The notes under the pieces were generated by a model. That model was not told the DNA's origin. It saw nothing but the letters and a program-made list of their open reading frames with translations, and ran no database searches. Positions 1 to 64,000 of a stretch of DNA of 64,000 nt are shown one piece after another. The position numbers and the translations under genes were made by a program. Position 1 is the first letter of the stretch, and the number at the start of each line of letters is the position of its first letter. The stretch comes from Nitratifractor salsuginis DSM 16511 (GTDB lineage: Bacteria; Campylobacterota; Campylobacteria; Campylobacterales; Sulfurovaceae), in NCBI RefSeq assembly GCF_000186245.1, contig NC_014935.1, positions 1,116,001 to 1,180,000 on the forward strand, read 5' to 3'.

Positions 1-160
1 GCCGCTTGCGGACGATCATATTCCCGATCATCCGCCGCATCCAGGGATTCATCGGCAGGATATTTTTGTCGGCAAACATATTCCGCAAGAAGAGCTCCAC
101 CTCTTCTATGTTGTTGGGGCCTCCCATATTGAGCAGCAGCACGGCGCGTTTCATTCTCAT
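1..160 (-). CDS. hemH: Ferrochelatase HemH, N-terminal fragment
   Basis: This is the start of a minus-strand gene that runs off the left edge; about 52 residues are visible. After the start it reads [20 protein letters not shown], and the LLLNMGGP segment followed by VELFLRNMF is the typical ferrochelatase N-terminus. The enzyme inserts ferrous iron into the porphyrin at the end of haem synthesis. Two in-frame ATGs, at 160 and 154, are possible. An AAGG about six bases upstream of 160 favours the longer form. The catalytic His and Glu lie outside the window, so integrity cannot be judged. Confidence 0.85.
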
Positions 161-288
161 TATGACCTTGTCTTGTTTTGGGGAATGGTAGCATATTCGG
201 GAAAACTGTTCTTTGGACTTTCTCTATCGATACGGGGATGGCGGTGCATGTCTCGTAGCACTGTCTCTACAAAATCTCCCTATTACCC

Positions 289-376
289 TTCAGCTATCCG
301 TCTATAACAATAACCAAAAGAAGGACTATTGTCTTAGTCTCTCCAAAAAGACACTATCTCTTCTCTTATAGCTGAA
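289..376. ncRNA. Possible structured RNA, outer 9-bp stem
   Basis: TTCAGCTAT at 289-297 is the exact reverse complement of ATAGCTGAA at 368-376. Between them, GACTA at 324-328 can pair with TAGTC at 335-339. This gives an 88-base foldable unit upstream of the HEPN-like gene. Nothing shows that it is transcribed, and in AT-rich sequence a 9-base match over this distance could be chance. Confidence 0.25.
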
Positions 377-467
377 ATAAGTCATTTTCCACAATAGAGT
401 ATTTAGTTAAGCTCTTAAAGTATCGCCCATTATACGTACAAAATACACGGATAATGTCTTAGAACCA

Positions 468-501
468 ATAGAATGACATCATAAATAGAATGACATCATA
501 A
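468..501. repeat. 17-bp perfect tandem duplication
   Basis: The unit ATAGAATGACATCATAA occurs twice with no gap (468-484 and 485-501). It lies about 180 bases before the start of the HEPN-like gene. It could be a regulator binding site or a simple replication-slippage duplication. Confidence 0.85.
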
Positions 502-631
502 TATAAGGTATTTCTGGGGAAATCTAGTTAATATATTTGATATATGATGATTTGCAATATTGGTTGGGAGGAGCAGTAAGACATTTTAAAAATCGTACCG
601 TTTGGAGACGTTGAAAGAATATGATACAAAG

Positions 632-665
632 TTTTTTACATTAATTAATAATTTTTTACATTAAT
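632..665. repeat. 14-bp direct repeat before HEPN-like gene
   Basis: TTTTTTACATTAAT occurs at 632-645 and again at 652-665, with starts exactly 20 bases apart. The second copy runs into the AAGGAGA ribosome binding site of the next gene. Copies spaced by about two helix turns directly over a translation start suggest an operator, possibly autoregulatory. This is inference. Confidence 0.7.
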
Positions 666-679
666 AAGGAGAATGGAAA

Positions 680-1837
680 TTGAAAAAAATTTATTATTGT
701 GTTTCTCAAATTAAAATGACTAAAATTCTATTAGAAAAAATTAATTCTGATTTTTTTTCAAGAGTCTTATCAAGACAGATAATTATCAGATTATATGATT
801 TTATTACTTTGACAAGGCAGTATAATAATGCCTTTATTACTGATTATAATTTAAAAATAATATTAAAAAATAAATTAAACTCATTGTCTTATGAATTCGA
901 AGATAAACTAAAAATTCAAAGACATAAATTCAGTGCACATTTTCAAGATTTAGAATTCATAAATAGAGCCGATGCTTGGTCAAGAATAACAAAAACTAAA
1001 ATTGATAATTTTTACATTAATGTTTTGGAAATTTATAACTTATTGAAACACGAATGTGCTTTTCAAGACATATTAACCGAAAATTTGAAATTATCTTCAA
1101 ATGACATTAGAGGAATAAAAAAATTAGTAAATAATAAAAATATAGAAAAAGAACCTCATTTCTCAAATGATATTTTATCCATAACTAGAACCAATGCAGT
1201 TTCAATAATACCTTGTCATCCAATACAAGATAAGGTTTTATCATTAAATAGTATTCATTTAATGATAGATTTCGAAGTTTCCCTTTACTATGTATTGCAG
1301 ACTAAAGTTTATAAAGAGCTCATATTTATTATATTAATCACTGATATTGTAAATTTTATAGATAACTTAATTACAAGGGAAGGGTCAAAATACATTGGCC
1401 TAGATAAAATAATTGACAAACAAATTCGACCTTGGATGTATCTAAAATATCAAACAAATAAGCTAAGTAATTTTATACTATTAAAGCAAACAAAATATGA
1501 TTATAAAACAGATACACAACTAGAAAATGTTCAAAATATATTAAATTCATTTTTGGACATCTATAATATAGAAAGTTTAAACGAAATTAGAATTATCAGA
1601 AATAAACTTTGTGCACATATTGATACTAAAGATAATTTAGATTATCTTTTGGAATCAGTTGATAAGATAGATATTGATTTTTTGTTAAAAATATATCTAG
1701 ATTTTTATAGATTATTTTACACAATATGTAGTTCTGTTCATTATCTTAAACCATTTATAATCCCACCAACAAAGATACATGGCATAACTTCAATATCTCC
1801 TCAACCTGATAAAGATAAAATGTTTTTTAAAAGATAA
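680..1837 (+). CDS. AT-rich orphan protein with two HEPN-like motifs
   Basis: A 385-residue protein that I cannot assign to a named family. The start is TTG at 680, seven bases after AAGGAGA (666-672). The upstream ATG at 673 is in another frame. Two similar motifs are visible: RHKFSAH at residues 81-87 and RNKLCAH at residues 307-313. Both fit the R-x4-6-H motif of HEPN RNases and the RNxxxAH form common in Abi-type HEPN proteins. The rest is predicted helical and rich in Lys, Ile, Asn and Leu. Codon use is far more AT-biased than in the flanking genes, which suggests recent transfer. No partner gene, toxin-antitoxin pair or mobility gene is beside it. A defence or toxin RNase role is inference from the motifs and context only. 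Confidence 0.6.
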   Translation: MKKIYYCVSQIKMTKILLEKINSDFFSRVLSRQIIIRLYDFITLTRQYNNAFITDYNLKIILKNKLNSLSYEFEDKLKIQRHKFSAHFQDLEFINRADAWSRITKTKIDNFYINVLEIYNLLKHECAFQDILTENLKLSSNDIRGIKKLVNNKNIEKEPHFSNDILSITRTNAVSIIPCHPIQDKVLSLNSIHLMIDFEVSLYYVLQTKVYKELIFIILITDIVNFIDNLITREGSKYIGLDKIIDKQIRPWMYLKYQTNKLSNFILLKQTKYDYKTDTQLENVQNILNSFLDIYNIESLNEIRIIRNKLCAHIDTKDNLDYLLESVDKIDIDFLLKIYLDFYRLFYTICSSVHYLKPFIIPPTKIHGITSISPQPDKDKMFFKR

Positions 1838-1963
1838 ATACATTCAAACTACATTTTATAAAAAATGAAGATTTGTATAAAGGTACACTCTTTTTTGAAG
1901 TATTAATAGACAATTATTATTAAATTAAAATCCAAGATAATGCAGTTAAATGAGGAGACAACA

Positions 1964-2884
1964 ATGATCGAACTCACCTTCCTGGGCACCTCCGCAGGCG
2001 TTCCCACCCGCCACAGAAATGTCTCGGGCCTGGCGCTACGGCCGGAGCAGAGCGGCGGATGGCTTCTTTTCGATTGCGGAGAGGCGACGCAGCATCAGAT
2101 TATGAAGAGTACACTCAGTCTCTTTCGCCTGGAGCGGATCTTCATCACCCATCTCCACGGGGATCACGTCTATGGGCTTTTTGGGCTGCTGGCGAGTCGG
2201 GGGATGTTGATGTGTGAAACACCTCTGGAGATCTACGGTCCGCCGGGGCTCAAAGAGATGCTCGAGAGCGTGATGCGACTTTCCCAGCTGCATCTGCCCT
2301 TCGAGGTGAAGACTAGGGAGCTAAACGGCACCGAGCGGCTCGAATTCGGCTCCTATCGGATCGAGCCGGTGCCGATGTCCCACTCCATCACCTGTTACGG
2401 CTACGCCTTTATCGAAAAAGATCGGCCCGGAAAGCTCGACCGGGACAAAGCCGCGGAACTGGGTATCCCTGAGGGGCCGATGCTGGGCCGCCTGAAGGCG
2501 GGCGAACCGGTGCTCCTGCCAAACGGAAGGATCATAGAGCCAGTAGAGGTCCTCTCCCTTCCCCGGCCGGGACGGCGCATCCTCATCGGCGGGGACAATG
2601 ACCGGCCCGAGCGCTTCAGCCCCTATTCGGGCGCCGATCTGCTGATCCACGAAGCCACCTATACCCAGAAAGACTTCGACCGTCTGCCGCGGAAATTCAA
2701 ACACACGACGGCTCTGCAATTGGGTTGTGCCGCGAAAAAGATGAAAATGAAAGCCCTGGCGGCGACACATTTCAGTGCGCGATATGATACGGCTCATAGA
2801 ATGGATGAGATCGAAAAAGAGATAAGGGAGTGTTATAAGGGAACGCTCTACCTGGCATCCGATCTGATGCAGATAGAGCTTTGA
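1964..2884 (+). CDS. rnz: Ribonuclease Z
   Basis: A metallo-beta-lactamase-fold endonuclease that trims the 3' trailer of tRNA precursors. The 306 residues match the usual length of about 307. The zinc motif THLHGDH is at residues 62-68. Further metal-ligand regions are visible as GGDNDRPE, FKHTTALQ and ATHFSARY. I chose ATG 1964 because GAGGAG (1952-1957) lies just upstream and MIELTFLGTSAG is the family's normal start. An in-frame ATG at 1940 would add eight unrelated residues. GC content returns to the host level here, marking the right edge of the AT-rich island. Confidence 0.95.
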   Translation: MIELTFLGTSAGVPTRHRNVSGLALRPEQSGGWLLFDCGEATQHQIMKSTLSLFRLERIFITHLHGDHVYGLFGLLASRGMLMCETPLEIYGPPGLKEMLESVMRLSQLHLPFEVKTRELNGTERLEFGSYRIEPVPMSHSITCYGYAFIEKDRPGKLDRDKAAELGIPEGPMLGRLKAGEPVLLPNGRIIEPVEVLSLPRPGRRILIGGDNDRPERFSPYSGADLLIHEATYTQKDFDRLPRKFKHTTALQLGCAAKKMKMKALAATHFSARYDTAHRMDEIEKEIRECYKGTLYLASDLMQIEL

Positions 2885-2887
2885 GGA

Positions 2888-3160
2888 TCAGGCCTCTTTT
2901 TTCTTGCGGGGTTTGGGCAGAAGCTCTTTGAAACGGATGTAGGTGATTTTGGCCACTTTTCCATTCTTGCGAACGGGGAGTTTACCCTCCTCTTCCAGAA
3001 TTTCGTTGAGTTTGTTGCGCGCTTCGGTCATCGACATATGTTTGACCAGATAGCGGGCGGTCTTTTTCACCTCGGGATCTCTCAGGAGTTGTTCCATAGG
3101 GGAAAGTGTCTCTTTCTTTTGTTCTTTTACCGCTTTTTTCGCTTTTTCCAGTAGTGACAT
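2888..3160 (-). CDS. Small basic hypothetical protein
   Basis: A 90-residue Lys/Glu-rich protein not recognised as a named family. It has lysine-rich ends and a central helical stretch, TARYLVKHMSMTEARNKLNE, then a short strand-like region around VAKITYIRF. There is no signal peptide or membrane segment, so it is probably cytosolic. AAAGG lies about nine bases before the ATG. It converges with rnz, with a gap of only three bases. Its basic charge would suit nucleic acid or ribosome binding, but that is a guess. Confidence 0.65.
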   Translation of the reverse strand: MSLLEKAKKAVKEQKKETLSPMEQLLRDPEVKKTARYLVKHMSMTEARNKLNEILEEEGKLPVRKNGKVAKITYIRFKELLPKPRKKKEA

Positions 3161-3225
3161 TACATAACCTTTCTTATAAAATTTTTATGAATCTTAGCAC
3201 AAAAAAAGTGAACCTTTCTTAATCG

Positions 3226-6200
3226 CTAAAACTCCCTTTTGTAAATAATATCCACACTCTGCGATTCACTTCCGATACTGATGTCTGTTTGGGTATGTTC
3301 CGAATGTTTGATCCGCACGATAACCTTGGGTTCCAGTGAACGTTGATCGTAGAGAATGGTGATGCGTTTGGTGATCTTTTTGCCCACTTCGAATCCCGCG
3401 GTTGTCACGATGAGTGTATCGACTTTCAGACCGATATTTCCGAGAATCGACTTGGCGATTCCTCCGCCGACCATCGACATCATATCTTCGGCATTGTTGC
3501 CCGTATCCTCCGTATCGAAAAGGATAAAAGAGAGGATCTGGCTTTGCGTCATATAGGGGTCGCTGGAGAAGTTGATATTCGGTTCGGTAGCCACGCCGTT
3601 GACTCGGATATAGATCGTTTTGCTGTAGCGACGATAGACAAGGTTGATATCCAGAAGCGGCTGGGTCGGTTTGCCGGTGAAATTGACGCTGCTCTCTTCG
3701 AGAACGAATTTTTTCCCTTCAAAAATATAGTAGCCGTTTTTCGCCAGTTTTACAGACCCGAGAAGCTGCAAATCCCCGTTGTATGGTTTGATGACGCTCA
3801 ATTGAGGGCGAATCTCCACAAAGACATCTTTCTGCTTGAAAAAGAGCGGCTTTTTGGTCTTGATAAACAAGGTGATCTGCACATTTTTCCTGAAGAAACT
3901 CTCTTCGTTTTTTTTCTGGTGCTGAACGATGATGATATCTTCATCCGTCGCGTAATGTTTCGCCTGCAAATCGTACATCACGTTTCCGCCCAGGATCGTC
4001 ACGGTGCCCTTCGTATCGATCTTATCTCCGTTGATCTTCGTTTTGATGTCGATGGCGGCATCGAATTTCGCATTTTCGTGAATCACTTTGAAACGGGCCG
4101 CTTTCGCAACGATCTCACCCTCTTTCTTTTTGAGATCGTAGGCCCCGGTCACCTTCAGTGAATCGTTCACCCAGAAGGCGTCGATTACAATACGATCTTT
4201 TGCCATTCGGATACGGCTCGGTTTGGTGGCGAAGATCTTCATTCCCGCCGTTTCAAGAGAGTATTTCTTGATGATGAGCGTTTTGTTTTTCACGTCGGCA
4301 CCGAGCACGATATCGATATTTTTGATCGGCGCTTTGATCCGGGCATTGTCATCGGGCACGAACTGTTTGGATTTGAGTTCGAGGCTTGCTTTGGAGAGTT
4401 TCTCGATCTTCAATTTCATCTTCAGGTCACCGTCGAGTTTGGGGATCTCCACACGGTAGATAGCGGTGAGTTTTTTGGTCAATGTTTTGACCGATGGGGT
4501 TAGAAGCGTGGCGGTGATCGTCTCTTTGGGGTTTCCTGCCACTTTGATCTTGCTTCCCGCCAAATCGATGAGCCCCGCAATTTTTTCTGCCGCAGTATCG
4601 TACTCCACATCGGCTTTGATCGCTTTGCTCGCCAGGGAGAGTTTGATGACCCTTTTGTCCATTTTTCCCTTGAGCTTGAGGGGATCGAGGGCGGAGAGAT
4701 TCAGGTTGGGCAGGGCTTTTTTGAGCAGAGAATCTTTCGGGAAGCGGGTAAGTGCGCTCAAGGTGACATTGCCGTCGTAGAGAAGGTGGGCATCGAGATT
4801 TGCGACATTGGAATGGAGTTTGATCGCCGTATCCAGCGGGAGCGGCTTGGCAAAATCGACCGGCGTGCGAAGATCGAGAGAGAGTTGCGCACCCTGCAGC
4901 TTCGGAGGCAGCTTGATATAACGGGCCAAGCGGATGGGGGCTTTACTCTCGAGCTTCAAGAGCCCCTTTTTGAAGTCTCGGCTGACAAAAGAGCCCTGCA
5001 ATGCCCCGGCATCGAGCTTCGCCAGGACGGAGTGGAGATCCCCCGCAAAATCGATCCGCGGCGCCCCGAGCAACTTTTGGATCTTGGGATCGCCCAATTC
5101 GACTCCCGGGGTTTCGAGGTATCCCCGATAGCCCAAGGCTCCCCTGGTGCCAGGTTTGAGTTCGGCGTGGAGTTTCAGAGGCGCATAGGGGGTCGAGAGA
5201 TTCGCATCGTTCGAGACCGAGAAGCGCCCTTTGGCGAGATTGAAATGAAACTGTGTTACTGAACGATTGATATCCACGTTGAAGCTGCTGTTGCGATCCG
5301 CCAAGATCTTTTCGGCGTGGAAAGAGGCTTGCAGGATGACATTCTCGGCATCGGCCGTTCCGCTAAGAACAATCGGGCTAAAGGCCTCCGCACGGAGCGG
5401 GAGCCGGTAAGTCGAGAAGAGCGATTTGGCAAGGAGAATACGGTTTTTTCCGGGAGGGTTTAAAAGAAGCCGGTTCTCCTTTATGACGCCCGTAAGCTCC
5501 ATATCTGCCAGGTTGGATTCGATCCGGGCGTGGAGCTTTCCACTCTTGGCCAGCAACTGTGTCAAGTCGACGTACATCTGCTCCAGCTCGATCCGGGAGC
5601 GCCGTGTCTGCAAGGGCTCCAGATGAAAGGGTTTTGTCTCGACCGATGCTTGATCGACGAGCAGTGTCGAAGGGAGGAAGGGGAGTTTCAACCCTTTGCT
5701 GACTGCCCCCTTCTCTTTCGGGGAGATAGGGGCATTGTCGGATACCTTTTGCGTCGCTGCTGAAGCTTTCGGCTTTTGAAACCGTTTGAGCCATTGCCTG
5801 ATCCGCTCAAGATCCACATCGCTCAAGGCAAAATTCTCGATATGCACAAGCTTGGGCTCCAGCGATGCCTTCAGAGCCGTATGAGCCAACGGCGTATCGA
5901 TCGACGCTTCCAGGAGCTTAGCCAGCGCCCTCTCCTCGTGGAGGTCCAATTTGGCATTCTCAATCTTCGCTGTGGCGGAACGGATCGAAAGCCCTTCGAT
6001 CTCTTCAGGCTTGAGCTTGAGCTGCAACTGCCTGATCTCGATCGTGCGGGGGACAAAGGGGAGCGAATCCAAAGCCGTTTTTTTCGCCGGGGTGGGATGA
6101 GTTTCAGGAGCCGGCCTGGCTGTGGCTGTAGCGTTCTTCTCTGTCTCCTTCGATCCGGCCAAAGCGATCATTCCGTTGGCATCCAGATCGGAGACGGTTC

Positions 6201-7167
6201 CGTTATCCAGGATGAGGCGCCCTTTTTTGGCGTGGAGTTTCAGTCGGATCTGAGCCAGATTGCTTTGCAACTCGGCTCGCATCGCCCCTTCGCGGATACG
6301 CAGATGCTCCAGGTCCACATCCAAGCCCTGCCCTTCGACAGCTGTCTTTTGGAGATGGACCCCCTTCATTACGTCATAGGGGCGCATCGATAGCCGAACC
6401 TTTCCGGCGTGGATCCGTTTGGGGAGGAAGATATCTTCGGATGCCGGAGCGGCCGTCACATTGTTTTCACTTGACGGCTCCACTTTTTTCGTCGATGAGG
6501 CCGCTGTGGGTTCTTGCGATCCCAGATAGGCGATGAGATGTTCCAGCCGCGTCATATCCAATCCGTCGACGTTCAGATAGCGCACATCGAGAAAGCGTTT
6601 GTGGTAAGTGCCTTCGAACGCCACCTGGCCGATCGAGGTCTCGGCGAGCTGATTGAGCGTGCCCACATTGAAGCGTTCGCCGTCGTAGTAGATCGAATCG
6701 ATACTGAGCTCCTCTTTTGAGACGTGGATCCCGTACCGATCGAAGGGCAGGAGTGTCAGTCGGATATCCTCGAGTTCGATATTCAGCGGGAGGGAAAAAC
6801 CGCTTGATTCCGTCTCTTCTTCACTCTGACCCTCGGAAGGAGCCGTGAACTCTTTGATCATCTCCTCCAAGGCGGAGACATTGACATCCAAAACCTGCAG
6901 CTGTGAGAGGGTGAGCGTTTTTTTCAGCAGTGTATAGGGATTGATGCGGACTTTGATCCGGCTGGCCAATCTTTTCCCGCGGTAGCTGGGATTGTCGATC
7001 TCGATCCCCTTCAGCGGGTTTCCTCTGATCTTCTCATAGTCGATATGGTATCGGGGCAAATATTTTCCGGCGAGTTTGTCGATGACATAGGGAGAGTTTA
7101 CCGTCAGGTAGAGCGCCGTAAAGAGGAGAAAGATAACCAGAGCTGTACCGATGAGAAACTTTTTCAA
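3226..7167 (-). CDS. tamB: TamB-like translocation/assembly protein
   Basis: A 1313-residue AsmA/TamB-superfamily protein. It has one N-terminal membrane anchor (residues 5-24), a very long repetitive beta-rich periplasmic region, and a C-terminal DUF490/TamB domain with a typical PYMTQSQILSFILFDTED segment near the end. TamB-type proteins bridge the inner and outer membranes, work with TamA, and are linked to phospholipid transport and outer-membrane protein insertion. Its ATG overlaps the TGA of tamA (ATGA at 7164-7167), so the pair is probably translationally coupled. The middle contains low-complexity linkers rich in Ala, Pro, Ser and Glu. The length is near that of other TamB proteins. 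Confidence 0.9.
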   Translation of the reverse strand: MKKFLIGTALVIFLLFTALYLTVNSPYVIDKLAGKYLPRYHIDYEKIRGNPLKGIEIDNPSYRGKRLASRIKVRINPYTLLKKTLTLSQLQVLDVNVSALEEMIKEFTAPSEGQSEEETESSGFSLPLNIELEDIRLTLLPFDRYGIHVSKEELSIDSIYYDGERFNVGTLNQLAETSIGQVAFEGTYHKRFLDVRYLNVDGLDMTRLEHLIAYLGSQEPTAASSTKKVEPSSENNVTAAPASEDIFLPKRIHAGKVRLSMRPYDVMKGVHLQKTAVEGQGLDVDLEHLRIREGAMRAELQSNLAQIRLKLHAKKGRLILDNGTVSDLDANGMIALAGSKETEKNATATARPAPETHPTPAKKTALDSLPFVPRTIEIRQLQLKLKPEEIEGLSIRSATAKIENAKLDLHEERALAKLLEASIDTPLAHTALKASLEPKLVHIENFALSDVDLERIRQWLKRFQKPKASAATQKVSDNAPISPKEKGAVSKGLKLPFLPSTLLVDQASVETKPFHLEPLQTRRSRIELEQMYVDLTQLLAKSGKLHARIESNLADMELTGVIKENRLLLNPPGKNRILLAKSLFSTYRLPLRAEAFSPIVLSGTADAENVILQASFHAEKILADRNSSFNVDINRSVTQFHFNLAKGRFSVSNDANLSTPYAPLKLHAELKPGTRGALGYRGYLETPGVELGDPKIQKLLGAPRIDFAGDLHSVLAKLDAGALQGSFVSRDFKKGLLKLESKAPIRLARYIKLPPKLQGAQLSLDLRTPVDFAKPLPLDTAIKLHSNVANLDAHLLYDGNVTLSALTRFPKDSLLKKALPNLNLSALDPLKLKGKMDKRVIKLSLASKAIKADVEYDTAAEKIAGLIDLAGSKIKVAGNPKETITATLLTPSVKTLTKKLTAIYRVEIPKLDGDLKMKLKIEKLSKASLELKSKQFVPDDNARIKAPIKNIDIVLGADVKNKTLIIKKYSLETAGMKIFATKPSRIRMAKDRIVIDAFWVNDSLKVTGAYDLKKKEGEIVAKAARFKVIHENAKFDAAIDIKTKINGDKIDTKGTVTILGGNVMYDLQAKHYATDEDIIIVQHQKKNEESFFRKNVQITLFIKTKKPLFFKQKDVFVEIRPQLSVIKPYNGDLQLLGSVKLAKNGYYIFEGKKFVLEESSVNFTGKPTQPLLDINLVYRRYSKTIYIRVNGVATEPNINFSSDPYMTQSQILSFILFDTEDTGNNAEDMMSMVGGGIAKSILGNIGLKVDTLIVTTAGFEVGKKITKRITILYDQRSLEPKVIVRIKHSEHTQTDISIGSESQSVDIIYKREF

Positions 7168-8969
7168 AAGGACTGTCCTATCATAATGGAAATACGATTG
7201 ATCCCCGGGTCGTGAATATTGGCCCCGAAATCGAGCTTCAGGGGCCCGACGGGCGTCATATAGCGGATCCCTGCTCCGGCGGTCTGGATCCAGGAGGCCC
7301 CGGTGATACTGTAGGGGTCTTCGGCGATCAAGGTCGCATCGTAGAAGATCCCGCCGTAGAGGTCACCCCAGATGGGGTATTGGGCTTCGGCGGTGAAATT
7401 GAGCCAGGTCCGGCCGCCAAGGCCGCGGTCGCGGGTGGGGCTTACGGTCAATCCGATGTCGCGCTCTCCGTAGGCGCGGTTGCTGTACTCTCCGCCGGCA
7501 TAAAAATATTTCGAAGCGGGCAGCAGGGTCCCCGTATCTTCGATCACTCCGGCCTTCCCCACCCCGGCAAGGGTCAACAGGCCGAAACTCTTGATGTAAT
7601 GCCCCTCCAGAATGGCTTTGTAGTAGGGAGTATTCTCTTCGTCACCCATACTGTATCCATACTCCAGATATCCCGAGAGATAATAGCCGTTGCGGGGATC
7701 GGTTTTGGAATCCCTGCGATCGTAGTTCAGATGCATATATCCATAGAACAGATTGAAATCTCCCGGATAGAAATCCTTCTCTTCCGATCGATCGGGAGTT
7801 TCTGTTTCCGAGATACGCAAAAATTCATAGCGCAGCCCCAGATCATACGACCACTCTCCATCGTCATAGCCCAGTTTCGTATCCAGATAGAGCATCTGTT
7901 CGTCGTAAAAATCGTAGGCCTCTTTCCGATAACCGCCGTCGGCATAGAGATCGATATAGCGGTCCCACACTTGAAAAAGAGCCGGCTGGAAGAAGTTGAC
8001 CGTCAGTTCACTCTTTTCGGCGGAATATTGCGCCACGACCCCCACTTTTCTCCCGTCGCCCATAAAGTTGAAATGGTCATACGTCGCCCGGGCCCGAAAA
8101 CCGTCGACGGTGTCGTAACCGACCGAAACGGTGTAGCGTTGCATCTTCTGTTTCAAGCGGGCATAGACTTCGGGGCGCACTTCGTTGAAGTATTTGATAT
8201 CGGTATTGATCACCGTTTGGCCAAAGATCCCCAGCTGATTGAGCGCGGCGTAGCTCTCATTGACCCGTTCGGTGGTGAAGAGATCGCCGGGGCGGTAGCG
8301 CATCCGAGAGAGAATCACCGCATCCCGAAGCCCCTCGGGCTTCTCTTTGATCGTCGTATTCCCGAAATGGCAGAGATCCCCTTTGTTCAATCGATAGACC
8401 AGGTCTACGCTCCGTCGGTCCAGATCCACATAGGCTTTGGTATCGAGGTCGTAACTGCAATACCCTTCTTTGAGCAAAGCAGTCTTTATCTTGCTTTTGA
8501 TATCAACAAACTGCTTCGTTTTGAAAGGATCGCCTTTGTGAAAAGTGATGTAGTCTTCGATGGGGAAGTCGCTGCTGACATTAATATCCTTGACGACGAC
8601 CGGTTTGCCCTCGTGAACGATGATTATCAGTTTGTCGGGACTCTTTTTGATTTCGAATGTGGCATCGTAATACCCCTGGCTGTCGAGCCATCCCCGCAAC
8701 GTATCGGGAATAGCGGGGATGAGCTTTTCCGGGATTTTGGGGGTATGGTCCCCCCAGAAGATATACCAGGGATTGACCTCCGCTCCGATGACTTTGAGCA
8801 GTTCGTCGGGATCGAGCTCTTTGAGCCCTTTGACTTCGACGGGAACCTTGCGGACCGTTTTCTCCTCTTTGACGGAGCTATTGGACTCGGAGGGGTCAGG
8901 GGCAGCTTCGAGTGTCCCCGAGAGGAGCGTCAACGCCAGGATAAAAAGAAAAAGGCGAGCGAGCGTCAT
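7164..8969 (-). CDS. tamA: TamA, BamA-family outer-membrane barrel
   Basis: A 601-residue outer-membrane protein with a signal peptide (MTLARLFLFILALTLLSGTLEA), POTRA-type domains over roughly residues 50-260, and a C-terminal 16-strand surface-antigen barrel ending in Phe (IMIGQSF), as expected for a BamA substrate. VGPLKLDFG near the end is typical of Omp85 proteins. I placed the start at ATG 8969, where the frame overlaps the stop of the ABC ATPase gene as ATGA. A longer open frame upstream lacks a signal peptide at its N-terminus. It acts with the downstream tamB product. Confidence 0.92.
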   Translation of the reverse strand: MTLARLFLFILALTLLSGTLEAAPDPSESNSSVKEEKTVRKVPVEVKGLKELDPDELLKVIGAEVNPWYIFWGDHTPKIPEKLIPAIPDTLRGWLDSQGYYDATFEIKKSPDKLIIIVHEGKPVVVKDINVSSDFPIEDYITFHKGDPFKTKQFVDIKSKIKTALLKEGYCSYDLDTKAYVDLDRRSVDLVYRLNKGDLCHFGNTTIKEKPEGLRDAVILSRMRYRPGDLFTTERVNESYAALNQLGIFGQTVINTDIKYFNEVRPEVYARLKQKMQRYTVSVGYDTVDGFRARATYDHFNFMGDGRKVGVVAQYSAEKSELTVNFFQPALFQVWDRYIDLYADGGYRKEAYDFYDEQMLYLDTKLGYDDGEWSYDLGLRYEFLRISETETPDRSEEKDFYPGDFNLFYGYMHLNYDRRDSKTDPRNGYYLSGYLEYGYSMGDEENTPYYKAILEGHYIKSFGLLTLAGVGKAGVIEDTGTLLPASKYFYAGGEYSNRAYGERDIGLTVSPTRDRGLGGRTWLNFTAEAQYPIWGDLYGGIFYDATLIAEDPYSITGASWIQTAGAGIRYMTPVGPLKLDFGANIHDPGINRISIMIGQSF

Positions 8970-9583
8970 ACGCCAAGCCTTTCGGAGCTTTCTTGCAAAA
9001 GGCTCAGGTCGATGATCCGGTCGCAGGCCCAGCGGGCCAGGTCCATATCGTGGGTAATCAGCAGGATCCCTACCCTGTCCAACAGTTTGATCAAAAGTTT
9101 CATCGTCTCCAGCTGGGTAATGTTGTCCAGGGCGCTGGTGGGCTCGTCGCAAAGCAGGAGATCCGGATCCATCCGCAGCGCTCTGAGGATGCTGCAGCGC
9201 TGGAGTTGTCCTCCGGAGAGTTCGTGGGGATATTTGCCCAAGAGATCTCTATCCAGGCCCAGCGCCGCCACCTGCCTGGGATCTTCCGGCAGGGTCGCCA
9301 CCTCGTCGATCTGGCGGTCGATGGGATAGGAGGGGTGGAAGGAGCTGTAGGGGTCCTGGAAGATCCAGCCGAGCCGCCCGTGCTCGATGCGGCCCTTTTG
9401 GGGTTTGAGGTTTCCGGCGATCAGCTCGAAGAGGGTGGATTTTCCACTGCCGCTGGGACCGACGATCCCGAGACACTCTCCCCGTCTCAGCTCCAGGGAA
9501 AATCCGTCATAGATCTGCCTGCTGTCGGGATAGGCGAAACTCAGCCCTTCGATCCGCAATACGGTCTCCTCTTCCTTTCGCAC
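8966..9583 (-). CDS. ABC transporter ATP-binding protein, peptide/nickel type
   Basis: A 205-residue stand-alone nucleotide-binding domain. The Walker A motif GPSGSGKST is at residues 42-50, followed by the Q-loop region WIFQDPYSSF, the signature LSGGQLQR, the Walker B region LLLCDEPTSALD and the switch His in LITHDMD. The Q-loop and signature resemble Dpp/Opp/Nik-type ATPases. The start is GTG 9583, which overlaps the stop of proA by one base, and the stop overlaps tamA. No permease or binding protein is adjacent. The substrate is unknown, and the operon position is odd for a peptide importer. Confidence 0.85.
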   Translation of the reverse strand: MRKEEETVLRIEGLSFAYPDSRQIYDGFSLELRRGECLGIVGPSGSGKSTLFELIAGNLKPQKGRIEHGRLGWIFQDPYSSFHPSYPIDRQIDEVATLPEDPRQVAALGLDRDLLGKYPHELSGGQLQRCSILRALRMDPDLLLCDEPTSALDNITQLETMKLLIKLLDRVGILLITHDMDLARWACDRIIDLSLLQESSERLGV

Positions 9584-10815
9584 TAGCGCGTCTGCCCCTC
9601 ACCGTAGATTTTGTATTTGTAAGTGGTCAGCTCGTTGATCCCCATCGGGCCGCGGGCGTGGAGTTTGTTGGTGGAGATCCCTACTTCCGCACCGAAGCCG
9701 AAGGCCCCGCCGTCGGTAAAGCGGGTCGAAGCGTTGACATAGACGCAGGCGGCGTCCACTTCGTCGAGGAATTTCTCCGCCGCACGGTAATCCTCGGTGA
9801 TGATCGCTTCGGAGTGGCCCGAACCGTGACGGCGGATATGGGTGATGGCTTCGTCGATGTTCTCCACCACCTTCACCGCCAGGATATTGGCCAGATACTC
9901 GGTATCCCAATCCTCTTCGGCCGCCAGCGCCGCGTCGATGATCCCGCACGCCTCCTCGTCGGCCCGCAGTTCCGTTCCCGCCGCGCGGAAGGCTTCGTAA
10001 GCTTTGGGGAGGAAATCCCGGGCGATGGCCCGATCGACCAGCAGCGTCTCCATCGCGTTACAGACCCCGGGGCGGTCGCACTTGGCGTTGAGGGCGATCT
10101 TGAGCGCCATCTCCTGATCGGCGGCCCGGTGGACGTAGGTATGGCAAAGCCCCTTGTCGTGCTTGACCACGGGGACGGTGGCGTTTTCGGAGACGTAGCG
10201 GATGAGTGTCTCCCCGCCTCTCGGGACGATCAGGTCCACATAGCGGTCCTGCCTGATGAGATAGGCCACCCCCTCACGGCTGCTGTCGGGAAGCAGGGAG
10301 ATGATTTCCCTCGGCAGCCCCTCCGCCTCCAACACCCCCTGAAGCACTTCCGCAATCGCCCGGTTGGAGTGTTCGGCTTCCTTGCCCCCTTTGAGGATGG
10401 CGACGTTGCCGCTTTTGAAACAGAGCGCCCCCACGTCGGCGGTGACGTTGGGGCGGGATTCGTAGATCACCCCGACCACTCCGATGGGGACGGAGACCTT
10501 TTCGATCCGCAGGTTGGCGTCGTTGCGCCACCCTTCCAGGACTCGCCCTACCGGCTCTCTAAGTGCGGCGATCTCCCGCAGGGAACGGGCCATCGCCTCC
10601 ACCCGTTTCTCGTCGAGAAAGAGGCGATCCTTCAGAGCGCTGCTCAGCTCATTTTCTTCAGCCGCTGCCATATCCTTGGCATTGGCCTGCAAAATGCTCT
10701 CCATCTCCTCTTCCAAAGCGTCAGCCATCTTTCGCAGAACTCTACTTTTGGTCGCTCCATCCAGTGTCGCGATGACCGCGCTGCTCGCTTTCGCTTTTTG
10801 CAAAAAACCTTCCAT
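9583..10815 (-). CDS. proA: Gamma-glutamyl phosphate reductase
   Basis: A 410-residue NADPH-dependent enzyme of proline synthesis that reduces glutamyl-5-phosphate to glutamate semialdehyde. It belongs to the aldehyde dehydrogenase fold. The catalytic Cys is in DRPGVCNAME. Other family segments are VIYESRPNVT, KGGKEAEHSN and FGFGAEVGIST. I prefer ATG 10815 because AGAGGAG lies five bases upstream. A GTG two codons earlier would overlap that site. It is the first gene of a tightly packed minus-strand run: proA, ABC ATPase, tamA, tamB. Confidence 0.95.
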   Translation of the reverse strand: MEGFLQKAKASSAVIATLDGATKSRVLRKMADALEEEMESILQANAKDMAAAEENELSSALKDRLFLDEKRVEAMARSLREIAALREPVGRVLEGWRNDANLRIEKVSVPIGVVGVIYESRPNVTADVGALCFKSGNVAILKGGKEAEHSNRAIAEVLQGVLEAEGLPREIISLLPDSSREGVAYLIRQDRYVDLIVPRGGETLIRYVSENATVPVVKHDKGLCHTYVHRAADQEMALKIALNAKCDRPGVCNAMETLLVDRAIARDFLPKAYEAFRAAGTELRADEEACGIIDAALAAEEDWDTEYLANILAVKVVENIDEAITHIRRHGSGHSEAIITEDYRAAEKFLDEVDAACVYVNASTRFTDGGAFGFGAEVGISTNKLHARGPMGINELTTYKYKIYGEGQTR

Positions 10816-10938
10816 CTTCACTCCTCTGATAATGCGCTCGATTTTTTCTAATATTTTATCCTATCTTTGCGCTATATTTATGTGAAAGCTTTTATAGAAA
10901 AAATATGAGTGAAAAGAGATGAAAACAGAGGAGGCTTG

Positions 10939-11442
10939 ATGAGCAAAAAGTTGATCCTGATGCGCCACGCAAAATCGAGCTGGAAAGAGCCATTGCCCGA
11001 TCAAGAACGCCCACTCAACAAACGGGGCAAACGGGCGGCGAAGATGATCGGAAAGACCCTCGCCGAAAAAGGGATCATTCCGGACTTGATCCTCAGCAGC
11101 GACGCCAAAAGGGCCCGAGCCACCGCCAAACGGGTTTTAAAAGCCCTGGATAAAGAGAAAATCGACCTTCAGCTCGACCCGGCACTCTATGCGGCCGATG
11201 CCCGGGAGATTCTCCGAGAAATCGAAAAAACGGAGGACAAGATCCAAACACTGATGGTCGTCGCCCACAATCCCGGCATCAGTGAATTGGCGGTGATGCT
11301 GAGTGGTGAGGACGCGTTCTCGTGGCTACCGACCGCTGCGGTCGTCGTTCTCGAGATCGATGGGGATTCTTGGAGGGAGATCGCTCCGGGTAAGGCGAAA
11401 GTGCTTCTTCACCTCATTCCCCGGGAGTGGGAGAAGAGTTGA
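10939..11442 (+). CDS. sixA: SixA-type phosphohistidine phosphatase
   Basis: A 167-residue histidine phosphatase of the phosphoglycerate-mutase-like superfamily. The RHG-type motif LMRHAKSSW gives R9 and H10, with H10 as the phosphate acceptor. The second catalytic His is in VVAHNPGISEL. SixA proteins dephosphorylate phosphohistidine on phosphotransfer proteins. The actual substrate here is unknown. ATG 10939 is preceded by AGAGGAGG (10927-10934). An upstream in-frame ATG at 10909 lacks such a site. It is a single-gene unit diverging from proA. Confidence 0.9.
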   Translation: MSKKLILMRHAKSSWKEPLPDQERPLNKRGKRAAKMIGKTLAEKGIIPDLILSSDAKRARATAKRVLKALDKEKIDLQLDPALYAADAREILREIEKTEDKIQTLMVVAHNPGISELAVMLSGEDAFSWLPTAAVVVLEIDGDSWREIAPGKAKVLLHLIPREWEKS

Positions 11443-11449
11443 GGCTCTC

Positions 11450-11980
11450 TTACTTCTTGGCTTTCGCTTCGAGCTCTTTGGCCCGTTGGGCGACCGCTTT
11501 TTTCAATTCATTGGCATGCTTGGCGATGCGCTGCTGAGCCAGGAGCATACTGAGCTGGGTCAGGCGGGGCAGAACGCTTAGGGATTTCTGACCCAGTTTC
11601 GTGGAGTAGAATTTGGCCAATTCGTGCATCTCCTCGGGGCTAAACGCCTGAGCGTAGAGCTTCGCCAAATCCTTTTTCATATCTTCCCACTTGGTATATT
11701 TGTGGAAAAAGTCCTTGTAGATATCCTCGTAGGGAGCCATCGCGGGCTGACGCTTGAGCTGGATCTCCAGGGAACGGTCAAGCGCCGTGCGGATTCCCTC
11801 TTTCATTTTCAGCGCCTTGAAAAGTTCATAAGCCGCTTTTTCCGCTTCGGGGGTCAGGGGCTTGAGCTTGGGAGCCTGTGTTTTTTTGGCCGCGGGAGCC
11901 TCTTTGGGACCGGCCATCAGTGCGGAGCCACCGAAGAGCAGGGAAATTGCCAGGAGCGTTTTCATCGAAGTTTTGATCAT
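11450..11980 (-). CDS. Periplasmic DUF2059-family protein
   Basis: A 176-residue secreted helical protein. The signal peptide is about residues 6-23 (LLAISLLFGGSALMAG). The mature part has the DUF2059 pattern: ELFKAL, then a YTKWEDMKKDLAKLYAQAFS region, then MHELAKFYSTKLGQKSL. The family's function is not established. AAAGGA lies just before ATG 11980. It converges with sixA. The C-terminus is a Lys/Ala/Glu-rich helix that may be a flexible tail. Confidence 0.8.
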   Translation of the reverse strand: MIKTSMKTLLAISLLFGGSALMAGPKEAPAAKKTQAPKLKPLTPEAEKAAYELFKALKMKEGIRTALDRSLEIQLKRQPAMAPYEDIYKDFFHKYTKWEDMKKDLAKLYAQAFSPEEMHELAKFYSTKLGQKSLSVLPRLTQLSMLLAQQRIAKHANELKKAVAQRAKELEAKAKK

Positions 11981-12015
11981 TTGATTCCTTTGAATATAGA
12001 TAATATGGCGAAAGA

Positions 12016-12747
12016 TTAGCGAAGATTGGTTAACTGAAAATTATCGGGAAGTAAGGCACCGACGGCTTCACGGGGTGCCTGGATCAGGAGGGGGTGCTTT
12101 TGGGGATCGAGCCAACGCATAATGCCTCGCAAATCACCGACGGACATTGCGGTACACCCCACGGTTGGCTTACCGTCCCTGCGTTTGATATGCATAAATA
12201 TACAACTGCCGGCTCCGGGGATCCTCCCCGGATTGTGGGCGACAAAGATCCCGTAGCGGTAGAGCCCGCTGGGGAATTTCATCCGCTCGTAGCTGCGGTA
12301 ATCGAGCCCAACGCGGCGGCTGTCGATGATCCGATTGTAGCTGCGGGAGTGGGGATCGTCGACACAGCGGCTGAAGCGATCCATCCGCCGGTAGGGATAG
12401 CGAAACTCGGACGCACCCTCTCCGAAAAGAAAAGGCAGTTCAAAGACCCCCGCGGGGGAGCGCTTGTCCCCTTCACGCTTGAGCGCTCCTCTGGCAGGGG
12501 CCGGCAGAAGCCTGCGCCCCCAGGCCATCCCGCGGCTGCCCAGCTTGACCGGGATCGCGGCGCCGACACGCTTCCAGCTCCTGCCATGCCTCTCCCACCG
12601 GGTGAGAGTCCCGTGGTCCGCCTGCCAACTTGGAGAGACCACGACCAGGAGCTGGCGGGTATCCGAAGGGAGCCTGCCGGCCTGGAGTGCAGAGCTCATC
12701 AATAAAATTCCCAGGAGTGTTCCAAATCTCTCAAACAGGCTTTTCAT
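12016..12747 (-). CDS. L,D-transpeptidase (YkuD fold, COG3786-like)
   Basis: A 243-residue exported enzyme with a signal peptide over residues 1-23 (ending SSALQA). The YkuD catalytic core shows FMHIKRR with H186 and TVGCTAMS with the nucleophile C198. The N-terminal SPSWQADHGTLTRWER and GSRGMAWG segments match the COG3786 subgroup. L,D-transpeptidases form 3-3 cross-links or attach proteins to peptidoglycan through a cysteine acyl-enzyme. Its start overlaps the stop of the upstream cytochrome c gene, so the two are co-translated. Confidence 0.87.
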   Translation of the reverse strand: MKSLFERFGTLLGILLMSSALQAGRLPSDTRQLLVVVSPSWQADHGTLTRWERHGRSWKRVGAAIPVKLGSRGMAWGRRLLPAPARGALKREGDKRSPAGVFELPFLFGEGASEFRYPYRRMDRFSRCVDDPHSRSYNRIIDSRRVGLDYRSYERMKFPSGLYRYGIFVAHNPGRIPGAGSCIFMHIKRRDGKPTVGCTAMSVGDLRGIMRWLDPQKHPLLIQAPREAVGALLPDNFQLTNLR

Positions 12748-13112
12748 TGGGCCTCCGACGCATTATTCTCTTCGCTCTCTTCGGCGGCATTGGCCTTCTG
12801 AATATAGAGGTAGAGCGCGTGGATCTCCTTCTCCGTCAGGAAATAGCGGGGCATCACTCCCCGTCCTTTGAGAACCGCCCGACGAAGAGTCGCCAGATCG
12901 CTGTGACGGATATCGGGGCCTTGCAGGACTTTCGCTTTGCCGTGTTCTTTATATCGGGCGATGATCGCCCCTTCTCCGTGATCCCCGTGACAGGGAGCGC
13001 AACTGACCCCTCGGGGGTTTTGATAGAGCATCTGTCCGTATTCGAATTCAGAGATAAAATCGTCACTCCAAAGCACCGTAGCCAGGAGCAGAAGCATTCC
13101 CCAGATTTTCAT
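12744..13112 (-). CDS. Periplasmic monohaem cytochrome c
   Basis: A 122-residue protein with a signal peptide (MKIWGMLLLLATVLW) and one haem c site, CAPCH, at residues 38-42, followed by GDHGEG. GVMPRYFLTEKEI supplies the likely methionine axial ligand, and the closing IHALYLYIQKA helix is typical of class I cytochromes c. The start is ATG 13112; the frame is open further upstream but only in this form does it begin with a signal peptide. The tail is acidic (EESEENN). It is probably a small electron carrier. No partner oxidase is nearby. Confidence 0.88.
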   Translation of the reverse strand: MKIWGMLLLLATVLWSDDFISEFEYGQMLYQNPRGVSCAPCHGDHGEGAIIARYKEHGKAKVLQGPDIRHSDLATLRRAVLKGRGVMPRYFLTEKEIHALYLYIQKANAAEESEENNASEAQ

Positions 13113-13145
13113 CGCCGGCAACCCTTTGTGTTTAAGTCGATTCGA

Positions 13146-13151
13146 TATAAT
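13146..13151 (+). promoter_or_regulatory. -10 box upstream of folD
   Basis: TATAAT stands 62 bases before the folD ATG. There is no good -35 hexamer, which is usual for sigma-70 promoters in Campylobacterota. It would drive folD, lepB and the M50 protease gene. Confidence 0.55.
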
Positions 13152-13212
13152 ACCCCAAAAATTTCGGCCCCCAATCATCGAGATGTCGGGGCATAGACGA
13201 AAGCGAGTAACC

Positions 13213-14064
13213 ATGCAACTCATCGACGGTAAAGCTCTGGCCCAGAAAATCCGCCAAGAGGTCAAAGCGGAAGTGGAAGTCCTGAACCGGGAACACGACA
13301 TTGTCCCGGGCCTGGCGGTGATCCTGGTGGGCAACAACCCCGCCAGCCAAGCCTATGTGAAGATGAAAGCCAAAGCCTGCAAAGAGGTGGGCTTCTACTC
13401 CATCGTCCATGAGATGCCTGAGACCATCAGCCAGGAGGAGATCGTCGCCACCATCGAAATGATGAACGCCAACCCCCGCATCGACGGGATCCTCGTGCAG
13501 CTGCCTCTGCCCGAGCACATCGATACCAACCGGATCCTCGAAGTGATCGACCCCGCCAAGGATGTCGACGGTTTCCATCCCTACAACGTCGGCCGCCTCG
13601 TGACCAACCTCGACGGCTTCGTCCCCTGCACACCGCTGGGCGTGATGAAGATGTTCGAAGCCTACGACATCGACCTGCAGGGGCAGGATGTCTGCGTCGT
13701 CGGGGCCAGCAACATCGTGGGCAAACCCATGGCCGCCCTCCTCCTCAACGCCAATGCCACCGTCACCGTCACCCATATTTACACCAAAGATTTGAAAGCC
13801 CATACGTCCCGGGCCGATATCGTCATCGTCGGGGTGGGTGTCCCCGGCCTCATCAAAGCCGATATGGTCAAAGAGGGTGCTGTCGTCATCGACATCGGGA
13901 TCAACCGCCTCGAGGACGGCCGCTTGGTGGGGGATGTGGATTTTGACGCCGTAGCCCCCAAATGCAGCTACATCACACCCGTTCCCGGCGGGGTCGGCCC
14001 CATGACCATCGCCATGCTCCTGAGTAACACCCTCAAAGCGGCCAAGCAGCGGATCGCTCGATGA
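13213..14064 (+). CDS. folD: FolD methylene-THF dehydrogenase/cyclohydrolase
   Basis: A 283-residue bifunctional folate enzyme that interconverts 5,10-methylene-THF and 10-formyl-THF. Family motifs are VGNNPASQAYVKMK with the catalytic Lys, DGILVQLPLP, DVDGFHPYNVG and the NADP-binding VVGASNIVGKP. It ends with the diagnostic TPVPGGVGPMT. The start ATG 13213 has only a weak ribosome binding site (GCGAG). The stop overlaps lepB as ATGA, so the genes are coupled. Confidence 0.96.
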   Translation: MQLIDGKALAQKIRQEVKAEVEVLNREHDIVPGLAVILVGNNPASQAYVKMKAKACKEVGFYSIVHEMPETISQEEIVATIEMMNANPRIDGILVQLPLPEHIDTNRILEVIDPAKDVDGFHPYNVGRLVTNLDGFVPCTPLGVMKMFEAYDIDLQGQDVCVVGASNIVGKPMAALLLNANATVTVTHIYTKDLKAHTSRADIVIVGVGVPGLIKADMVKEGAVVIDIGINRLEDGRLVGDVDFDAVAPKCSYITPVPGGVGPMTIAMLLSNTLKAAKQRIAR

Positions 14065-15023
14065 AAAAATTTGCCCGCGGCCTCTACCGTTTTTCCAGCA
14101 GTTGGACCGGGACGATCATCATCGTCCTCCTTCTGATCTTCTTCGTCGCCCAATCCTTCGTCATCCCCAGCGGTTCGATGAAGCGCACCCTCCTCATCGG
14201 GGATTTCCTCTTTGCCAAGAAGTTCAGCTACGGGATCACCATTCCCGAGCTCCCCTGGGTGGGGCTCAAGCTCCTGCCCGACTTCCGCGGCGACGGCCAC
14301 CTGATCGACGGGCCCCGTCCCAAGCGGGAAGATATCGTCATCTTCTACGTCCCCAAGGACCGCAAAACCCATTTCGTCAAACGTTGTGTCGCGGTGGGCG
14401 GGGATGAGATTCTCTACTACGACAAACACCTGCTGATCCATTTCCACGAGGGCGACGAGTACATCCGCAGCCACTACCCCGCCCGCAAGATCGTTACCGT
14501 CCTCGGCAAACTGTGGGTGGTCAACCCCTACAAGGACAAATATCCCGGCATCCAGTACAAACCCGAGTACAACGGCAACAGCTTCCTGATGCTCCTCTAT
14601 CGCAGCCCCCAGGTCGATATGAAACCCCTCTTCCTCCCCGAACTCAAGGCTCCGGCCTACAGCATGGGAGGCACCCCGGTGAATGTCTTTTACAAAAAGG
14701 TGGAGCCTGATCATTACTATATGATCGGGGACAACCGGGACAATTCCGAAGACAGCCGCTTCTGGGGATCGGTCCCCTACAGCCTCATCATCGGCAAGCC
14801 CTGGGTCATCTACTTCAGCATCGAATACCGCAGCTACGACCGGGTCATGTACGGCAAAGGCGGCGGCCGCGATCATCAGGCGCTTCGCAAAGTCTGCGGT
14901 GATCTGCCTCTGGACTCCAAGGAATGCCGCGAAGCCTGGGACAAACACCGCTTCACCGTCCGTTGGGACCGGGTTGGGCGCAACGTCGACCGTTTTCAGT
15001 TCGAAGTCCCCAAGGATGACTGA
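14061..15023 (+). CDS. lepB: Signal peptidase I
   Basis: A 320-residue membrane protease that removes signal peptides from exported proteins. There is one N-terminal membrane segment (residues 17-34). The catalytic Ser is S39 in IPSGSMK. The general base is K107 in FVKRCVAVGGDE. Box E is MIGDNRDNSEDSRFWG. The insert of about 100 residues between the Lys box and box E makes it longer than many bacterial forms; this is seen in related epsilonbacterial enzymes. It sits between folD and the M50 protease, overlapping both neighbours. Confidence 0.95.
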   Translation: MKKFARGLYRFSSSWTGTIIIVLLLIFFVAQSFVIPSGSMKRTLLIGDFLFAKKFSYGITIPELPWVGLKLLPDFRGDGHLIDGPRPKREDIVIFYVPKDRKTHFVKRCVAVGGDEILYYDKHLLIHFHEGDEYIRSHYPARKIVTVLGKLWVVNPYKDKYPGIQYKPEYNGNSFLMLLYRSPQVDMKPLFLPELKAPAYSMGGTPVNVFYKKVEPDHYYMIGDNRDNSEDSRFWGSVPYSLIIGKPWVIYFSIEYRSYDRVMYGKGGGRDHQALRKVCGDLPLDSKECREAWDKHRFTVRWDRVGRNVDRFQFEVPKDD

Positions 15024-15673
15024 TGAGTGAATTGGAGCTCCTCAAGATCATCGCCTCGATCCTGGCGCTGATCGTCTCCGTGGTCGGGCACGAGATCATG
15101 CACGGATGGGTCGCCTACCGCTACGGGGATATGACCGCCAAACTCCAGGGGCGTCTCAGCATCAACCCCATCCGGCATATCGATCCTGTGGGGACCATCC
15201 TCGTTCCTGCATTGCTCTACGCGATGCACGCTCCTTTCCTCTTCGGATGGGCCAAGCCCGTTCCCATCGATATGAACACCGTCCTGCGCAAGGGCGGTTA
15301 CGGCGCTGCCGTCGCCGTGAGCCTCGCCGGGATCACCTACAATTTCGCCCTGGCGATCCTGGCGGCGACCCTTCTGCCTCTGGCCTGGCCGCCCCACGGG
15401 ATGCTGGGGGCCTTTGTCTACCTCTTCCTGGCCCAGAGTGTGATGATCAACGTGGTGCTGGGGGTCTTCAACCTCTGGCCCATCCCGCCTCTGGATGGTT
15501 CCCAGGCCCTGCGCTTTTTCGCCGCGAAGATGGGTTGGAGAGGCTTCGTGGAAGCCTACGAGAAGATCTATCCCTACGGGATGATCATCCTTTTCGCCAT
15601 CCTCTTCACCCCCTTGGCAGATATACTTTTCGCCCCCGTCGGCTGGATCCTCAAATGGATCATTCCAGGGTAA
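15023..15673 (+). CDS. Site-2-type (M50) intramembrane metalloprotease
   Basis: A 216-residue polytopic membrane protein. The zinc motif HEIMH is at residues 23-27 in the first membrane segment, and the third ligand is the Asp of NLWPIPPLDGS near residue 160. This compact M50 subgroup (YwhC/SpoIVFB-like) lacks PDZ domains and cleaves substrates inside the membrane. The substrate is unknown. Its ATG overlaps the TGA of lepB. About five membrane helices can be seen. Confidence 0.9.
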   Translation: MSELELLKIIASILALIVSVVGHEIMHGWVAYRYGDMTAKLQGRLSINPIRHIDPVGTILVPALLYAMHAPFLFGWAKPVPIDMNTVLRKGGYGAAVAVSLAGITYNFALAILAATLLPLAWPPHGMLGAFVYLFLAQSVMINVVLGVFNLWPIPPLDGSQALRFFAAKMGWRGFVEAYEKIYPYGMIILFAILFTPLADILFAPVGWILKWIIPG

Positions 15674-15713
15674 TGACGATGATTGAAAGTCACAAAAATA
15701 CAGTGCATAGATC

Positions 15714-15730
15714 GCGTTGCGTAGCAACGC
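15714..15730. repeat. Perfect hairpin beside heptamer array
   Basis: GCGTTGC, a 3-base loop GTA, then GCAACGC. This 7-bp stem lies eight bases before the ATTACTC array in the leader of rpiB. There is no U-run after it, so it is not a classical terminator. Confidence 0.8.
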
Positions 15731-15738
15731 TTACCACA

Positions 15739-15763
15739 ATTACTCATTACTCATTACTCATTA
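15739..15763. repeat. Heptamer array, unit ATTACTC x3.6
   Basis: Three perfect copies of ATTACTC followed by ATTA. It lies 14 bases before the rpiB start, immediately upstream of the AAGGAG ribosome binding site. The same unit occurs, reverse-complemented, at the end of pdxJ. Confidence 0.95.
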
Positions 15764-15777
15764 AAAAAGGAGAAACC

Positions 15778-16230
15778 ATGAAATTCTACATCGCGACCGA
15801 CCACGCCGGATACCACTACAAAGCCGAAGTCATCGAGTATGTCAAATCCAAAGGCCACGAGATCGAGGATCTCGGCCCCTACACCCCCGACCGGGTCGAC
15901 TATCCCGATTACGGCCGCAAATGCGCCGAAGCGGTCAAAGCCGACGAAGGAAGCTTCGGGATCATCATCTGCGGCACCGGGATCGGCATCTCCATGTCAG
16001 CCAACAAAGTCCCCGGCATCCGGGCGGCCCTCTGCCACGATGCCTACACCGCCACCATGGCCCGCGCCCACAACAATGCCCAGATCCTCGCCTTCGGTGA
16101 GCGGGTCGTCGGTATGGGGGTCGTCCAGAGCATGATCGATGCCTTCATCGAAACCGAATTCGAAGGCGGCCGCCACGAGCGACGTGTCGAAAAGATCAAC
16201 GCCATCGACGAAGAGTACCGCTGTAGCTGA
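15778..16230 (+). CDS. rpiB: Ribose-5-phosphate isomerase B
   Basis: A 150-residue enzyme interconverting ribose-5-phosphate and ribulose-5-phosphate in the pentose phosphate pathway. The N-terminal ATDHAGYHYK is the phosphate-binding start, and CGTGIGISMSANK contains the catalytic Cys. Length matches the family. ATG 15778 follows AAGGAG with good spacing; the frame stays open far upstream but without homology. A heptamer array sits directly before its ribosome binding site. Confidence 0.95.
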   Translation: MKFYIATDHAGYHYKAEVIEYVKSKGHEIEDLGPYTPDRVDYPDYGRKCAEAVKADEGSFGIIICGTGIGISMSANKVPGIRAALCHDAYTATMARAHNNAQILAFGERVVGMGVVQSMIDAFIETEFEGGRHERRVEKINAIDEEYRCS

Positions 16231-16236
16231 CCAGCT

Positions 16237-16527
16237 ATGAGCCGTGTCCTTTCAACCGGGATCACCGATGAAGAGGAGATCCGCCGGATCTTGCGCGATG
16301 AAGGCTATACCAACATCTTCCGATGGTGCGACAGCGCCGGCACCCGTTACGGGGAGCATACGCATCCTCATCAGGAAGTGCGCTGGGTCCTCTCCGGCAC
16401 CCTAGAGATCATCAAAGGGGGAATGACCCTTCGTCTCAAAAGCGGCGACCGACTCGATTCAGCGCCCGACACACCTCACAGCGCCTATGTGCCCGAAGAC
16501 TGCTGCTATCTCTGTGGCAGCAAATAA
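16237..16527 (+). CDS. Small cupin-domain protein
   Basis: A 96-residue single-domain cupin. Motif 1 is seen as GEHTHPHQEVRWVLSGTLE with two or three metal-binding His. Motif 2 is DRLDSAPDTPHSAYV. The substrate is not evident. It follows rpiB after six bases and is probably in the same transcript. It ends CCYLCGSK, giving three Cys near the C-terminus. Confidence 0.8.
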   Translation: MSRVLSTGITDEEEIRRILRDEGYTNIFRWCDSAGTRYGEHTHPHQEVRWVLSGTLEIIKGGMTLRLKSGDRLDSAPDTPHSAYVPEDCCYLCGSK

Positions 16528-16636
16528 ATCATCTAGGCAAAGCACATAAAACATTCAGCCGCTCTTTTCGTCACTGCATAAGCCATTCCAATGCCTCAAA
16601 CGACCCGGCCCCATCGCTTTTTTACCCCCTCTTGGA

Positions 16637-16642
16637 TATAAT
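16637..16642 (+). promoter_or_regulatory. -10 box upstream of valS
   Basis: TATAAT stands 56 bases before the valS start. It places a GCCCGGC array inside the predicted 5' leader of the valS mRNA. No matching -35 hexamer is clear. Confidence 0.5.
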
Positions 16643-16659
16643 CGCGTCAATTTATGAGT

Positions 16660-16680
16660 GCCCGGCGCCCGGCGCCCGGC
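16660..16680. repeat. Heptamer array, unit GCCCGGC x3
   Basis: Three perfect copies of GCCCGGC, in the predicted leader between the -10 box and the ATG of valS. The unit is itself nearly self-complementary, so the array can form alternative hairpins. Confidence 0.95.
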
Positions 16681-16697
16681 ATTGAGAAGGACAAAGC

Positions 16698-19331
16698 ATG
16701 AGTGAAAACAAGAAGAATCATTACGATCCCAAAGCGGTCGAAAGCGACTACTACCGCCTTTGGGAAGATCGGGGCTATTTCGAGATCGACGGCAACAAAG
16801 CGATCCAGCAGGAGGGCAAGACCTTCTGCATCATGATGCCCCCGCCCAACGTCACCGGGCATCTGCACATCGGTCATGCCCTCACCTTCACCCTCCAGGA
16901 CATCATCGTCCGCTACAAGCGGATGGACGGCTACAAGACCCTCTGGCAGCCCGGCACCGACCACGCCGGTATCGCCACCCAGAATGTCGTGGAGAAGCAG
17001 CTCCTCGAGCAGGGCAAAACCAAAGAGGAGATCGGCCGGGAAGCCTTCCTGGAGTTGGCGTGGAAGCAGAAGGAGAACTCCGGCAACGCCATCACCGCCC
17101 AGCTGCGGCGCCTGGGGGTCTCCCCCGCCTGGAGCCGGGAGCGCTTCACGATGGATGAGGGCCTGGCTAACGCCGTCAAGCACGCCTTTAAGAAGATGTA
17201 CGACGAAGGTTGGATCGTCCAGGGTAACTATATGATCAACTGGTGTACCCACGACGGGGCACTGAGCGACATCGAAGTCGAATACGAAGAGCACGAGGGC
17301 AAACTCTACTACATCCGTTATCCTCTGAGCGACGGCAGCGGGCACGTGGTAGTAGCTACGACCCGTCCCGAGACCTTCTTCGGGGATACCGCCGTCATGG
17401 TCAACCCCGCCGATGAACGCTACAAAGATCTTGTTGGCAAAAGCATCCTCCTGCCCCTGGTCGGCCGGGAGATCCCCATCATCGCCGACGAGCATGTCGA
17501 TATGGAGTTCGGGACCGGTGTGGTCAAAGTCACCCCCGCCCACGACCCCAACGACTACGAAGTGGGCCTGCGCCACGGCCTGGACTTCATCACCGTCTTC
17601 GACGAGAACGGTATCCTCAATCAATACGCCGGGGAATTCGCCGGGATGGAGCGGCTGGAAGCCAGAGAACCCGTGGTCGAAAAGCTCAAAGAGGAGGGCT
17701 ACCTCGAAAAGGTTGAAGAGCACCGCCACCAAGTCGGCCACTGCTACCGCTGCAAAAACATCGTGGAACCCTATGTCTCCAAGCAGTGGTTCGTCAAAAA
17801 AGAGTTTGCCGCCGATACGATCCGCCGGGTCAATGAAGGGGAAGTCCGTTTCTTCCCCGAGCACTGGATCAACAGCTTCAACGCCTGGATGCGAGACCTG
17901 CGCGACTGGTGCATCAGCCGCCAGCTCTGGTGGGGCCATCAGATCCCGGTGATGTACTGCGACGACTGCGGCCATCAGTGGGCCTTCGAAGGAGAGCGGC
18001 CCACTGAGTGCCCCAAATGCGGCAGCCACAATATCCATCAGGACCCCGACGTTCTCGATACCTGGTTCAGCTCCGGTCTCTGGCCCTTCTCGACCCTGGG
18101 CTGGGGCAACGGCGAAGCGCTGAAGGGGGTCAAGTGGTTCGAAAACGATCTGAAAGAGTTCTACCCCAACTCCCTGCTCATCACCGGCTTTGATATCCTC
18201 TTCTTCTGGGTAGCCCGGATGCTGATGATGGGTGAGAAGCTCACCGGCGAGCTTCCTTTTCCCCACGTCTATCTCCACGCCCTGGTCAAAGACGAGAAGG
18301 GGGAGAAGATGTCCAAATCCAAGGGCAACGTCATCGACCCCCTGGTGATGATCGACAAATACTCCGCCGACGCTCTGCGCTTTACGCTGGCGGTGCTGGC
18401 GGTCCAGGGGCGGGATATCCGCCTCAGCGAAGAGAAGCTGGAGCAGAGCCGCAACTTCACCAACAAGCTCTACAACGCCGCCAATTATCTGCTGATGAAC
18501 GTCGAGTGCTTCGATGAGCTCGATCCCGAGAAGATCCAAACCCCTCTGGGGCGCTATATGCTCAGCCGCTTCTATCTGGCCGTAGAAGAGACCCGCAACT
18601 ACATCGACCAGTACCGCTTCAACGACGCGGCGACCATCCTCTACCGCTTCCTCTGGGGTGAGTTCTGCGACTGGGGCATCGAGCTGAGCAAAGCCGACCG
18701 CGCCAGCGTGCCCGAGTTGGGAAGCATCTACCGCGAATCGATGAAGCTGCTGCATCCCTTCATGCCCTACCTCACTGAGTATCTCTATCAGCGCCTCGGC
18801 AGCACCGACCTGGAGCAGAGCGAATCGATCATGATCCGCCCCTACCCCCAGGCGGGAGAGCCTGATGAGAAGATTATGGAAGAGTTTGCCCTGGCCATCG
18901 AAGCCATCGTCTCCATCCGCCGCTGCAAAACCTTGGTGGACAAAGCCAACCAGCGCATCGAGAAAGCTTACGTCAAATTCAATGCCGAGGATCTCGATAC
19001 CGAACTGATGAAACCCTTCATCGAAAAGCTGGCCAAAGTGGATGAAGTGGAATTCGTCCGCCACAAGCCCGAACAGGCCGTCACCGACGTCAGCGACCAC
19101 CTGGAGAGCTACATCTCCACCGCCGATATCGATATGGGCCCCATCATCGAAAAGCTCGAGAAGCAAAAAGCCAAACTCGAAAAAGAGATCGCCAAACTCT
19201 CGGGCATGCTGGGCAACGAAAAATTCGTCGCCAATGCCCCCGAACAGGTGATCGAGCAGAACCGCAAAGCCCTGGCCGAAGCGGAGCAGAAGCTAGAGAA
19301 GGTCAAAGGGGAGCTTGCCGGCCTGCGCTAG
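16698..19331 (+). CDS. valS: Valyl-tRNA synthetase
   Basis: An 877-residue class I aminoacyl-tRNA synthetase that charges tRNA-Val. The HIGH motif is in PNVTGHLHIGHAL near residues 53-65. KMSKSKGNVIDPL lies near residue 537. The connective editing domain includes ATTRPETFFGDTAVMVNP. A CDDC/CPKC pair of cysteines lies before DVLDTWFSSGLWPF. The last 80 residues form the coiled-coil arm typical of ValRS. Length is normal. AAGGACAAAGC lies before ATG 16698. Confidence 0.97.
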   Translation: MSENKKNHYDPKAVESDYYRLWEDRGYFEIDGNKAIQQEGKTFCIMMPPPNVTGHLHIGHALTFTLQDIIVRYKRMDGYKTLWQPGTDHAGIATQNVVEKQLLEQGKTKEEIGREAFLELAWKQKENSGNAITAQLRRLGVSPAWSRERFTMDEGLANAVKHAFKKMYDEGWIVQGNYMINWCTHDGALSDIEVEYEEHEGKLYYIRYPLSDGSGHVVVATTRPETFFGDTAVMVNPADERYKDLVGKSILLPLVGREIPIIADEHVDMEFGTGVVKVTPAHDPNDYEVGLRHGLDFITVFDENGILNQYAGEFAGMERLEAREPVVEKLKEEGYLEKVEEHRHQVGHCYRCKNIVEPYVSKQWFVKKEFAADTIRRVNEGEVRFFPEHWINSFNAWMRDLRDWCISRQLWWGHQIPVMYCDDCGHQWAFEGERPTECPKCGSHNIHQDPDVLDTWFSSGLWPFSTLGWGNGEALKGVKWFENDLKEFYPNSLLITGFDILFFWVARMLMMGEKLTGELPFPHVYLHALVKDEKGEKMSKSKGNVIDPLVMIDKYSADALRFTLAVLAVQGRDIRLSEEKLEQSRNFTNKLYNAANYLLMNVECFDELDPEKIQTPLGRYMLSRFYLAVEETRNYIDQYRFNDAATILYRFLWGEFCDWGIELSKADRASVPELGSIYRESMKLLHPFMPYLTEYLYQRLGSTDLEQSESIMIRPYPQAGEPDEKIMEEFALAIEAIVSIRRCKTLVDKANQRIEKAYVKFNAEDLDTELMKPFIEKLAKVDEVEFVRHKPEQAVTDVSDHLESYISTADIDMGPIIEKLEKQKAKLEKEIAKLSGMLGNEKFVANAPEQVIEQNRKALAEAEQKLEKVKGELAGLR

Positions 19332-19353
19332 CCGTTGTAAAAAGGGGTGTCAA

Positions 19354-19367
19354 GCACCTGTAGGTGC
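19354..19367. terminator. Hairpin between convergent genes
   Basis: GCACCT, loop GT, AGGTGC. This 6-bp stem lies between the convergent ends of valS and the methyltransferase gene. There is no U-run, so termination is possible but unproven. Confidence 0.4.
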
Positions 19368-19373
19368 CATTAC

Positions 19374-19949
19374 TCAAGAGTGTAGAAAGACCGTAAAATC
19401 CCCCTCCAGATACCCCTCTTTGATGCTGACTGTGGCCCCGAGTGGTCGGCAGAGTTCGATCACTTCCCTTGGTTTCCAGTAGCCAAATTCTCCTGAGCGT
19501 TCCCGCCCTTCCAGCAGATTGAAGACAAAACCTTTTCTACTCTTCTCAAAGCAACGACGGATAAAGATCCCCGTCTCGGTGCGGGTGAGCAGATTCATCG
19601 AGCCGCTGGCGACATACCAGTCGGCAAGCGGAAGTTTTTGGCGCAGGATATCCCGGCGGAGTATTTCGCATCCGGTGCGTTCTCTGGCGGCGGCCGCCAT
19701 CTCGGGATGCAGATCGATGCCGATATAGCGGCCGGGCAGATTGCCCTGCTCCTGGAGGTAGAGGTAAAAGTCCCCCAGTCCGCAGCCCGCATCCACCAGC
19801 GTATCCCCCTGCAGCCTTCCCAGGCAGGAGGCGATCGCCCCGAAACGCCGCCGCTGGGTCCGGGCCGAATCCCAGGCCACCCCTTCGGCATTCAGACCAT
19901 ACGTACGAAGCTTTTCATCGTAAAAGGCGATCTGATCAATGCGGGCCAT
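19374..19949 (-). CDS. Class I SAM-dependent methyltransferase
   Basis: A 191-residue Rossmann-fold methyltransferase. Motif I is DAGCGLGDFY with SAM-binding acid in YIGIDLHPEM. Motif IV is weak (WYVASGSMNLL). The start overlaps the arfB stop by one base, so both are translated together. The substrate is not evident. The N-terminal RIDQIAFYDEKLRTYG resembles small methyltransferases of unknown target in related bacteria. Confidence 0.8.
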   Translation of the reverse strand: MARIDQIAFYDEKLRTYGLNAEGVAWDSARTQRRRFGAIASCLGRLQGDTLVDAGCGLGDFYLYLQEQGNLPGRYIGIDLHPEMAAAARERTGCEILRRDILRQKLPLADWYVASGSMNLLTRTETGIFIRRCFEKSRKGFVFNLLEGRERSGEFGYWKPREVIELCRPLGATVSIKEGYLEGDFTVFLHS

Positions 19950-20374
19950 CAGGACTCCTCCCTCACTCTGCCCCGCAGACGTTTTTTGCCACCGAGCCTT
20001 TTCTTGGCCTCGATGCGCCGCTTGACCGAGCCCTTGGTCGGCCGGGTGGGTATCCGCCTTTTTTGTGTGCGTGTAACACTTTTGATGAGTTCTATCAAGC
20101 GCTCGAGAGCTTCTTCTCTGTTTTGCTCCAGGCTTCGGTACTGCTGGGATTTGATGACGATGATGCCTTCCTTGCTGATGCTTTTGTCTTTGAGAGCGAG
20201 AAGCTTCTCTTTGTAAAATTCAGGAAGTGACGAAGCGGCGATGTCGAAACGCAGATGCACTGCGGCTGAGACTTTGTTGACCTTCTGACCGCCGGAGCCC
20301 TGGGCGCGGATGGCGGAGAACTCCACATCATTTTCGTCGAGGGAAAGATGGTCGGTGATTTTCAGTTTTGGCAT
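19949..20374 (-). CDS. arfB: ArfB-type peptidyl-tRNA hydrolase (ribosome rescue)
   Basis: A 141-residue release-factor-like protein. The catalytic GGQ is at residues 28-30 in IRAQGSGGQKVNK. The C-terminal tail is long and basic (RRIPTRPTKGSVKRR and onward), as needed to enter the empty mRNA channel. ArfB/YaeJ releases peptides from stalled ribosomes without a stop codon in the A site. The Lys/Arg tail and lack of codon-recognition domains separate it from RF1/RF2. Confidence 0.93.
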   Translation of the reverse strand: MPKLKITDHLSLDENDVEFSAIRAQGSGGQKVNKVSAAVHLRFDIAASSLPEFYKEKLLALKDKSISKEGIIVIKSQQYRSLEQNREEALERLIELIKSVTRTQKRRIPTRPTKGSVKRRIEAKKRLGGKKRLRGRVREES

Positions 20375-20539
20375 TCTTCTCTTTTCACCTCGTAACTTTT
20401 CAAGATTTGCTGTCTATTCTACCACGCGTTTACTCTGAAAAATTATATAGCAGATACGCCTGTTCCTAGTCTGGCGCATTTAGCACTCTTGACATATAAT
20501 TTCCCATACGAAATCACTATAGATTTATAAAGGGATTCT

Positions 20540-21427
20540 ATGCGTTTTTCACTCTTCCTATCCGTTGTTATATTTATACAAAGTCTTTATGGATTCAACT
20601 TCCATTCCGGATGTAAAAGCGGCAATTTGGGCCTCCTCTCACAAACGATATGCAGCGATCGGGAACTAAGCACATTATGGAGTTCTATCCAAGATCTTCT
20701 CTTTGTCGCCAAAAGCCGGACAAGCGATTCCGAAAAAATAATTTGGAATCAGGAAGCATGGCTGCGTCGTTTAAGGGAAGATTGCGGATACGGCGGGCGG
20801 TTCTGCCTTAGGGAGCATCTAAAATCTCGCATTGTAGAACTCCGTCAACGAATTGACAGGCCAAAGCGTATCACTCCAGCGACACAAAGAATGCACCACT
20901 CAGCATATTCCCCAACGAGTGAAAATCACTTCCCCTACCAAGTAAAAACCCATTATCCGATTAGAGTGAAAAAAGATGCACTTTCACAGTCTCCTCTTCC
21001 CCGATTCGAATTGATTCGGCGACTTAAAAATATGGAGTACACCATAGAAGGAAAACGGTATCGGTTATATAACGGTCGCTATCACAATTCCGCCGAATAT
21101 GCCTACGTCGATTTCGGAAGACTTTTGACAAGCGGTGATATGGATGGTGACGGTGATACAGATTATGTTGTCACCGTCTATTTCAACGGTGGAGGCTCAG
21201 GGATTTTCCCCTATCTTTTTGTTGTCTTTCAGGATAAAGGGACTTTCTTTAGCTCCCTGCCGGCTTCTCTGCCCGACCGCAGCAAAATAGATTCCGCCAC
21301 GATTCGGGACAGTAAAATCGTCCTTTCACTCATTGAACCGGGACCTAATGACCCCGGATGCTGTCCCAGCCTTCATCGCACGCGAATCTACCGTGTAATT
21401 GGTCAGGAACTTTCTCTAATTTATTAG
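20540..21427 (+). CDS. Exported LprI-like protein with C-terminal FG-GAP-like part
   Basis: A 295-residue secreted protein. The signal peptide is residues 1-18 (LFLSVVIFIQSLYG). Residues about 24-95 resemble the DUF1311/LprI domain: four Cys around SGCKSG, TICSD, DCGYGGRFC, with LRRLREDC. A linker of about 50 residues follows. The C-terminal part has DMDGDGDTDYVVTVYF, an Asp-rich calcium-binding FG-GAP/EF-hand-like loop, and PNDPGCCPSLH with two adjacent Cys. LprI-domain proteins include lysozyme inhibitors, but that role is not shown here. GC content is a little below that of its neighbours. Confidence 0.6.
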   Translation: MRFSLFLSVVIFIQSLYGFNFHSGCKSGNLGLLSQTICSDRELSTLWSSIQDLLFVAKSRTSDSEKIIWNQEAWLRRLREDCGYGGRFCLREHLKSRIVELRQRIDRPKRITPATQRMHHSAYSPTSENHFPYQVKTHYPIRVKKDALSQSPLPRFELIRRLKNMEYTIEGKRYRLYNGRYHNSAEYAYVDFGRLLTSGDMDGDGDTDYVVTVYFNGGGSGIFPYLFVVFQDKGTFFSSLPASLPDRSKIDSATIRDSKIVLSLIEPGPNDPGCCPSLHRTRIYRVIGQELSLIY

Positions 21428-21455
21428 TGGGATTGGGAGAACGGATCATCCGTCA

Positions 21456-21607
21456 TCAATTGTAAGAAAATCTTTCAAAAGAATAAACACCCAAGAAGAT
21501 CGCTGCCAAGCCAAAGAAACTGAAAAAGCCAACAATGTCGGTAACGGCCGTGAGCATAATACGGTAAAGGCCACGATGAAACCAATACCGAAACTGAGAT
21601 CCGCCAT
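21456..21607 (-). pseudogene. Remnant of an MgtE-type Mg2+ transporter C-terminus
   Basis: Read on the minus strand, the last part gives MLTAVTDIVGFFSFFGLA before a stop, matching the closing membrane segment of MgtE magnesium transporters. Just upstream in another frame is ADLSFGIGFIVAFTVL, which resembles an earlier MgtE helix. The conserved stretch normally between them is missing, so this looks like a deleted and frameshifted gene end. The piece is only 150 bases, so identification rests on the final 30 residues. Confidence 0.5.
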
Positions 21608-22204
21608 TCATTTATTGCCTGCCCAAGCGGTCAGGAGAAAGATATCGTATTCCCTGCCCTCACCTTTATTTACAGTATGCACCAATTCATAGCTGACATT
21701 CCCGAATCCCGCCTTTCGGGCCGCTTCGCTCAGCGTCGCCTCGTCGAAACCGAAATGGTAAACCCCTTCGTTGCCCCCATCGTGGAAATCACCTTTTTCG
21801 GGAGCCAAGTCCGCCAAAGCGATGAAGCCGTCTTCTTTGAGCAGGGAGCGCAAATGCCGCATCAGAAGCTGCGTATCTTCTATATGGTGCAGGGTCATCG
21901 AACTGACGATTCCGTCGAACTTCTCCTCCGGGCGGTAACTGAGTATATCGGAGTGGACCCTTTCGATCTCGGGCGCGACTTCGGAGAGTTTTTGCAACAT
22001 ACCCGACGAAGTATCCACCGCGACGACCTTTCCCACGTAAGGGGCAAGCCGCCGTGCCAAAAGCCCCGTCCCCGCCCCCAGATCGAGCAGATGCATCGAG
22101 GGATTCAGATCGATCTTTTGGATAATGACCCGGGCAACCGTTTCGGCCAGGGCCTGTCTCCGGTCCAGGGCGTCCCAGTTTTCAGCTCTCTTGTCGAAAC
22201 TCAT
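21608..22204 (-). CDS. Class I SAM-dependent methyltransferase
   Basis: A 198-residue methyltransferase of the UbiE/type-11 kind. Motif I is LLDLGAGTGLLARRL, followed by VVAVDTSSGML, and FDGIVSSMTLHHIED is motif IV. I chose ATG 22204 (MSFDKRAENWD) because AAAGGA lies five bases upstream. The open frame extends ten codons further without a site. The target is unknown. The stop codon touches the mgtE remnant. Confidence 0.83.
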   Translation of the reverse strand: MSFDKRAENWDALDRRQALAETVARVIIQKIDLNPSMHLLDLGAGTGLLARRLAPYVGKVVAVDTSSGMLQKLSEVAPEIERVHSDILSYRPEEKFDGIVSSMTLHHIEDTQLLMRHLRSLLKEDGFIALADLAPEKGDFHDGGNEGVYHFGFDEATLSEAARKAGFGNVSYELVHTVNKGEGREYDIFLLTAWAGNK

Positions 22205-22252
22205 ATCGTTCCTTTTCCAAGGGGGCAATGGCAAAAATTATTGACTCTTTAT

Positions 22253-23641
22253 TCAAAGCTTATTTTCCTCTTGATCCACCGTATCCAGAGGAGTCACATA
22301 CTGATCGTTGAGCCGACGGATCGCGGCGCGCGAATACTCGATGATGTTTGCGAGCCGCTCTTCGGTCCGGCGGAACCACCCTCCCGACCAGAGCGAAAGG
22401 ATCGGCCGGTACCAGCGTGTGCGTTTTCGCAGTGCCCCGGCCAATTTCGGATCCTGGGCTTCTGCCTTCTTGATTTCGGAGCGGGCGATTTTGGCACGCA
22501 TCATAAAATGGAAAAGAATGAGCAGAAGCAGGCCGACCGCACCCGCACCCGCGATCAGGGGCAAGGTCCCAGGAAGCACTCCCGTCACGAAGAGAGAGGC
22601 GGCCCCGCCCGCCAGCAAGAGTGCCATCAAAAAGTCCGCCAGCAAAACCCGTCGGCCCCAGCGCTGGAGGGCTTCGCGGATCGCGGGGAGTTTCTTGTTC
22701 TCGATCTCTTTGGCGAAATCCTCCAGGGCTTTGGTGATCCGATAAGCCCGCTCCACTTTGACCCCTTCCATCCGCTCATAGATCTTCGCCAAATCTTCGT
22801 TGCGTTTGCGTTCCAGGCGTTCGGCGATGGCCGGATCGTCAATGGGCTGTTTGGCGCTCTCGTTGTAGATGGCATAGAAATTACCAGCGATGAGCCCCTT
22901 TTGCGAAAGTGCGCGCTGCCAGGCACCGATGACATCTTCGAGGTTGTCCTCTCGGGCTGTGGTATCGATCTGATTCAGGATGTAGAGGATCTTGTCACGG
23001 TCGCGCTGCTCCACGGTGCGGGCCACCAGATGCTCCAGGGTGTCGCGCATCGCACCGGGCTCGGGATGGCGCGCATCGAAAAAGATCAAAACCAGATCCG
23101 ACATTTCGATGATATGGCTGCTGATCCTCAGGATGGCATTGCGCTGACTGTCCGCATCAAAGCCGGGAGAGTCGATGAGGATCTTTCCTTTGAGATTCTC
23201 GGAAGGCACCGTTTTGAGCTGGAGGTAGAGGTTGACGCGGCTCCCCTCCCCCGGATCGACACGCTCCACCTTTTCACTGATGTTGTAGAAAGGAAAACGT
23301 GGATCGGCATCGAGGGCCAGGCCGGGCAGGGTCGTCACTTTGTCCCCCGCCCCATAGCAGAGCACGGTAAACTTGTCATCGACTGCCTGATTGCCGCTCT
23401 GCTGGACCGGCATCCCGAGATAATCGTTGATGAAAGTGGATTTACCCGAGGAGAAAGTCCCGAGAATGGAGATCAAAGGCCACCAGGAGATCCTGGCCGT
23501 ATAGGTTTCGTTGGCATCGATCAATCCCAGGCTCCGGGCGACCGAGTCGAGTTCCTGATACTCCTGAATCACATCCAGAAGTACGGGGTTTTCCGCACTG
23601 AGATATTTTTTGAGCTTTTCATAACGTTCTTTTGGCTTCAC
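22253..23641 (-). CDS. Dynamin-family GTPase with membrane segments
   Basis: A 462-residue protein. The P-loop GTFSSGKST is at residues 61-69. Other G motifs are DSPGF (G3) and NQID (G4). Two hydrophobic segments near residues 335-395 (LLADFLMALLLAGGAASLF and GAVGLLLLILFHFMM) would insert in the membrane. Bacterial dynamin-like proteins remodel or repair membranes. It is shorter than paired two-dynamin systems and stands alone here. The start lies just before a small noncoding gap shared with pagL. Confidence 0.85.
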   Translation of the reverse strand: MKPKERYEKLKKYLSAENPVLLDVIQEYQELDSVARSLGLIDANETYTARISWWPLISILGTFSSGKSTFINDYLGMPVQQSGNQAVDDKFTVLCYGAGDKVTTLPGLALDADPRFPFYNISEKVERVDPGEGSRVNLYLQLKTVPSENLKGKILIDSPGFDADSQRNAILRISSHIIEMSDLVLIFFDARHPEPGAMRDTLEHLVARTVEQRDRDKILYILNQIDTTAREDNLEDVIGAWQRALSQKGLIAGNFYAIYNESAKQPIDDPAIAERLERKRNEDLAKIYERMEGVKVERAYRITKALEDFAKEIENKKLPAIREALQRWGRRVLLADFLMALLLAGGAASLFVTGVLPGTLPLIAGAGAVGLLLLILFHFMMRAKIARSEIKKAEAQDPKLAGALRKRTRWYRPILSLWSGGWFRRTEERLANIIEYSRAAIRRLNDQYVTPLDTVDQEENKL

Positions 23642-23780
23642 GATGACTCCAGGACAAAATTTATCGCTATATCTTACCTTATTGTTGAGATCTGTGACAA
23701 ATCATCGGGTGGATTTTGGAATATTTCAGAAGGTCTGGGATAGAATCTTTCTATTATGTATATGTAAAAAGGACAGTGAG

Positions 23781-24335
23781 ATGAATAAGATTCTTAGAAA
23801 CACCATCGCGGCAGTCATTTTGCCTGCGGCGATCTGGGCAGGCGGTGATCTCGCACCCGCTCCCGCAGCCCAATCCTCCGACTGGATCGACGGAATCGGC
23901 ATCAGTTACGGTCAGAGCAAGGACAATATCGATATCTACCGCCTCTACCTGCGTAAAGATTTCCAGAGCCGATGGTTCCAGAGCGATCTGGGATATCTCT
24001 CGGGGTATTGGGAAGGCTCTCTCAACTACTGGGACGGCTACGGAACCCACAACTACGGGGTAGCCCTCTCCCCTGTCTTTACCTATCTCTTCAATACCTC
24101 AGGCACTTTCACCCCCTATCTGGAAGGAGGGATCGGCGTCTCCTGGTTCTCCAAGACCCAAATGGGCCCTCGGGACCTCTCGACTCATTTTCTTTTCGAA
24201 GATCGTATCGGTGCCGGAGTACGCATAGGCAACTGGGATCTGAGCTTCCGCTATATGCACTACTCCAACGCCGGGATCAAAAAACCCAACGACGGGATCG
24301 ACATCTTCATCGGCTCCTTGAGCTATCGATTCTAA
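23781..24335 (+). CDS. pagL: PagL-like lipid A 3-O-deacylase
   Basis: A 184-residue outer-membrane barrel protein with signal peptide MNKILRNTIAAVILPAAIWA. The C-terminal MHYSNAGIKKPNDGID holds H160 and S162, the catalytic pair of PagL. At the position of the family's catalytic Glu (12 residues after the Ser) this protein has D174. It ends in Phe (SYRF), as BamA substrates do. PagL removes the 3-O-linked acyl chain of lipid A in the outer leaflet. GGACAGTGAG lies before ATG 23781. It is a single-gene unit. Confidence 0.8.
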   Translation: MNKILRNTIAAVILPAAIWAGGDLAPAPAAQSSDWIDGIGISYGQSKDNIDIYRLYLRKDFQSRWFQSDLGYLSGYWEGSLNYWDGYGTHNYGVALSPVFTYLFNTSGTFTPYLEGGIGVSWFSKTQMGPRDLSTHFLFEDRIGAGVRIGNWDLSFRYMHYSNAGIKKPNDGIDIFIGSLSYRF

Positions 24336-24399
24336 TTCCTCTCTTCTCCTCGCCCGCCTTTGGTGGTGGGTCTGTATCATTTTTCCCTGCAAATATTGA

Positions 24400-24425
24400 G
24401 CTAATGCTACTAAAGTAGCATTAGC
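24400..24425. promoter_or_regulatory. Perfect 11-bp palindrome, candidate operator
   Basis: GCTAATGCTAC, a 4-base spacer TAAA, then GTAGCATTAGC. It ends 17 bases before a TATAAT box and so covers the -35 region of the yfdX-like gene. There is no U-run, which argues against a terminator. A dimeric repressor site is the simplest reading. Confidence 0.5.
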
Positions 24426-24441
24426 ATAGCTGACTAAACTA

Positions 24442-24447
24442 TATAAT
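24442..24447 (+). promoter_or_regulatory. -10 box upstream of YfdX-family gene
   Basis: TATAAT stands 38 bases before the ATG at 24485, directly downstream of the palindrome at 24400-24425. Confidence 0.5.
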
Positions 24448-24484
24448 TCATCTTCAACCTACCAATCAATTCAAAGGAGATGAA

Positions 24485-25318
24485 ATGAGCGAGAAAAAGA
24501 GACGCCAAGAGCAAAGCAAAGTCACAGAGAGAGTCGAAACAGCCAAAAGCGGCTATGTGGATGAACGCAACGAACAGGTCAAACAGGAGGCGATCGACGC
24601 CGTCAACCTGGTCGTACAGGTTCTGAAACAGGTCGAAGAGAAGAAGAAAGAAGAGGCTGTCAAAAGCATCGAAGAAGCCCTGGGCAAACTGGAAGTCCTG
24701 GTCGCCAAAGATCCGGATCTGCAACTCTTCCCGGTCGATGTCCAGGAGCAGGTCGTCGACTATCCCGGAACCGTCGAAGAGGTAGTCGCCGCCAAGAAAA
24801 CGGTCAAAGAGCTGATCGAAAAAGATGAATTCCAGGCGGCCAGAGAGCTGATGCTCACCCTGGCCAGCGAATTGGATATCTACATCACGGCACTGCCCAT
24901 CGGTACCTATCCGGCAGCATTGAAAGCGATCGTGCCTCTGATCGAAGAGGAGAAATACGACGAAGCCACCGCGCTTCTGGTCCAGGTCCTCGAGACACTG
25001 GTCCTGCAGAAAGTGGTCATCCCTCTGCCCATCGTCAGAGCTGAAAAAGCGGTGGAAGTCGCTGCGGCAGCCGCCAACGACGAGAGCAAGAAAGCCGACC
25101 GAAAAGAGCTCGAAGAGCTCCTGGCTTACACCAAAGAGCAGCTTCTGCTGGCCCAGGCTCTGGGATACGGCAAAGTCGAAGAAGATTACAAAGAGCTTCT
25201 GGAGATGGTCGATGCCATCGAGAAGAAACTCGAGGGAGGCGAAGAGACCAAAGGGGTATTCGACGATCTCCTCGAAAAGCTCAATGGCTTTATGGGCGGC
25301 TTCAACAAAGCCGGCTGA
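24485..25318 (+). CDS. YfdX-family protein
   Basis: A 277-residue, acidic, almost wholly helical protein without a signal peptide. The YfdX-like core spans about residues 35-200. It includes LQLFPVDVQEQVVDYPG, KTVKELIEKDEFQAARELM and ALPIGTYPAALKAIVPLIEE. The last 70 residues add a second helical region (KELEELLAYTKEQLLLAQAL). YfdX proteins are linked to acid response in enterobacteria and may act as chaperones; a role here is not shown. AAAGGAGATGAA precedes the ATG. A palindrome overlaps its promoter and a terminator follows, so it is a monocistronic regulated unit. Confidence 0.75.
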   Translation: MSEKKRRQEQSKVTERVETAKSGYVDERNEQVKQEAIDAVNLVVQVLKQVEEKKKEEAVKSIEEALGKLEVLVAKDPDLQLFPVDVQEQVVDYPGTVEEVVAAKKTVKELIEKDEFQAARELMLTLASELDIYITALPIGTYPAALKAIVPLIEEEKYDEATALLVQVLETLVLQKVVIPLPIVRAEKAVEVAAAAANDESKKADRKELEELLAYTKEQLLLAQALGYGKVEEDYKELLEMVDAIEKKLEGGEETKGVFDDLLEKLNGFMGGFNKAG

Positions 25319-25325
25319 TTGTCGA

Positions 25326-25358
25326 CTCCTCCGGCAAAAGCCGGAAGGAGCCTTTTCT
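25326..25358 (+). terminator. Rho-independent-like terminator after YfdX gene
   Basis: CTCC-TCCGGC, loop AAAA, GCCGGA-A-GGAG forms a 10-bp stem with one bulged A, followed by CCTTTTCT. It starts eight bases after the stop codon. Confidence 0.75.
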
Positions 25359-25402
25359 CAACCTACTATCCCTCTTTACTTTCCCCAAAATCCCCGGACT
25401 TT

Positions 25403-25897
25403 TTATTTGTCATTCATATGCTTCAGGTTCGGACAATCATTTTTGCTCACGTTCACCCGCAAAATCTCATTTTTTCCCGTTTTGTTCAGGTAGCGGTAGC
25501 TTATGTTGATTCCCGCCTGGAGAAAGCGTTTGGCGTTTTGACAGACCCCACGTTTGATCACCGGAGCCATCCGTTCCCGTCCCTCTTTGCGCAGCGCCTC
25601 ATCGCTTTTGGGCCCTGCATCGACTTCGAAGGTATAGATCAGCCTGGTGCCGTTGCTGTCTACGCCCACCAGCGTCGTGTAGGCATCGACCTTCTGGGGA
25701 AGGGTTTCGCGCATCCCCTCCACCGCCTTGCGGACTACATTGAGGTTTTGTTGGCGCATACGGTCCACGCTCAGGTCACCGCCCAGTTGCATCGTGGACT
25801 TGTAAGGGGTCAGAGAGGTACTGGCGACTCCCTGAACCGTTGTGATGCCAAAAAGCAGGGCAAAAAAGGTTGAACGTGCCTTGAAGAGAACTTTCAT
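25403..25897 (-). CDS. Periplasmic hypothetical protein
   Basis: A 164-residue exported protein of unknown function. The signal peptide is MKVLFKARSTFFALLFGITT with cleavage near VQGVAS. The mature part has GGDLSVDRMRQQNLNVVRKA, then a strand pair around TLVGVDSNGTRLIYTFEVD. Two Cys (in RGVCQNAK and NDCPNL) could form a disulfide. ATG 25897 is preceded by AGGAG at five bases, so the longer open frame upstream is unlikely. It lies eight bases after the stop of the RlmB-type gene and is probably co-transcribed with it. Confidence 0.7.
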   Translation of the reverse strand: MKVLFKARSTFFALLFGITTVQGVASTSLTPYKSTMQLGGDLSVDRMRQQNLNVVRKAVEGMRETLPQKVDAYTTLVGVDSNGTRLIYTFEVDAGPKSDEALRKEGRERMAPVIKRGVCQNAKRFLQAGINISYRYLNKTGKNEILRVNVSKNDCPNLKHMNDK

Positions 25898-25905
25898 CGA
25901 TACTC

Positions 25906-26718
25906 CTATGATTTTGAATTTTCGGGGAGGCAAAAGGCCAACAGCGATGCGGTCACCGCCACATTGAGGGATTCCACTCCCCGGTTCATCGGGATGGCGA
26001 TCCGCTCGTCGCTGAGGGCGGCGATCTCCGGGCTGACCCCTTCGCTCTCGTTTCCAAGGATAAATACTTCTCGGGAAGTGGGATCCAGTTTGCGATAATC
26101 GGTCGAAGCGTGGGAATCGAGGGTATAGAGCTTCGCGCCCGCTTCCCGGAAGAGCCGAAGAGTCCCCAAAAGCGAATCGGCCCGGATGATGGGGATCTTG
26201 AAGAGGGTTCCGGCGCTGGCTTTGATGGTCAGGGGCGAGACCAGAGGGGCGTTGCCCTTGGCCGACATCACGATCCCGTCGATCCGTCCCGCCGCGCAGG
26301 AGCGGATGATCATCCCTACATTCTGCGGGTTGGTCACCCGGTCCAGAGCGATGAGGCGGAAGCGCTTATGCTCATTCAAAAAGGCGTCGGGCGTCGTCAG
26401 ATTCTCCAGCACCACATCCAATGCCACCCCCTGGTCTTGCCGGGAATTTTTGGAGATACGGGAGAGGGCCTTTTTCTCGTGGGTGCGGATCTCGATCCCC
26501 CGCTTTTTGGCCAAAGCCACCATTCGGTCGAGCTGTTTGGAGGGCTTATTACTCTCACTCAAATGCAGCCTATGGATCTGAAGCGAAGGATCTTCCAGTG
26601 CTTCGAGCACCGGATTCCGACCGTAGATTGTCAGGACTTTTTCATAAAAGCTTTTTTTCTCCTCATAGGAGACGAGCGTTGTGCGTTGTGCGTTGTGCGT
26701 TGAGTTTTTTTCAGCCAT
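25906..26718 (-). CDS. rlmB: TrmH-family RNA 2'-O-methyltransferase, RlmB-like
   Basis: A 270-residue SPOUT methyltransferase. The N-terminal substrate-binding domain begins YGRNPVLEALED. The SPOUT core shows RLIALDRVTNPQNVGMIIRS (motif 1), LGNESEGVSPEI (motif 2) and IPMNRGVESLNVAVTAS (motif 3), which together form the knot that binds SAM. RlmB makes Gm2251 in 23S rRNA. The first 25 residues before YGRNPV are unusual: their codons contain the GCGTTGT heptamer array and a hairpin, so the N-terminus is an add-on of repeat DNA. No in-frame start lies closer to YGRNPV. The start overlaps the end of a broken upstream gene by eight bases. Confidence 0.85.
   Translation of the reverse strand: MAEKNSTHNAQRTTLVSYEEKKSFYEKVLTIYGRNPVLEALEDPSLQIHRLHLSESNKPSKQLDRMVALAKKRGIEIRTHEKKALSRISKNSRQDQGVALDVVLENLTTPDAFLNEHKRFRLIALDRVTNPQNVGMIIRSCAAGRIDGIVMSAKGNAPLVSPLTIKASAGTLFKIPIIRADSLLGTLRLFREAGAKLYTLDSHASTDYRKLDPTSREVFILGNESEGVSPEIAALSDERIAIPMNRGVESLNVAVTASLLAFCLPENSKS
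26658..26672. repeat. Perfect hairpin beside heptamer array
   Basis: TCTCCT, loop CAT, AGGAGA: a 6-bp stem inside the first codons of the RlmB-type gene, three bases from the GCGTTGT array. Confidence 0.7.
26676..26703. repeat. Heptamer array, unit GCGTTGT x4
   Basis: Three perfect copies of GCGTTGT and a fourth ending in A. It lies within the N-terminal codons of the RlmB-type gene (residues 6-15, encoding STHNAQRTT on the minus strand). The unit is related to CAACGCT of the arrays at 27070 and 36770 read on the other strand. Confidence 0.95.
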
Positions 26719-27053
26719 AGTTTTTCTTGAGCCCCATTAGCATACGAGAGAGTTCATCTGTCTCTTTCACCCATCGCATACCTTCTTTTCTATCGATATA
26801 TGCTATCTCTATTCCGATATAGGTTTGAGTGATGAACTCTGCGGCAGAGCCCCTTGCAATCTCTCTCTATAAAACGAACTTTTTCTCGATTGGAATCTTT
26901 TTCAATCCCCTCGGCAATATTGCTTGCAATCGATAATGCGCTTCGGGTGATCTGATCTTTGAACGCGAAATCTCTCAACTCCGATAGATGTCTGTAAACA
27001 TCAACACTGAGACGGCAGGCTCTTTTCCAGACATCCAAACGTTCACATTTCAT
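26711..27053 (-). pseudogene. Frameshifted four-helix-bundle (S23-like) protein gene
   Basis: The first frame reads MKCERLDVWKRACRLSVDVY then SALSIASNIAEGIEKDSNRE, the hallmark of the S23/four-helix-bundle family. It leaves frame at a GA-repeat run near 26875-26885. The next frame restores the family: ARGSAAEFITQTYIGIEIAY and on to a stop at 26711. The joined gene is 343 bases, which is one more than a multiple of three. FIEIARGS would be restored by removing four bases (two GA units). Family members are encoded in 23S rRNA intervening sequences or as stand-alone genes, with mostly unknown roles. It may be phase-variable rather than dead. Confidence 0.75.
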
Positions 27054-27069
27054 ACTACTGCTACTTTCT

Positions 27070-27097
27070 CAACACTCAACACTCAACGCTCAGCTCT
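27070..27097. repeat. Heptamer array, unit CAACACT x4
   Basis: CAACACT, CAACACT, CAACGCT, CAGCTCT. The degenerating order matches the array at 36770-36797, which ends with the same two units. It lies upstream of the broken four-helix-bundle gene. Confidence 0.95.
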
Positions 27098-27112
27098 CTC
27101 CTGGCGTCTCCG

Positions 27113-27131
27113 ATGCTCGCTTCGCGCGCAT
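27113..27131. repeat. Hairpin with TTC loop beside heptamer array
   Basis: ATGCTCGC, loop TTC, GCGCGCAT pairs at seven of eight positions. It lies 15 bases after the CAACACT array. Confidence 0.5.
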
Positions 27132-27155
27132 AAACGGATCGCCGTGCGGACCTAC

Positions 27156-27177
27156 AAACGACACGCAGGTGTCGTTT
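27156..27177. terminator. Hairpin directly after fabI
   Basis: AAACGACAC, loop GCAG, GTGTCGTTT: a perfect 9-bp stem two bases beyond the fabI stop on the minus strand. The stem is AT-flanked at its base but no long U-run follows. It may end or stabilise the fabI transcript. Confidence 0.55.
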
Positions 27178-27179
27178 GC

Positions 27180-28007
27180 TCAACGGTCCTCCCCATTCCA
27201 CGCGATATGGGGCTTGCCGTTCTCGTCAAACTCCACCGCCGGCATCCCCATAATATTGAATCCACCGTCGACATAGTGGATTTCACCGGTCACGGCGCTG
27301 GAGAGATCACTGACGAGGTACATTCCGCTGTTACCCACCTCTTCGATGGTGATGTTGCGTTTGAGGGGGGCGTGGGCGGCGTTCCATTTGAGCATAAAGG
27401 AGAAATCCCCGATCCCGGCGGCGGCCAGGGTCTTGATGGGGCCGGCGCTGATGGCGTTGACCCGGATCCCGTCACGGCCCAGGTCTTCGGCCATATACTT
27501 GACGGTCATCTCCAGAGCCGCTTTGGCAACCCCCATCAGGTTGTAGTTGGGGATGTATTTGACTCCGCCGTAATAGGTCAGTGTCAGCACGGCGCTTTTG
27601 TCGCTGAGGATCGGCTTGAGCTCCCGGGTCACTTCGATCAGAGAGTAGACGGAGATATCCATCGCGACGTTGAAGGCCTCTTTGGAGATATCGGTGAAGT
27701 GACCGCTGAGCCCCTCTTTGGGGGCGAAGGCGATGGAGTGGACGATGAAATCGATCTGCCCGAAATCCCGCTCCAGGGATTCCCTCAGCGCTTTGATCTC
27801 TTCGGGTTTGCTCACATCGCAGGGGTAGAGGCGCTCGGCACACCCCAGCTCTTCGGCGATGGGTGCGAGCTTCTTCTCGAAACGTTCATTGAGATAGGTG
27901 ATGGCCAGCTCGGCCCCCTGATCCCGGCACGCTTTGGCGATCCCGTAGGCGATGGACTTTTTGTTGGCGATCCCCAGGACGATCCCCTTTTTTCCCTTCA
28001 TCAGCAT
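27180..28007 (-). CDS. fabI: Enoyl-ACP reductase (FabI)
   Basis: A 275-residue short-chain dehydrogenase-type enzyme that reduces trans-2-enoyl-ACP with NAD(P)H in the last step of fatty acid elongation. GIVLGIANKKSIAYGIAKA is the FabI cofactor-binding start. The catalytic Tyr-x6-Lys is seen in YNLMGVAKAALE. Other family segments are GGVKYIPNYN and RVNAISAGPIKTLAA. I chose ATG 28007 because AAGGAGAG lies five bases upstream. Length is normal. Confidence 0.95.
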   Translation of the reverse strand: MLMKGKKGIVLGIANKKSIAYGIAKACRDQGAELAITYLNERFEKKLAPIAEELGCAERLYPCDVSKPEEIKALRESLERDFGQIDFIVHSIAFAPKEGLSGHFTDISKEAFNVAMDISVYSLIEVTRELKPILSDKSAVLTLTYYGGVKYIPNYNLMGVAKAALEMTVKYMAEDLGRDGIRVNAISAGPIKTLAAAGIGDFSFMLKWNAAHAPLKRNITIEEVGNSGMYLVSDLSSAVTGEIHYVDGGFNIMGMPAVEFDENGKPHIAWNGEDR

Positions 28008-28076
28008 CGATACTCTCCTTGTGGTCAAATGGCGTTATTCTAACATAAGGCTGCTTCCCGCAACGTAAGCTTTCGC

Positions 28077-28544
28077 TTAGCGTCTCAAAGTGGCGATCAG
28101 CCGCTTGGGCTGCTGCAGCAACTCCAGTGCCCGAGCGATGTCAGGCACCAGGAGATCGGCGGCATTGAGCGCCCGAATGCTGAGCCCCTCTTCGCCCAAT
28201 ACGGCGATCCCCAGACCCGCTCGCTCCAGCATCGCCGCATCGTTGTTGCCGTTGCCTATGGCTATAACCCCTTCTGCCCCCAGACGCTCGACAACAGCCG
28301 CCTTCTCGGCGGTATGATCCTGACTCTGCAGAATATGCAGCGTCACCGGCAGTCCCGAGAGCTCCTCGGCCACCGTACCGAAGGTATCGGCGGTGAGGAC
28401 ATAGAGCTTGAGCGAAAGGGCCAGATCTTCCAACTGCCAGGTGAGCTCCTCTTTGAAGCGGCCGTCGAGGGCGACGGTGCCGTTATAGTCCAGGACCAGC
28501 GTATGGAGATCGAGGGTTTTATATTTAGGAATATCAACCAGCAT
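28077..28544 (-). CDS. HAD-family hydrolase, soluble P-type-ATPase-like
   Basis: A 155-residue HAD phosphatase-fold protein. Motif I is LDYNGTVALDG with the nucleophile D19 and Asn in place of the usual second Asp. Motif III/IV is IAIGNGNNDAAMLERAGLGI. The DYNGT form is that of COG4087 'soluble P-type ATPase' proteins, whose substrate is unknown. GGGAGG lies before ATG 28544, inside the end of recN (11-base overlap), so it is translated from the recN transcript. Confidence 0.8.
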   Translation of the reverse strand: MLVDIPKYKTLDLHTLVLDYNGTVALDGRFKEELTWQLEDLALSLKLYVLTADTFGTVAEELSGLPVTLHILQSQDHTAEKAAVVERLGAEGVIAIGNGNNDAAMLERAGLGIAVLGEEGLSIRALNAADLLVPDIARALELLQQPKRLIATLRR

Positions 28545-30081
28545 TCTGCGCCTCCCTGTAGAGTTTTTCGGCAAAGGCCGTCGCTTCGGCATCGGCCTTC
28601 TCCCCGCCCACGATCCGGGCGATCTCCCGGATCCGTTCCGGGGCTTCCAGACTTCGTGCCCGGCTGCGATCCCCCTCTTTGTTCACGAGGATGTGTTGAT
28701 GGGCACGGGCACTGAGATGGGGCTGATGGCTGATGGCAAAGACTTGATAGACCGAAGCCAGACGGGTGATCATCTCGGCGATGGCGATCGATTCGTCCCC
28801 GCTGACGTTGGCATCGATCTCATCAAGAAAGATCACCCCCTCCCCCGGGGCCGTCCCAAGGGCGGTAGCCGCCAGCAGGGCCAGGCGCAGGCGATTGAAC
28901 TCCCCGCCGCTGAGCGTCGCCACCGTCGAGCGGTTGGTCAACTCCAGGCCGACCCGATCGACCCCCGCAGAGCCGAGCGCACAATGCTCGAAGGTAAAGC
29001 GGACACCGGGGAGCTTGAGGCGTTCCAGATTGGGGGCCATCGCCTTGGCCACCGCTTCAGCCTCAGCCTGGCGCCGGAGCGAAATCTCTCCGGCCAGCTT
29101 CCCGAGTGCCTGCTCCTCCGCTTCCAAAAAGGCTTCCAGCGCACTTTTGTCCTCCTCGATATGCTCGAAGCCGGCGAGTTTCTGCGCCTTCTCATCCCGA
29201 TAACGCAGCGCCTCTTCGATGGAGCCGTGACGGGTAATGAGACCGCTCAGCTGCTCCAAACGGTCCAGGATCTGCTCCACATCCAGCTCGGCCAACTCTT
29301 CGGCCAGGTTTTCGATATCTTCGAAATCGCTCCGCAGCTGGTTCATCGTATCGCTGAAATAGCTGCCGTCCTTGCCCATCAACTCGAAGACCTCGTCCAC
29401 GGCCCCTTCCAGCTCAAAAATCGTCGAGGCCCGATCCATCGCTTCGCGGATCCGGTCGATCCGGGAGAGCCGCTGTTTGATCTCCAGGAGCTCCTCATAC
29501 TCCCCCTCTTTGGGTGCGACGGCATCGATCCGCTCGATCTCGAAACGCAGAAATTCGATCCGCTCACGCATCTGCCGTTCTTTGGCTTCGATCGCGTCCA
29601 ACTCCGCCCGCTTCGCGGCATATTGGGCATAACGCCGGGAAAACTCCTCCAAGATCCGGGTATATCCGGCATCTTTGGCCCCCAAAGCCCGATCGAGCAG
29701 TTCCAGCAGCACTTCACTCTCGAGCCCGCCCCGATCCCGGACACTCAACGTCCGGAAATAGGGAGCCAGCATCGAGGAGAGGGCCTTTTTGGAAATCTTT
29801 TGCCCCTCGAGATAATAGGCGACCCTCCCCTTGCGCAGGGTTTTGACCGAGAGGATCTCATCGAGCGCGTAGGCTTCACTCTCCAGACCCTCCGGACGGT
29901 CAAACTCCATTTCACAAAGGGCCGCCTCGGCGCTGCCGTGCCCCAGAGCCGCCAGCATCGCCCCCATCAAGACCGACTTCCCCGCCCCGCTGGGCCCGGT
30001 AAAGACCACCAGCCCCGGAGCGAACTCCAGCTCCACCTCGTCGAAACCGAGCAAATCTTTAAGATAAAGGCGATGAATCAT
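28534..30081 (-). CDS. recN: DNA repair protein RecN
   Basis: A 515-residue SMC-like ATPase that tethers DNA near double-strand breaks. Walker A GPSGAGKS is at residues 29-36. A central coiled coil of about 300 residues follows. The signature is TLSGGEFNRLRLALLAA and the Walker B region is VIFLDEIDANVSGDES. It is a little shorter than E. coli RecN, as usual in this group. It is followed by, and overlaps, the HAD gene. The noncoding region upstream carries several heptamer arrays. Confidence 0.93.
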   Translation of the reverse strand: MIHRLYLKDLLGFDEVELEFAPGLVVFTGPSGAGKSVLMGAMLAALGHGSAEAALCEMEFDRPEGLESEAYALDEILSVKTLRKGRVAYYLEGQKISKKALSSMLAPYFRTLSVRDRGGLESEVLLELLDRALGAKDAGYTRILEEFSRRYAQYAAKRAELDAIEAKERQMRERIEFLRFEIERIDAVAPKEGEYEELLEIKQRLSRIDRIREAMDRASTIFELEGAVDEVFELMGKDGSYFSDTMNQLRSDFEDIENLAEELAELDVEQILDRLEQLSGLITRHGSIEEALRYRDEKAQKLAGFEHIEEDKSALEAFLEAEEQALGKLAGEISLRRQAEAEAVAKAMAPNLERLKLPGVRFTFEHCALGSAGVDRVGLELTNRSTVATLSGGEFNRLRLALLAATALGTAPGEGVIFLDEIDANVSGDESIAIAEMITRLASVYQVFAISHQPHLSARAHQHILVNKEGDRSRARSLEAPERIREIARIVGGEKADAEATAFAEKLYREAQNAG

Positions 30082-30097
30082 TCAAACTCCGTTTGAA

Positions 30098-30142
30098 AAG
30101 TCGCAAGTCGCAAGCACGGGGCTTCGCCCCTCAAGTCGCAAG
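30098..30142. repeat. Heptamer array AAGTCGC with embedded hairpin
   Basis: Two copies of AAGTCGC and a partial one, then the hairpin GGGGC-TTC-GCCCC (30118-30130), then another AAGTCGC plus AAG. The hairpin is thus inserted in the array. It lies between nadK and recN. Confidence 0.85.
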
Positions 30143-30208
30143 ATTTTTGGACAATGAATATTTGGGATTGATTGTCATCATTCAAAGTTATTATTTTGCT
30201 GTTCATCA

Positions 30209-30225
30209 ATCCAAAATCCAAAATC
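30209..30225. repeat. Heptamer array, unit ATCCAAA x2.4
   Basis: Two copies of ATCCAAA and ATC. The same unit forms the four-copy array inside pdxA. Confidence 0.85.
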
Positions 30226-30242
30226 ATCACTTCTCCATCATT

Positions 30243-30278
30243 CGGTTACTCGGTTGCTCATTACTCGGTTACTCATTA
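30243..30278. repeat. Mixed 7/8-mer array CGGTTACT/CATTACT
   Basis: The order is CGGTTACT, CGGTTGCT, CATTACT, CGGTTACT, CATTA. It combines the unit of the array at 35706 with that of the array at 15739. It ends four bases before the nadK stop codon on the minus strand. Confidence 0.9.
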
Positions 30279-30281
30279 TTT

Positions 30282-31160
30282 TCACCAGTTCCTGTCTCCC
30301 CAATGAAGCTTGTCCCGCAAAACAGAAAAATAGTTCCTCTCCTGGCGGTGAAGCAGCCGGGCATCCTCTTTGGCGACGGAGATGAAGACCCGATCCCCCT
30401 CTTCGATCTCGTAACGCTCCTGTCCGTCGATGGTGGCGATGGCTTCATATTTTTCAGTATCAAGCTCGATGGCGAAATCGGCGGGGACCACCAAGGGCCG
30501 CTGGTTGGTCAGGGAATGGGCCAGGACGGGGGTGAGGATAAAGGCCCGGGTCAGGGGATAGACCACCGGGCCTCCGGCAGCCAGGTTGTAGGCGGTGGAA
30601 CCCGTCGGTGTGGAGATGATGAGCCCGTCGCCGCGATAGGTGTTGAAACGCTCCTCTTCGATGGAGGCGTTGACGATGACCATCTTGGAGGGGATGGGGC
30701 TGCTGACTACCACGTCGTTGAGGGCGAAGAACTCCACCTTGGCCCCCGACGCCTTCTCGATATGGCCGGCGATCATCAGGCGGCAGTCGATGCGGTAGCG
30801 CCCGTCGAAGAGCTGGTCGAGAAAGATCGGCACCTCCTCGATGGTCACGTCGGCCAGAAAACCCAGGTTCCCGGCATTGATCCCCACCACCGGTTTGTGC
30901 CAGGGGTAGCTGCGCCGCACGAGGGAGAGAAGCGTTCCGTCTCCACCCAGGGAGACCAGGAAATCACTCTCTTCGCACATCTTCTCAAAGGGAGTCCCCC
31001 GCTCGCCGATCATCGCGGCGGAGCGCTCCGCCAATGCCACGCGGATCCCCCGCTCTTCGAAAAGTTTCCGGATCTCCTGGAAGATCGGTTTGATCTCCGG
31101 AGAATCGGGTTTGAGAACGAAACCGGCCGATTCGATCTTCTGCAATCGATCCTTATTCAT
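30282..31160 (-). CDS. nadK: NAD kinase
   Basis: A 292-residue enzyme that phosphorylates NAD to NADP. The catalytic GGDGT is at residues 72-76. Further conserved segments are GINAGNLGFLADV and STPTGSTAYNLAAGGP. Length is normal for the bacterial family. It lies 35 bases downstream of the exonuclease III gene and is probably co-transcribed with it. Confidence 0.95.
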   Translation of the reverse strand: MNKDRLQKIESAGFVLKPDSPEIKPIFQEIRKLFEERGIRVALAERSAAMIGERGTPFEKMCEESDFLVSLGGDGTLLSLVRRSYPWHKPVVGINAGNLGFLADVTIEEVPIFLDQLFDGRYRIDCRLMIAGHIEKASGAKVEFFALNDVVVSSPIPSKMVIVNASIEEERFNTYRGDGLIISTPTGSTAYNLAAGGPVVYPLTRAFILTPVLAHSLTNQRPLVVPADFAIELDTEKYEAIATIDGQERYEIEEGDRVFISVAKEDARLLHRQERNYFSVLRDKLHWGDRNW

Positions 31161-31195
31161 TATACTTCCTTGATATTTACAAATATTTCAGCCGA

Positions 31196-31972
31196 CTACT
31201 TGGCCAATCGCAGTGAAACCGGAGCGTGATCGCTCCCCTCGATCTCCGCCAGAATGTCGGCGTCGAGGATACGCTCCTTGAGATCTTTGGAGACGAAGAA
31301 GTAATCGATCCTCCAGCCCACATTCCTCTCTCTGGCTTTGGTGCGCATAGACCACCAGCTGTACCGCTCCGGTTCGTCTCCGTGGATATAGCGGAAGGTA
31401 TCGATGTATCCGTGCTCGATCAGCTTGTCGATCCAGGCCCGCTCCACAGGCAGGAAGCCCGAGATACCTTCGTTCTCCTTGGGCCGGGCCAGGTCGATGG
31501 GGCGATGGGCGGTGTTGACATCCCCGCAGAAGATGATCGACATCCCCTTTTTGCGCAATCCCTCGATATGCTCGAAGAAGCGGTCATAAAACTCCAGTTT
31601 GTAGGCCAGGCGCTCTTCGTTGCGCTTGCCGTTGGGGAAATAGACATTGAAGAAGGCGATCTTATCGAAGTGGATCTCGTTGATCCGCCCCTCTTTGAGA
31701 ATGTCCACCTCGTAGCAGGGGGAGTAGTATTCCGGCTCCAGATCCGTAAAGAGCGCTACCCCCGACTGCCCCTTTTTGTGGGAACTGCTGACATAGCGAT
31801 GGGCATAACGGTGTTCGAAAAGATCCTCGGGGAATTGATCCTCTTCCGCCTTGACCTCCTGCAATCCCAGGATATGGGGCGGCTCTTTGTCCACCCACTT
31901 CAATGCGCCCTTTTTGGCGACCGAACGGATCCCGTTGACGTTCCAGGAGACAAAATAGTAATGATCCGGCAT
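31196..31972 (-). CDS. xth: Exonuclease III (AP endonuclease)
   Basis: A 258-residue ExoIII/EEP-family nuclease of base-excision repair that cuts at abasic sites. Conserved parts are SWNVNGIRS, LGLQEVKAEE, FFNVYFPNGKRN, FCGDVNTAH and the closing EGSDHAPVSL. The Mg-binding Glu is in QEVK and the catalytic Asp-His in SDHAP. Two ATGs are possible: 31978 has GGAG only two bases away, so 31972, eight bases away, is better. Confidence 0.93.
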   Translation of the reverse strand: MPDHYYFVSWNVNGIRSVAKKGALKWVDKEPPHILGLQEVKAEEDQFPEDLFEHRYAHRYVSSSHKKGQSGVALFTDLEPEYYSPCYEVDILKEGRINEIHFDKIAFFNVYFPNGKRNEERLAYKLEFYDRFFEHIEGLRKKGMSIIFCGDVNTAHRPIDLARPKENEGISGFLPVERAWIDKLIEHGYIDTFRYIHGDEPERYSWWSMRTKARERNVGWRIDYFFVSKDLKERILDADILAEIEGSDHAPVSLRLAK

Positions 31973-31978
31973 TCTCAT

Positions 31979-32335
31979 TGCTCCGTTTTATAGTATTTGA
32001 TGTAATAGATAGTTATCAACGCAACCGACATCTCACGCCAGACCACGTTTTCACTTGATAGCTCTGGCAGTCGCAAATATGAGAAGCGTAAGCAAAGGAT
32101 AACTGCTTATCCTTTGTAGCTTCGGAACCGAAATGGTCGGAGCGAAGCAAAGCCATAAAGGAGGGTGCCTCTTCGAGGTTGAGTGCTCCTTTGTCGCCAT
32201 CAAGTGAAAACTCCGCGTTATGTGTCAGCGAAGCTACTTGATTTATAATGAATTATAGCGGATATGTCAGGAGAGAGGCGGGAATATCACTTTGTGCAAG
32301 TTTTGCTATGCTCTCGAAAAAAAAGGGAAACAGAT
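31979..32335. other. Noncoding stretch holding a cloverleaf-like element
   Basis: There are 357 bases without a convincing gene, between the divergent xth and methyltransferase genes. Most of it is occupied by the structured element at 32028-32223. To the right is TATAAT-GA-ATTATA near 32244, a palindromic AT block that could hold the promoter of the methyltransferase gene. Confidence 0.6.
32028..32223. ncRNA. Cloverleaf-like inverted-repeat element
   Basis: The outer arms TTTTCACTTGAT (32048-32059) and ATCAAGTGAAAA (32199-32210) are a perfect 12-bp inverted repeat. The stem continues imperfectly outward: ACGC (32035) with GCGT (32215), ACAT (32028) with ATGT (32220). Inside are three hairpins. 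CAAAGGATAA pairs with TTATCCTTTG (32093-32116). GCTTCG pairs with CGAAGC (32119-32148) with inner ACC/GGT. AAAGGAG pairs with CTCCTTT (32157-32192) with inner CCTC/GAGG. It may be a structured RNA, a folded single-strand recombination site or a small non-autonomous mobile element. Only one copy is seen in the window. Confidence 0.55.
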
Positions 32336-32920
32336 ATGGCACAGAAAGATCAGGAGAAATGGGATCGAAAATATATGGAGAATCCCCGGCTGCGCACGCC
32401 CCGTCCTCCGGCGAAGTCCCTGGAGCGGCTCCCGGCCCATCAACCGGGTCTGGCCCTGGATCTTGCCTGCGGAACGGGGCGCAATACCCTCGCCCTCGCC
32501 CGCCGGGGCTGGCAAGTCGATGCCGTCGACCTGTCGCCCGTCGCCCTGCAAATCCTCACCGAACAGGCTCAGCAAAGCGGCCTCGCCGATCGGATCCGTA
32601 CTTCGATGGAGGATCTGGATACCTTCAGCGCTCCCGAGGAGCACTACGATCTGATCCTGATGACCAATTACCTCGACCGGGAGCTGATCGAGCGGATAAT
32701 CCCGGCTTTGAAACGTGGCGGAATTTTCGTCGTCGAAACCTATATGCAGCATCCCGACAATGAAAAGCCCAACGGCAATCCGGACTATCTCCTGCAACCC
32801 GGAGAGCTCCCCAGACTCCTGGGAATCGAATTCGAGCTGCTTCACTATGAAGAGTTCTGGAACGAGGATTACGAAATGTATCGGATGCGCAAGGCGGGGG
32901 TCGTCGGAAAAAAGAGATGA
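32336..32920 (+). CDS. TehB-like SAM-dependent methyltransferase
   Basis: A 194-residue class I methyltransferase. It opens MAQKDQEKWDRKYMENP, a typical start for the small TehB/thiopurine-like group, with motif I DLACGTGRNTLALARRG, then DAVDLSPVAL and HYDLILMTNYLDR. It closes with HYEEFWNEDYEMYRMRKAG. AAGGG precedes ATG 32336; the frame is open further upstream without homology. The substrate is not known. It converges with rlpA. Confidence 0.85.
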   Translation: MAQKDQEKWDRKYMENPRLRTPRPPAKSLERLPAHQPGLALDLACGTGRNTLALARRGWQVDAVDLSPVALQILTEQAQQSGLADRIRTSMEDLDTFSAPEEHYDLILMTNYLDRELIERIIPALKRGGIFVVETYMQHPDNEKPNGNPDYLLQPGELPRLLGIEFELLHYEEFWNEDYEMYRMRKAGVVGKKR

Positions 32921-32947
32921 TCTCAGAGGGTAAAAGAAACTTGGGGT

Positions 32948-33325
32948 CTAATTCCCCAGGACCTCCAGGCGCACTGGGGCGACCCCCCGGCTACCCATCC
33001 CGATGCGGCGGGCCGCTTCGTCGCTGAGATCGATGATGCGCCCCTTGACGAAGGGGCCCCGGTCGTTGATGCGGACGGTGACGCTTTTGCCCGTGGAGAG
33101 CAGCGTCACCCTCACCCGGGTACCGAAAGGGAGGGTTTTGTGGGCGGCGGTCATTGCCTTGTTGTGAAAGATCTCCCCGCTGGCGGTGCGCCGCCCTTCC
33201 CACTCCGGGCCATAGTGTGAAGCCAACCCGACGTAGAAGCGGCGCGCTTTCGGCCGGGGAGATTCGCCGCAGCCCCATAGGGTCGAAATGAAAATCAGAA
33301 TGATAAGAGAAAAGAGACGTGGCAT
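32948..33325 (-). CDS. rlpA: RlpA-like septal lipoprotein
   Basis: A 125-residue lipoprotein with signal peptide and lipobox LWGC (C19). The double-psi beta-barrel has [34 protein letters not shown] and [18 protein letters not shown]. RlpA proteins bind denuded glycan strands or cleave them as lytic transglycosylases. This form lacks a SPOR domain, so it is a minimal version. It is 44 bases downstream of argG on the same strand. Confidence 0.9.
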
Positions 33326-33369
33326 ACGCAGAGTTTAGCCAAAGAGCCTTACTTGCAGGCTCCGGAAGA

Positions 33370-34701
33370 TCAGCTCCGGGTATTTCCCAGGCCGAAGAAG
33401 TTCTTGATCTTTTGACAGAGGCTGACCGATTTGGTCTCGATCTGGCAGACATCGTCCGAGGAACCCTCCAGCTCCTCCTGACGGCGCTCGGGCTGTTGCT
33501 TGCCTTCGATGATGAAGCGCAGGGCATTGAGGCGGATGAAGCCCTCGGCGTCTTTCTGGTTGTAGACATCGTCCTCTTCAAACGTGGAGTGGGCGGGTGA
33601 GTAGAGAGACTTGGGCGACTGGCGGCCTACGACAGTGACGTTACCTTTATAAAGCTTGAGGCGTACCTCCCCTTCGACGAAACGCTGGGTGCGGTCGATG
33701 GCGGCCTGGAGCATCTCCCGCTCAGGCGACCACCAGTAGCCGTTGTAGATCAGCGTGGCGTAGCGGGGCATCAGCTCATCTTTCATATGAGCCTCTTCCC
33801 GGTCGAGGGTGATCGACTCCATCGCCCGGTGAGCCTTGAGCATAATGGTCCCGCCGGGGGTTTCATAGCATCCTCTGGCCTTCATCCCCACGTAGCGGTT
33901 CTCCACGATATCGATCCGGCCGATCCCGTGCTTTTTACCGTAGGTGTTGAGAGTCTCCAGGATCGTCGCCGGAGACATCTCTTCACCGTTGATGGAGACG
34001 GGATCGCCCTTTTTGTAGCCGATGGTGATGTATTCGGGCTCGTCGGGAGCCTTCTCGGGGGCGGTGGTCCAGAGCCACATATCCTCTTCCGGCTCGGCGG
34101 CGGGATCTTCGAGAATCTGCCCCTCATAGGAGATATGGAGCAGGTTGGCGTCCATACTATAAGGAGACTTCTTCCCCTTCCGGTCGATGGGAATCCCGTG
34201 CTTCTCGGCATAGGCCAGGAGCTTCTCCCGACTGTTGAGATCCCACTCCCGCCAGGGGGCGATGACAGCGATCTCGGGATCGAGGCTCAGATACCCCAGC
34301 TCGAAGCGCACCTGGTCGTTGCCTTTGCCGGTCGCGCCGTGGGCCACGGCATCGGCCCCGGTCTTGTGGGCGATCTCGATCTGTTTTTTGGCAATGAGGG
34401 GCCGGGCGATGGAGGTCCCCAGCAGATACTCCCCTTCGTAGATGGCGTTGGCGCGGAACATCGGAAAGACGAAATCCCGCACAAACTCCTCTCTGAGGTC
34501 TTCGATGAAGATATTCTCGGGCTTGATCCCCAGTTGCAGTGCCTTTTGGCGGGCCGGCTCTACCTCTTCGCCCTGCCCCAGGTCGGCTGTGAAGGTCACC
34601 ACTTCACAGCCGTACTCATCCTGAAGCCACTTGAGGATGATACTGGTATCAAGCCCTCCCGAATAGGCCAGGACCGCTTTTTTGATCTCTTTTTTGGACA
34701 T
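33370..34701 (-). CDS. argG: Argininosuccinate synthase with C-terminal extension
   Basis: A 443-residue ATP-dependent ligase joining citrulline and aspartate in arginine synthesis. The PP-loop AYSGGLDTS is near residue 12. Other family parts are [30 protein letters not shown] and [16 protein letters not shown]. The catalytic core ends near residue 400 ([10 protein letters not shown]). About 40 extra residues follow, with two Cys (DDVCQIE, VSLCQK) and a hydrophobic amphipathic end (IKNFFGLG). The extension is not needed for known activity. Confidence 0.93.
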
Positions 34702-34789
34702 CCCTTATCCTTATAGGCCCGCCGAAAAGCGGACACTGAAAATTTGGGAGATTTTATCACAACTCTTTTTATAGAAACGTTGCGAATGC

Positions 34790-34795
34790 TATAAT
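34790..34795 (+). promoter_or_regulatory. -10 box upstream of pdxJ
   Basis: TATAAT stands 33 bases before the pdxJ ATG and follows an AT-rich stretch. There is no clear -35 hexamer. Confidence 0.5.
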
Positions 34796-34828
34796 CTTCT
34801 CAATGACATTGAGTGAGGGAGTAGAACA

Positions 34829-35629
34829 ATGAAACTGGGAGTCAATATCGACCATATCGCCGTGCTGCGGGAAGCCCGCCGCATCAACGACCCCGATCCT
34901 CTGCAGGCTATTGGGATCTGTGCCCGGGCCGGGGCCGATCAGATCACGATCCATCTGAGAGAAGACCGGCGCCACATCCATGACGAAGACGCCGCGGCGA
35001 TCATCCGCCACTCCCCCCTGCCGGTGAATCTGGAGTGCGCCCAGGCTCCCGACATTATCGACTTCGTCTGCCGACACCGCCCCCTGCGGGCGACCCTGGT
35101 GCCGGAAAAACGTGAAGAGGTCACCACCGAAGGGGGCCTCGACGTCACCGGAGACACCACGGGGCTCAAAGGGGTCATCGAACACCTCCACGAAGCCGAA
35201 GTGGAAGTCTCCCTCTTTATCGACCCCCACCCTGACGCCGTGCTGGCCGCCAAGGAGCTGGAAGCCGACTGGATCGAGTTTCACACCGGACGCTACGCCA
35301 ACCTCTGGGCGATGCTTTACGGCAATCTCTCCCGTACCCACCACACCATCCCGGAGCTCCAACTCCCCCGGCACGAACTCAAACGGCATCTCGATGAAGA
35401 GCTCAACGTCTTGAAGGATCTCGCCCAACACGCCCAAGGCATCCATCTCCGCGTCGCCGCCGGCCACGGGCTCAATTATCAAAATGTCGCCCCCATCGCC
35501 GCCATTAAAGAGATCGAAGAGCTCAATATCGGCCAAAGCATCATCGCCCGCTCAGTCTTTACCGGATTGGAAAACGCGGTGAGGGAGATGAAAGAACTAA
35601 TTAGTAACGGAGTAATGAGTAATGAGTAA
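34829..35629 (+). CDS. pdxJ: Pyridoxine 5'-phosphate synthase
   Basis: A 266-residue TIM-barrel enzyme that condenses 1-deoxyxylulose-5-phosphate with the PdxA product to give pyridoxine phosphate. Hallmarks are GVNIDHIAVLREARR, TIHLREDRRHIHDED, LVPEKREEVTTEGGLD and AAGHGLNYQNV. The core should end near REMKELI. The last eight residues (SNGVMSNE) and the stop are encoded by the heptamer array at 35603-35630, a short repeat-derived tail. It works with PdxA, encoded 200 bases downstream. Confidence 0.95.
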   Translation: MKLGVNIDHIAVLREARRINDPDPLQAIGICARAGADQITIHLREDRRHIHDEDAAAIIRHSPLPVNLECAQAPDIIDFVCRHRPLRATLVPEKREEVTTEGGLDVTGDTTGLKGVIEHLHEAEVEVSLFIDPHPDAVLAAKELEADWIEFHTGRYANLWAMLYGNLSRTHHTIPELQLPRHELKRHLDEELNVLKDLAQHAQGIHLRVAAGHGLNYQNVAPIAAIKEIEELNIGQSIIARSVFTGLENAVREMKELISNGVMSNE

Positions 35630-35630
35630 C
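35603..35630. repeat. Heptamer array AGTAATG in the pdxJ 3' end
   Basis: AGTAACGG, AGTAATG, AGTAATG, AGTAAC. It is the reverse complement of the CATTACT unit. The pdxJ stop (35627-35629) lies in it. The palindrome ACTAATTAGT (35596-35605) overlaps its left end. Confidence 0.9.
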
Positions 35631-35705
35631 CGAAAGCTGCTGTTAAATCGTGTTCTCATTGTAGAAGATTGGGGACTGGGTAAAGAAAGGCAGAAAATAG
35701 TGGAT

Positions 35706-35743
35706 CGGTTGCTCGGTTGCTCGGTTACTCGGTTACTCGGTTA
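35706..35743. repeat. Octamer array CGGTTGCT/CGGTTACT x4.8
   Basis: Two CGGTTGCT units, two CGGTTACT units and CGGTTA. The period is eight here, unlike most other arrays. The unit also occurs in the mixed array at 30243. Confidence 0.95.
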
Positions 35744-35748
35744 TAAAG

Positions 35749-35765
35749 GCGTTGTGAAACAACGC
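35749..35765. repeat. Perfect hairpin beside arrays
   Basis: GCGTTGT, loop GAA, ACAACGC: a 7-bp stem between two arrays. Its sequence resembles the hairpin at 15714 (GCGTTGC/GCAACGC). Confidence 0.8.
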
Positions 35766-35774
35766 AAACCAAAG

Positions 35775-35807
35775 TTCCTCATTCCTCATTCCTCATTCCT
35801 CACTCCT
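35775..35807. repeat. Heptamer array, unit TTCCTCA x4.7
   Basis: Four TTCCTCA units followed by a partial CTCCT. It lies 20 bases before the pdxA start. Confidence 0.95.
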
Positions 35808-35810
35808 TTT

Positions 35811-35830
35811 CATAAGGCACCCGCCTTATG
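35811..35830 (+). promoter_or_regulatory. Hairpin over the pdxA start codon
   Basis: CATAAGGC, loop ACCC, GCCTTATG: a perfect 8-bp stem. The ATG of pdxA (35828-35830) is the end of the 3' arm and the only nearby Shine-Dalgarno-like AAGG (35814-35817) is in the 5' arm. Folding would hide both and could limit translation. Confidence 0.6.
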
Positions 35831-36766
35831 AAAAAGGTCGCAATATCCATCGGTGATCTCAACGGGATAGGCATCGAGTTGGCGCTGCGCTGCCATTCTC
35901 AGGTACGCAAGCTCGCAGAGCCCCTCTATCTCATCGATCGGGAGATGCTTGAGCAGGCGGCCGAGCTGCTGGGGCTGGAGATCCCCGAAGATTTCGTGCT
36001 GGAATCCCCCGGTGCAGAGCCATTCACCATCCGTCCGGGTGTCGTCGATGCGGCGGCGGGAAGTTACAGCTTCGCCTCTTTCAAAGCCGCCGTGGAGCTC
36101 TGCACCGAAGGGCACGCCGACGCGGTCTGCACCCTGCCCATCCACAAAAAAGCCTGGGAATTGGCGGGGATCCCCTACAAGGGGCACACCGATGCCCTGC
36201 GGGATTTTTTCGGCCGGGAAGCGATTATGATGCTCGGCTGCCCCCAGATGTATGTGGGACTCTACACCGAACATATCCCTCTCAAGGAGGTCCCCGAAGC
36301 GATGAATGAGGAGAGGCTCACCCGCTTTCTCCTCGACTTTCAACGAGAAACCGGCGCCGAAGAGATCGCCGTGCTCGGCCTCAACCCCCACGCCGGGGAT
36401 CATGGCGTCCTGGGCGACGAAGAGCGTATCATCGAAGCCGCCATCGACAACGCCAACCGCATCATCCAAAATCCAAAATCCAAAATCCAAAATCGGCCCT
36501 TTGAAGGGCCATTGGTTCCCGACACCGCCTTCACCCCCGCTATGCGCCGCCGTTTTCACTATTTCGTGGCGATGTACCACGATCAGGGCCTGATCCCCCT
36601 CAAAGCCCTGCACTTCGACGAGAGTATCAACGTCTCCCTCAATCTGCCCATCCTGCGTACCAGCGTCGACCACGGCACAGCCTTCGACATCGCCTACAAG
36701 AGAGCAGAACTCAACACCAAAAGCTACCTCAATGCCGTCCGATATATCATCGATAGAACGTCATAA
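35828..36766 (+). CDS. pdxA: 4-hydroxythreonine-4-phosphate dehydrogenase
   Basis: A 312-residue metal-dependent NAD oxidoreductase of pyridoxal phosphate synthesis, acting just before PdxJ. Family motifs are SIGDLNGIGIE, YKGHTDALRD with a metal His, GLNPHAGDHG, MYHDQGLIPLK and DHGTAFDIAYK. Residues 213-222 (IQNPKSKIQN) are encoded by an in-frame ATCCAAA array, and the following RPFEGP by a hairpin. The family normally moves straight from the helix to the GP-x-x-PDT-x-F segment here, so about ten residues look inserted. The downstream conserved motifs are intact, so the enzyme is probably active. Confidence 0.93.
   Translation: MKKVAISIGDLNGIGIELALRCHSQVRKLAEPLYLIDREMLEQAAELLGLEIPEDFVLESPGAEPFTIRPGVVDAAAGSYSFASFKAAVELCTEGHADAVCTLPIHKKAWELAGIPYKGHTDALRDFFGREAIMMLGCPQMYVGLYTEHIPLKEVPEAMNEERLTRFLLDFQRETGAEEIAVLGLNPHAGDHGVLGDEERIIEAAIDNANRIIQNPKSKIQNRPFEGPLVPDTAFTPAMRRRFHYFVAMYHDQGLIPLKALHFDESINVSLNLPILRTSVDHGTAFDIAYKRAELNTKSYLNAVRYIIDRTS
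36464..36494. repeat. Heptamer array ATCCAAA x4.4 inside pdxA
   Basis: Four perfect ATCCAAA units and ATC within the coding sequence (codons 213-222). Three units make 21 bases, so the protein repeats with a 7-residue period in frame. Confidence 0.95.
36495..36510. repeat. Perfect hairpin beside the pdxA array
   Basis: GGCCCTT, loop TG, AAGGGCC. It touches the end of the ATCCAAA array. Its 3' arm encodes the conserved Gly-Pro of PdxA, so the 5' arm looks like a copied complement. Confidence 0.8.
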
Positions 36767-36769
36767 TCT

Positions 36770-36797
36770 CAACACTCAACGCTCAACGCTCAGCTCT
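36770..36797. repeat. Heptamer array, unit CAACACT/CAACGCT x4
   Basis: CAACACT, CAACGCT, CAACGCT, CAGCTCT. It starts four bases after the pdxA stop and contains the stop codon of the convergent coiled-coil gene. The closing units match the array at 27070. Confidence 0.95.
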
Positions 36798-37317
36798 CAT
36801 AACGCCTCAGCCGCGACTTGATCGCTTCGTGTTTGGTGCGCAGCTCCGAGAGCTGTTCCACCCAGAATTCGTTGCGCTTGCGGACATTTTCGATCTCTTC
36901 GTTGGCCTTGGCCAGGTTCTCCCGGGTGTTTTCCAGGGTCACTTCCAACTCTTTGCGTTTCCCCTCCAGATCGGCGATCTTCTCCCGCTGGGCTTCGATG
37001 CGCTCTCTGGCAAGGGCCAATTGCTCCTCCACCTTCGCCTTTTCGGCTTTGTAGCGCTCTTCGATGTCCTGGTATTGCTGGATCTCCTGGCGTTGGGAAG
37101 CGTTGAGGATCTGGACTTCTCTGAGGCTCTCTTCGAGCATGGCGATCTTCTCTTCCCGCTCTTTGAGACGCTCTTTGAGGTCTTCGATCTTTTCATATTG
37201 GCTCTTGTAGCGGACCGAAAAGATCACCACCACCAGGATAAAGGCGAGCACCACCGAGGCGACAATCGCCCCGAAGACCATCGCGTCGATGTTGAACTGG
37301 GCAAAGATTTTTTCCAT
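36790..37317 (-). CDS. Membrane-anchored coiled-coil protein
   Basis: A 175-residue protein with one N-terminal membrane helix (residues about 12-33, VFGAIVASVVLAFILVVVIF) and a long charged coiled coil to the end. It is not recognised as a named family. ATG 37317 is six bases after AAGGA; a GTG one codon earlier is also possible. It follows lolA directly. The last two residues and the stop are supplied by a heptamer array, so the true ancestral C-terminus may have been altered. A scaffold role at the membrane is only a guess. Confidence 0.7.
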   Translation of the reverse strand: MEKIFAQFNIDAMVFGAIVASVVLAFILVVVIFSVRYKSQYEKIEDLKERLKEREEKIAMLEESLREVQILNASQRQEIQQYQDIEERYKAEKAKVEEQLALARERIEAQREKIADLEGKRKELEVTLENTRENLAKANEEIENVRKRNEFWVEQLSELRTKHEAIKSRLRRYES

Positions 37318-37320
37318 CAC

Positions 37321-37851
37321 CTATCCTTCGATCACGTCATAGCTTTTGGGGTAGGTGCAGCGAAAACGTCCGGCCGGCATAGGCTTGGCGTATGTGTGGA
37401 CATTGTAGAGATGGATGTTGACCACATTGTCCATATCGTCACGGTAGGCGATCTGTTCGATATACCCCTTGGGATCTACGGCGATGGTGTATGTTCGTCC
37501 CTGATAGGCTGCGGTGTAGAGTCGCCCTTTATAGTGCTTCGCCCGCTTCAGCGCCGCCGCCAGGTCGAAACCCCGGTTCATCCGGTAGGTACTCACCTGC
37601 TCCAGGTCGTGATCGACCACCAATACCCTCTTGCCGTCACTGCAAACCTCTTTTTTGCTCGGTTTGAGGTAACTCCACTTGAAGCGGGATTTGTTATCCA
37701 TCACCAATCTTCCCTCATAGCGGATCACTTTTTTCTTCGGGTTGGTGACCTTCTGAACGAACTTTGCCTCCATCGCAGCGGGCAGCGTGATCCCCTGGGC
37801 ATTCAATGTGAATAAAAGTGCAATTAATATTAAAGAATATTTCAAAAACAT
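37321..37851 (-). CDS. lolA: LolA-like outer-membrane lipoprotein carrier
   Basis: A 176-residue periplasmic chaperone that ferries lipoproteins from the inner membrane to the outer membrane. The signal peptide is MFLKYSLILIALLFTLNAQG. The mature part has AKFVQKVTNPKKKVIRYEGR, FKWSYLKPSKKEVCSDGK and a LolA-type half-barrel pattern. AGGAGCCCA lies before ATG 37851. Length is close to the family norm. A LolC/E-type permease gene lies beyond secA, but no LolB is seen in the window, as is usual outside beta- and gammaproteobacteria. Confidence 0.85.
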   Translation of the reverse strand: MFLKYSLILIALLFTLNAQGITLPAAMEAKFVQKVTNPKKKVIRYEGRLVMDNKSRFKWSYLKPSKKEVCSDGKRVLVVDHDLEQVSTYRMNRGFDLAAALKRAKHYKGRLYTAAYQGRTYTIAVDPKGYIEQIAYRDDMDNVVNIHLYNVHTYAKPMPAGRFRCTYPKSYDVIEG

Positions 37852-37968
37852 TGGGCTCCTTTTCTTATCGAAATCATAGCGAATTATCCCGCTCCATCGT
37901 GGAGCCATCATGGATTAACCCATTTTCGATAAAATTACCCGATATTATACGAAGGTAAAAGAAGCACG

Positions 37969-40604
<2,636 letters not shown>

Positions 40605-40605
<1 letters not shown>

Positions 40606-41825
40606 TGGCACTTCCCGCCGACTCCCGCCTGGTCCGGCGGATCGTCCGTCACTATCTTCGCTACGATCCCGAAAACCCCTTTATCTTCGTTTCGGCTCTG
40701 CTGGCCTTTCTGGGCATCGCGGCAGGGGTGATGGTCCTGATGATCGCTATGGGAATCATGACGGGCACGCAAAAAGAGTTCGAGAAAAAGCTCTTCGTCA
40801 TGAATTACCCCCTGACCATCATCAGCTACTCGGGCGGTGTGCGCCGCGCGACCCTCAAAAAGATCCGTCAACGCTTCCCCGAAATGAAAATGAGTCCCTT
40901 TTATACCACCCAGGTGATCGCCCGCAACGGCGAAGCCCTGGAGGGGGGAATCCTCTATGGGGTCGATTTCGCCAAAGAGGCCGCCATCAACCCGATCTTC
41001 GCCAAGACCCTCAAAGAGCACAATATCACCCGGCCGGGGCGTTATGACTTGATCACCGGCGATGATTTGGCGATGGTCCTCGACGCCCGCCCGGGGCAAA
41101 AGATCACCCTCTTCTTCTCCCAATATCAGGCGGCCGGATTGGGAACCCTCCCCCTGCAAAAGCGCTTTGTGCTCCGGGGCACCTTCGATTCGGGGCTCAA
41201 AGCCTACGACAAAGCCCTGATGTATACCACACTGGGAGCCTTTCACAAAATCCTCAAGAAAGCCCCCGACCGCTACGACGGAGTCCATCTCTACACCGAC
41301 GACCCCTTCGGTGCCATCAAAGAGATCAAAGCGCTCCTCCCCGACGACGCCGATGTCGAAGGGTGGTGGCAACAAAACGGCAACTTCTTCTCGGCGATGC
41401 AGATGGAGAAGAAGGCCCTCTTCCTGGTCCTGCTCCTCATCATCCTCGTGGCGGCCCTCAACATCGTCAGCTCTCTGCTGATGACCGTGATGAGCCGCCG
41501 CAAGGAGATCGCGCTGCTGCGGACTCTGGGAACGACCCGCCGGGAGATCCGGCAAATCTTCTTCCGCCTTGGCGTCGCCATCGGCACCGCCGGGATCGTC
41601 GCTGGCACGCTCCTGGGCTTCCTGGGGATCTGGGTCCTCACCCACTTCGACATCATCACCCTTCCCGCCGATGTCTACGGCACCAGCCGCCTGCCGGTGG
41701 ACCTGCTCTGGAGCGATCTGGCGATGATTCTGGCGGGTACCGCCGTCATCGTCCTGCTCGCAGCGCTCTATCCCGCCAAGAAAGCGGCATCGACCGACCC
41801 CCTCAAGGTGCTTCGCAACGAATAA
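40605..41825 (+). CDS. LolC/LolE-type lipoprotein-releasing permease
   Basis: A 406-residue MacB/FtsX-type membrane protein with four membrane helices: one at the N-terminus (FVSALLAFLGIAAGVMVLMI), a periplasmic domain of about 220 residues, then three C-terminal helices including FLVLLLIILVAALNIVSSLL. MSRRKEIALLRTLGTTRREI after the second helix is typical of LolC/E. The Lol complex releases lipoproteins to LolA. The ATPase LolD is not in the window. Start overlaps secA, so coupling is likely. Confidence 0.88.
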
Positions 41826-41834
41826 CTCCGCAGA

Positions 41835-44501
41835 TCAGTAGTTATCGGATTGTTTTTTGGAAGTGTTGTTCTCCGGGGTTGAACTTCCCCGGAACCGAGG
41901 CGGCAGCGGTGCGGCCTGCTCCGGCGGAGGCGTCGTCAGCAATTCCGTATCCTCCTCGGGCTCGGAGAGATGCGCAGGCGCGGTCAGTGTGCGTTTGAGA
42001 AGCTCCAGGGGGTAAAGGAGCGCTTCGCCTACGGGATTGGTGTGGACTTTGGGATGGTCCAGCGTGCCGGTGATCTTCACGCCGGCGGTGAGGCTCTTGT
42101 CCTTGCCGAAAAGAATATAGCCGACGACCGGAATCGTCGAAAGCGCTTTGCCCATCTCCCGCGCGGTCCGAATCGCCAGATCCACATCGAGCCGTTTCGA
42201 GTCAAGCTCCACCACCCCTTTGCCCGCCACGGTAGCCGACTTGCCCACCAGTAGGATACGACCGAGCTTGAGGCGCTTCCCTTTGAGGGTGAAGAGGATC
42301 GTCCCCTGCTTGAGCTCAAACCCCTTGTGGCTGAATCCCGGACTGGAGAAACTCACCAGAGCCGGCACGGCGTTGATCAGTGCGATCAGATCGTTATAAG
42401 CTTTGAACCCGCGCAGAACCCCGCCGTGGATCAGGATCTCACCGGTATATCCCTTTTTATCATTGCCGGTTACGTGAATCGTGTAACGTCCCTCCTGGAT
42501 CCCGTTGAAGTGAATCAGCGCGTGGAGCATCCGATCCCCGATCCCCTCGGCCATGATCTTCAAATCCCCTCCATGCTTTTGGAAGCTGAGGCGATCCGAG
42601 CCGAGCGCGCCGGCAAAGTCGATATTTTCTCCCCGTTTGACCAGGCGATAATTATCCGTCAGCAGGACATAGGGGCCGTAACGGATCAGGCTCTTTTTCC
42701 CCAGGACGACAAGGCGGCCTTTTGCGGCAGCACTCCCCTTGATCTGCTTCATCGCAGCCAAAAGCTTTTCGGCATCGACATTGATTCCCTGCAGTTGGAG
42801 AAGCTGCTCTTTGGAACTGTAATGCAGCTTCCCATCGAGGGCATCGATCTCCACACCCTGGGGCGTGATCACCGCGACAAAGGGCCAACGGGTAAGCACC
42901 CCCCTCTTGGTATAGAAAGGGCTCCCCTTCCACATCAGCGTCCCGCTCACTTTCCACGAGTTCGCTCCGGCCGTTTCGATACGTATCTTACCGCCGTCCA
43001 CCAGGCGCAGGAGCCCCCGGAGATAGGGGTGCCAAAGGGCCAGATCCTTGGCCTCGAATTGCAGCCGCTCCCGGGGATCGATCCGCAGCCCGCTCTTGAA
43101 TGTGGGGAAAGCAAGTTTCACCCCCTTCTCCCCCCAGTGGATCTTGACCGGCAGCCGGACATTGCGCATCTCAAAGATCTTGACGGGAAAGCGGGGACTG
43201 AGACGTTTCACCAGAACCCGCAAATCACCTTCCCGGCTCTTGAGATCGATCCGGCCGTTGAGCACTCCCCGGAAGACCCGTTCGTTGACGGCGAAATCTC
43301 TCAACTCCAGCACTCGGCTGGTAAAAGCCACAACGCCTCCACCGACGCGAAGCGTCTTTTTTCGGTATTCCAGCACTCCGGGACTGAGCCGGGCAATCCC
43401 CCGTATCTTGACAGGCCCCTTGACCAGAGGGGCGTCGATATCGACCTTGGCCACCGCTTTGCCCTGCTTTTGCCCGAGAAGCACACGGATACCGTACGTA
43501 TTGAGGATCTTGAGGATTTGCCAATCGACCCGTCCCGTGTAGCGCAGGCGCAGGAGAAGTTTGAGTTTGGAAGGCTCGAAGAGGCTCAAAAGCGCCGCGC
43601 TGCTTCCATCGACCCTGTGTTTGCCGTAGCGGGGAGCCTGGAGGGTGAAATAAAGCGCGCCCTTTTGCAGGATCACCCGCGCCTTCGGAGCGGTAATGGG
43701 TTTGAGCTGATCGTGGAAGCGGAGGGCCACATCACGCAGCTCCGCCACTCCGTGCAGCGAAGAGAGAACCGGCTTGACGGTGCCGTGTGCCAAATCCAAC
43801 TCCCCCTCTCCGTCGAATGAGACAAGACGGTAGCGGGAAGCGTGAAGCCGCTCAAGAAGCCACTCCCTGGCGACGGGGCTCAGGGGAACCAAACCCTGCA
43901 GATGTTGCAGCGTTTTGGTCGGATCCGAATCGAGATGGAACTGCAGACGCTTCCCTTCCCGTTCCACACGGAAAGAGCCGTCCATATCCGCTACCGCATA
44001 GTATCCCGAGGCGGAAAGCCGGCCGTCCCGATAGTGATAGTGTACTTCTCCCGAGAGGGTCAGACGGTGGGAAGGGATGCGTACCAGGGGCAACTGAATC
44101 TCCATCGAATCTCCCCGGTCGTAGACCATCCCCGCCACTTCATAATCCCCCCCTTTGAGATAGAGGATATTGTCACGATAGAGGATCTGATAGGGTGTGC
44201 CTCCGATCTCCAGGGCACCGATCTCCACGACATAGAAATATTTGAGAAAACGGTGAAGGATATCCAGCCCCTTTTTCAGGCCGTCCTGTGAAGCTGCGGT
44301 ATGCTTTTGGGGGAGGCGGAGACGGGCGATCTTGAGCGTCAGCCTTTTATTCAGTTTGAGATATAATTTTTCCGACTCATACCCGAAGAGGGAGAGATGC
44401 CCGAGATGGATTCCCCGATGGAGAGCCCACCATCCGAACCCCACCAATATCAAGGGCGAGAGGAGTAAGATGCTGCGCCTGATCAACCGCCTGGAAACCA
44501 T
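41835..44501 (-). CDS. AsmA/YhdP-like (DUF3971) envelope protein
   Basis: An 888-residue AsmA-superfamily protein. One N-terminal membrane helix (ILLLSPLILVGFGWWAL) follows an Arg-rich stretch. The rest is a beta-rich periplasmic repeat domain, with the AsmA-like C-terminal region near TARMGKAL-type TAREMGKALSTIPVVGYILF and LTAGVKITGTLDHPKV. The tail is proline-rich and ends in Asn/Tyr. Such proteins are thought to carry phospholipids between membranes, like TamB. The ATG at 44501 overlaps the divergent mltG start by 32 bases; an internal start is possible. Confidence 0.8.
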   Translation of the reverse strand: MVSRRLIRRSILLLSPLILVGFGWWALHRGIHLGHLSLFGYESEKLYLKLNKRLTLKIARLRLPQKHTAASQDGLKKGLDILHRFLKYFYVVEIGALEIGGTPYQILYRDNILYLKGGDYEVAGMVYDRGDSMEIQLPLVRIPSHRLTLSGEVHYHYRDGRLSASGYYAVADMDGSFRVEREGKRLQFHLDSDPTKTLQHLQGLVPLSPVAREWLLERLHASRYRLVSFDGEGELDLAHGTVKPVLSSLHGVAELRDVALRFHDQLKPITAPKARVILQKGALYFTLQAPRYGKHRVDGSSAALLSLFEPSKLKLLLRLRYTGRVDWQILKILNTYGIRVLLGQKQGKAVAKVDIDAPLVKGPVKIRGIARLSPGVLEYRKKTLRVGGGVVAFTSRVLELRDFAVNERVFRGVLNGRIDLKSREGDLRVLVKRLSPRFPVKIFEMRNVRLPVKIHWGEKGVKLAFPTFKSGLRIDPRERLQFEAKDLALWHPYLRGLLRLVDGGKIRIETAGANSWKVSGTLMWKGSPFYTKRGVLTRWPFVAVITPQGVEIDALDGKLHYSSKEQLLQLQGINVDAEKLLAAMKQIKGSAAAKGRLVVLGKKSLIRYGPYVLLTDNYRLVKRGENIDFAGALGSDRLSFQKHGGDLKIMAEGIGDRMLHALIHFNGIQEGRYTIHVTGNDKKGYTGEILIHGGVLRGFKAYNDLIALINAVPALVSFSSPGFSHKGFELKQGTILFTLKGKRLKLGRILLVGKSATVAGKGVVELDSKRLDVDLAIRTAREMGKALSTIPVVGYILFGKDKSLTAGVKITGTLDHPKVHTNPVGEALLYPLELLKRTLTAPAHLSEPEEDTELLTTPPPEQAAPLPPRFRGSSTPENNTSKKQSDNY

Positions 44502-45531
44502 TATTCTCGTGCTGCTCCTCTCGTTTCTTTACTATCTCAGCCTTCCGGTCCACCCGCCGAAAAACCTTCAAATCAGCGACAGTTCCATTGATTCAATTAT
44601 ATCAAAGCTTCAAAAACAGGGGGTCGAAGTGGGGGTGATCGACCGGTTGATCCTGCGCCGAATGCCGCCGCCGAAAAGAGGATGGCTCTACCTGGGACGC
44701 AGCACTATGGATCGGCTGGAGTTTCTCCGAACCATCGGCTCCGACCGCGGGCGCTTCAAAGCGGTGACCCTGATTCCCGGTGAAACCACGGTCATCTTCC
44801 TCGGGCAACTGGCCAAAGCCCTCGACAAAAACGCGACGAAACTCCGACAAGCCTACCGGAAAAGCAGCCCCTACCCCGAAGGGGGGATCCTCGCCGAGAG
44901 TTACAACATCCCCCTCGATTACTCCGAATCGAAGATCATCAGCTATCTGGTCAACCTCAGTCAGAAGCGTTACCGCAAGCTGGCCGCCGACGCCAATCTC
45001 AGCTACGACCCCAAAAGCTGGCAGCGCATCCTCACCATCGCCTCCATCATCCAGAAAGAGGCGGCCGATCGCCGGGAGATGCCGCGGGTCGCCTCGGTCA
45101 TCTACAACCGCCTCGCCAAACATATGCGCCTGCAGATGGACGGCACCCTCAACTATGGCCCCTATTCCCACGTGCGGGTCACCCCCGAGCGGATCCGGGA
45201 AGACAACAGCACTTACAACACGTATAAACACCGCGGCCTTCCCAAAGCACCCGTGTGCAACGTCTCCACCACGGCCATCGAAGCGGCTCTGCATCCCGCA
45301 AAAACCGACTACCTATATTTTTTCCGTAACAACCGGGGAAAACACGACTTTTTCAAAAATTACAAAGCCCACCTCAAAGAGGTCCGCAAAAAACGCCGCC
45401 AGATCAAAAAGGCTCATAAAGAGAAAAAGCGCAACCCTACCCGGCTTCCAAAAGACGGCGGAAATCCTCCAGCTCGAAAAGCAACAGATCCCCCTGCCGC
45501 CGCTCCCTCAGCTCCCGGGAAAAACCGCTGA
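44470..45531 (+). CDS. mltG: Endolytic transglycosylase MltG
   Basis: A 353-residue membrane-anchored lytic transglycosylase of the YceG family that cuts nascent glycan strands. There is one N-terminal helix (IILVLLLSFLYYLSL), a LysM-like part, then the catalytic region IIQKEAADRREMPRVASVIY with the catalytic Glu, and GTLNYGPYSHVRVTPE and NTYKHRGLPKAPVCN. The C-terminus beyond YKAHLKEVRKKRRQ is low-complexity and Pro/Ala-rich, and its last 95 bases overlap the end of the opposite-strand gene. AGAGGAG precedes ATG 44470. Confidence 0.9.
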   Translation: MLRLINRLETIILVLLLSFLYYLSLPVHPPKNLQISDSSIDSIISKLQKQGVEVGVIDRLILRRMPPPKRGWLYLGRSTMDRLEFLRTIGSDRGRFKAVTLIPGETTVIFLGQLAKALDKNATKLRQAYRKSSPYPEGGILAESYNIPLDYSESKIISYLVNLSQKRYRKLAADANLSYDPKSWQRILTIASIIQKEAADRREMPRVASVIYNRLAKHMRLQMDGTLNYGPYSHVRVTPERIREDNSTYNTYKHRGLPKAPVCNVSTTAIEAALHPAKTDYLYFFRNNRGKHDFFKNYKAHLKEVRKKRRQIKKAHKEKKRNPTRLPKDGGNPPARKATDPPAAAPSAPGKNR

Positions 45532-46360
45532 GGGAAAAAAGTGCATAGCGACTGACCTTGAGTCCGGATACCTTCGCCTTCTCCCTGAGCTTGTGCAGTT
45601 CCTTGGCACAGACGGGGCGGCCTTTGTATTTGCACTCTCCCAGGATCAACTCCCCCGATTCTGTGAGGACCAGGAGGTCAAATTCATTGTGTAGATCCCA
45701 GTAACTCCCCAGACTGGACAGCGGATCCTCTCCGGCGAAATGGAGCTCGAGAAGTTCCGCCGAAAGTTGCTCGAAGAGAAGGGAAAAGGCCCGATCCCTA
45801 TGCTGACGGTACCCTTCCATAAAGCGTTGTGTCTTCCCCCGCTCCAAATCCCCGGCAAAGGGCGCGACGAAGCCGAACCAGAAACGGTCGAAAGGTCGGC
45901 GGAAACGGAGTTTGTCCTGGATGCGGTAACGACGAAGCTCTCTGGGCAGCCAGCGGCCCGGACGGGAGTGCAGCGGCGCTTCGCGGCTCTCCTCGAAGCG
46001 CAAGACTCCCAGGCAGACCAGCTCATCGATGAGACGTCCGCCGGTTCGTTCATCCAGCCTGGCACGACGCAGGACATTGTGGAGTTTGCCGTCTCCTTTT
46101 GCTACCGCTATGAGCAGCCGACGATAGGGCTCTTCGAGGAGATAGGAGGGGCGGATCCACTCCCGGCTCCGGGCATACTTCCGGCCGTAGATCCGCTCGA
46201 CACTCTGCTCCAGATCTTCGAAAAACTCGAAGTGCACCCCCTCTTCCCTCCCGCCGAATACCGCGAAATACTCGAGAAGCTGAGCCAAAGAGAGATAGGG
46301 AAAACGCTGTTGAAAGGCGATGAGTTGCTGGCGGATCCGTCCCTCCTTCAAATGAGCCAT
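45437..46360 (-). CDS. DUF234-type PDDEXK-like protein, no ATPase domain
   Basis: A 307-residue protein. The N-terminal half is helical with winged-helix features (LKEGRIRQQLIAFQQRFP, RTGGRLIDELVCLGVLRFEE). The C-terminal half has a nuclease-like core: FDLLVLTESGELILGECKYK with D and E-x-K spaced as in PDDEXK enzymes. This arrangement is that of the DUF234 half of archaeal-type ATPases, but the AAA part is absent here. Function is unknown. ATG 46360 has no strong ribosome binding site. Its 3' end overlaps mltG by 95 bases. Confidence 0.65.
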   Translation of the reverse strand: MAHLKEGRIRQQLIAFQQRFPYLSLAQLLEYFAVFGGREEGVHFEFFEDLEQSVERIYGRKYARSREWIRPSYLLEEPYRRLLIAVAKGDGKLHNVLRRARLDERTGGRLIDELVCLGVLRFEESREAPLHSRPGRWLPRELRRYRIQDKLRFRRPFDRFWFGFVAPFAGDLERGKTQRFMEGYRQHRDRAFSLLFEQLSAELLELHFAGEDPLSSLGSYWDLHNEFDLLVLTESGELILGECKYKGRPVCAKELHKLREKAKVSGLKVSRYALFSLSGFSRELRERRQGDLLLFELEDFRRLLEAG

Positions 46361-46376
46361 TAATAGGATTATACGA

Positions 46377-46382
46377 TATAAT
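46377..46382 (+). promoter_or_regulatory. -10 box upstream of exbB
   Basis: TATAAT stands 22 bases before the TTG start at 46404, implying a very short leader. The divergent DUF234-type gene starts at 46360, so the promoters are back to back. Confidence 0.45.
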
Positions 46383-46403
46383 TTGGCCAAAAAGGAACGC
46401 CGC

Positions 46404-46850
46404 TTGCCTGTCGAGACCCTCAAAAGCATTGTCGATTACGGGATTATCGGGGTGCTGATCCTTATGAGTATCGCCACCTTCGCCTATGCCATCGAACGCT
46501 GGCTCTATCTTCGCAGTGTGGACCTCTACCGCTACCCCGATCGCAAACTCCTCGAGCTCGATCTCAGCCGCCATCTGGGGACCCTGGCCACTATCGGCTC
46601 CAGCGCTCCCTATATCGGACTGCTGGGAACGGTCATCGCCATCATCCTCACCTTTTACGTCATCGGTGAGCGAAAAAGCGCCATCCAGACCGGAGAGATC
46701 ATGAAAGACCTGGCCCTGGCCCTCAAAGCGACGGCCGCGGGGCTTATCGTCGCCATTCCGGCCACCGTCTTCTACAATATCCTGATGGACCGGGTCGACC
46801 GCCTGCTGACCCATTGGGAGATCATTCACCGCAGTGAGCGTGAGGACTGA
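46404..46850 (+). CDS. exbB: ExbB/TolQ-type proton channel subunit
   Basis: A 148-residue inner-membrane protein with three membrane helices: IIGVLILMSIATFAYAIERW, then APYIGLLGTVIAIILTFYVI, then LKATAAGLIVAIPATVFYNI. The GLLGTV and ATAAGL segments are typical of ExbB/TolQ/MotA proteins. With ExbD it uses the proton gradient to energise TonB or Tol. I prefer TTG 46404 because AGGA lies seven bases upstream; a TTG at 46383 would overlap the -10 box. The stop overlaps exbD. Confidence 0.87.
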   Translation: MPVETLKSIVDYGIIGVLILMSIATFAYAIERWLYLRSVDLYRYPDRKLLELDLSRHLGTLATIGSSAPYIGLLGTVIAIILTFYVIGERKSAIQTGEIMKDLALALKATAAGLIVAIPATVFYNILMDRVDRLLTHWEIIHRSERED

Positions 46851-47227
46851 TGCGCCGGCGTCCTTTTACCGAGATCAACATCGTCCCCTTCATCGACATT
46901 GTCCTGGTGTTGCTGGTCATCGTCCTGGCCACCGCCACCTTCATCGTCAAAAACGAGCTCCCCGTCGACCTCCCCAAGTCGGGCAGCCAAGCCAAGATCC
47001 CGCCCAAAAGCATCAGCATCACCATCGATGCCAAAGGGCGCTATTTTTTCCAAAACAGCCCCGTCACCCTGGAAGAGCTCCGCCAACGCCTCAAAAGGCT
47101 CGATCCGGTCAAAGACCTCATTACCCTCAATGCCGATCAAAAGAGCCAATTCCAAAAGTTCGTCACCGTCGTCGACCTGCTCAAGAAGCAGGGCTTCAAA
47201 AAGATCTCCATCATCACCGCCCCCTAA
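46850..47227 (+). CDS. exbD: ExbD/TolR-type subunit
   Basis: A 125-residue protein with one N-terminal membrane helix, NIVPFIDIVLVLLVIVLATA. The Asp of PFIDIVL is the proton-carrying residue of the family. The periplasmic part starts at ELPVDLPKSG and contains ISITIDAKGRYFFQNSP. It is coupled to exbB by a TGATG overlap. No tonB or tolB is in the window, so the energised partner is not known. Confidence 0.9.
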   Translation: MRRRPFTEINIVPFIDIVLVLLVIVLATATFIVKNELPVDLPKSGSQAKIPPKSISITIDAKGRYFFQNSPVTLEELRQRLKRLDPVKDLITLNADQKSQFQKFVTVVDLLKKQGFKKISIITAP

Positions 47228-47240
47228 GGAGTCTCTAACT

Positions 47241-48158
47241 ATGTCTTCGATCATCTTCGGCCCCATCGCCTCCCGCCGCTTCGGCAAATCCCTGGGCATC
47301 GACCTGAGCCCCGGCCGCAAACAGTGCAATTTCGACTGCGTCTACTGCGAACTCGACCCGGCCAAGCCTATGGAGCGTTACGAAGAGGCCCTCCCGCCCC
47401 AAGAGATCCTCGAAGCGGTCCGCCGGGGGCTCGATGAGTTCCCCGATATCGACGTGCTCACCGTCACCGCCAACGGGGAGCCGACCCTCTACCCCCATCT
47501 CGACGAAGTCGTCGCCGGGTTGGAAGCAATCCCCGATCGCCCCCGGCTGCTGATCCTCAGCAACGCCTCGACGATCGACCGGCCCGAGATCCGCCAAACA
47601 CTTCGCCGTTTCGATACGGTCAAACTCTCTCTCGACTGCGCCACCCCCCGCTGCTTCAAACGGATCGACCGCCCCGCCTCCTCAATCGAGCTCGAAGCGA
47701 TCAAAGAGGGAATGCTGCGCTTCAGGGAAGAGTTCTCCGGTGCCCTGATCCTGGAGATCCTCGTCGTGGAGGGAATCAACGACAAAGCCTCCGAAATCGA
47801 AGCCCTCAACGATTACCTCCTGAAACTGCGCCCCGACCGGATCGACCTGGGGACCATCGACCGCCCTCCCGCCTACCGGGTAGCCCCCGTGCCTTACGAA
47901 CGCCTCAGGGAACTCTCCCTGCTCTTCGACCCCTCCCTCAGCGTCCACATCGCCAGCCGGCGGGATATCGCCCGGATCACCCCTTCGGGCTACACCGACG
48001 AAGAGATCCTCACCACCCTCGCCAAACGCCCCCTGACTCCCGAGGATGTTTCGATCCTCTTCGACCCGGAGAGCCAAAAACGCCTACAAACACTCCTGGA
48101 AAAGGGTGAAATCAAAATTTTGGAAAATAATGGAGTAAAATTTTACGTTCCGGCCTGA
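47241..48158 (+). CDS. Radical SAM protein (COG0731-like)
   Basis: A 305-residue iron-sulfur enzyme. The cluster ligands C29, C33 and C36 are in CNFDCVYCE. It also shows VTANGEPTLYPHL, LILSNASTI, KLSLDCATP and EILVVEGINDKASEI. COG0731 proteins are related to the wybutosine enzyme TYW1, but the bacterial members have no proven substrate. CCTAAGGAGTC precedes ATG 47241. It is likely in the exbB-exbD transcript. The C-terminal part resembles a small helical domain (LTPEDVSILFDPESQ). Confidence 0.85.
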   Translation: MSSIIFGPIASRRFGKSLGIDLSPGRKQCNFDCVYCELDPAKPMERYEEALPPQEILEAVRRGLDEFPDIDVLTVTANGEPTLYPHLDEVVAGLEAIPDRPRLLILSNASTIDRPEIRQTLRRFDTVKLSLDCATPRCFKRIDRPASSIELEAIKEGMLRFREEFSGALILEILVVEGINDKASEIEALNDYLLKLRPDRIDLGTIDRPPAYRVAPVPYERLRELSLLFDPSLSVHIASRRDIARITPSGYTDEEILTTLAKRPLTPEDVSILFDPESQKRLQTLLEKGEIKILENNGVKFYVPA

Positions 48159-48164
48159 AAACTC

Positions 48165-48193
48165 TTGACAGGGCTGGGATTTTTTATTATAAT
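48165..48193 (+). promoter_or_regulatory. Consensus sigma-70 promoter of tRNA-Asn
   Basis: TTGACA at 48165-48170, a 17-base spacer, and TATAAT at 48188-48193. Both boxes match the consensus exactly, as expected for a stable RNA gene. Confidence 0.85.
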
Positions 48194-48230
48194 CCCACCC
48201 ACATTTCAGCGATGAAATGTCTTCTTCCAT

Positions 48231-48305
<75 letters not shown>

Positions 48306-48428
48306 CTACACTCAAAATCCCCATTTTATGGCACTTTTAACTCAAACAAAATAACAAATGTCAGTCGAAAACCGTGCATTTTCGTGCAAATTTACTGACA
48401 CTCCAGCTGACAGTTAGCCGACACTTGT
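48306..48428. other. Phage attachment arm next to tRNA-Asn
   Basis: A 123-base AT-rich noncoding strip between the tRNA and the first phage gene. TGTCAGT (48359) and ACTGACA (48394) form an inverted repeat. CTGACAG follows at 48407 and CCGACAC at 48418. CGTGCA occurs twice between them (48373 and 48383). Such clustered short repeats beside a tRNA resemble integrase arm sites. The matching attR is outside the window. Confidence 0.5.
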
Positions 48429-48809
48429 TTACCTTTTTGGCAGTCTCTCCATCAAAGAATCCATCTTATCCGACAATGCCTGATATTGCGTGGATACATT
48501 CTTAATCATCAGCTCAAGTTCAGTCTTTGTGGCGAATTTGCGTTCTGCGTGATCCGTTTCCAGAAACTTGTGGTTGTCGTTTTTGATTTTTGAAATCTCA
48601 GCCATCACCGACTGCCGGAAATCGTCAAATATCCTCTTTTTCTCGGACAACCTTTCGTGCAGCAATCTATCCTCTCTATCCATCTCTTGCTTGATCTCCT
48701 CAAGCTTTTTAAGAGCCTGGTTGTTTTTTACTTTGACAGACGTAAACGCAGCCACCCACCCGGAGACAAAAGCGATAGCCTCGATAGCTTCTTTTATTTC
48801 AATGTTCAT
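48429..48809 (-). CDS. Phage small membrane coiled-coil protein
   Basis: A 126-residue protein with one N-terminal hydrophobic segment (AIEAIAFVSGWVAAFTSV) and a charged coiled coil (QALKKLEEIKQEMDREDRLL and on). Its ATG overlaps the stop of the holin gene, so the two are a lysis-type pair. It could be a spanin-like or holin-accessory protein. There is no lipobox and I do not recognise the family. Confidence 0.65.
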   Translation of the reverse strand: MNIEIKEAIEAIAFVSGWVAAFTSVKVKNNQALKKLEEIKQEMDREDRLLHERLSEKKRIFDDFRQSVMAEISKIKNDNHKFLETDHAERKFATKTELELMIKNVSTQYQALSDKMDSLMERLPKR

Positions 48810-49225
48810 CAGTGTTTATCCTGCACATTTTTGATCTTCTCATAGGTTCGCAGTCCGCCAAAGCCAAGCATTGCCAGGATCAAGTTGAAGAGCACTCCGG
48901 TATCAATCGTGGGAAGTTTCGCCACTACGCCATTAAGCTCCGCGATCCATACAACCGTAGGTGCGACGATGTAGGTGTAGGCAAGGGCGATAGCCCCTAC
49001 CCAGCCGATTGCCGGCCGCCATCCAGAAGTAAAGAGGTTCGGATTCTTCGCCTCTTCCTTGTTAACCTCAATCTGCCCCATATTGATAGCCTGTTCAAGC
49101 TGCTGGAGTTGAAGGGCGATCTCGGCCTTTTTAACCGGGTCCTCGATGGATTTGCCGGTCAGGGCCTCTCTTGCCTTTACTAGCACGTCGCCGATGTCAC
49201 CAAGGTTGAAATCGAGTAATCCCAT
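48809..49225 (-). CDS. GTA-type 3TM holin
   Basis: A 138-residue protein resembling the three-helix holins of gene transfer agents and prophages. The first half is amphipathic (GDVLVKAREALTGK, AEIALQLQQLEQAI). TSGWRPAIGWVGAIALAYTY and TVVWIAELNG cover the first helices and VLFNLILAMLGFGGLRTYEK the last. A holin makes the pore that releases the endolysin; no endolysin gene is seen nearby. It sits between the large polyvalent protein and the end of the prophage. Confidence 0.8.
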   Translation of the reverse strand: MGLLDFNLGDIGDVLVKAREALTGKSIEDPVKKAEIALQLQQLEQAINMGQIEVNKEEAKNPNLFTSGWRPAIGWVGAIALAYTYIVAPTVVWIAELNGVVAKLPTIDTGVLFNLILAMLGFGGLRTYEKIKNVQDKH

Positions 49226-49275
49226 ATCATCCCTTTTTATTTGAATCCTATCCTTCTGAAGCGGCGAAAGGAAAC

Positions 49276-52200
49276 CTATTTCTGTCGCTCTCTCTTTTTT
49301 TTGAGCTTATCAACATCATAGGTCAGCGTGTTTATGCCGGGGAAGAATTTAAGCAGCTCCTGGAGCGTCGATCTGGGAACGATGTCGCTTGATCTCTTTC
49401 GGTTCTTTTTGTCTCGCACCAGGGATTCAATCAAACTCTCAGCATTCATCACCTGCCCCGGAACCGGGGTAAACTGATTAGCCAGATACTTCGTCCAGTC
49501 CCAAGCCTGCTGAGATATGGGCTTATGCGGGTTGGTGATCGGGCGGCCATTGTAGAGTTTTATCCCCGCAGCCGCACTACCAAGCTGCATAAGCGGCCCC
49601 TGGAAGGCGATCTCTCTTGCTGTTTGGAGTGGATGGAAAATCTGCATATAAGGAACAACCTTATCGGCCTTCCAGGTAGTAACTTGACTGCCATCCCGGT
49701 AGAAGGGGATACGGGACATTTTGAAGTCGTCCGGTAGCTCGTCGGAGTATGGGTTCCCTATGCCCGTTGCAAGCTTCGAGAATCCATAAAGTGCGCCAAG
49801 GGCGGTCGCCGCCTGGATCGCCCCTCGTTTACTTGCCAGCATCCTCACCATTTTCGGGAAAGTGAAGTAAGTCCAGGCAATAAAAGGGGAAATCCCAGCG
49901 TCCCTTAATGCCCTCCACCCCTTTGCCATCGGTCTGGAATAATCCGGCATAACCGACTCGACGGCTTTTCTTGCTTCTTTGACGTCCCAGCCCTGCTCTC
50001 GCAGGAATTTGAACATCGCCAGCTTATTCACCGCATCTTCGGCCTGGTAGAATTTTGAGAGGGGTTCATCCACTTTTCCAAGCGTCCCGCGCTCCCTGAA
50101 GTCGTTGCCGAGGCCACCCATATCTTCCAGATAGCTCGTATTGAGCAATCCAGCGTTTTCTGCTTCGCGGTAGTATTTGAGTTCATTCCTGAGCCCGGAT
50201 AGCTCCTGTCTTTCTCCACGACTGAGAGCATTGAGCACTTCCTTTTTCTCAAGCTCATTCATCCGCTTTGCTTTTATCATCATCTTCCCGGCAGAGCCCA
50301 GGTTCTTCGCAATATCTGCCGGGTTCAGACCAGCCAAGTGCATAAGGAACATATTGGATGTTAGGTTGTTAAAATGTGTCGGGATGTTCCACACCGTTTT
50401 GGCCTTCTTCCACAAATTCAGCAGCTTCCCGGCCCCCTTGACGACTTCGTTATCACTTCCAAGGTAGCGCTCCAGGATCGTGTCATTGAGATATGTCACA
50501 TCATCTGCCACATCCTTCCTCACCCATTGCCCGAATAGTGCCCCAAAGCGCGGGTCTGCCGGGAGTTTCCTGTATCCTTTTTCGGCCAGCTCTTCCGGGC
50601 TGAATTGCTTGGCAATATCCGGGGTCAATACCGCTCCGTCGATATGGGCGATCTCTTTTAGGAGCTTGGCGTTTTCCAAGAGCTGGTGCATGTGAACGAT
50701 GGTATTTGGGATCGTCACGGCGGCATCTTTGATCTCCCCCATCTCTTCGCGCTCTGCTTTCGTCCAATCCCTGCGCACCTCATACTTTCCGTTCGGGAGT
50801 TTTCTTATTTCGATCCCTCCTTCCTTGAGCGGCTTACCGACAAGCTCCGGGTCTATCTCGCCGCTTACGTGCATACGCTCAAGCTGCCCCCTAGTCACTT
50901 CCATCACCTTACCGCGCCGCTTCATCACAGGCTTGGTGAGGCGGTTGGCGATCTGCTGCGCCTTGTCCTTGAGGAAGTGGGGTTCGTAAATCCGCTTCAG
51001 GTAGTTCTCTCCCCAGGCGTCGATAGCTTCCTGGGGCACTATGCCGTTTTGCACTAGCTGATCCCCGATCTCTCTGACCGTAGCACGGATATTGTCTCCA
51101 ATCTGCCGGATTTTGGGCGGCACGGCTTCGGGGGGAATGTCCCCTACAATATACTCATGGAGCTTGACGCGGCTATCTTCCGGAAGCTGTTTGAGCGCGT
51201 GATGGATGTTGGCCGCTTTCTTGGCCGCCGCCTGTTTCGCTGCCTGAGCCGCGTCCCTCGCTTCGTGGTATGCTCCGGAGAATGTGTCAGTAAAGAGGAC
51301 TTTGAAATCCCCTTTGAGCCCCTTGGATATGTCGGCCCAATCCCTGTCAAACTCTTTATGCACCAAGCTTTCCAAATGCTCCAGCTTCTTTGAGCCTTTG
51401 CGTCCGGGACGCTCCATAGAGGCCGCCCTGCTGCCGGAAAAATCAAGTGTGGCCTCATCCGGGTGGATGCCAGCAGAGTTATGGTCGGCAAGCCGTCCGT
51501 CAAGTTCGGCCATAAAAGCGGAGTTGTAGGCTTCTGGACTTCCGGTTTGAGCCAGCGTGCCTGTATTCTCATACGGGGGTATGATGTTGCGCTCCTCGGG
51601 TGTGAGCCCCTGTCGCGCCTGGACTTCCCGTGCCTCGATCTCCCCGGCCATCTTCTGATAAAGCTCAAATGCCTTTTCACCCTTGGCTCGCTTCAGCTCG
51701 TCGAGTTGATCTTTATAGCGCATCGCCTCAAGCGGGGATAGGCTGCTCCTTTTCTCTAAGTCGTAAATCCGTCCTTCGATCTTTCGTAGTGCCTGGTCGT
51801 AGCTTCCTCCGCCGGCAAAACCTTCTGTATCCTGGATGGCGTGCTGTGCTTCGTGAAGCAGGGAGGATCTGATCTCATCTTTGGGCATAGTGGAGTTTAG
51901 GACGATCTCATTTTTTCCCGGCTCGTAATATCCCTTTTCGCCCTTCGGCATTTCTGCAAACGTGACTTTTACATCTTTGAGCTCCGGGTAATTCCTATAA
52001 AGCTCATCGTGTTGCAAAACGTCCTCAAGCCGGTGTGTTCCAGGCTCAATAGACTTTATAGTAGACTTGCTATCGTCGATCTCGAAGCGCGGCATTAGGT
52101 CGTATTTGCCGGGATGGACGCGCCCTGCCTCCTCAGCGTCCTTGAAGCCGGTCGCCTTGGAGCCTGCAAACATTCCCAGCCGTGTTCCGCCGTTCTCGTG

Positions 52201-54213
52201 GCTGTTGATTAGCTCCTGGAGCCGCTGATACACTTCGGGGCGCTGCTTAGCCAGGAGCTTCACGGCTCCGGTTCCCAGGACACCGGCAGCCATCCCCTCC
52301 ATAAACTTCTGGGCCACCTGGGTCGTCAGGTCTTGATTCGGGTCATACTCTCCCGATACGGCGTTCAGGGTCCCAAGTCCGGCCCCGGCTGCAAGGTTGT
52401 GGCCTCCATTGGCAAAGATATTGTATGCCTCTTCCCGCATACGGTGTGCATCCTCAGACCAATCGGGATGATTAAGGAGTACCCCTACGTCGTTCCTGAT
52501 CTTCTCCTCGATCTCCGGAGTGATCTTACCCGCTTCGATCTTCTTCACGTCCGCTTTGCTCAAGTAAAAGTCCGCATTGGGGTTCGGGATATCGTGCTCT
52601 TTCGTCACTTGTGTTTCCCAGCCATTGCCGTTGTTTACTTGTCTGATATCCCGTGGGGCATTTCTGATCTTCCCATAACGCATCGAGGCCGCCTCACGGC
52701 TTTTTGCCAGCTCAAGCGCGTGGTAAAAAATGGGGTCTTGCATGATCTTTTCAAGCGGATCGGAGAACGGATTGATTTGCGGCGGTGTTTCGTTTTGTGC
52801 TATACTTTCAGATACAGAGGGCTGACGGCTGGAAAATCGTGAGGACGGCCAGCCCGCATCCGCTTTGTCGGATGGCTTGAGAGTGAGGGGAAGCTTGCGT
52901 CCCTCCAGCCCTCTGTCCGAATGTAGTGTAACTACCTCTTTCTTCCCACCAAAATCTCTAACACCTAAGTTTATGGTAGCTCCATCTGCCCCATTCGTCA
53001 CATAAGTATCACCCCTATAATCGACTACCTTATTTTTATTGTCAATCTGGAATGGAATGCCGTACTTCTCTTCGGCGTTTACCCATCCTCTTTGAGTGTT
53101 GTTTCCATGCCTCCGTTCGATCTTTTCGGCTCCATATTTAGCCTGTCCACCAGTTAGAGTCACATCTTTATAGGACGCTTCGGGTAGATTCCCTCTATAA
53201 ACCTCTCTCATCTCTTTGGATTTTTGCGCCCTAAGCCGCGCTTCTTCTTTGAGAGCTTTGGGGTTCGGCTCTCCCACTAAAACGTGATTGACGTCATCAA
53301 GAATCTTGTCTGCCTTTGCCCGGCTCATCCCAAGAGCCTCTGGCCTATAAGCCAAGGTGTCCAGTGCCGCTTTTGCAAGCTCTCCGGGCTGGTCTCTCCG
53401 AGGTGCTCTATGTTCTCCCCCTGTCACGAAACCACCGATAGTTTTGCCATCTTTGCTTTTGCCCTGATGTGGGGCCATCACCTGCCGGAGGTGTTCGCCG
53501 TCCTTAATGGCATCGGTCACTTTCCCCTTTGTCAATGCCGCGATCACACCGTTCAATGCCGCCACGATTCCGGCACTCACCTCGTTCTCATCCTGTTTTA
53601 CGGCCTCCGGCTTCGTATCCGACCCGGCGTTCTTCACCATTGAGGTCGCATACCCGATAGGCGCTCCCATTGCCGCAGATTTGGCGATCCTTGCGGCCTT
53701 GGCTCCTTTGGCGGCGATACCTGCTGGTGTCAGGTTCACGGGGTCAAGTAGGATTTCGCCACCGAGTTTAGCTATGGGGTGATCTTCCGTCTCGATCTCG
53801 TTCATGTGCTTTTGGCGGTTCCAATACCGCTTATTGGTTTCAAAGAATTTGGTATCGCGCCCGGTGATCTTGTCGGCCCACCAATCTGCGGCGTCATTGA
53901 TCGTCGAAGCATACTCGTCAAAGTTGTGAGTGAAGCCCTTGGCGAAGCTGCCCAATACCCCCTGCTTGTTGGCTTCGGCAGCTTTCACGTCTGCCTTGGA
54001 CAGATGTACGCGGGGATCGTTGGCTTCATAGCGCTTTGTGTCTGTGGTTGCTGGGGCCTTTGGAGCGGGAGGATGTGGCGTTCTTTCCAGGAACTTTTCA
54101 GCCATTGTTTTTTCATGTATTGGATGGCTGCTCGAAAACTGATCCGCCATTGTGGGCTGTCGATCCTGGTCGCTGCTCTGTGTCCTTTTCAAAAACTCTT
54201 CTGCCATTGTCAT
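49276..54213 (-). CDS. Giant phage polyvalent protein with HEAQH motif
   Basis: A 1645-residue protein. The N-terminus has three short similar motifs: MAEEFLKRT, MADQFSSS and MAEKFLERT. Around residues 345-440 a KYGAEKIERRHG segment recalls the PBECR-type RNase-like domains of phage polyvalent proteins. H787-H791 is HEAQH in SLLHEAQHAIQDTEG, a zincin-like site. The C-terminal 350 residues, with PDYSRPMAKGWRALRDAGIS and FIAWTYFTFPKMVRML, look like an LPD38-type domain. Such giant proteins are probably injected with phage DNA. The reading frame is open throughout. Domain borders are estimates from memory of the families. Confidence 0.65.
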   Translation of the reverse strand: MTMAEEFLKRTQSSDQDRQPTMADQFSSSHPIHEKTMAEKFLERTPHPPAPKAPATTDTKRYEANDPRVHLSKADVKAAEANKQGVLGSFAKGFTHNFDEYASTINDAADWWADKITGRDTKFFETNKRYWNRQKHMNEIETEDHPIAKLGGEILLDPVNLTPAGIAAKGAKAARIAKSAAMGAPIGYATSMVKNAGSDTKPEAVKQDENEVSAGIVAALNGVIAALTKGKVTDAIKDGEHLRQVMAPHQGKSKDGKTIGGFVTGGEHRAPRRDQPGELAKAALDTLAYRPEALGMSRAKADKILDDVNHVLVGEPNPKALKEEARLRAQKSKEMREVYRGNLPEASYKDVTLTGGQAKYGAEKIERRHGNNTQRGWVNAEEKYGIPFQIDNKNKVVDYRGDTYVTNGADGATINLGVRDFGGKKEVVTLHSDRGLEGRKLPLTLKPSDKADAGWPSSRFSSRQPSVSESIAQNETPPQINPFSDPLEKIMQDPIFYHALELAKSREAASMRYGKIRNAPRDIRQVNNGNGWETQVTKEHDIPNPNADFYLSKADVKKIEAGKITPEIEEKIRNDVGVLLNHPDWSEDAHRMREEAYNIFANGGHNLAAGAGLGTLNAVSGEYDPNQDLTTQVAQKFMEGMAAGVLGTGAVKLLAKQRPEVYQRLQELINSHENGGTRLGMFAGSKATGFKDAEEAGRVHPGKYDLMPRFEIDDSKSTIKSIEPGTHRLEDVLQHDELYRNYPELKDVKVTFAEMPKGEKGYYEPGKNEIVLNSTMPKDEIRSSLLHEAQHAIQDTEGFAGGGSYDQALRKIEGRIYDLEKRSSLSPLEAMRYKDQLDELKRAKGEKAFELYQKMAGEIEAREVQARQGLTPEERNIIPPYENTGTLAQTGSPEAYNSAFMAELDGRLADHNSAGIHPDEATLDFSGSRAASMERPGRKGSKKLEHLESLVHKEFDRDWADISKGLKGDFKVLFTDTFSGAYHEARDAAQAAKQAAAKKAANIHHALKQLPEDSRVKLHEYIVGDIPPEAVPPKIRQIGDNIRATVREIGDQLVQNGIVPQEAIDAWGENYLKRIYEPHFLKDKAQQIANRLTKPVMKRRGKVMEVTRGQLERMHVSGEIDPELVGKPLKEGGIEIRKLPNGKYEVRRDWTKAEREEMGEIKDAAVTIPNTIVHMHQLLENAKLLKEIAHIDGAVLTPDIAKQFSPEELAEKGYRKLPADPRFGALFGQWVRKDVADDVTYLNDTILERYLGSDNEVVKGAGKLLNLWKKAKTVWNIPTHFNNLTSNMFLMHLAGLNPADIAKNLGSAGKMMIKAKRMNELEKKEVLNALSRGERQELSGLRNELKYYREAENAGLLNTSYLEDMGGLGNDFRERGTLGKVDEPLSKFYQAEDAVNKLAMFKFLREQGWDVKEARKAVESVMPDYSRPMAKGWRALRDAGISPFIAWTYFTFPKMVRMLASKRGAIQAATALGALYGFSKLATGIGNPYSDELPDDFKMSRIPFYRDGSQVTTWKADKVVPYMQIFHPLQTAREIAFQGPLMQLGSAAAGIKLYNGRPITNPHKPISQQAWDWTKYLANQFTPVPGQVMNAESLIESLVRDKKNRKRSSDIVPRSTLQELLKFFPGINTLTYDVDKLKKKRERQK

Positions 54214-54216
54214 TCT

Positions 54217-55206
54217 CTATACTCCGAGTCTCTTTCTGGCTTCAGAGGCGGGAATTACACTACCGTCTGGGAAGACAACGCCTCTCCCGTCGTCGCTTAT
54301 CCTAAACTTGCTTCTATCCACCCCCATAGTTTTGGATAGAGAGTCCAGGAGTTTCCCCGTGACTACCGGGGCTTGCTGTTGGGCCTGCTGTTGTGGCGCC
54401 GGTTCTTGCTGCTTAGGCTGAACATATACCGGCTCGTAGTCGTCTTTGCCAATAATATGCGTTTCTTTCAGCTTTAGCCCGGCGGGGAGTGTTCCCTTTT
54501 GGATGTATTGCGCGGTGATGTAGTTTTTTTGCTCGTTAGTCAAATTCTTTGCGTGTTCATCTGCGATCAAGGCGTCAATCCCCCCGGCGCTCTTGAGTAT
54601 CCTGGCCCGCTTATACTGCTCATCAATGGGGCTGATTCTCCTGGGGGCATTGAGTTTCGCTTGCTCAAGCTGGAGTTTTGCCTGCTGATTTGTGAGCTGA
54701 CCGGTGTAGTAGTCTTGCATGATCTTGTGATAGGCGGCAGATTCCTGCAGGGCCTTGTCTTTCATCTTCGCATCAAGGTCCTGCCCCCTTATCCGGGTCT
54801 TCGCGTTGAGTGCGGCGATTCCCTGCTGGGTCTTTGCCCGCGTGTCGATTCCGTAGCGCTGTGTTCCGGCCTGGGTGTCGATGCCGTACCGTCTCGTCTC
54901 ATTCCCCAGGAGAGAACCCAAAACCCCGGAAAGGTTGCGGCGGTTCATCATATCCAGCTTCGCATTGTTCCGCGCCTGGACAACGCCGAGAGCCTGATTG
55001 AACCCTTTTTGAGAAAGAAGGGAATCTTTGATTTCCGGTGCCTGGAATTTTGGGGCGGCGGACGTGAGCGTATTGATGATGGAGTTTGTCTGCTGCCCAT
55101 ATTGGCTCTTCCAGCCCTCTCCGCCCTGAGCTACCCCATTCGTTCCCTGCTGGGTGGAAATGCCCTGGCGGTATTTGTCTTTCTGTCTGTCGATGAAGTA
55201 GGCCAT
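54217..55206 (-). CDS. Phage virion protein, internal-protein-like
   Basis: A 329-residue protein with a Gln-rich, mostly helical make-up and no signal or membrane segment. There is a short duplication, RYGIDTQAGTQ then RYGIDTRAKTQ, near residue 105. A PQQQAQQQAP linker precedes a small C-terminal domain (FRISDDGRGVVFPDGSVIPA). It lies directly before the giant polyvalent gene with no gap, as internal virion or ejection proteins of podoviruses do. The role is inferred from position. Confidence 0.55.
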   Translation of the reverse strand: MAYFIDRQKDKYRQGISTQQGTNGVAQGGEGWKSQYGQQTNSIINTLTSAAPKFQAPEIKDSLLSQKGFNQALGVVQARNNAKLDMMNRRNLSGVLGSLLGNETRRYGIDTQAGTQRYGIDTRAKTQQGIAALNAKTRIRGQDLDAKMKDKALQESAAYHKIMQDYYTGQLTNQQAKLQLEQAKLNAPRRISPIDEQYKRARILKSAGGIDALIADEHAKNLTNEQKNYITAQYIQKGTLPAGLKLKETHIIGKDDYEPVYVQPKQQEPAPQQQAQQQAPVVTGKLLDSLSKTMGVDRSKFRISDDGRGVVFPDGSVIPASEARKRLGV

Positions 55207-56600
55207 TACGCTCCTCCTCTAAAAATAAAGCCCTCAAACACAAGGACGGTTTTTCTCCCACCTTTTGGATCAATCGCATCTACTATCTCGATAGCGTATG
55301 GCATAAGCCCCACTATTCCATCGCTCCTGCCTTTCGTCCATACCCTTCCGCTGCATCCGTAGAGTTGATCCGCTCCGTCTCCCGTCACTTTTTCCCACTT
55401 CTTAAAGTCGTAGGTATGCCACACTGTATCCCCAACCTTAGCGAAGTCGCCATATCTGTCAGAGTTTGGGAAAGAGACTTCTCCCACCGAGTTGTGGGGC
55501 GGCACAGTCGGCCTGGTAAAAATCCCGTGAGCTATCATGTTGTAATGTAGCAATTTGAGCGGTGAATGGAACCAATTATCTGTCGCGTAGTCGTATTTCA
55601 GCATCTTCCCGTATTTCCATACCGGGGTGTTGACCGTCGCCACCATCCATCCCCTCTTGGTGTTCCTATAACGGTATGAAGAGTTGTTATCCTTCGCCAC
55701 GTAAAGGGAGCGGCCCACCCTGATACCAAAAGGATATTTGGTAGGGCCGGAAGATAGCCCCATAGCGGCGGCGCAGAAGTCGCCTGGGATCGAGTCTGTC
55801 GGGACGGCGCCGGGGTCGTCAAGCGGCGGAGCGAATAGCTGTCTTTCAAATCTTGTGTTCAGAATATAGGTGCTACTCCCGTCCGTCACGGCGAAACATC
55901 CATATTCCCCAAGCGGGGCAAAGCGGTCGGAGTAGCCATCCGCCTGGAGAACCGATCCGTCAAAGAGGAAGCTGACATATCGTCCACCAGCAAAGTTCAG
56001 GATGTAGGCACCCCTCACATAGCCGATGTAGGTTGCGTCTTGGATGTCGTATCCGTCCGGCAGCCTCCCAAGGATGGAGAGCGTTTCCGTAATCAGGCTG
56101 TAATAGGCGGCGTAACGCTCTATGATATTGCCGTCCTCATCTTTTATCTCTTTGAAGCCGAAGAGACCTGGTTTCTCGTCGTCATAGCAGATCGTGCTCA
56201 GGTGGTAGCCAGTCGTATCATCCGAAGCGATCCCCGGCAGCTCTGTACTGTTCCTGCCGTGCCACTCAACCATCGTGTAGAAATCAATCGGGTTATAAAT
56301 TATCTCAGGTTCAGGATCCTCCAACTCAACATAGTACGGCTGCCAGGCAGTTTCGTTAACTCCGGCAAGCGTCACATCACGCATTGATAGGTCATAGTCC
56401 TCCGGCTTGATTGCGCCACTCTCCACACTCCGCTCCACCAGCTTGTCTTCTGTGACGTTGTATCTATCGAGTACCGGACGAAAATGGGATACATCATCAA
56501 GCACAGCCTTAGCGAATGTTCCATTTGCCATCTCTGCCGAGATTAGGTCCGGGTCGGTGTAGTCTGGGCGCGGGTACGGCACTTTTTCATATTTTTTCAT
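55206..56600 (-). CDS. Phage structural protein, beta-rich, unknown
   Basis: A 464-residue protein with many Tyr, Asp and Gly, predicted beta-rich, without coiled coil. The N-terminus is KKYEKVPYPRPDYTDPDLIS. The middle reads like a beta-propeller or jelly-roll (GRYVSFLFDGSVLQADGYS, STYILNTRFERQLF). Its stop and the next start overlap by one base. Position between fibre-like and internal-protein genes suggests a tail hub or stopper. I do not recognise the family. Confidence 0.55.
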   Translation of the reverse strand: MKKYEKVPYPRPDYTDPDLISAEMANGTFAKAVLDDVSHFRPVLDRYNVTEDKLVERSVESGAIKPEDYDLSMRDVTLAGVNETAWQPYYVELEDPEPEIIYNPIDFYTMVEWHGRNSTELPGIASDDTTGYHLSTICYDDEKPGLFGFKEIKDEDGNIIERYAAYYSLITETLSILGRLPDGYDIQDATYIGYVRGAYILNFAGGRYVSFLFDGSVLQADGYSDRFAPLGEYGCFAVTDGSSTYILNTRFERQLFAPPLDDPGAVPTDSIPGDFCAAAMGLSSGPTKYPFGIRVGRSLYVAKDNNSSYRYRNTKRGWMVATVNTPVWKYGKMLKYDYATDNWFHSPLKLLHYNMIAHGIFTRPTVPPHNSVGEVSFPNSDRYGDFAKVGDTVWHTYDFKKWEKVTGDGADQLYGCSGRVWTKGRSDGIVGLMPYAIEIVDAIDPKGGRKTVLVFEGFIFRGGA

Positions 56601-56602
56601 AG

Positions 56603-57853
56603 CTATGCGTTGTAATCTGTGATAACTACCCTATTTTTTACTATCCACCCCGCCCCATCATAATACAGATCAAGGACCGTAGCCGAGATATTCGTCCCAT
56701 TACTATTGCTGCCAGGCTCTACGCTCACGTCCCCATAGAATTGCTCATTTGTATCGAAAGACACAGCAACGTTTCCGATGCTTACGATTACAAGGGTGTA
56801 CGTCGTTCCAAACCATCCGGAAACTTGATCTGTGCTCGTGTCATTGTCATCATCGAATTTTTTGAAAGAGTATGTAGTATTGTCTGATGGATATAAATAA
56901 AAACTATTATATGTCTCAGCGTCCAACTCAACATCACCGCTGTCTTCACTGTAAAAGACTTTATCACCGAATTGCGTCACCGCCCCTCCACCGCTCGGCG
57001 CGTCGGTAAGCTCGATGGCATCGCCTGCCGCGTTGACCTTGAGCCACTTGTCGGCGGTCAAGGCAGACGGGGTATCCTGTAGGTCGGTGAATTTGGATGC
57101 GCCACCGCCACTTGGAGCGTCGATAAACTCTACCCCGTCTTCCGATGATTTGACGGCCACAACTTTGCCCGCCATTCCATCATAACCCGACGGAGTATCC
57201 TGGAGGGCGACAAATTGCGTATCGCTGCAAGGCTGGCCGTCCTCCCCATCGTGTCCGTCCTGTCCCACAAAACGGATCGCCGGAGTCCAGCTATCGGTGT
57301 CGATCTTGCGGAAGCTGATATAGATGTCCCCGGGGGTGTAACTGTCGTGCCACTCGCTGCCGTCTGCGCTGAAGCGGATATATGCCTCTGCGTCACTCTG
57401 CACCGTTCCGGCGATCAAGGCGTCCATATAGGTTCGATAAGCCTGGATATAAGTGCTCACAATGGCTTCGGACTCCTGCTCATACTCGCTGTATTCACGC
57501 CACAATTTACCCAAAGCTCGATAGACGACGGCATAGGATAGGCCATCGTCTATGTCGAGGTTCTGCCCCGTCTGCGGTTCCGCCGGGACACGAATGTAGT
57601 AGTCGGTCGATACACGCCGAAGCTCAGGAGCTGTACTGCCGCTTGTCTCAAGCAGAGAGACGGGGGCCGCCTTGAGCGCCACTTCTTTCAGGGAGATGTC
57701 GAGGGCGAATAACTCGTCATCCTGATCTACGATGTCGAGGGGGTGCGGGATACGGTTCCCCTGATCGTCCTTGGAGTCCGGGGACTGATTGTACTCCTCC
57801 AGGGTATTGTCGATGATCTTCTGCATCGTCTGCAATGCGGTATCTACGGTCAT
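56603..57853 (-). CDS. Phage tail-fibre-like protein with LQDTPS repeats
   Basis: A 416-residue protein. After an N-terminal helical part it has a collagen-like GQDGHDGEDG stretch near residue 205. Two copies of a tail-fibre repeat follow: FVALQDTPSGYDGMAGKVVA and FTDLQDTPSALTADKWLKVN, each closing with a DAPSGGG linker. This repeat type is common in phage and prophage tail fibres. The C-terminal 120 residues are a Tyr/Asp-rich beta domain (TYSFKKFDDDNDTS). AAGGATAGAGA precedes the ATG. Confidence 0.7.
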   Translation of the reverse strand: MTVDTALQTMQKIIDNTLEEYNQSPDSKDDQGNRIPHPLDIVDQDDELFALDISLKEVALKAAPVSLLETSGSTAPELRRVSTDYYIRVPAEPQTGQNLDIDDGLSYAVVYRALGKLWREYSEYEQESEAIVSTYIQAYRTYMDALIAGTVQSDAEAYIRFSADGSEWHDSYTPGDIYISFRKIDTDSWTPAIRFVGQDGHDGEDGQPCSDTQFVALQDTPSGYDGMAGKVVAVKSSEDGVEFIDAPSGGGASKFTDLQDTPSALTADKWLKVNAAGDAIELTDAPSGGGAVTQFGDKVFYSEDSGDVELDAETYNSFYLYPSDNTTYSFKKFDDDNDTSTDQVSGWFGTTYTLVIVSIGNVAVSFDTNEQFYGDVSVEPGSNSNGTNISATVLDLYYDGAGWIVKNRVVITDYNA

Positions 57854-57868
57854 TCTCTATCCTTTGCG

Positions 57869-58903
57869 TTAGATTGAAGCCGCCTGGATTGTGGCGATCT
57901 TGAGCTGGGTTTCTGCCTTCATCTTCTCGATGCGCTCGTTGACGATCAGGCTGTTTGCGACGGTCTTTGCCTGCTGCTGTCTGTAGTAAATGTCGGCATA
58001 GCGCAGATCGACTTCGGCGCGTTGCAGATTGACCTTTTCCTTCTCTACGGAAATTTGCTGATCCATAAGGGAGACTTTCTTCTGCTCGACTTCCGTTTGC
58101 GCCTGCATAAGCGGAAGTTTTTGGGCTTCCACCGCGATCTCTTTCTCCATCAGGGAGAGTTTCTTGTGCATCTCCTCCACCTGGGCCTCCATCAGGGAGA
58201 CCTTCTTCGCCTCCACCTGCGCCTGGGCACGGATCAGCGGTACCTTCTCCCGCTCGACGTTGAGCTGTTCGCCCATAAGCCCCACTTTCTTTTCCTCGAC
58301 GGCGACCTGCTTGGTTTTAAGGGCGATCTCCTGATCCATCATAGAGACCTTCTTCGTCTCTACCGCCACCTGCTGTTGCTTCAGCGCGATCTCGGCGTCC
58401 ATCTGCTCTATCGCTTTATCCTTGAGGGAGAGTTCCTTCCCCTTGATCTCAAGCTCTTTATCGTTGATGGCAATTTGGGAAGGGATTAGCTGCTCGATCT
58501 CGATCTTCGCTTTGGCTACTTTTGCCGCGACTTCGTTCTTTCTCGCGGTATCCTCAGCCTGCATCGACGCGATCTTCTGATTGTTTACCGCGATGTCACT
58601 ATCGCTCTTGGCCTGTTCGATGGCAAGCTCACCCTGCATATTGAGGATTTTCTGTTCGCTTACCGGCCCCTCAATGGCGATTTGCGTCGCGGCACTGATA
58701 GCCTGCGTAACAGCATTGGTCGTAACGTTCGTCACAAACTGGGCGTAGATGGAAGCCCGCTCGTTATCGGTGATTGATGTATTGTCCTCCAGGTATTGTT
58801 TTACCTGGGCTTCGGCTTTCGCCATCACCGAGTCTGGATCGGAGTTTATGACGTTCATCGTCTGGACGATGGCGTCCTTGTAAAGCTGTAAGTCCATACT
58901 CAT
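57869..58903 (-). CDS. Phage coiled-coil protein with 14-residue repeats
   Basis: A 344-residue protein, almost entirely helical. Residues about 145-310 consist of a 14-residue repeat with the pattern KVSLMDQEIALKTK, QVAVEEKKVGLMGE, QLNVEREKVPLIRA, repeated about ten times with changes. Two heptads per repeat give a long rod. The ends are less regular (DPDSVMAKAEAQVKQYLEDN at the start). AAGGAG lies seven bases before ATG 58903. It would suit a fibre shaft or tape-like rod, but no function is shown. Confidence 0.65.
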   Translation of the reverse strand: MSMDLQLYKDAIVQTMNVINSDPDSVMAKAEAQVKQYLEDNTSITDNERASIYAQFVTNVTTNAVTQAISAATQIAIEGPVSEQKILNMQGELAIEQAKSDSDIAVNNQKIASMQAEDTARKNEVAAKVAKAKIEIEQLIPSQIAINDKELEIKGKELSLKDKAIEQMDAEIALKQQQVAVETKKVSMMDQEIALKTKQVAVEEKKVGLMGEQLNVEREKVPLIRAQAQVEAKKVSLMEAQVEEMHKKLSLMEKEIAVEAQKLPLMQAQTEVEQKKVSLMDQQISVEKEKVNLQRAEVDLRYADIYYRQQQAKTVANSLIVNERIEKMKAETQLKIATIQAASI

Positions 58904-58904
58904 A

Positions 58905-59510
58905 TCAAAGCTCCTTGATTGTTACGTTTGGCAGAGTGCTGTCTAGTTGGGCGTCACCAAGGGTCACATCTTTCAGCTCCACATCCGGCAGGGTGAGGTT
59001 GTCCATCTGAGCATTGTCGAATGTCGAATTGAGAGCACCGCCCTCCATCGTGATTTCATACTCCATCTTGAGTAGGTTCTTGTTCACCAGAAAATGCTTT
59101 TTGAGAGCCTTCACCACCAGGGTCTCAGGAGGGATCATCGTGTAGTAATAGCCCCCGCCGATGTCGGTCAGATTGCCTGATGCGATCACGCTACCGTGGA
59201 TGTCGTAGGCTTCATATGGCACGGTATATCCGTCCTTGTAGCCCAAGACGAAAGACGGAAGCGGATGGCCGATCTTCTTTGCGATCTTCTGTTTGCCTAT
59301 TGTGGCAATCAGGTAGCCATCGAGAATCGGTGCCGTGCCGGTATAAACGTCGAAACCTCCCGCCGTGCCGTGCTGCATTTCGATAGCCGTCACCTCTCCG
59401 GTACTTGGCTTGAGTGCCCGGACTGTTACGGGGAGACCATTGGAGTTCTTCGCGTAAAGAGAAAACTCCCGGCCCCTGGCAATGTTGGTAGTATCAATGC
59501 GCACAATCAT
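58905..59510 (-). CDS. Phage virion protein with beta-helix-like tail
   Basis: A 201-residue protein. The N-terminal 150 residues are beta-rich (RIDTTNIARGREFSLYAK, YTVPYEAYDIHGSVIASG). The last 35 residues (FDNAQMDNLTLPDVELKDV and on) repeat every five residues like a pentapeptide or left-handed beta-helix strip. Its stop is two bases from the next start. It may be an adaptor between fibre parts. Family not recognised. Confidence 0.55.
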   Translation of the reverse strand: MIVRIDTTNIARGREFSLYAKNSNGLPVTVRALKPSTGEVTAIEMQHGTAGGFDVYTGTAPILDGYLIATIGKQKIAKKIGHPLPSFVLGYKDGYTVPYEAYDIHGSVIASGNLTDIGGGYYYTMIPPETLVVKALKKHFLVNKNLLKMEYEITMEGGALNSTFDNAQMDNLTLPDVELKDVTLGDAQLDSTLPNVTIKEL

Positions 59511-59579
59511 AAAAAGAGGATAGGGAAGGAGTGGTGTAGAAGGAAATAGAAAAGTGTCGGGCGGAGCAAGCCCCCGGCA

Positions 59580-60140
59580 TTAGTAGGCGACGGCTACCGT
59601 GTCCTCTTCGGGTGCGTCGGTGTCGGGTGCGCTCGTGACCTCTTCGGTGATCCGCACGCGGTCGGTAACGACGATTCCGTGAGAGGGGCTTTCGATGGTC
59701 AGGGAGTATTCCCCGGCAGCGGGGATAGCGATGGTGCCACTGGCATATTCCCCGGTGTTCCCCACCTGCGTCAATGTTGCGCCGCTTGCGACGTTCGCTC
59801 TCAGTTTCGTTTTGAGATACACCTTGTCACCGGCGATCTTCATAATGTAGGCGTATTTTCCGCTTGCGTACTCGATCACGTCGCCCTCTTCCAGGGTGCC
59901 GTTGGCGCTGTCGATATGCAGCACCCGGCTTCCATAGGGAGAGGCTGCCGTAGTCGTGGCGGTGTGCGCCGTTCCGATCTCCTCCACCGCCTCGGTCATT
60001 CCACCGTCGATCACGGTCGTCTGGGCCAAATTGTCGAGGGGTGCGTAATACACCACAAAATCCGTAGCCGGTGCACCGAAGAGTGTCCGGCGCGTGCTGA
60101 GTGCTTCCACAAAGTTCTGGTTTACTTGATATGTTTTCAT
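59580..60140 (-). CDS. Phage structural protein, unknown
   Basis: A 186-residue acidic, beta-rich protein without signal peptide or membrane segment. The core repeats strand patterns such as GDVIEYASGKYAYIMKIAGD and KVYLKTKLRANVASGATL, and the C-terminus has an immunoglobulin-like feel (GEYSLTIESPSHGIVVTDRV) and an acidic tail (PDTDAPEEDTVAV). There is a 69-base noncoding gap before the next gene. Not assigned. Confidence 0.5.
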   Translation of the reverse strand: MKTYQVNQNFVEALSTRRTLFGAPATDFVVYYAPLDNLAQTTVIDGGMTEAVEEIGTAHTATTTAASPYGSRVLHIDSANGTLEEGDVIEYASGKYAYIMKIAGDKVYLKTKLRANVASGATLTQVGNTGEYASGTIAIPAAGEYSLTIESPSHGIVVTDRVRITEEVTSAPDTDAPEEDTVAVAY

Positions 60141-60158
60141 ATTCTGTCCTTTCTTATG

Positions 60159-61661
60159 TTAATGCTGATTGAGGTCCACATCGACCCACCTATTGTCCGA
60201 ATACGTGAAGATAAGCCCGTCAACGTCAAAGGGCTCTATGTCGGTTAGGGCACCTGGATCAATTGCATATACATTGCTCATATCGTGAGCGTAGATATAG
60301 CTTATCAAGTCCGCGCCTTTTTCTGTGGTGGTCTCAAGCTCTTTCCACGTGCTATCGCTGGCGTCATACAGTTTTCCGCCGCGCGAAACAACCAGCATCG
60401 AGATGTCCCTTTCGGATGAATGGGGAGCCGTGAGGAGGGAATACCACGTATCCGGTTCGCCCACAACGTTGCCTGTTTTCCCCGCACCAGCCCATTCAGT
60501 CTTCCAATCTTGTCTATTGTTAGCAAAGTAATCTGCTTGCGAAGGCGGCAAAATATCAGATGGCGTTACAGGAGAGCCAGACTTCCAGACCCTTATTTCT
60601 CCCAGCGCGTCTCTCTTCTGGACAATCACCCCATAGGCATCAACTTGTGTCCCCCTAACCGCGTAAGCGCCCGGTGTTCCCGTGACAATTACGTCTGAAA
60701 TTTTGTCGGCGATTGGTGAACTGGCACCAGCAACATCATCTTTTCTAATAATGGCATCGCTATGAGCCCCTTCTTTAACCATCACGACTTCCCCTTCTAG
60801 GTATGGCGCAAGCGGAGCCGTTCCACCACCTGTACGATAATATTTCCCGATGCTGTCGTACACATAAATTCCGTGGCTAGTTACTCTTCCTGCGTTGTCA
60901 ACTCTTCCAACAATTGCCGGCCTGCTAGGGTTTTCTACGCTGAAAATGTATGCTACCCCATCCGAGCATCTGGCTTTCAAAGTGCCACCACCTGCGATTT
61001 CTAGAATTTCAAAATCCTGGGGCAGCATTCCACCCTTCTCTCTCTCGATTAGATTGAGCATGGTTCCACTAATTGTGCTGGGGGAGGAGAGGCCGGTTTC
61101 AGAGATTAGGCTTCTTCTGCACCATTTCACGGCCCCACCAGACAATAAAAATATATCCTCCCCGACTTTCACAACTTGATCGGCGGCACCGACACTTCCC
61201 CCAACGGAGACAGGGTAAAAGACCCCGCCCTGAGCCAGCCCACCATTGTCCAGCCTGTACCAGCCACCCGCCCTTTTACACGAGTAACCCTCTTCACGGA
61301 CTGTTGACGCGGAGACCTCTACAACGCGGCAAGCCGAGGCTTCCATATAGGTCATTTCATGCTTCCACCCGTTGTAACCAGTAAGCTCCTTGGTTACGCT
61401 TGCCATTTGTGTTGGATAGGCGTGCCAGCGCCTAATGTGCGAAAAATCCGGGGGGATTAGGCCGTCAGATGTTGTTTCTCCAGTTATTGGTTGCGTAAGC
61501 TTTGTCTCAGGATGTGCAATATTTAAGTCGATTACAGCGTTACCCAGACCAAACTTGCCCGTGCTGCCAGCTCTATCAATATGCTTCGGGGTGATTGTTA
61601 TGGTGTGGTTGTCGGGGTCCCACTCCCATCGGTAATCGCCGTAGTTTACGTGCCGTCCCAT
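60159..61661 (-). CDS. Phage tail-associated protein, unknown
   Basis: A 500-residue Gly/Ser/Asp-rich protein, predicted beta-rich, with repeated short strands such as GDYRWEWDPDNHTITITPKH, GGTLKARCSDGVAYIFSVEN and GKLYDASDSTWKELETTT. I set the start at ATG 61661, just after AGAGGAGG and the stop of the upstream gene; a longer frame would overlap that gene. Next to fibre genes it is likely a receptor-binding or fibre component. No family recognised. Confidence 0.55.
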   Translation of the reverse strand: MGRHVNYGDYRWEWDPDNHTITITPKHIDRAGSTGKFGLGNAVIDLNIAHPETKLTQPITGETTSDGLIPPDFSHIRRWHAYPTQMASVTKELTGYNGWKHEMTYMEASACRVVEVSASTVREEGYSCKRAGGWYRLDNGGLAQGGVFYPVSVGGSVGAADQVVKVGEDIFLLSGGAVKWCRRSLISETGLSSPSTISGTMLNLIEREKGGMLPQDFEILEIAGGGTLKARCSDGVAYIFSVENPSRPAIVGRVDNAGRVTSHGIYVYDSIGKYYRTGGGTAPLAPYLEGEVVMVKEGAHSDAIIRKDDVAGASSPIADKISDVIVTGTPGAYAVRGTQVDAYGVIVQKRDALGEIRVWKSGSPVTPSDILPPSQADYFANNRQDWKTEWAGAGKTGNVVGEPDTWYSLLTAPHSSERDISMLVVSRGGKLYDASDSTWKELETTTEKGADLISYIYAHDMSNVYAIDPGALTDIEPFDVDGLIFTYSDNRWVDVDLNQH

Positions 61662-61662
61662 G

Positions 61663-64000
61663 CTATACCTCCTCTTTGTGAAGGAACCCATCACCTATCG
61701 TAATGGTTGAGAATTGGTCGGTTATATCGTTGTCGTCTTCATCATACGCGGCATATGAGACAACGATTGTCCCGTCATCTTTTTTTGTGGGCGTGTATTC
61801 AACTCTTATTGATGGCTTGTATGGGCCAGGTTGTGGCGGATCAATATACGGGATATCATCAATGCTCCCATCTGGATCAACATGGATGCCTGAAACATAT
61901 TTTTCCGTCATTGCGACAGTATCAGCCGCGTAAGAAAAACCACCGTCTGCTCTTCCTGTATCCCACATTCTTGCCCTTATGATCCCGTTGCTGGCCTTGA
62001 AGTCATGGGGATCATCGTATGTGAGGGATATATTGTCACCATCAACAATCAATTTCCCAAACGCTAACGCTGCCGGGTCTTGCAATATCCCGTTACGGGA
62101 AATGTGCAATGATACATACCCATCATGTGACGTATAATCTATTGTTTCACCGCGTGTGAATGCTTCGATTCTGCCTTCATCTGAGAAAATTTTGTCATAT
62201 ATCTCGCGCAGAATATTGGTGGGGTTTTTGCTTTTATCCTCTGGTATCTGTGATCCGCCGCCATATCCGCCCCATCTGATATTGTTTATGTACGCAGTAG
62301 CCAAGGCGTTCAAGATGTCCTTGATAATAGCCTTGTCCTCTGCCCTGATTGCGTGGGGGCAAGTAACATCTCCGTCCGACAACAATCCTTCTCTCAGCAT
62401 ATCCGCCGCAATGGGGGATGGGTTAGACTCTGGTCCAGGACCCAATAGTCTGGCGCCCCTAACCGAAACATCCCTCAATGCCGTTCTCCACCCTTGGATA
62501 CCGGAGCCAATTATCCCGGCGCTCACATCTGTGCCATCGTATGCCTTTTTGAAAGCACCAACCAGGAAAAGCGCCTCAGTGTTATCGTCCCTTTGATGGG
62601 CGATTGTTAACCCATCTGTACTATCAATTGCTAGAGCGACTTCAGAAGATAAGCAGTTGAAGGATGTTTTCCCGGTGGAAATACAGTATCTTGCATATTG
62701 TATTTCTGTCAATCGCGCATTTTCTGTGTCCGGGAGTGGTCCAACTTCTTCAATTCCGTTGATTGATACGGGGATACTGGGATCATCGATATTCCACAAA
62801 TATGCCCCATCTCCAGTACTGGGGGACGGGATATGTATGTTTGATACCCGCGACATGATTGAGCCGTTTTTAAGAATAGCCGCTCCTTCTGGGCTGCTTA
62901 TTGTCAGTGTCCCACCCGGCGAAATATCCCACCCCCCGCCGGATATTTCAATGTTGTCAGGCAAAATAGAGTAGTCGAATTGATACTGCCCTCTGGAATC
63001 GTTCACATAAAGATGAGTAATCCCGCCTGCAATTTTTTCAGGAATGTATAGATCACCGACTAGAGACAATGACGATAATTGCAATGGCGCACCACTTTGA
63101 AGCGCCAACGCGAACGCGCCCATAATAAACCTGACGTTTCCTAGGACCGTGAGATTTTCGGGAGTAGAATCATTGGCGGCTATCGTATCTGGCTTGTATA
63201 CTGCGGCCCCGCCATTGATTCTCAATACGCGTGCTTCACCATACGCTCTGAAAAATTGCACAATCATTTCCGCAACTGTTTCTATTGGTGTAACCCCAGC
63301 GTCATAATTCAGGTCAACGTATGGCATTTCTGCGTCAAAGGCTGGATTATCGAGACTGCCGTCCATTGTTGCCCCAGCCTTGCTTGTGACGACGATGCGA
63401 TGAAGTATATCTCCGTTCTGGATGTGCTTTCCAAGGAGTGTATGAATCCCACCATCGCTCATCCCCCTTATTACTCCAAGAGGAACTGGATTCAGTATTG
63501 CACCCATCCCGCCGGAAAAAGAAAAATGGTTGTCAATCAAGTATCTTTCAATCGCCGATACATCCTTTGGAGTATCATCAGAATCAAGCTGTATCTTCCC
63601 GGCTGATTCCACGTCAATATGAATATACCCGTCGTTCCCATATCCGGTGATTGAGAATCTTTCTCCTCCCACCATAGACGAGAACCCTGACAAAATCTCT
63701 GTCGTATCTATAGCAGAGTTGAGAAATTTGCTTATCTCGCTTTTGGGGACCACTTGAATATTCTCGGCGATTGCGCTCTTGACTGCATTCCCATCTAGCA
63801 CAGAATCGAATTTTCCGCTCCTTATTTTCCCGGCGGCGATTGTCGCAAGGCTATCTAGCGAAAGCCCTCCACTGACATATTTTTCGAGCTCTCCCCTTAT
63901 GTCGATAGCAATGCCACCATAGGGGGAAATAAGGCGCTCCATATTCTCTGACGCAATAGGCCCCTCTAGTGCAAGATCGCTGGGGTTATGACTCATATAT
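61663..64000 (-). CDS. Large phage structural protein, N-terminus uncertain
   Basis: At least 777 residues, ending at the stop 61663-61665. An ATG lies at 63996, but only four bases precede it in the window, so the true start may be further right. It is Gly/Asp/Ser-rich with beta-helix-like stretches (NLTVLGNVRFIMGAFALALQ, LSSLSLVGDLYIPEKIAGGI) and a repeating ISGGGWDISPGGTLTISS pattern. It looks like a trimeric tailspike or fibre. No family recognised. Confidence 0.5.
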   Translation of the reverse strand, partial: YMSHNPSDLALEGPIASENMERLISPYGGIAIDIRGELEKYVSGGLSLDSLATIAAGKIRSGKFDSVLDGNAVKSAIAENIQVVPKSEISKFLNSAIDTTEILSGFSSMVGGERFSITGYGNDGYIHIDVESAGKIQLDSDDTPKDVSAIERYLIDNHFSFSGGMGAILNPVPLGVIRGMSDGGIHTLLGKHIQNGDILHRIVVTSKAGATMDGSLDNPAFDAEMPYVDLNYDAGVTPIETVAEMIVQFFRAYGEARVLRINGGAAVYKPDTIAANDSTPENLTVLGNVRFIMGAFALALQSGAPLQLSSLSLVGDLYIPEKIAGGITHLYVNDSRGQYQFDYSILPDNIEISGGGWDISPGGTLTISSPEGAAILKNGSIMSRVSNIHIPSPSTGDGAYLWNIDDPSIPVSINGIEEVGPLPDTENARLTEIQYARYCISTGKTSFNCLSSEVALAIDSTDGLTIAHQRDDNTEALFLVGAFKKAYDGTDVSAGIIGSGIQGWRTALRDVSVRGARLLGPGPESNPSPIAADMLREGLLSDGDVTCPHAIRAEDKAIIKDILNALATAYINNIRWGGYGGGSQIPEDKSKNPTNILREIYDKIFSDEGRIEAFTRGETIDYTSHDGYVSLHISRNGILQDPAALAFGKLIVDGDNISLTYDDPHDFKASNGIIRARMWDTGRADGGFSYAADTVAMTEKYVSGIHVDPDGSIDDIPYIDPPQPGPYKPSIRVEYTPTKKDDGTIVVSYAAYDEDDNDITDQFSTITIGDGFLHKEEV

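Follow-up and report, generated by a model that had tools for sequence, protein, structure and literature searches.

The intergenic element between the xth and methyltransferase genes of the window (the whole stretch of 64,000 nucleotides of Nitratifractor salsuginis DNA analysed here) is best explained, with a probability of roughly 0.75, as a nested, non-autonomous, MITE-like composite of palindromes with a REP-like insert. The element is short and without coding capacity (~150–240 bp), its terminal inverted repeats (TIRs) are clear in relatives and in several copies of its own genome and imperfect in the window copy, and it occurs in multiple dispersed copies that are present or absent at orthologous sites. 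Copy number, size classes, TIRs, the exchange of cargo, covariation and absence from the orthologous site in sister species were each observed directly. An earlier note on this DNA had offered three options, namely a structured RNA, a single-strand recombination site or a small mobile element with terminal repeats. The last of these is the best supported, by the dispersed copies, by the two size classes, by TIRs in relatives, where a 4-bp target duplication is probable, and by the absence of the element from the orthologous site in three sister species. For a recombination site we found no positive evidence; inspection by eye did not show the integron attC boxes RYYYAAC / GTTRRRY at its base.

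The window element forms a branched fold

The features discussed below are the following.

32020–32237, no strand assigned: whole element including imperfect outer arms, which both folds pair imperfectly; other copies have clear TIRs there
32020–32045 and 32212–32237: outer arms of the window copy, matching in position the TIR shell of other copies
32046–32213, minus: long-type cloverleaf core (161 nt as cores are defined here), with copies in its own genome and in relatives at 82–87% identity
32047–32062, plus: left arm of the main stem, GTTTTCACTTGATAGC; inverted repeat with compensatory changes
32196–32211, plus: right arm of the main stem, GCCATCAAGTGAAAAC; inverted repeat with compensatory changes
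32069–32074, minus: inner helix with tandem G-A mismatch, side 1 (GCGACT), near-invariant in 47 aligned copies and seen in consensus folds
32185–32190, minus: inner helix, side 2 (AGGAGC), inside the near-invariant GGCGACAAAGGAGC, in the same 47 copies and consensus folds
32081–32155, minus: inner REP-like module R1, the arm that separates long from short copies; 97.8 bits with a covariance model whose training set includes this sequence
32093–32116, minus: 10-bp hairpin of R1 with apical loop GCAG; compensatory changes in 8 of 10 pairs
32168–32178, minus: short-type core hairpin CCTC-GAA-GAGG, from alignment rows
31990–32019, minus: promoter-like site facing xth, just beyond the left outer arm (consensus scan only)
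32222–32249, plus: promoter-like site facing the methyltransferase gene, partly within the right outer arm (consensus scan only)
27117–27191, plus: second R1 module of the window; it overlaps the stop of fabI, a gene on the minus strand whose protein ends ..WNGEDR*; 52.2 bits

The element lies between two divergent genes, exodeoxyribonuclease III (xth, TIGR00633) on the left and, on the right, a SAM methyltransferase of TehB-like type, as judged from weak family matches only. The outer inverted repeat described in the earlier note is real: it spans 16 nt at 94% complementarity (32047–32062 / 32196–32211) and closes the branched fold, and weaker, imperfect pairing runs on outward beyond it in the folds of both strands. 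The outer arms of the window copy have diverged and its exact ends are uncertain. The three internal hairpins also fold as claimed, with the core boundary refined to ~32046–32213. These are CAAAGGATAA/TTATCCTTTG at 32093–32116, GCTTCG...CGAAGC around 32118–32147, and, within 32163–32193, a hairpin that includes CCTC-TTC-GAGG (32168–32178), for which the alignment rows of other copies have CCCC/GGGG, CCCGT/ACGGG or CCCAT/ATGGG. In single sequences the GCTTCG/CGAAGC hairpin competes with an alternative pairing, GAAGC/GCTTC, which closes around the 32093–32116 hairpin and is supported by cross-genome covariation. ORFs overlapping the element reach 50 aa at most, which leaves no plausible gene in it, in line with the absence of an open frame noted at the outset.

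Folding, a search for other copies and covariation had been proposed as checks, and all three bore the structure out. On either strand the fold is much more stable than those of dinucleotide shuffles: the plus strand at -78.3 kcal/mol (shuffle mean -63.2; z -3.34) and the minus strand at -83.2 kcal/mol (shuffle mean -62.5; z -4.22), with 0 of 200 shuffles as good in either case. Other copies and compensatory changes are present (see below), and this recurrence with compensatory changes rules out chance, which had already been thought an unlikely origin. The fold is real and is not a one-off.

A long closing stem resembling a1/a2, several inner hairpins and dispersed copies would also suit a retron-type msr-msd RNA gene or another retro-element derivative copied via RNA. 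However, no reverse transcriptase (PF00078) was found in the element's own genome or in five copy-rich members of the genus, by searches that detected the controls; this speaks against a retron or group II intron derivative, and we give this reading next to no credence.

Dispersed copies fall into two size classes

A genome search with the core (32046–32213) recovered ~14 copies dispersed in its own 2.10-Mb chromosome. At least eight relatives, from the same genus and family, carry long copies too, at 82–87% identity, with the best match (87%) in another genus. When both core ends were required, core lengths were 81–82 nt (n = 26) or 159–166 nt (n = 21), with one copy of 120 nt. Long copies differ from short ones by an extra arm at one fixed place, and two long copies of its own genome (L009 and L012), together with L153, carry a different subtype of this arm at the same place.

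Of 48 copies, 37 are outside long ORFs, that is, between them, as judged by a crude mechanical criterion, and insertion would be tolerated because most copies lie between genes. The orthologous xth-methyltransferase neighbourhood is conserved without the element in three sister species (G001, G002 and G007), where the corresponding intervals are occupied by other sequence rather than being clean empty sites. Plasmid and phage collections gave no match, and one short viral contig carries an R1-like pattern.

A shell of terminal inverted repeats holds alternative cargos

In relatives the core is enclosed by the TIRs ATTGAACCCTCTGAA...TTCAGAGnACTCAAT, and the motif ATTGAACCCTCTGAA occurs dozens of times across eight genomes, against no occurrence of a reversed control. 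A four-base NATT repeat stands at both element ends in relatives, and its variable base is identical on the two sides in 15 out of 20 copies, where 8.8 would be expected (P 6e-4). This is the pattern that a 4-bp target duplication would leave, although the duplication is short and the conserved ATT masks part of it. Several copies of the window's own genome have a different TIR, TATTA..CCGGCAA, and no clear target duplication is visible at these.

The same TIR shell also encloses other contents. At six loci (L274, L280, L286, L287, L292 and L301) it holds dimers of CGTC-type REPs in place of the core, with hairpins such as CGTC-ATCCTGAA-CTCGA-TTCAGGAT-CCA, which fits the published description of CGTC REPs: a CGTC tag, an 8–9 bp stem, a 4–5 nt loop and a CCA tail (PMC3733652). 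CGTC dimers within palindromes have been described in H. neapolitanus (PMC3733652). In further shells (L164/L285, L284 and L291) the core is largely deleted.

The outer TIR pair forms a shell that is presumably recognised by a transposase in trans; transposition by a DDE-type enzyme and the order of the nesting events are what we infer. The ends to be matched by such an enzyme would be GAACCCTCTGAA or TATTAnnCCGGCAA. Within the shell a 13–16 bp stem closes the conserved core, and within the core, at one fixed place, some copies carry an extra REP-like R1, which also spreads alone. Arms and cargo are exchangeable: a shell may hold a short core, a long core with R1 (cores with different R1 subtypes exist) or CGTC-type REP dimers. 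Our searches found no transposase for the element, and at the loci inspected in G001 there was neither an autonomous transposon with the same TIR nor a second TIR at transposon distance; the TIR pairs of that genome are MITE copies, CGTC-cargo copies and fragments only.

It is quite improbable that the element is instead of REP/REPIN type and mobilised by RAYT, a Y1 tyrosine transposase. Its hairpin architecture would suit such an origin, as would termini that overlap stop codons in the manner of GTAG REPs (PMC3733652), and RAYT-like genes do exist in the family, but the ones inspected have different flanking hairpins, the R1 module was found at 0 of 50 Y1-transposase loci, and both core and module are without a conserved GTAG or CGTC tag. 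The RAYT-like genes L127, L129, L131, L133 and L134 (in G016, G030 and G034) have their own species-specific REP hairpins, unrelated to the element. As for the two named REP classes, the element does not consist of GTAG-tagged 20–40 bp hairpins flanking a RAYT gene, and core and R1 do not fit the CGTC description, the fitting repeats being separate ones in the same shell.

Compensatory changes and conserved internal loops

Substitutions in both partners that preserve pairing were found in 5 of 16 tested pairs of the short copies (n = 26) and in 16 of 31 pairs of the long copies (n = 21), and in neither class did any of 500 shuffles score as high. In slid controls pairing drops to 22–43%. Of the 13 pairs of the main stem, seven are compensatory in long copies and five in short copies. 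The RNAalifold consensus has a 16-bp outer stem followed by the helix AGGAGC/GCGACT with its tandem G-A mismatch, and it shows near-invariant loop bases, GGCGACAAAGGAGC and GCGACTGCCAGAGC. The R1 module behaves alike, as an alignment of 17 examples with 98% paired cells, from which the covariance model for the searches was built, has compensatory changes in 12 of 18 pairs.

These compensatory changes exceed what a MITE needs and so count against that reading. They would be accounted for if the cloverleaf were primarily a functional structured RNA, for example a small RNA present in many copies or an element for processing mRNA ends, that had been dispersed incidentally, with selection maintaining both its stems and its invariant internal loops (GGCGACAAAGGAGC / GCGACTGCCAGAGC and the tandem G-A mismatches). 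The conservation of unpaired bases and of the apical GCAG loop argues in the same direction, as does the placement of R1 at gene 3' ends in one orientation (see below). Rfam covariance models, however, gave no match at the gathering threshold or at E values up to 5, the presence of the element among species is patchy, and the only promoter-like sites at the window copy flank it and are both directed outward, away from it (consensus scan only). Nor do wobble pairs point clearly to selection on one RNA strand: for the inner module G-U combinations number 19 against 24 A-C over 58 rows, with no clear excess on either strand, and the 13-bp outer stem shows a mild bias only, with 15 G-U against 6 A-C on the minus strand. 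Of the structured RNA first suggested for this site, then, compensatory changes and conserved internal loops were borne out, whereas a known family and clear RNA-strand selection were not, and we regard a primarily RNA-level function as somewhat unlikely.

In bacteria, template switching is an established process by which inverted repeats are corrected towards perfect palindromes. If template switching during DNA replication rewrote one arm of a quasi-palindrome from the other, the covariation would not show RNA selection, an explanation that we consider a realistic possibility while not the expected one. It agrees with the rarity of mismatches and G-U intermediates relative to full Watson-Crick swaps (in alignment A1, 296 Watson-Crick cells, 4 G-U and 4 A-C), yet correction of arms leaves the conserved internal loops and the GCAG loop across families unexplained. 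Since the G-U to A-C comparison is weakly biased and palindrome correction could yield the same covariation, we do not claim RNA selection.

The R1 module often lies at gene ends across an order

Many genomes have related R1 modules that are not enclosed by the outer element. A covariance-model search found R1 in 80 of 200 Campylobacterales genomes; in a draw from the phylum, most of which may belong to this order, all the matches listed fall in the same order. Almost every carrier with a name belongs to Sulfurovum, Campylobacteraceae or other metagenome-assembled genomes of Campylobacterota. One R1-pattern match (L258) is on a contig labelled Caldisericaceae, from a metagenome-assembled genome, and may reflect contamination or transfer.

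For 35 of 52 R1 copies, the end of a sense ORF with 80 or more codons falls in the interval from -3 to +22 relative to the start of the module, 23 of these exactly at +2, while on the opposite side ORFs end in 0 of 52. By NCBIfam, the genes upstream of R1 encode FabI, GroEL (in two families), FabG (in two genera), SerS, ArgS, RNase J, RadA and NadK, and several of these proteins run to the end of the family model or close to it. Among 30 groEL loci that were read separately, the module directly follows a TAA stop in two (G051 and G068), and G082, a relative of G051 in the same genus, has none at groEL. The groEL copies with module of G034 and G153 have a TGA stop, and other groEL genes read have TAA or, once, TAG. 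The placement of R1 at stop codons has a known parallel, since the termini of GTAG REPs often supply stop codons (PMC3733652).

Several individual loci are worth recording. In the window, the last codons and stop of fabI (GAG GAC CGT TGA) belong to the R1 module at 27117–27191. Elsewhere in the same genome, three tandem R1 modules stand directly behind the fabG stop (L227, G000:C1:503500-504700), and G034 has a single R1 at the same fabG end (L208). R1 modules are also found in 16S-23S spacers and beside tRNA genes. At L236 and L237 (G084 and G053) the module is in the 16S-23S rRNA spacer behind tRNA-Ala; each of these genomes has three near-identical matches, which suggests that every rRNA operon carries one. 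At L191 and L052/L235, R1 is downstream of tRNA-Thr and is followed by a duplicated tRNA 3' end, a unit that at L235 is tandemly repeated, like a small integration or duplication product.

R1, a two-stem fold, is seen at groEL, fabG, fabI, grpE, serS, argS, rnj, radA and nadK, and in rRNA and tRNA operons as well. It could be imagined as an uncharacterised, order-wide class of structured mRNA 3'-end element in Campylobacterales that would begin exactly at the stop codon and spread by insertion at native stop codons, with the cloverleaf as its mobile vehicle between genomes; we think this unlikely and offer it tentatively. Alongside the MITE-like composite that we favour for the element as a whole, there may be a role as regulatory RNA, above all for R1.

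Comparison with known systems

The repeat family and its order-conserved structured module were found in neither Rfam nor the literature searched. They provide a case of mosaic nesting of palindromes, in which one shell takes alternative cargos and a module is anchored at stop codons in fixed phase, and they make it testable how such repeats insert without harm to genes and whether they tune the expression of essential operons.

The literature searched for repeats in Nitratifractor or Sulfurovum yielded one relevant paper, a survey of REPs (Di Nocera et al. 2013, PMC3733652). Like the CGTC and GTAG REPs treated there, the repeats described here are palindromic and extragenic, and the published classes include dimers in palindromic shells in some species and GTAG termini that supply stop codons (PMC3733652). 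Core and R1 differ from both classes in being untagged, longer (75–165 nt against 20–40), two-stemmed or branched, and, in the loci examined, not beside RAYT genes. The shell does, however, take repeats matching the CGTC description as an alternative cargo. With REPINs and BIMEs they share composite inverted hairpins that are dispersed and intergenic, but here the TIR shell is longer and no association with RAYT was found. Correia/NEMIS elements of Neisseria, ERIC and RUP are likewise short, non-coding, dispersed and intergenic with TIRs; their sequence, TIR and target differ, the present family has an elaborate branched interior with swappable arms, and no partner IS was found for it. NEMIS, finally, comprise a long and a short class, just as the family of the window element does.
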